A DNA stretch of 13,595 nucleotides from an uncultured Verrucomicrobiota bacterium (GTDB lineage Bacteria; Verrucomicrobiota; Verrucomicrobiae; Opitutales; Opitutaceae): contig CAMLNJ010000023.1 in assembly GCA_946481225.1 (NCBI GenBank), forward strand, positions 1-13,595, in the 5' to 3' direction. The position numbers were made by a program, and so were the translations under genes. Under the pieces are notes generated by a model. The model was not told the DNA's origin, did not search any database, and worked only from the letters and a program-made list of their open reading frames with translations. Below, piece by piece: positions 1-13,595 of this stretch (positions within the stretch are counted from its first letter, which is position 1; every line of letters begins with the position of its first letter).

Positions 1-2808
1 ACCGCCGCCGTCTCCGTCGGCAACGGCGGCGCGGCCAGCTCCGTCACCGTCACCGGCTCAGGCTCCAACTGGACCGGCACCGGCCAGACCGACATCGGCA
101 CCCGCGCCCAAGGCACGCTCAACATCCTCGCCGGCGCCACCGTCAACGGCACCACCAGCACGCTCGGCAACAACACCAATGGCCAGGGTTTCGCCAACGT
201 CAGCGGTGCCGGCAGCCAGTGGATCAACACCGGCAACCTCACCGTCGGCAACTTCGGCCGCGGCACTCTCTCGATCGACTCCGGCGGCGTCGTCCGCAGC
301 GCCGCCGGCACCATCGGCGCCTCCTTGAACGCGAGCGGCGGCAGCTTCGCCACCGTCAGCGGCACCGGCAGCCAGTGGATCATGAGCAGCACCTTCAACG
401 TCGCCTCCTCCGGCAACGGCAGCCTGACCGTCAACAACGGCGGCAGCGTCAGCAGCACCGGCGGCGCCACCATCGGCGCCAGCACCACCCACACCACCGC
501 CTCCGTCACCGTCAGCGGCACCGGCAGCACTTGGAGCACCGGCGCCGGCCTCGTCGTCGGCGGCATCGGCATCGGCAACCTCGCCGTCGACTCCGGCGGC
601 GTCGTCTCCGCCGCCACCACCGCGGTCATCGGCAACAACTCCAACGGCAACGGCGCCGTCACCATCACCGGCGCCGGCAGCACCGTGACCGGCACCCGCG
701 CATTCATCATCGGCAACAACGGCCAGGGCGTCGTCACCCTCGCCGACGGCGGCGTCGCCAAATCCGGCGCCACCGGCTCGGGCACCCTCTCGATCGCCAA
801 CGGCGCGAGCAGCGTCGGCACGCTCAACATCGGCGCGGCCGCCGGCAGCCCCGCCGCCGCGGGCGGCATCGTCTTCGCCGGCACGATCACCAAGGGCGCC
901 GGCACCGGCACCCTCCAGCTCAACACCACCGGCACCGGCGCCTCGCCGTATTACCTTTCCAAGGACGGCACCTCCACAGGCGGCAACGTCAGCGTCACCG
1001 GCGCCCTGACGGTCACCAACACCGCCGGCTACAACGTCCTCACCGGCACCACCAGCTACACCGGCACGACGACCATTAACAGCGGCAGCACCCTCCAGTT
1101 CGGCAACGGCGCCTCCGGCTCCGGCGGCTCGGGAGGCAACATCGTCAACAACGGCGCGCTCGTCTTCAACCCCGGCGCCTCCCCGGTCAACGGCACCGGC
1201 GTCATCTCCGGGACCGGCGGCCTCACCAAGAACGGCACCGGCACGATAAACCTGACCGGCACCAACACCTACACCGGCGTCACCACCATCAACGACGGTG
1301 TGCTCGGGGCCGCCGTCCTCGGCGACGGCGGCACGGCCAGCAGCATCGGCCAGACGTCCAGCGCCGCGAGCAACCTGATCCTCAACGGCGGCATCCTCCG
1401 CTACACCGGCACCGGCGGCAGCACCGACCGCCAGGTCACCGTGACCACCGCCGGCGGCGGGCTCGAGGCTTCGGGCAGCGGCGCCTTCACCTACACCGGC
1501 GCCCTCACCTTTGCCGGCACCGACACCGCCCGCACCTTCAGCGTCGGCGGCACCGGCACGGGCACGCTCACCGCCACCCTCGCCAACAACGGCTCAGGCG
1601 TCACCAGCCTCACCAAAACCGGCAGCGGCAGCTTCACCCTCGACGCCGCCAACACCTACACCGGCACCACCACGATCAGCGCGGGCAACCTGGTCATTTC
1701 CGCCGACAACAACCTCGGCCCCGCCCCCGCCTCCCCGACCGCGGGCCACCTCTCCCTCGGCGGCGGCCGGCTCCTCGCCAGCACCTCGCTCACGCTCTCG
1801 TCCAACCGCGGCATCACGCTCACCGGCGGCACCAGCGGCCTCTCCGCCGCCGCCGGCGCCACGCTCACCTACGGAGGCGCCATCGCCGGCGCGGGCAACC
1901 TCGCCTACGGCTCCGCCGGCACCGGCACGGTGCTCCTGCTCGGCACCGACACCCACACCGGCACCACCCAGGTCAGCGGCGGCGGCACCCTCCGCACCGG
2001 CGCCGTCAACGCGCTCTCCGCCTCCTCCGCCCTCACCCTGGCCAACACCGCCGGCACCCTCCTCGACCTCGACGGTCGCGACCAGACCGTCGCCTCCCTC
2101 GCCGGCGGCGGCGCCTCGGGCGGCAACATCGCGCTCGGCTCCGCCACGCTCACCACCGGCGCCAACAACACCAGCACCAGCTACGCCGGCATCCTCTCCG
2201 GCACCGGCGGCCTGACCAAGACGGGCACCGGCGTCTTCACCCTCACCGGCGCCAACACCTACGACGGCGCGACGACCATCGGCGCCGGAACCCTCCGCGT
2301 GAACGGCAGCCTCGGCAACACCGCCGTCGACATCGCGGCCGGCGCCACGCTCGACGGCACGGGCACCATCGGCGGGGCCACCAGCGTCGCGGGCCTGCTC
2401 AACCCCGGCGTGACGATCGGCACGATCACCTTCGGCTCCGACCTCGCGCTCCTTGGCACCAGCACCACCACGTTCGCCGTCAACAGCACCTCCAGCTTCG
2501 ACCGCGTGGTCGTCGGCGGCGAATGGACTGCGGGCGGCACCCTCTCCCTCGCCTTCGGCGGCGCCTTCGATCCCGTCCTCGGCGATAGTTTCGACCTCTT
2601 CGACTTCTCGACCGCGGGCGCCGGCTCCTTCGCGAGCCTCGAGCTTCCGACGCTCGCGGACGGGTTGGTCTGGAACACCGGCGCCCTATACACGACGGGC
2701 ACCCTGAGCGTCGCCTCGGCCATTCCCGAACCCGCGAGCGCCGCCAGCCTCCTCGGCCTCGCCGCCCTCGCCCTCGGCGCCGGTCGCCGTCGCCGCAGAA
2801 CCGAATAG
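1..2808 (+). CDS. Beta-strand-repeat surface protein with PEP-CTERM tail (5' end outside window)
   Basis: The frame is open from base 1, so the start lies upstream; 935 residues are visible. The first ~240 residues hold five repeats of about 52 residues with the core VSGxGSxW; the Trp codons are at 70, 220, 376 and 532, and the fifth copy has Val at 685. I associate this repeat with the T5SS/PEP-CTERM-associated family. From about base 1033 to 2310 follow autotransporter-associated beta-strand repeats (GGLTKxGTGxxxLTGxNTYxGxTTI). The C-terminus has the usual LYTTGTLSV lead-in, then IPEP (PEP at 2725-2733), a hydrophobic stretch and an Arg cluster, which is the PEP-CTERM sorting signal handled by exosortase. 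There is no autotransporter beta-barrel, so export is probably Sec plus exosortase sorting to the envelope or extracellular matrix. The fibrous beta-helix fold is inferred. Ligand and function are unknown. Stop TAG at 2806-2808. Confidence 0.9.
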   Translation, partial: TAAVSVGNGGAASSVTVTGSGSNWTGTGQTDIGTRAQGTLNILAGATVNGTTSTLGNNTNGQGFANVSGAGSQWINTGNLTVGNFGRGTLSIDSGGVVRSAAGTIGASLNASGGSFATVSGTGSQWIMSSTFNVASSGNGSLTVNNGGSVSSTGGATIGASTTHTTASVTVSGTGSTWSTGAGLVVGGIGIGNLAVDSGGVVSAATTAVIGNNSNGNGAVTITGAGSTVTGTRAFIIGNNGQGVVTLADGGVAKSGATGSGTLSIANGASSVGTLNIGAAAGSPAAAGGIVFAGTITKGAGTGTLQLNTTGTGASPYYLSKDGTSTGGNVSVTGALTVTNTAGYNVLTGTTSYTGTTTINSGSTLQFGNGASGSGGSGGNIVNNGALVFNPGASPVNGTGVISGTGGLTKNGTGTINLTGTNTYTGVTTINDGVLGAAVLGDGGTASSIGQTSSAASNLILNGGILRYTGTGGSTDRQVTVTTAGGGLEASGSGAFTYTGALTFAGTDTARTFSVGGTGTGTLTATLANNGSGVTSLTKTGSGSFTLDAANTYTGTTTISAGNLVISADNNLGPAPASPTAGHLSLGGGRLLASTSLTLSSNRGITLTGGTSGLSAAAGATLTYGGAIAGAGNLAYGSAGTGTVLLLGTDTHTGTTQVSGGGTLRTGAVNALSASSALTLANTAGTLLDLDGRDQTVASLAGGGASGGNIALGSATLTTGANNTSTSYAGILSGTGGLTKTGTGVFTLTGANTYDGATTIGAGTLRVNGSLGNTAVDIAAGATLDGTGTIGGATSVAGLLNPGVTIGTITFGSDLALLGTSTTTFAVNSTSSFDRVVVGGEWTAGGTLSLAFGGAFDPVLGDSFDLFDFSTAGAGSFASLELPTLADGLVWNTGALYTTGTLSVASAIPEPASAASLLGLAALALGAGRRRRRTE
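46..840 (+). repeat. Five ~156-bp tandem repeats (T5SS/PEP-CTERM-associated type)
   Basis: The repeats are in-frame inside the surface-protein gene. Spacing between the conserved positions is 50, 52, 52 and 51 codons. Each unit reads roughly VSGxGSxW, then a strand with xxVG, then GxLxIxxGGxV, then ATIGxxxx. The units differ in sequence, so they are old rather than recently amplified. The last unit has lost the Trp and grades into Gly/Ala-rich sequence. Confidence 0.75.
1033..2310 (+). repeat. Autotransporter-associated beta-strand repeats
   Basis: At least five copies of the SGTGGLTKTGTGxxTLTGANTYxGxTTIxxGTL pattern are recognisable, near 1033-1110, 1192-1305, 1576-1701, 1879-2010 and 2191-2310. 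Spacing is irregular, with 100-250 bases of divergent strand-rich sequence between copies. The pattern corresponds to the passenger-associated repeat family (TIGR02601/PF12951 as I recall it) and predicts a long beta-helix. Confidence 0.8.
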
Positions 2809-2817
2809 GCGCGAAGC

Positions 2818-2845
2818 GTGGCACAGGCATTCCTGCCTATGTCAC
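2818..2845. repeat. REP-like hairpin downstream of the PEP-CTERM gene
   Basis: A 12-base arm, GTGGCACAGGCA (2818-2829), faces TGCCTATGTCAC (2834-2845) across a TTCC loop. Eleven of twelve positions pair, one of them G-U. No T-run follows on either strand, so it is not a classical intrinsic terminator. It could still stabilise the 3' end of the upstream mRNA. I recall similar ACAGGCA-TTCC-TGCCTGT palindromes dispersed in Verrucomicrobia genomes; this is memory, not a search. Confidence 0.6.
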
Positions 2846-2859
2846 CCCCAGGGCCCGCC

Positions 2860-3153
2860 GCCACGGCTTGCGTCGGCACATCCCCATGGAGGAGCTTTCC
2901 GCCCTCCATGGGTTCCCCTCGTCGTCTTGGGTTCGCGCTCATTCTCGCCTCCACCGCATTCTCGTTCGCGTCCGCCGCGGATAAAGAGCTCCCGCCCCCG
3001 GAAGCCACGGAGCAGTGGTCGCCCGAACCGCCGATAGTAAAAGCGCCTGCCGACGGCGTGCCCTCGGACCCTGTCGTGTTGTTCGACGGAAAGAATCTCG
3101 ACGCTTGGGAGTCGACCAAGACCGCCGGCGCGCCCGCGCCGTGGAAGGTCGAG
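2860..3153 (+). repeat. Direct repeat copy A (5' part of DUF1080 gene)
   Basis: This segment matches 4997-5289 with one small indel in the leader. Within the coding part (2908-3153 against 5044-5289) 240 of 246 bases agree by my count. Of the six differences, three are silent and three change a residue (A/T, K/R, P/A). Similarity stops abruptly after GTCGAG, at the first base of the palindrome at 3154. Confidence 0.9.
2883..2912 (+). promoter_or_regulatory. Start-codon hairpin of the truncated DUF1080 copy
   Basis: CCCATGGAGG (2883-2892) and CCTCCATGGG (2903-2912) form a perfect 10-bp stem around a 10-base loop. The 3' arm includes the ATG at 2908, and the GGAGG in the 5' arm is the only Shine-Dalgarno-like sequence for it, so the stem would hide both. 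In the intact copy only a GGAGG/CCTCC 5-bp stem (5025-5029 with 5039-5043) remains. Confidence 0.45.
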
Positions 3154-3267
3154 AGCGGAACGGCAGCGCCGTTTCGCCGCCGACTCGACGAAAGCGCTCC
3201 GCGCTTCCGCTACGTGAGAGAAAGACACACGGACAACCGGGCACCGATTCAATCACCCACCGGGTAA
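2908..3267 (+). pseudogene. Truncated secreted DUF1080 protein (partial duplicate)
   Basis: The first 82 codons are a near-copy of the intact gene at 5044-5817. They include the signal peptide (MGSPRRLGFALILASTAFSF) and the opening motif LFDGKNLDAWE of the 3-keto-disaccharide hydrolase domain. After 3153 the frame runs for 37 unrelated codons through a palindrome to TAA at 3265-3267, giving a 119-residue product without most of the fold. The frame can be extended upstream to GTG at 2818, but that would add a non-signal leader running through two hairpins, so ATG 2908 is preferred by comparison with the intact copy. It is most likely a non-functional remnant, although the exported N-terminus could still be made. 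Confidence 0.8.
3154..3211. repeat. 58-bp imperfect palindrome at the duplication breakpoint
   Basis: The ends AGCGGAA (3154-3160) and TTCCGCT (3205-3211) pair, followed inwards by AGCGC with GCGCT and TTTCG with CGAAA, separated by small bulges. This gives about 17 paired positions in a long bulged hairpin. It begins on the base where the DUF1080 copy stops. It resembles a REP/MITE-like intergenic element; the family is unproven. From 3212 to 3332 I see no gene and no clear signal apart from one arm of a short inverted repeat (3262-3272). Confidence 0.6.
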
Positions 3268-3332
3268 GCGTGGCCCAACTGCCGTTTCCCGGATAAGACC
3301 AAACCCGGAGTCATCCCCTCGGCTCGACCCGG

Positions 3333-3860
3333 TCAAAACGGCCGCGCGGGCAGTTGGGGATTGAGCACCTTGCGGGCGCTTTCGCCACCGCACACAGGCA
3401 GGCCGGTCGGATCCAACAAGCCGGCCTGAACCAGAACCCCGGCTTGGTCCCAATAGATGTGCTCGTGAGAAATCTTCCCTTCTTTAAACCCAACGATGAC
3501 GGCCACCGCCATTTCGATTCTTCTGCCGGTCGGCTGAACCCCTGGTAATAGCCAGTCGATCGGCGTGGTATGGGTAAAACTGATCACCAGTTCTTCCACC
3601 ACTTGATCGAGACCGACGGTGCGGGAGATGGTGATGATATTAACGTCGGGCGGGAAAAATTTTCCCACCAGATGGTCACGATAGAACTGACGCACGCCCT
3701 CGCGTCCCACTCCGCCCGTCATCACCGGCACATGGTTGAGGTGAGGGCAATCCGTCATAGTGGCCATCGTGGTGTCGAGGTCGCCGCGCAGCTCAGCATC
3801 AACGTGTTGCTGGAACAACTCGACCATCGCCTGTTGGGCTACCGATAATATTTGTGCCAT
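3333..3860 (-). CDS. SnoaL/NTF2-like protein, cytoplasmic
   Basis: A 175-residue protein of the SnoaL-like ester-cyclase branch of the NTF2 superfamily. It shows the opening helix with the conserved acidic stretch (LFQQHVDAELRGDLDTTMATM, about residues 15-35), the EGVRQFYRDHL block (54-64), strands carrying VEELVISFTHT (88-98), and the late FKEGKISHEHIYWDQAGVL block (125-143). No signal peptide is present, so it should be cytosolic. The family forms cone-shaped alpha+beta barrels with a pocket for small organic substrates; the reaction here cannot be told. ATG at 3858-3860; no convincing Shine-Dalgarno. It lies 58 bases downstream of the other SnoaL-like gene on the same strand, so the two probably form an operon. 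The block looks lower in GC than its surroundings (31 of 60 in 3601-3660). Confidence 0.85.
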   Translation of the reverse strand: MAQILSVAQQAMVELFQQHVDAELRGDLDTTMATMTDCPHLNHVPVMTGGVGREGVRQFYRDHLVGKFFPPDVNIITISRTVGLDQVVEELVISFTHTTPIDWLLPGVQPTGRRIEMAVAVIVGFKEGKISHEHIYWDQAGVLVQAGLLDPTGLPVCGGESARKVLNPQLPARPF

Positions 3861-3918
3861 AAGAGAAGTCCAAAATCTCCGGCCATTGAAGACAGCGCCT
3901 AAGGGGCGATAAGTGATA

Positions 3919-4458
3919 TTATTTCGCCATCCGGATGGCGGCTTCGAGTTGCGGTGAAAGGTCCGTATGATGGTGGACCATTTTCCATTGGCCGTTTATC
4001 AACCGAAAGATGTTCGTCGCCCGATGACTGACCCGCACCGGCTTGCCGTCCGTGCTCATGTTTTCGCCCTCCTCGACGCAGACCGTATAGCCCATGTCGC
4101 CGGCAACTTGGACAATCAGATCTTTGTAGCCGACGCGCCCGCCGATCTTCATCGCGGCCTCTTTCTTAAACTCTTCGCCCACCTCTTTCCAGCCCGTCAA
4201 CCGACCGCCGAAGGGTCCCATGTCCGTAACCTCGTCTTGATGCGCCCAAATCGCGTTCATGGGGGCGAGATCACCGGTGAACATGGCGTTGAGCGCGGCG
4301 TAGAATTGATCGTTGGCCGCACGAAGTCCTTTTTCCGCTTCCGTAGTTTGTTCACCCGCGCTCCGGGTGGACGATTTTTCTTGTTGGGCGAAACTTGAAT
4401 TGACCGCCAGAAGGGCCGCAAAAATCAGCAGCCAGCGAATGAAGACATTGCTTTTCAT
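3919..4458 (-). CDS. Secreted SnoaL-like (NTF2-fold) protein
   Basis: A 179-residue protein with a clear signal peptide (residues 1-24, ending SSFA before QQ), so the mature protein should be periplasmic. The mature part is a SnoaL_3-type domain: the helix AEKGLRAANDQFYAALNAMF (41-60), the DEVTDMGPFGGRLTGWKEV segment (75-93), and the terminal strands FRLINGQWKMVHHHTDLSP (151-169), whose GxWKxVHxHxS-like pattern is diagnostic. The substrate is unknown; proteins of this type are often annotated only as ketosteroid-isomerase homologues. Start ATG at 4456-4458 with AAGGGA (complement of 4469-4474) 10 bases upstream. It is the first gene of the probable two-gene operon with 3333-3860. Stop TAA at 3919-3921. 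Confidence 0.85.
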   Translation of the reverse strand: MKSNVFIRWLLIFAALLAVNSSFAQQEKSSTRSAGEQTTEAEKGLRAANDQFYAALNAMFTGDLAPMNAIWAHQDEVTDMGPFGGRLTGWKEVGEEFKKEAAMKIGGRVGYKDLIVQVAGDMGYTVCVEEGENMSTDGKPVRVSHRATNIFRLINGQWKMVHHHTDLSPQLEAAIRMAK

Positions 4459-4689
4459 AAATCAAAAGTCCCTTTGGACATTGGGGTTACTGTTGCCGCT
4501 ACACTTGGAAAAAGACGTGTGCTCGATAAGCAGGCAACCCCTTATTTGAAAACCATGCTCCTCCTCGCGGGTGCACCGGCGGCCCACGAAGAAGAGGCCG
4601 GAAGCAGGGCGGGGCGGAATGGCACCAAATAAAAAAGGGGGCCGGCAAATGACGATCAACTCGTGCCTCTTATAAACACGCTTACCCAA
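4459..4689. other. Low-GC intergenic region upstream of the SnoaL pair
   Basis: This stretch of 231 bases has no gene I can support; the block 4441-4500 is only about 42% GC. It should hold the promoter of the minus-strand SnoaL operon, but I find no convincing -35/-10 pair. CACGCTTACCC at 4677-4687 is the exact reverse complement of 3262-3272, so an 11-bp inverted repeat brackets the SnoaL pair. Confidence 0.4.
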
Positions 4690-4971
4690 TCACTTGCCCG
4701 CCCGGCCAATCGTTTCAACTGCGGTGTATAGGGTTAGATTGATCGTGGTCGTGCCGGTGGCGAGGCTGGCACCGGAAATTTTCTGGGTGCCCGTGCCGGT
4801 CTTGGTGATGTCGAAGCGGCTGTTTTCGTTGTTCGCTCCGGTGGTGAAGGCGTTGCCGCCGAGGGTGCCGGTGAAGTTATAGGTGTCGGCAATGGTGCCG
4901 CCGGTCCAGTTTGCAGTATTGGACCAATTAAATGCGCCACCGACAAAGCTGCTGATGGCGCTGCCCCACGC
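4690..4971 (-). pseudogene. Fragment of a beta-strand-repeat surface protein
   Basis: Read on the minus strand, this encodes SSFVGGAFNWSNTANWTGG, then DITKTGTGTQKISGASLATG and TTTIN, then an unrelated tail to TGA at 4690-4692. The NWSNTANWTGG and ITKTGTGTxxxSGA patterns are typical of the start of autotransporter-associated beta-strand-repeat proteins. There is no start codon or signal peptide at the 5' side: the frame runs into antisense of the DUF1080 copy. After TTTIN (bases 4738-4740) the repeat pattern is lost. It is therefore a remnant cut on both sides. It is related in type to the gene at 1-2808 but in opposite orientation. Confidence 0.65.
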
Positions 4972-4996
4972 GCGAGGGCCGGTGGCTCTCCCGCGC

Positions 4997-5289
4997 GCCA
5001 CGGCTTGCGTCGGCGCATGATATCGGAGGATTTTCCGCCCTCCATGGGTTCCCCTCGTCGTCTTGGGTTCGCGCTCATTCTCGCCTCCACCGCATTCTCG
5101 TTCGCGTCCACCGCGGATAAAGAGCTCCCGCCTCCGGAAGCCACGGAGCAGTGGTCGCCCGAGCCGCCGATAGTAAGAGCGCCTGCCGACGGCGTGCCCT
5201 CGGACGCTGTCGTGTTGTTCGACGGAAAGAATCTCGACGCGTGGGAGTCGACCAAGACCGCCGGCGCGCCCGCGCCGTGGAAGGTCGAG
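4997..5289 (+). repeat. Direct repeat copy B (leader and 5' part of intact DUF1080 gene)
   Basis: Partner of 2860-3153. The leaders agree in GCCACGGCTTGCGTCGGC and again in TTTCCGCCCTCC before the ATG, but differ between them. The start codons of the two copies are 2136 bases apart. Homologous recombination between the copies would delete the SnoaL pair and the surface-protein fragment and leave one intact DUF1080 gene. Confidence 0.9.
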
Positions 5290-5817
5290 GACGGCGCCAT
5301 GACCATCATGCCGAGAAGCGGCGGCATTCGCACGAAGCGGAGTTTTGGCGACCTGCAATTGCATGTGGAGTTTCGCACGCCGGCGGAGATCAAAGGGAGC
5401 GGTCAGGACCGAGGAAACAGCGGCGTTTTTCTGATGGGGCGTTACGAGGTGCAGGTGCTCGATTCCCATGACAACAAGACCTACGCCAACGGCCAGGCCG
5501 CGGCGGTTTACAAGCAGCGCCCGCCGCTCGTGAACGCGTCGAGCCCGCCCGGCGAGTGGCAGACCTACGACATCGTTTGGATCGCGCCGCGCTTCGGCTC
5601 CGCCGGCGAGCTGCTGGCGCCCGCCCGCGTCACCGTTTTTCACAACGGCGTGCTCGTGCAGCACGACGTCGAGCTCAAAGGCCCGACCACCTATCGCGGC
5701 ATCCCCGCTTACAAGCCCCACGCCGACAAGCTGCCGATCGAATTGCAGGACCACAACGAGCCTGTCTCGTATCGCAACCTCTGGGTCCGCGAGCTGGCGT
5801 TTCCAAGTCCGCGCTAG
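5044..5817 (+). CDS. Secreted 3-keto-disaccharide hydrolase (DUF1080) protein
   Basis: A 257-residue protein. Residues 1-22 form a signal peptide. Residues about 56-250 are a DUF1080 (3-keto-disaccharide hydrolase, PF06439) domain with a concanavalin/LamG-like beta-sandwich. Hallmarks are LFDGKNLDAWE (58-68), LHVEFRTP (106-113), RGNSGVFLMGRYEVQVLDS (123-141) and LQDHNEPVSYRNLWVREL (234-251). Members act outside the cytoplasm on oxidised disaccharides or other glycans; the substrate here is unknown. The frame could begin at TTG 5005 or ATG 5017, but ATG 5044 puts the signal peptide at the N-terminus and lies 13 bases after GGAGGA (5025-5030). It is the intact member of the duplicated pair and converges on the minus-strand operon, with 51 bases between stop codons. 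Confidence 0.9.
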   Translation: MGSPRRLGFALILASTAFSFASTADKELPPPEATEQWSPEPPIVRAPADGVPSDAVVLFDGKNLDAWESTKTAGAPAPWKVEDGAMTIMPRSGGIRTKRSFGDLQLHVEFRTPAEIKGSGQDRGNSGVFLMGRYEVQVLDSHDNKTYANGQAAAVYKQRPPLVNASSPPGEWQTYDIVWIAPRFGSAGELLAPARVTVFHNGVLVQHDVELKGPTTYRGIPAYKPHADKLPIELQDHNEPVSYRNLWVRELAFPSPR

Positions 5818-5868
5818 CCGCCTCGAGCCCGGAGATTCCGACGCGACGACGGGGCCGGCTCCTTCAAT

Positions 5869-8673
5869 TCAACGGCTCGTGACCGGGGAAATCGTGCCGC
5901 CGTCGATGAAGCGGATCGAACGCCGGACGGGCAGCACTCTGACAAACACCTCGCGCGTCTGCCCCGGCCCGATCTCGAGATCGGTCTCCGGAGTCTCGAT
6001 CAGGTGATGAGGCGGAAGGTTGTTTTTATGGACCCGAAGCGTCCATTTGCCGGGTCGTAGATTATCGAAGGAGACCGCGCCGTCTGAATCGGTGAGTTGC
6101 CGCAGCACTTCCCGGCCGTTGGTGAGCTCCACCAGACCCGCTGAAAAACCGCCAAGGGCCTTGTATTCCTTTTCGGCGCCGGCTCCACGATCACCCGGCC
6201 CGAGGCCGCCGCGGGCGTCGCCGAAGAGGACGATTTTGCCGCGGACGCTCGCGGCATCCACCACGCCGACCGAGAGCTCCCTCGCCTCGTCCTTCTCGAC
6301 CTCGACGGCAAGAGGCACGGGATCGAGCGTGACCCGACCCGGGCCAAGGGAGCTTTGCTCGACGTTCACCTGATAGGTGCCGGGGCGGAGCGAGGGAAAC
6401 ACGAAACGGCCCTGGCGGTCCGTGACGGCGGTGATGCCGTTGGCGGTGACGATCACCCGGGAAAGCGGCTGCGAGACGCCGCCGACGCGTTCAAAGATTT
6501 GCCCGCGCAACACCCCGCCGCCTTTTTTCTTCGAGACCGGCAGTCCAAAGGGAATCATATAGCTGACACTCACCGAGGTGAGCGCCTCGCTCGAGCCCAG
6601 GTCGTTCTGCCAACGGGTCCGAAGGGACGCCACGTGCCGGTTCGGCATCGTGTAACTGATCGCGCCCGAGGCCGTGTCCTGCACGCGCGCGGTGCGGGAA
6701 TCGTATTGGTTACGTGTGTAGTCCAAGTCGACGTCGACGCGGGGTCCCAGCGTCCAGTGCGCCGACACTCCCAGGGTTTGCGAACGCTCGGTCGGGTCCA
6801 CGTTGCTGGAAGACGATCCGACCGACCCGTGCACGGAGTAGGATTGCCCGGTGGTCGGCCGGTAGGAAACGAAGGTGCTGAGGCGCGCGACGGTTTCATT
6901 CTCGTCGCCCTCGCCCGAAACGTTTTTCCCGATGACGCCGAATTCCGCAAAACTCTGCACGCTGAACTTGTCCCGGCTGTGCCCGACGCCTAGGCGGGCC
7001 GATTTCTCCAGGCTGTCCCGCGAGGTCGTTCGCCCGTCGGCATGGCGTTCGATATGCTGGTATTCAAGCGACAGATCGGTGCGGTCCGAGACGCGGAACA
7101 GCAGTCCGGGCCGATAAGAGGTCTGGCGGCTGGCGTAAACCGCCAGCGGCGAAGCCCGGTCGGCATACGAGTTGGCGTAGGCGTCGCGCGCCGCCTGGTT
7201 GAAGGACGCCTTGCCGCGCAGAGGCCCGTGAATGGGGAAAGTCACCGCGGCCTGCGTGCTCTCGGTCGCATGGTAATAGCCGAAGAACTCGTTCCCCGCC
7301 TTGATTCGCTCAAGCGAGTAGGTGACGTCTTCGAACAGCCGCCCGCGGGCCTCCGCGCGGTGGGCCTGCGACTCGGGGCCGGACCCGGCCGAGCTCGCTC
7401 CATATTCCAGATCGAGATCGAGCCGCTCCCCAAAGTCGAACCGGGGCCGAAGGCTGACGAGATCGACCGGGCCGACCGACTCGGGAAGAGAGGCAAGCCC
7501 CGGCTCGCTCTTATGAAGCGCGCTCGCCTGGACCGAAAAAGCGGGGGTGTATTGGTGCGTCACATACGCGCCCGCGGTCTGGAACTCCCGCGTGCGCCCG
7601 ACCGTTTCCATGAAGAACGCGCCCGCACTCGTCGGCCCGGGATGAAAATCCACCGCGGCGCCGCGCCCGTAGTTGAAGCGCTGCGTCAGCGGCGACAGGG
7701 AATAGTTCCGGTCCCCGACGTGGAGATCGAGCTCGGGGCCGTGGTAGCTGACGCGGTATTCGTCCCGGAGCCCGAACATGCTTTGGCGCTCGAGCGACGG
7801 GCCGCGAAACAGGAAATCGAGGCGCTGTTTCCGCTCTTCGTCGACGAAGCCGTCGCCGGAAAACTCGCTCTGTGCGCCCGCGCGTCCGTTTTCCGCCACG
7901 GCGGTGAGGCGCAGTCGGGCCGGCAGCCGCACATACGGGTCGAGATCGCCGGAAACGCGCGGGATGATGTTCACCGCAACCGCGCGGGCGGCGGTGATTT
8001 TCGCGCCGTCGGCGCCGGTCGAAGCGACCGTAAACCGGACGACCTGCGTCAAGGGCTCCCGCTGCTCGACATCGGTTTCGAAATGCGCGCGGAAAACATG
8101 CGAGGCGGCCGGCTCGATCCAGACCTCAGCGGCCTCCAGGCGGACGGGGCGGGCCGGCGAAGCCTGCGCGGATATCGCGACCTTCAGCCGGCTGTTGCCG
8201 CGGTTGATGATCCGGAGCCGGGGCGCGCAGGCTTCTCCGGCGATGACCGTCTCCGTCTGATCCTCGCGAACGAGCTCCAGCTTGCCGACGGGCAGGACGA
8301 CCACCGTCAGGCGGGCCGTCGCCACCGGCGCCCGCGCGGGGGCATCCGAGAGGGTGTAATCGATATCGAAGGAGCCGGACGGCGACGCGGCCGAAACGAC
8401 AAAGGCGACCAGGCGAAGTTCGCGCCGGCCCGGCGCCAGCGGGATCGGCGTGGAGGGCGGCGAGATTCTAAGCCAGCCCGAGGGCAGACCGAAGCTCTCT
8501 TCGTAGACGGCGTCGGCGTCGCTCGTATTCGAGACGAGGATACTGGCGGTCACGATCTTCCCGGGCGTCACCTCGACGACCCGGGGAGAGGTCAGCCGCG
8601 CATCACCCTCGCCGCCGGCGTGCAGAAGCGAAGCCGCGACAAAAAGAAGCAAAAACCGCGACCACCGCCTCAA
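5869..8673 (-). CDS. Usher-like outer-membrane beta-barrel protein
   Basis: A 934-residue exported protein. Signal peptide about 1-19 to 1-24. Residues ~28-128 and ~130-240 are two Ig-like domains of the NEW3/chaperone-like kind. Residues ~245-710 are alternating amphipathic strands typical of an outer-membrane barrel, with LDLHVGDRNYSLSPLT followed by NYGRGAAVDF (315-343), recalling the GD...FRG segment of fimbrial ushers. The barrel ends in SVSVSYMIPFG (701-710). Two carboxypeptidase-regulatory-like beta-sandwiches follow: VLRGQIF...TDRQGRFVFPSLRPGTYQV (721-769), and ~807-916 containing TDSDGAVSFDNLRPGKWTLRV. A barrel with C-terminal beta-sandwiches encoded after subunit and chaperone-like genes suggests a fibre or secretion pore. 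PapC/FimD similarity is remote, so a generic outer-membrane protein remains possible. The TTG start overlaps the upstream TGA. Confidence 0.75.
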   Translation of the reverse strand: MRRWSRFLLLFVAASLLHAGGEGDARLTSPRVVEVTPGKIVTASILVSNTSDADAVYEESFGLPSGWLRISPPSTPIPLAPGRRELRLVAFVVSAASPSGSFDIDYTLSDAPARAPVATARLTVVVLPVGKLELVREDQTETVIAGEACAPRLRIINRGNSRLKVAISAQASPARPVRLEAAEVWIEPAASHVFRAHFETDVEQREPLTQVVRFTVASTGADGAKITAARAVAVNIIPRVSGDLDPYVRLPARLRLTAVAENGRAGAQSEFSGDGFVDEERKQRLDFLFRGPSLERQSMFGLRDEYRVSYHGPELDLHVGDRNYSLSPLTQRFNYGRGAAVDFHPGPTSAGAFFMETVGRTREFQTAGAYVTHQYTPAFSVQASALHKSEPGLASLPESVGPVDLVSLRPRFDFGERLDLDLEYGASSAGSGPESQAHRAEARGRLFEDVTYSLERIKAGNEFFGYYHATESTQAAVTFPIHGPLRGKASFNQAARDAYANSYADRASPLAVYASRQTSYRPGLLFRVSDRTDLSLEYQHIERHADGRTTSRDSLEKSARLGVGHSRDKFSVQSFAEFGVIGKNVSGEGDENETVARLSTFVSYRPTTGQSYSVHGSVGSSSSNVDPTERSQTLGVSAHWTLGPRVDVDLDYTRNQYDSRTARVQDTASGAISYTMPNRHVASLRTRWQNDLGSSEALTSVSVSYMIPFGLPVSKKKGGGVLRGQIFERVGGVSQPLSRVIVTANGITAVTDRQGRFVFPSLRPGTYQVNVEQSSLGPGRVTLDPVPLAVEVEKDEARELSVGVVDAASVRGKIVLFGDARGGLGPGDRGAGAEKEYKALGGFSAGLVELTNGREVLRQLTDSDGAVSFDNLRPGKWTLRVHKNNLPPHHLIETPETDLEIGPGQTREVFVRVLPVRRSIRFIDGGTISPVTSR

Positions 8674-9476
8674 GGCACGATCTCCAGCGCATACTGGGCG
8701 CCGGTGACGTATTCGCCGCCCGTGTCCATCACGACCATCGCCGTGTATTTTCCGGCCGGCACGTCGGTGAGATCGACTTTGTAGCGCACGGAACAGCCGG
8801 GATAGATGCGCCAGCGGCCGCCTTCGAAACGTCCGAGGGAGACGCCCTGCTCATTGAAGAGCTCGGCCCAGAGTCCCGGGATCTGGGCCCGTTCGCCCGT
8901 GTTGGCGACGTCGAGCCGAAGGACCCGCTTGCCCCCGTCGGAGACGAGGGATTTGTCCTGAACCTTAAGCTCCTCGGTGCCGGTGGAGCCGATCTCGGAG
9001 ACGATCTGAACGGCGAAACGTGTGACGGTTTGGAGACCCATCGAGATCTTGTTCTCGGCACCCTCGACCGCCGGGGGCGGAGTGGCGACCGGCTCGATCA
9101 TGATCATGCTCCAATACGTGCCGACGACGGCCACGTCTTTGGGAACTACGCCCTTGTAGTAGACCGACGCGGTGCCTTGCGGGGGCAGAGTCACGCGGGA
9201 GGGGCTCGCGTTCAACCATGCGGCGTTGGAGCGGGCATGGATCGCGGGCTTCTCGTAGCGGTTGTTGCCATCGGCGGTAAACAGGTAGTCGTTCTGGGCC
9301 ACGCTCATTTCGACGGCGTCGTCACCGGTGTTTTTCAGGAGGATGATACCCTCGAAGGCCTCGCCCGACTGGACGTTGTGGTGCCGGGCGAGGCTGCCGA
9401 TCACGGAGACGCCGCCGAGACACCGGCCGACCAGCGCGAGCATGAGGCAAAGGGAAAGCAACAAGGACGATTTCAT
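8670..9476 (-). CDS. Periplasmic pilus-chaperone-like Ig-domain protein
   Basis: A 268-residue protein with a signal peptide (1-21). The first mature domain (about 22-160) is Ig-like, with GEAFEGIILLKNTGDD, NAAWLNASPSRVTLPPQG (84-101) and VPKDVAVVGTYWSMIMIEP (111-129). The order 'W...P..v.L.P' then 'G.Y...l.i.P' is that of PapD-type and related Ig chaperone domains. The second domain (about 161-268) is another beta-sandwich, with LRLDVANTGE and VPAGKYTAMVVMDTGG. The expected role is to bind and cap exported subunits in the periplasm and deliver them to the pore encoded next. The canonical PapD Arg/Lys anchor pair cannot be identified by eye, so this is a functional analogy. ATG 9474-9476 lies 6 bases after the upstream stop; its stop overlaps the next start. 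Confidence 0.75.
   Translation of the reverse strand: MKSSLLLSLCLMLALVGRCLGGVSVIGSLARHHNVQSGEAFEGIILLKNTGDDAVEMSVAQNDYLFTADGNNRYEKPAIHARSNAAWLNASPSRVTLPPQGTASVYYKGVVPKDVAVVGTYWSMIMIEPVATPPPAVEGAENKISMGLQTVTRFAVQIVSEIGSTGTEELKVQDKSLVSDGGKRVLRLDVANTGERAQIPGLWAELFNEQGVSLGRFEGGRWRIYPGCSVRYKVDLTDVPAGKYTAMVVMDTGGEYVTGAQYALEIVP
8682..8685 (-). promoter_or_regulatory. Shine-Dalgarno deciding the TTG start of the usher-like gene
   Basis: On the minus strand GGAG lies 8 bases before TTG (8671-8673), inside the end of the chaperone-like gene. The start and the preceding stop share bases as TTGA (8670-8673). The frame from this TTG begins directly with a good signal peptide (MRRWSRFLLLFVAASLL), which supports a non-ATG start and translational coupling. 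Confidence 0.65.
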
Positions 9477-9482
9477 AGACGC

Positions 9483-9953
9483 TTATTCGATAAGAAGGGT
9501 GAAAATGACACCGGAGCCGTAGAGGTCGGGAGCCACGGCCTTGGACATGCCCGTCAGCCGATACTGAACCGCGATGTTCGCGCGATCGCCGCTGCCGGAG
9601 AAAAACTCGGCGTCCAAGGTCGAGAGCGCCACGTAGCTGCCGCCGCCGGCCACCGCGCCCGAGCCGGTGCCGTCGGAGGTGCGCCGGACGAAAAGTTCGA
9701 AACGTTCGTGCCAGGCGCCGTCGGAGCGGCGGGCGAAAAGCCGCCAGGAGGCGCCGCCGGTGTTGGAAATGGCGAGCGTGGCGACGCCGGAATCGCTGTC
9801 ATGCTGGCTGATCAGGTCGCTGCCCGCCCCGGCGATGAGATCGGACGCGCCGATGGTTTTGATCCAGTTTCCGCTGGATGAAACGTCGGCGCTCCACGTT
9901 GCCGCGGGGGCAAGCGCCAGGAAGAGGAGACGGTGTAGAACCGTGGCTTTCAC
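9483..9953 (-). CDS. Small secreted beta protein, probable minor subunit or adhesin
   Basis: A 156-residue protein with a signal peptide (1-22, ending ATWSA). The mature part is cysteine-free and strand-rich: ATLAISNTGGASWRLFARRSDG (58-79), ERFELFVRRTSDGTG (83-97), YVALSTLDAEFFSGSGDRANIAVQYRLTG (106-134), and the terminal YGSGVIFTLLIE. The late block, 'SGSGDR..I.VQYRL.G' followed by a final alternating strand ending at the last residue, resembles fimbrial-subunit-like Ig folds such as the spore-coat-U group. I do not recognise a named family. The GTG start (9951-9953) is chosen because it begins the signal peptide; no Shine-Dalgarno is visible. It sits between the major-subunit-like gene and the chaperone-like gene, which suggests a minor subunit, tip or adaptor. 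The function is inferred. Confidence 0.7.
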   Translation of the reverse strand: MKATVLHRLLFLALAPAATWSADVSSSGNWIKTIGASDLIAGAGSDLISQHDSDSGVATLAISNTGGASWRLFARRSDGAWHERFELFVRRTSDGTGSGAVAGGGSYVALSTLDAEFFSGSGDRANIAVQYRLTGMSKAVAPDLYGSGVIFTLLIE

Positions 9954-9961
9954 CGAAGAAA

Positions 9962-9993
9962 AAGCGGGTGCCGGCCACGCCAGGCACCCGCTT
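9962..9993 (-). terminator. Intrinsic terminator/attenuator inside the operon
   Basis: On the minus strand AAGCGGGTGCC (9983-9993) pairs perfectly over 11 bp with GGCACCCGCTT (9962-9972) around a 10-base loop, and five T follow (9959-9963, overlapping the stem foot by two). It starts 32 bases after the stop codon of the first gene and ends just before the GTG of the second. It should end most transcripts after the first gene and let some read into the other three. Confidence 0.8.
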
Positions 9994-10025
9994 CGATCCC
10001 ACCAAGAAAGCTTGCGAATGAAAAC

Positions 10026-10520
10026 TTAGGCGCCGGCCGTGATGGTCAGGGTGACGGTCCGGGTATCGGAGGCCTGGACGCCCGCGGCCGAGGTGGCGGA
10101 AAGGCCGTAAGCGATGGTCTTGCCGCTTTCGTTCAGCGTGCTGATGCCGGTGACGACATCCTGCGCGACCGCGGTAAGCGCCACCGCCCCCGCGCTCGTG
10201 GCGCCGGTCGGGGCGGCGAGATTGACGGTCAAGGTCACGCCGGAAGGCATCGCCGCATCGAGCTCGGCGGTGATCTTCCGTCCGGTTTCGTTGGTGGTGA
10301 CGGCGTAGGTGGTGCTGCTGTTGGAAACGGCGGTCGGGGCCGAGCCGGCCGTGGCGGCGGAAACGGTCATGGCGCCGGGATTGCCGCTAACAGAGATTTC
10401 GTTAATAGCGCTGACCGAGAAAGTGACGGTTTGCGTCGTGGTATCGGCGGCGAAAGCCGAAGCGGCGGTGACAAGGGCGGCCACAAGAGACGCACGGAGA
10501 CGGAGGGTGGAGCTGGTCAT
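10026..10520 (-). CDS. Small secreted beta protein, probable major fibre subunit
   Basis: A 164-residue protein with a signal peptide (1-24, cleavage after AFA). The mature 140 residues are rich in Thr, Ala, Ser and Val, contain no Cys, Trp or Phe-rich core, and alternate strand by strand: TQTVTFSVSAINEISVSGNP (29-48), TTYAVTTNE, KITAELD, VTLTVNLAAPTGATSAG (95-111), TIAYGLSATSAAG, RTVTLTIT (154-161). I recall unnamed secreted proteins with the same TVTFxVxAINEISVSGNPG opening, but no defined function. As first gene, followed directly by a terminator, it should be the most abundant product, as expected of a pilin or fibre subunit handled by the chaperone-like and usher-like proteins downstream. 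The absence of Cys rules out the disulphide of classical type-1/P pilins. ATG 10518-10520; no Shine-Dalgarno. Confidence 0.75.
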   Translation of the reverse strand: MTSSTLRLRASLVAALVTAASAFAADTTTQTVTFSVSAINEISVSGNPGAMTVSAATAGSAPTAVSNSSTTYAVTTNETGRKITAELDAAMPSGVTLTVNLAAPTGATSAGAVALTAVAQDVVTGISTLNESGKTIAYGLSATSAAGVQASDTRTVTLTITAGA

Positions 10521-10570
10521 GGGACGATATGGGGTTGGGTTGATGTTTTTGTGAGGTCGCGAACGAGAAG

Positions 10571-10608
10571 CGCTAGCGATGTATTTACATTACCAAACCC
10601 GCGGGCGG
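10571..10608 (-). promoter_or_regulatory. Candidate promoter/operator region of the four-gene operon
   Basis: Upstream of the first operon gene the minus strand holds a weak pair: TTCAAG (just above 10608), a 17-base spacer, and TAATGT (10587-10592). The -10-like box overlaps the palindrome ATGTATTTACAT (10579-10590), and a second palindrome CGCTAGCG lies at 10571-10578. A dimeric regulator could bind here. Matches to consensus are poor, so this is tentative. Confidence 0.25.
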
Positions 10609-10696
10609 CCTTGAACCGGCGAGACACGCATTCGCGGGTGCCCTCTTGTCCTACAAAACGCGGCCGAACGACGCTCGCACACCTGTTCCGCCGGGA

Positions 10697-11332
10697 TCAC
10701 TTTTCCAACTGGTGCTGAAGCGCGTAGCGAATGATGCCGGCGGTGTTCCGCAGCCCGAGCTTTTCCAACACGCGCGCACGATAGGTGCTCACGGTTTTGA
10801 CGTTGAGGCAGAGGAGCCCGGCGATCTCGGACACGGTGCGACCTCGGCCAAGCAGGCGCAGCACCTCGAATTCACGCGACGAAAGCGACGCATGGGCTGT
10901 CGAACTTGCCGGCTTCAGATGGCTGTCGAGCAAGCGTGACGCGAGATCCACGGAGATGTATTTTTTTCCCGAGCAAACTCGGCCGACCGCGGCGGAGAAC
11001 TCCGCCAGCGAACAGGTTTTGGGAAGAAAGCCCATCGCGCCCGCCTTTAGCGCGCGCTCGCCGAACTCCTCCTCGATCCTCCCGCTCACGACCAAGATGG
11101 GGACCTCGGGCGCCACGGCTCGAAAGTCGCCGAGCAGATCGAGGCCGCTGCGGTCGGGTAGATCGATATCCAACAGGATCAAACGCCAAGAGCCGTCCGA
11201 GACGAGCTTCATGGCTTCTTCCGCGCTGGCCGCCTCGGTCACCTCGGCTTGAGAATGCAGTCGCAGCAGTAGCTGCTTGAATACATCCCGGACCATGGGG
11301 TGGTCGTCGATAACTAGGAAACGCTGTGCCAT
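10697..11332 (-). CDS. NarL/FixJ-family response regulator
   Basis: A 211-residue two-domain regulator. The receiver domain (about 4-120) has the acidic pair D9/D10, the phospho-acceptor D55 in LILLDIDLP, S83 in ILVVSGR and K105 in GFLPKTCS. The LuxR-type helix-turn-helix (about 148-209) reads LSSREFEVLRLLGRGRTVSE, then IAGLLCLNVKTVSTYRARVL, with the usual KTV recognition segment. The frame is open 134 codons further upstream, but that extension is Arg/Gly-rich and not receiver-like; ATG 11330-11332 gives the canonical MAQRFLVIDDHPMVRD start. No histidine kinase is in the window, so the signal is unknown. It ends 176 bases upstream of the fibre operon on the same strand, so control of that operon is plausible but unproven. 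Confidence 0.9.
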   Translation of the reverse strand: MAQRFLVIDDHPMVRDVFKQLLLRLHSQAEVTEAASAEEAMKLVSDGSWRLILLDIDLPDRSGLDLLGDFRAVAPEVPILVVSGRIEEEFGERALKAGAMGFLPKTCSLAEFSAAVGRVCSGKKYISVDLASRLLDSHLKPASSTAHASLSSREFEVLRLLGRGRTVSEIAGLLCLNVKTVSTYRARVLEKLGLRNTAGIIRYALQHQLEK

Positions 11333-11705
11333 GGTCGGGACGGGATTCCCACCAAGGAACGGATGCTCCTTCCCTTGGGTGTCAACGAGCCCCCCCGGGC
11401 GGGATCCGCCGTCATACGCAGGGGGAGAGACCCTTAGTCGATGGCCCGCCCGCGAACCTCTCCTAGTCACCCACCGCATTTCACCTGATTTCGGCGCAAA
11501 ATCCGCGCATCCTCCGAGGGCAGCCGCCCGCTGATCGACATTGCGGAGCCTGAGCGACAAGCCGGCACCGGCCCGTCTTTTTGACCATCGTGGCCGGAGT
11601 CGACCCTTTTTCCGCTTTCCCCCGCCACGCGGCTCGCTTGTGCTTCGCGGCAGCCTCCCGGTCGCACGCGCGCCCACCGCGCCCCCGCCGCCGCGAGTCC
11701 TCTTG
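11333..11705. other. Divergent intergenic region between response regulator and RNase D
   Basis: These 373 bases contain no gene I can support; frames crossing it are Arg/Pro/Gly-rich GC shadows. It must contain the minus-strand promoter of the response regulator and the plus-strand promoter of the RNase D gene. A perfect TTGACA on the minus strand (complement of 11380-11385, 48 bases before the regulator ATG) has no acceptable -10 partner at 16-18 bases. Confidence 0.4.
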
Positions 11706-13175
11706 ATGCTCAAGCGCCTGATTTCCTTTTTCACGGGATCGACTTCCGCCCCCTCTCCTTCCGCGGATTCCTCCTCTTCCCACGCCGCTGATCGCGACGT
11801 TTCTTCCGGGTCGCGTCCCCGCTCCCGCCGTCGTCGCCGCGGCCCTCGGCCCGATCAAACGGAACTCCCCCTCGACGAAGGCTCCGCCTCGCCCGCCGAA
11901 GGCCCCGCGCCGCGGCATCGCACGCCCGCGCCTTCTCTCGACACGCCGCCCCCCGCCCCCCGCCCCTCGCCTCCGCCGCGCGCCCGGATGGCGCCGCCCG
12001 CGGCCGCGCCCGTCCGCACCGCCTCCGCCACCACCGGCGAAAAACCCCCGCATTTCGTGCTCATCGACACCCCCGCCGGCCTTCCTCCGCTCTACGCCGC
12101 CCTCGACCGCGTCGACGAGGTCGCGATGGATACCGAGGCGGACAACATGTTCCACTACCACACCCGCGTGTGCCTCCTCCAGTTCCTCGTGGACGGCGAG
12201 GTCTACCTCGTGGATCTGATGACGCCGCTCCCGCTGGAGCCCCTCTGGGAGCGCCTCGCGCAGAAGCACCTGATCATGCACGGGAGCGATTTCGACATCC
12301 GCCTCCTGCACGAGCTCTGCCGCTTCCGCCCGCGCAGCCTCTTCGACACGATGCTCGCGGCCCAGTTGCTCAACCGCCCGCGCGTGGGCCTCGGCGCCCT
12401 CCTTGAGCAGCACTTCGGGATCCAGTTGGACAAATCCGGGCAGAAGGCCAACTGGTCCAAACGCCCCCTCACCCCCAAGCTCCTCGACTACGCCGCGCTC
12501 GACGTCTGGCACCTGCCCGCGCTGCGCGACCTCCTCACCCGCGAGCTCGCGGCGCTGGACCGCCTCGACTGGCTCGACCAGCAATGCCGCCGCCAGATCG
12601 AGAGCGGTCTCACCGGTTTCCCGCGCGACGAGGAGACCGCCTGGCGCGTCGGCCCCGCGGATCGCCTCCGCGGCCTCGGCCTCGCGGTGCTCCACTCCGT
12701 CTGGCACTGGCGCGAAAAATGGGCCGAGGAGCTCGACACCCCGCCCTTCAAGGTCTGCAACAACGATCTCTTGTTCCAGATGGCTCAGGCCGCCGAGCAG
12801 GGCGACGCGATCGAGTCGATCCTCGCCACCACCAATCTGGGCAAACGCCAGCCCCGGCTCGCCCCTTCGCTCGCCGCCGCGCTGCGCGAAGGCTTTTCGC
12901 GCGATCCCTCCACTTTGCCGCGGCGTCCGCGCGCCGAGCGCATCCACCTGTCGCAGGCGGAAATCGAGCGTCAGGAACGCATCAAGTCCCATCGCGACCG
13001 GATGGCCGCCAAGCTCAATCTCGACCCGACCCTCATCGCCCCGCGCAGCACGCTCGTGACCCTCTGCCGGGAGCCGCAGCGCCTCGACGAGATTCTTCTG
13101 CCTTGGCAGGCCGATCTTTTGCGCGACTCGGCCGATTTCGCCTCCGCCCCGGTCCAGGCCGTTCCTCAGCCGTGA
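11706..13175 (+). CDS. rnd: Ribonuclease D with long N-terminal extension
   Basis: A 489-residue 3'-5' exoribonuclease that trims tRNA and other stable-RNA 3' ends. The DEDDy exonuclease signature is complete: D142 and E144 in VAMDTEADN (Exo I), D197 in HGSDFDIRLL (Exo II), and Y262 with D266 in LLDYAALDVWHL (Exo III). An HRDC domain follows (about 317-395; ADRLRGLGLAVLHSVWHWRE with DTPPFKVCNNDLL). The N-terminal ~115 residues are low complexity, Pro/Ser/Ala-rich with a basic RSRRRRRGPR patch (39-48), longer than the ~375-residue E. coli enzyme needs. ATG 11706 (MLKRLISFF) is preferred; TTG 11541 would add a shadow-like Pro/Arg leader, and ATG 11988 would remove the tail. It is monocistronic here as far as visible. 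Confidence 0.9.
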   Translation: MLKRLISFFTGSTSAPSPSADSSSSHAADRDVSSGSRPRSRRRRRGPRPDQTELPLDEGSASPAEGPAPRHRTPAPSLDTPPPAPRPSPPPRARMAPPAAAPVRTASATTGEKPPHFVLIDTPAGLPPLYAALDRVDEVAMDTEADNMFHYHTRVCLLQFLVDGEVYLVDLMTPLPLEPLWERLAQKHLIMHGSDFDIRLLHELCRFRPRSLFDTMLAAQLLNRPRVGLGALLEQHFGIQLDKSGQKANWSKRPLTPKLLDYAALDVWHLPALRDLLTRELAALDRLDWLDQQCRRQIESGLTGFPRDEETAWRVGPADRLRGLGLAVLHSVWHWREKWAEELDTPPFKVCNNDLLFQMAQAAEQGDAIESILATTNLGKRQPRLAPSLAAALREGFSRDPSTLPRRPRAERIHLSQAEIERQERIKSHRDRMAAKLNLDPTLIAPRSTLVTLCREPQRLDEILLPWQADLLRDSADFASAPVQAVPQP

Positions 13176-13261
13176 CGGCTCAGCCCTGACACCAGCCAAT
13201 CTCCGCGGACGCGAGGCTTGCCAAGCCGACGCCGCGCGACCATTTCTCGCACCTCCCCCCT

Positions 13262-13519
13262 ATGAACAAGAAGGCCCTTTTGCCCCTCGCCCTCATCACC
13301 GCGACCGCCGTCTTCACGGGTTGCGCCCACCAAAAAACCCACACCGGCAGTCACACCCGGGTGCTCGGCGGTCTGGTGGAAGTTGAAAAGGGCGCCTATC
13401 AGCCCGCACCCCGCACCAGCATCGACGGCAACGTCAACGAGCTCGTCGGTAACGCCGGCGATCCGTCAGGCACCCAAGTGAAGGTTCTCTGGGGCCTCTT
13501 TACGGCCAACGATTACTGA
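13262..13519 (+). CDS. Small lipoprotein of unknown function
   Basis: An 85-residue protein with a lipoprotein signal: MNKK, a hydrophobic core, and lipobox VFTG-C21 with the modified Cys at 21. The mature 65 residues are hydrophilic, with TRVLGGLVEVEKGAYQPA (32-49), a GNVNELVGNAGDPSGTQ segment (56-72) and a final VLWGLFTANDY. I do not recognise a named family. The second residue after the lipid Cys is His rather than Asp, which by the E. coli rule would favour the outer membrane. The pyrimidine-rich sequence ACCTCCCCCCT directly before ATG contains no Shine-Dalgarno, so initiation must rely on something else. It lies 86 bases after the RNase D stop with no terminator between, so co-transcription is possible. 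Stop TGA 13517-13519. Confidence 0.8.
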   Translation: MNKKALLPLALITATAVFTGCAHQKTHTGSHTRVLGGLVEVEKGAYQPAPRTSIDGNVNELVGNAGDPSGTQVKVLWGLFTANDY

Positions 13520-13546
13520 GTCGGCGGCCTTCGGCCTTTCCCTTTT

Positions 13547-13578
13547 GCCGCCCGGTCGCTTGCGACAGGCGGCTTTTT
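13547..13578 (+). terminator. Intrinsic terminator after the small lipoprotein gene
   Basis: GCCGCC (13547-13552) pairs with GGCGGC (13568-13573). Inside, GTCGC (13555-13559) pairs with GCGAC (13562-13566), separated by a small internal loop and closed by TT. Five T follow at 13574-13578. It lies 27 bases after the stop and ends the lipoprotein transcript, and possibly the RNase D transcript. Confidence 0.85.
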
Positions 13579-13595
13579 CATGGCCGGACGAAGCG

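Follow-up and report, generated by a model that had tools for sequence, protein, structure and literature searches.

A candidate donor-strand fibre operon in Opitutaceae with a chaperone-like protein related to WxL-interacting proteins

Do four adjoining genes of an uncultured Opitutaceae bacterium encode a chaperone–usher pilus, or a surface machine of another descent? The window, meaning the whole 13,595-nucleotide stretch that was analysed, carries on its minus strand, head to tail, the genes for subunit A, subunit B, a chaperone-like protein and an outer-membrane barrel protein (Table 1). They probably equip a diderm bacterium with a donor-strand fibre system, chaperone–usher-like in the way it works and not a recognisable member of that pathway. 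It is not filed as a member because neither the chaperone model (PF00345) nor the usher model (PF00577) matches, and because the predicted barrel has no plug.

Table 1. Features of the fibre operon and its upstream region (positions in the window)
Feature	Position	Strand	Description
Subunit A	10026..10520	(-)	164 aa; probable major fibre subunit; candidate donor-like N-terminal extension ~25-40
Subunit B	9483..9953	(-)	156 aa, GTG start; probable minor subunit, distant relative of subunit A
Chaperone-like protein	8670..9476	(-)	268 aa; relative of WxL-interacting proteins (WxLIPs); candidate donor strand ~144-158
Outer-membrane barrel protein	5869..8673	(-)	934 aa, TTG start; candidate usher
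Domains of the barrel protein			two sandwiches ~23-240; ~26-strand barrel 247-715; two CarboxypepD_reg/SpaA-like sandwiches ~720-915 (residues)
Stem-loop	9963..9992	(-)	12-bp stem with one mismatch, then T-rich tail; directly 3' of subunit A
LuxR-type response regulator	10697..11332	(-)	receiver + GerE; upstream of operon; candidate regulator

The operon and its occurrence

An earlier note on this DNA described four consecutive minus-strand genes with two small cysteine-free products, and the open reading frames and residue counts agree: subunits A and B contain no cysteine, the 268-residue protein has Cys at 10, 19 and 228, and the 934-residue protein has one. Signal peptides had been proposed for all four, and each protein does begin with a signal-peptide-like stretch, as judged by eye. 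The gene overlaps stand in part: the chaperone stop and the barrel start share 4 bp, the sole true overlap, while 6 bp separate subunit B from the chaperone and 72 bp separate subunit A from subunit B. The view that these are not recognisable PapD, PapC or Fim members also holds, with no PapD, usher or pilin family given for the four proteins by Pfam or NCBIfam at E ≤ 1. NCBIfam gives nothing above its cut-off; the Pfam matches above cut-off (CarboxypepD_reg, SdrD_B, SpaA, fn3_3) all lie towards the C terminus of the barrel protein, with none for subunit A, subunit B or the chaperone-like protein.

Relatives at E ≤ 0.001, own cluster counted, number 127 for the 268-residue query, at least 36 for the 934-residue query (scored among the 7988 candidates with most shared words) and 1135 for subunit A. 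The alignments comprise 52 chosen rows for the chaperone (A1), 31 for the barrel (A2) and 43 for subunit A (A3). Gene neighbourhoods were scanned in 27 sources: the window, six MAG loci (two Opitutaceae, one Desulfobacteraceae, two Deltaproteobacteria and one unassigned bacterium) and twenty further genome stretches; some of these loci also gave rows to the profiles, so their matches arise by construction. The nearest loci among the MAGs are the two from Opitutaceae, a family of Verrucomicrobiota, and the four-gene order or a close variant is also found in Opitutaceae, Desulfobacteraceae-type and other genomes.

A close chaperone (E ≤ 3.4e-67) occurs in 20 of the 27 sources, the window counted. 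In all 20 loci the barrel gene follows, on the chaperone's strand and no more than 255 bp away, and subunit A is present in 19; L071 is without it because the contig ends there, and the subunit A of that genome sits at the edge of another contig. Subunit B is more mobile, lying between A and the chaperone in 14 loci (in L113 only at E 7e-4) and after the barrel in three (L106, L109, L112); it was not found in three of the 20 (L006, L071 and L111, the last from the same genome as L110). Subunit A is duplicated in L003, L004, L005 and L103. The neighbourhood survey proposed earlier thus finds the order conserved, and because it recurs alongside matches at E ≤ 0.001, the operon relatives are not a product of chance.

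In two groups totalling 379 genomes, all 12 with a strong chaperone match (E < 1e-60, a line set after the values were known) have subunit A among the matches listed. The G003 group (297 genomes) holds at least 13 chaperone matches, four of them strong, and among the matches listed subunit A occurs in exactly those four. The G006 group (82 genomes) holds 15, of which eight are strong and all eight have subunit A; one further genome has a weak subunit A match (E 3.8e-4) and no chaperone match. For the 16 genomes of the two groups with a weaker chaperone match, no subunit A is among the matches listed. The G001 group (288 genomes), counted for the chaperone only, has at least four matches (E 6e-118, 2.7e-71, 7.7e-66 and 1e-8). 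Among 17 chaperone-bearing genomes examined (G005 left out), the barrel is found in 17 and subunit A in 16, in G094 only at E 2.6e-4; the remaining genome, G149, has an ORF-level subunit A match (E 5.8e-10). The four-gene system is rare and patchy in its distribution.

Subunits, chaperone-like protein and barrel

The predicted model of subunit A has the Ig-like pilin fold of the chaperone–usher pathway: CFA/I-class (‘alternative’) pilins head its fold lists, and FimA and CsuA/B come lower down. In the model its N-terminal extension pairs with no other strand, and hydrophobic and polar residues alternate along it (V32-F34-V36-A38), as expected of a donor strand. A pilin-like predicted fold with a free, donor-like segment accords with the first description of a small beta-strand subunit. 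A missing disulphide, noted earlier as a difference from classical pilins, is not enough to set these subunits apart, as CFA/I-type pilins are likewise not known to carry it.

The two subunits are related to each other, with a profile–profile value of 93.0% over 117 columns that none of 40 column shuffles equals. Searches of PDB sequences with the profiles of subunit A (A3) and subunit B (A4) give nothing significant; the 120 listed of the 1135 subunit A family members have no Pfam domain, and those with a name are called hypothetical. In three more distant loci (L118, L119, L120) several small proteins ending in a GTYxGTVTYTLSAP-like motif lie beside a chaperone relative. L118 and L119 also have a barrel-type protein with SdrD_B domains, to which that of L118 adds CarboxypepD_reg and OmpA; in L120 the contig end falls in the next gene.

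The chaperone-like protein has relatives outside its own family. Its 52-member profile has one significant match among PDB sequences, EfmWxLIP1 (9i1y; E 8.4e-6; positions 86-259). Compared with nine WxLIPs from lactobacilli, Lactococcus and Enterococcus mundtii, the profile gives 92.3% over 230 columns (reversed profile, 0.2%; best of 40 shuffles, 1.4%), and four distant chaperones give 95.4% over 239 columns. When the profile is searched against 1473 ORFs, the next seven matches after its own kin are seven of the nine WxLIPs, at E values of 2.6e-9 to 0.028 that refer to this small set; the first E. coli K-12 chaperone, YadV, stands two ranks below the WxLIPs at E 0.4. Against 11 K-12 chaperones the profile gives 78% over 213 columns in local mode and 93% in global mode, which was applied to the K-12 chaperones and not to the WxLIPs; none of 40 shuffles does as well, and the similarity is no more than suggestive. 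Reverse searches are weak, reaching the chaperones at a best E of 0.0044 from the WxLIP profile and 0.015 from the K-12 chaperone profile, and WxLIPs compared directly with K-12 chaperones give 3.4%. By profile comparison, the nearest outside relatives of the protein are Gram-positive WxLIPs, with E. coli pilus chaperones second. This link goes beyond the first reading, and the kinship supports a tandem-Ig architecture, in keeping with the two-domain Ig chaperone-like protein described there.

Family models recognise the protein as neither kind. PF00345 is not among the 22 families matched by the 52 members at E ≤ 1, so that the profile search suggested earlier leaves the family unrecognisable as PapD. 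The window protein also matches neither WxLIP model (DUF916, PF06030; DUF3324, PF11797) at E ≤ 1; weak matches occur in nine and two of the 52 members (best E 0.0026 and 0.028), and PF06030 matches in none of 17 genomes. A TcfC match in one of 52 chaperones (E 0.06) was set aside as weak Pfam noise. Broader profiles of close and distant members (A5, A6) against PDB sequences gave nothing relevant (best E 0.093 and 0.21), A6 finding neither WxLIPs nor PapD-like chaperones, and NCBIfam gave nothing useful for 18 family members.

Two marker residues of pilus chaperones, Pro60 and Arg89, are named in the accessible part of Pakharukova et al. (PMC4654587). P92 of the window protein, only 81% conserved in the family, aligns with EcpB Pro60, the invariant D1 proline, and the Arg89 anchor position in strand F1 corresponds to S123, Ser in 98%; both placements come from a weak alignment, by which the conserved Arg89 of alternative and archaic chaperones appears to be absent. 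Segment 144-158, which comes after a variable loop, has the alternation of a candidate donor strand: I144, M146 and L148 are hydrophobic in 80, 100 and 100% of the family, and S145, G147 and Q149 in 27, 12 and 6%, with a break at T150 (8%). The protein ends in QYALEIVP after its second domain, with no C-terminal membrane helix visible by eye.

The model of the 934-residue protein agrees with the barrel and C-terminal beta-sandwiches first described: a plug-less barrel of about 26 strands, flanked on each side by two sandwiches. No insertion of 25 or more residues falls inside the barrel in 30 relatives, and the secondary structure predicted for the window protein shows none either. The inserted plug of ushers is missing from this predicted barrel, a feature that the first reading did not include. 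The evidence on an usher-like barrel architecture is divided. In its favour, Foldseek ranks 1-10 are all FimD/PapC, at low scores; against it, realignment places MtrB first, with MtrB and TonB-receptor barrels scoring as high as ushers or higher, the plug is missing, and no usher profile matches. Pfam gives the window protein 11 matches at E ≤ 1, and PF00577 is not one of them; it is also absent from the 25 of 62 families listed for the 31 barrel members, and hhalign against seven K-12 ushers gives at most 15%. PapD_N matches in four of 31 barrel proteins (best E 0.11) were set aside as weak Pfam noise.

A proposed assembly route and its rivals

In the reading preferred here, subunits A (major) and B (minor) would enter the periplasm with their Ig-like folds incomplete, and the chaperone-like protein would complete each by lending a strand from about residues 144-158. 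The complex would then be passed to the two sandwiches that precede the barrel; there, the N-terminal extension (~25-40) of the incoming subunit would displace the strand lent to the previous one, and the growing fibre would exit via the plug-less barrel.

Three other explanations have to be weighed: (i) a divergent member of a known pilus class, (ii) a surface complex without a fibre, and (iii) an unrelated pore. The first seems unlikely: under it, the operon belongs to the alternative (class 5) pathway, and rapid divergence has carried its chaperone and usher out of reach of the known profiles. Like CFA/I (CfaA/B/C/E, in which CfaA is the chaperone according to the accessible text of PMC4133393) and ECP (EcpA-E), the window system combines a pilin-like predicted fold and N-terminal donor-like extension with an operon of small exported subunit, chaperone and outer-membrane barrel. 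A regulator gene lies upstream here as in ECP, whose K-12 order of MatA, pilin, chaperone and usher favours class 5 membership; MatA is a LuxR-type regulator. The CFA/I-class pilins at the head of the fold lists, the local and global similarity to K-12 chaperones with its aligned proline, and the Foldseek top ten point the same way. Set against these, WxLIPs outscore PapD-like chaperones in the PDB, profile–profile and 1473-ORF comparisons, the chaperone lacks a PapD Pfam match and has Ser at the Arg89 anchor, and the barrel is plug-less, carries CarboxypepD_reg C-terminal domains and has about 26 predicted strands, where an usher barrel has 24. Fim, Pap and Csu share with the window the FimD/PapC barrel matches and, lower in the subunit lists, FimA and CsuA/B; they are set apart by the lack of any family-level sequence match, the missing plug and the cysteine-free subunits. 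No tip adhesin was noticed in the operon.

The second explanation is a diderm WxL surface complex, in which the WxLIP-like protein holds single subunits on the surface or peptidoglycan, the barrel is an anchor or pore, and no fibre is made; this we consider quite improbable. Gram-positive WxL/WxLIP clusters (CscA-CscD, DUF916-DUF3324) likewise pair a small exported beta-sandwich protein with a tandem-Ig partner, often in the same order, and the partners are related by profile. Of nine Gram-positive loci, four have an annotated WxL gene immediately ahead of the WxLIP gene, which parallels the placing of subunit before chaperone in the window operon, and one has the reverse order. In the accessible text of Hassan et al. 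(PMC10599100), AlphaFold2 predicts that a WxLIP hairpin inserts into the WxL protein and completes its sandwich, a strand insertion like that proposed for the window system; Hassan and Williamson (PMC9772566, seen in part) describe a WxL core covered by an N-terminal strand that may change conformation. Subunit profiles compared with WxL give 36, 46 and 72%, none of 40 shuffles doing as well for each, and the reverse search with the WxL profile reaches the subunits only at E 0.47 and above. The Pfam WxL model matches neither subunit A nor B, nor any of nine distant subunits, and is absent from the 25 of 27 families listed for the 43 subunit A alignment members; the window chaperone fails the WxLIP models too. 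In favour of this explanation, LysM-like stretches occur in L116 and L117 in the same frames as chaperone-like domains (by eye); against it, the window chaperone has no LysM match and lacks the membrane helix that follows the second domain in WxLIPs. The outer-membrane barrel is an addition to what WxL/WxLIP clusters contain. The duplicated subunit A genes of four loci also count against this explanation, and the subunit fold with its free extension fits polymerising pilins. The third, a large porin or MtrB-like conduit that merely adjoins unrelated beta-sandwich proteins, is very improbable because of the gene context, all 20 close loci having the barrel gene after the chaperone gene. In addition, no cytochrome family occurs among ten window proteins scanned, and of the 50 realigned rows listed only usher rows (9fy9_D, 9bog_D, 7lhh_C) run on beyond the barrel to model residue 913-916, within the C-terminal sandwiches.

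A bolder, less likely but realistic version is that the operon is a separate outer-membrane fibre machine, a diderm sister of the WxL/WxLIP complex coupled to a plug-less barrel whose ancestry lies outside the ushers. If so, the use of donor strands to chaperone Ig-like surface subunits would predate the PapD/usher pathway or have arisen apart from it, and assembly of the WxL proteins may likewise proceed by strand donation. To our knowledge, chaperone–usher pili and Gram-positive WxL surface complexes have been treated as unrelated. A CFA/I-like subunit, a WxLIP-near chaperone and a family-less barrel would connect the two machineries, and make strand donation testable as a common means of displaying Ig-like proteins; the proposal also gives the family of 1135 subunit proteins its first functional hypothesis. 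No description of a link between such a fibre operon and WxL complexes appeared among the top matches of literature searches in an open-licence library. In their accessible text, PMC10599100 and PMC9772566 make no mention of chaperone–usher pili, and a word search of the former finds no ‘chaperone’, ‘pilus’ or ‘fimbri’.

The hairpin after subunit A and the upstream regulator

The 91-nt region around the stem-loop folds with a z of -3.13 against shuffles, none of 200 doing as well. A hairpin with T-rich tail occurs in 9 of 21 gaps after subunit A genes and in 23 of 600 random 100-bp windows, an enrichment that is indicative only because the gaps (2-369 bp) differ in length from the windows; in L002 and L102 the hairpins are strong but have no T-rich tail. 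A scan for consensus promoters and terminators does not list the hairpin and finds four terminator-like sites against 5.7 in shuffles, and the hairpin therefore rests on the stem-loop search, the folding z and its recurrence. It is possibly a partial terminator or 3'-end stabiliser, and would favour an excess of subunit A, as would suit the first gene of the operon if it encodes the major subunit.

The candidate regulator lies inside an ORF spanning 10697-11734, with its likely start at ATG 11332 (by eye). Its identity is 61% over 211 aa in L002 and 67% over 133 aa in L001; at the remaining operon loci the matches are weak and confined to the receiver.

PF06030 in the control genomes

The Pfam model WxLIP_PGBD (PF06030), which describes WxL-interacting proteins (WxLIPs), Gram-positive proteins to which the chaperone-like protein is distantly related, scored above cut-off in two of the 14 control genomes, those of Lactococcus lactis and Thermotoga maritima, the latter an outer-sheathed bacterium.

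Relatives with additional domains

In two stretches from other genomes, inspection by eye places a chaperone/WxLIP-like domain within one frame with LysM-like stretches (L116:7121-8830) or with both LysM-like and CarboxypepD_reg-like stretches (L117:10595-12310), and these frames could possibly encode versions of the chaperone that are bound to peptidoglycan. A response-regulator receiver domain (PF00072) is annotated in P0133, a 772-aa relative matched with the barrel protein as query; gene fusion or misassembly may account for it.

Other genes of the window

Two direct copies of 263 bp, 97% identical to each other, correspond to the 5′ part of a gene for a DUF1080-type 3-keto-disaccharide hydrolase. 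The 935-aa frame is rich in Gly/Thr/Ser repeats and, judged by eye, ends in a PEP-CTERM-like tail; the second of two adjoining SnoaL-like proteins has, again by eye, a signal-peptide-like start.

Genes of the window outside the operon
Feature	Position	Strand	Remarks
935-aa frame	1-2808		runs off window edge (open)
Short ORF			contains first 263-bp copy (2896-3158)
SnoaL-like protein, first of pair	3333-3860		
SnoaL-like protein, second of pair	3919-4458		
3-keto-disaccharide hydrolase	5005-5817		intact-looking; PF06439, E 8.4e-47; contains second copy (5032-5294)
Ribonuclease D-like protein	11541-13175	plus	3′-5′ exonuclease and HRDC domains
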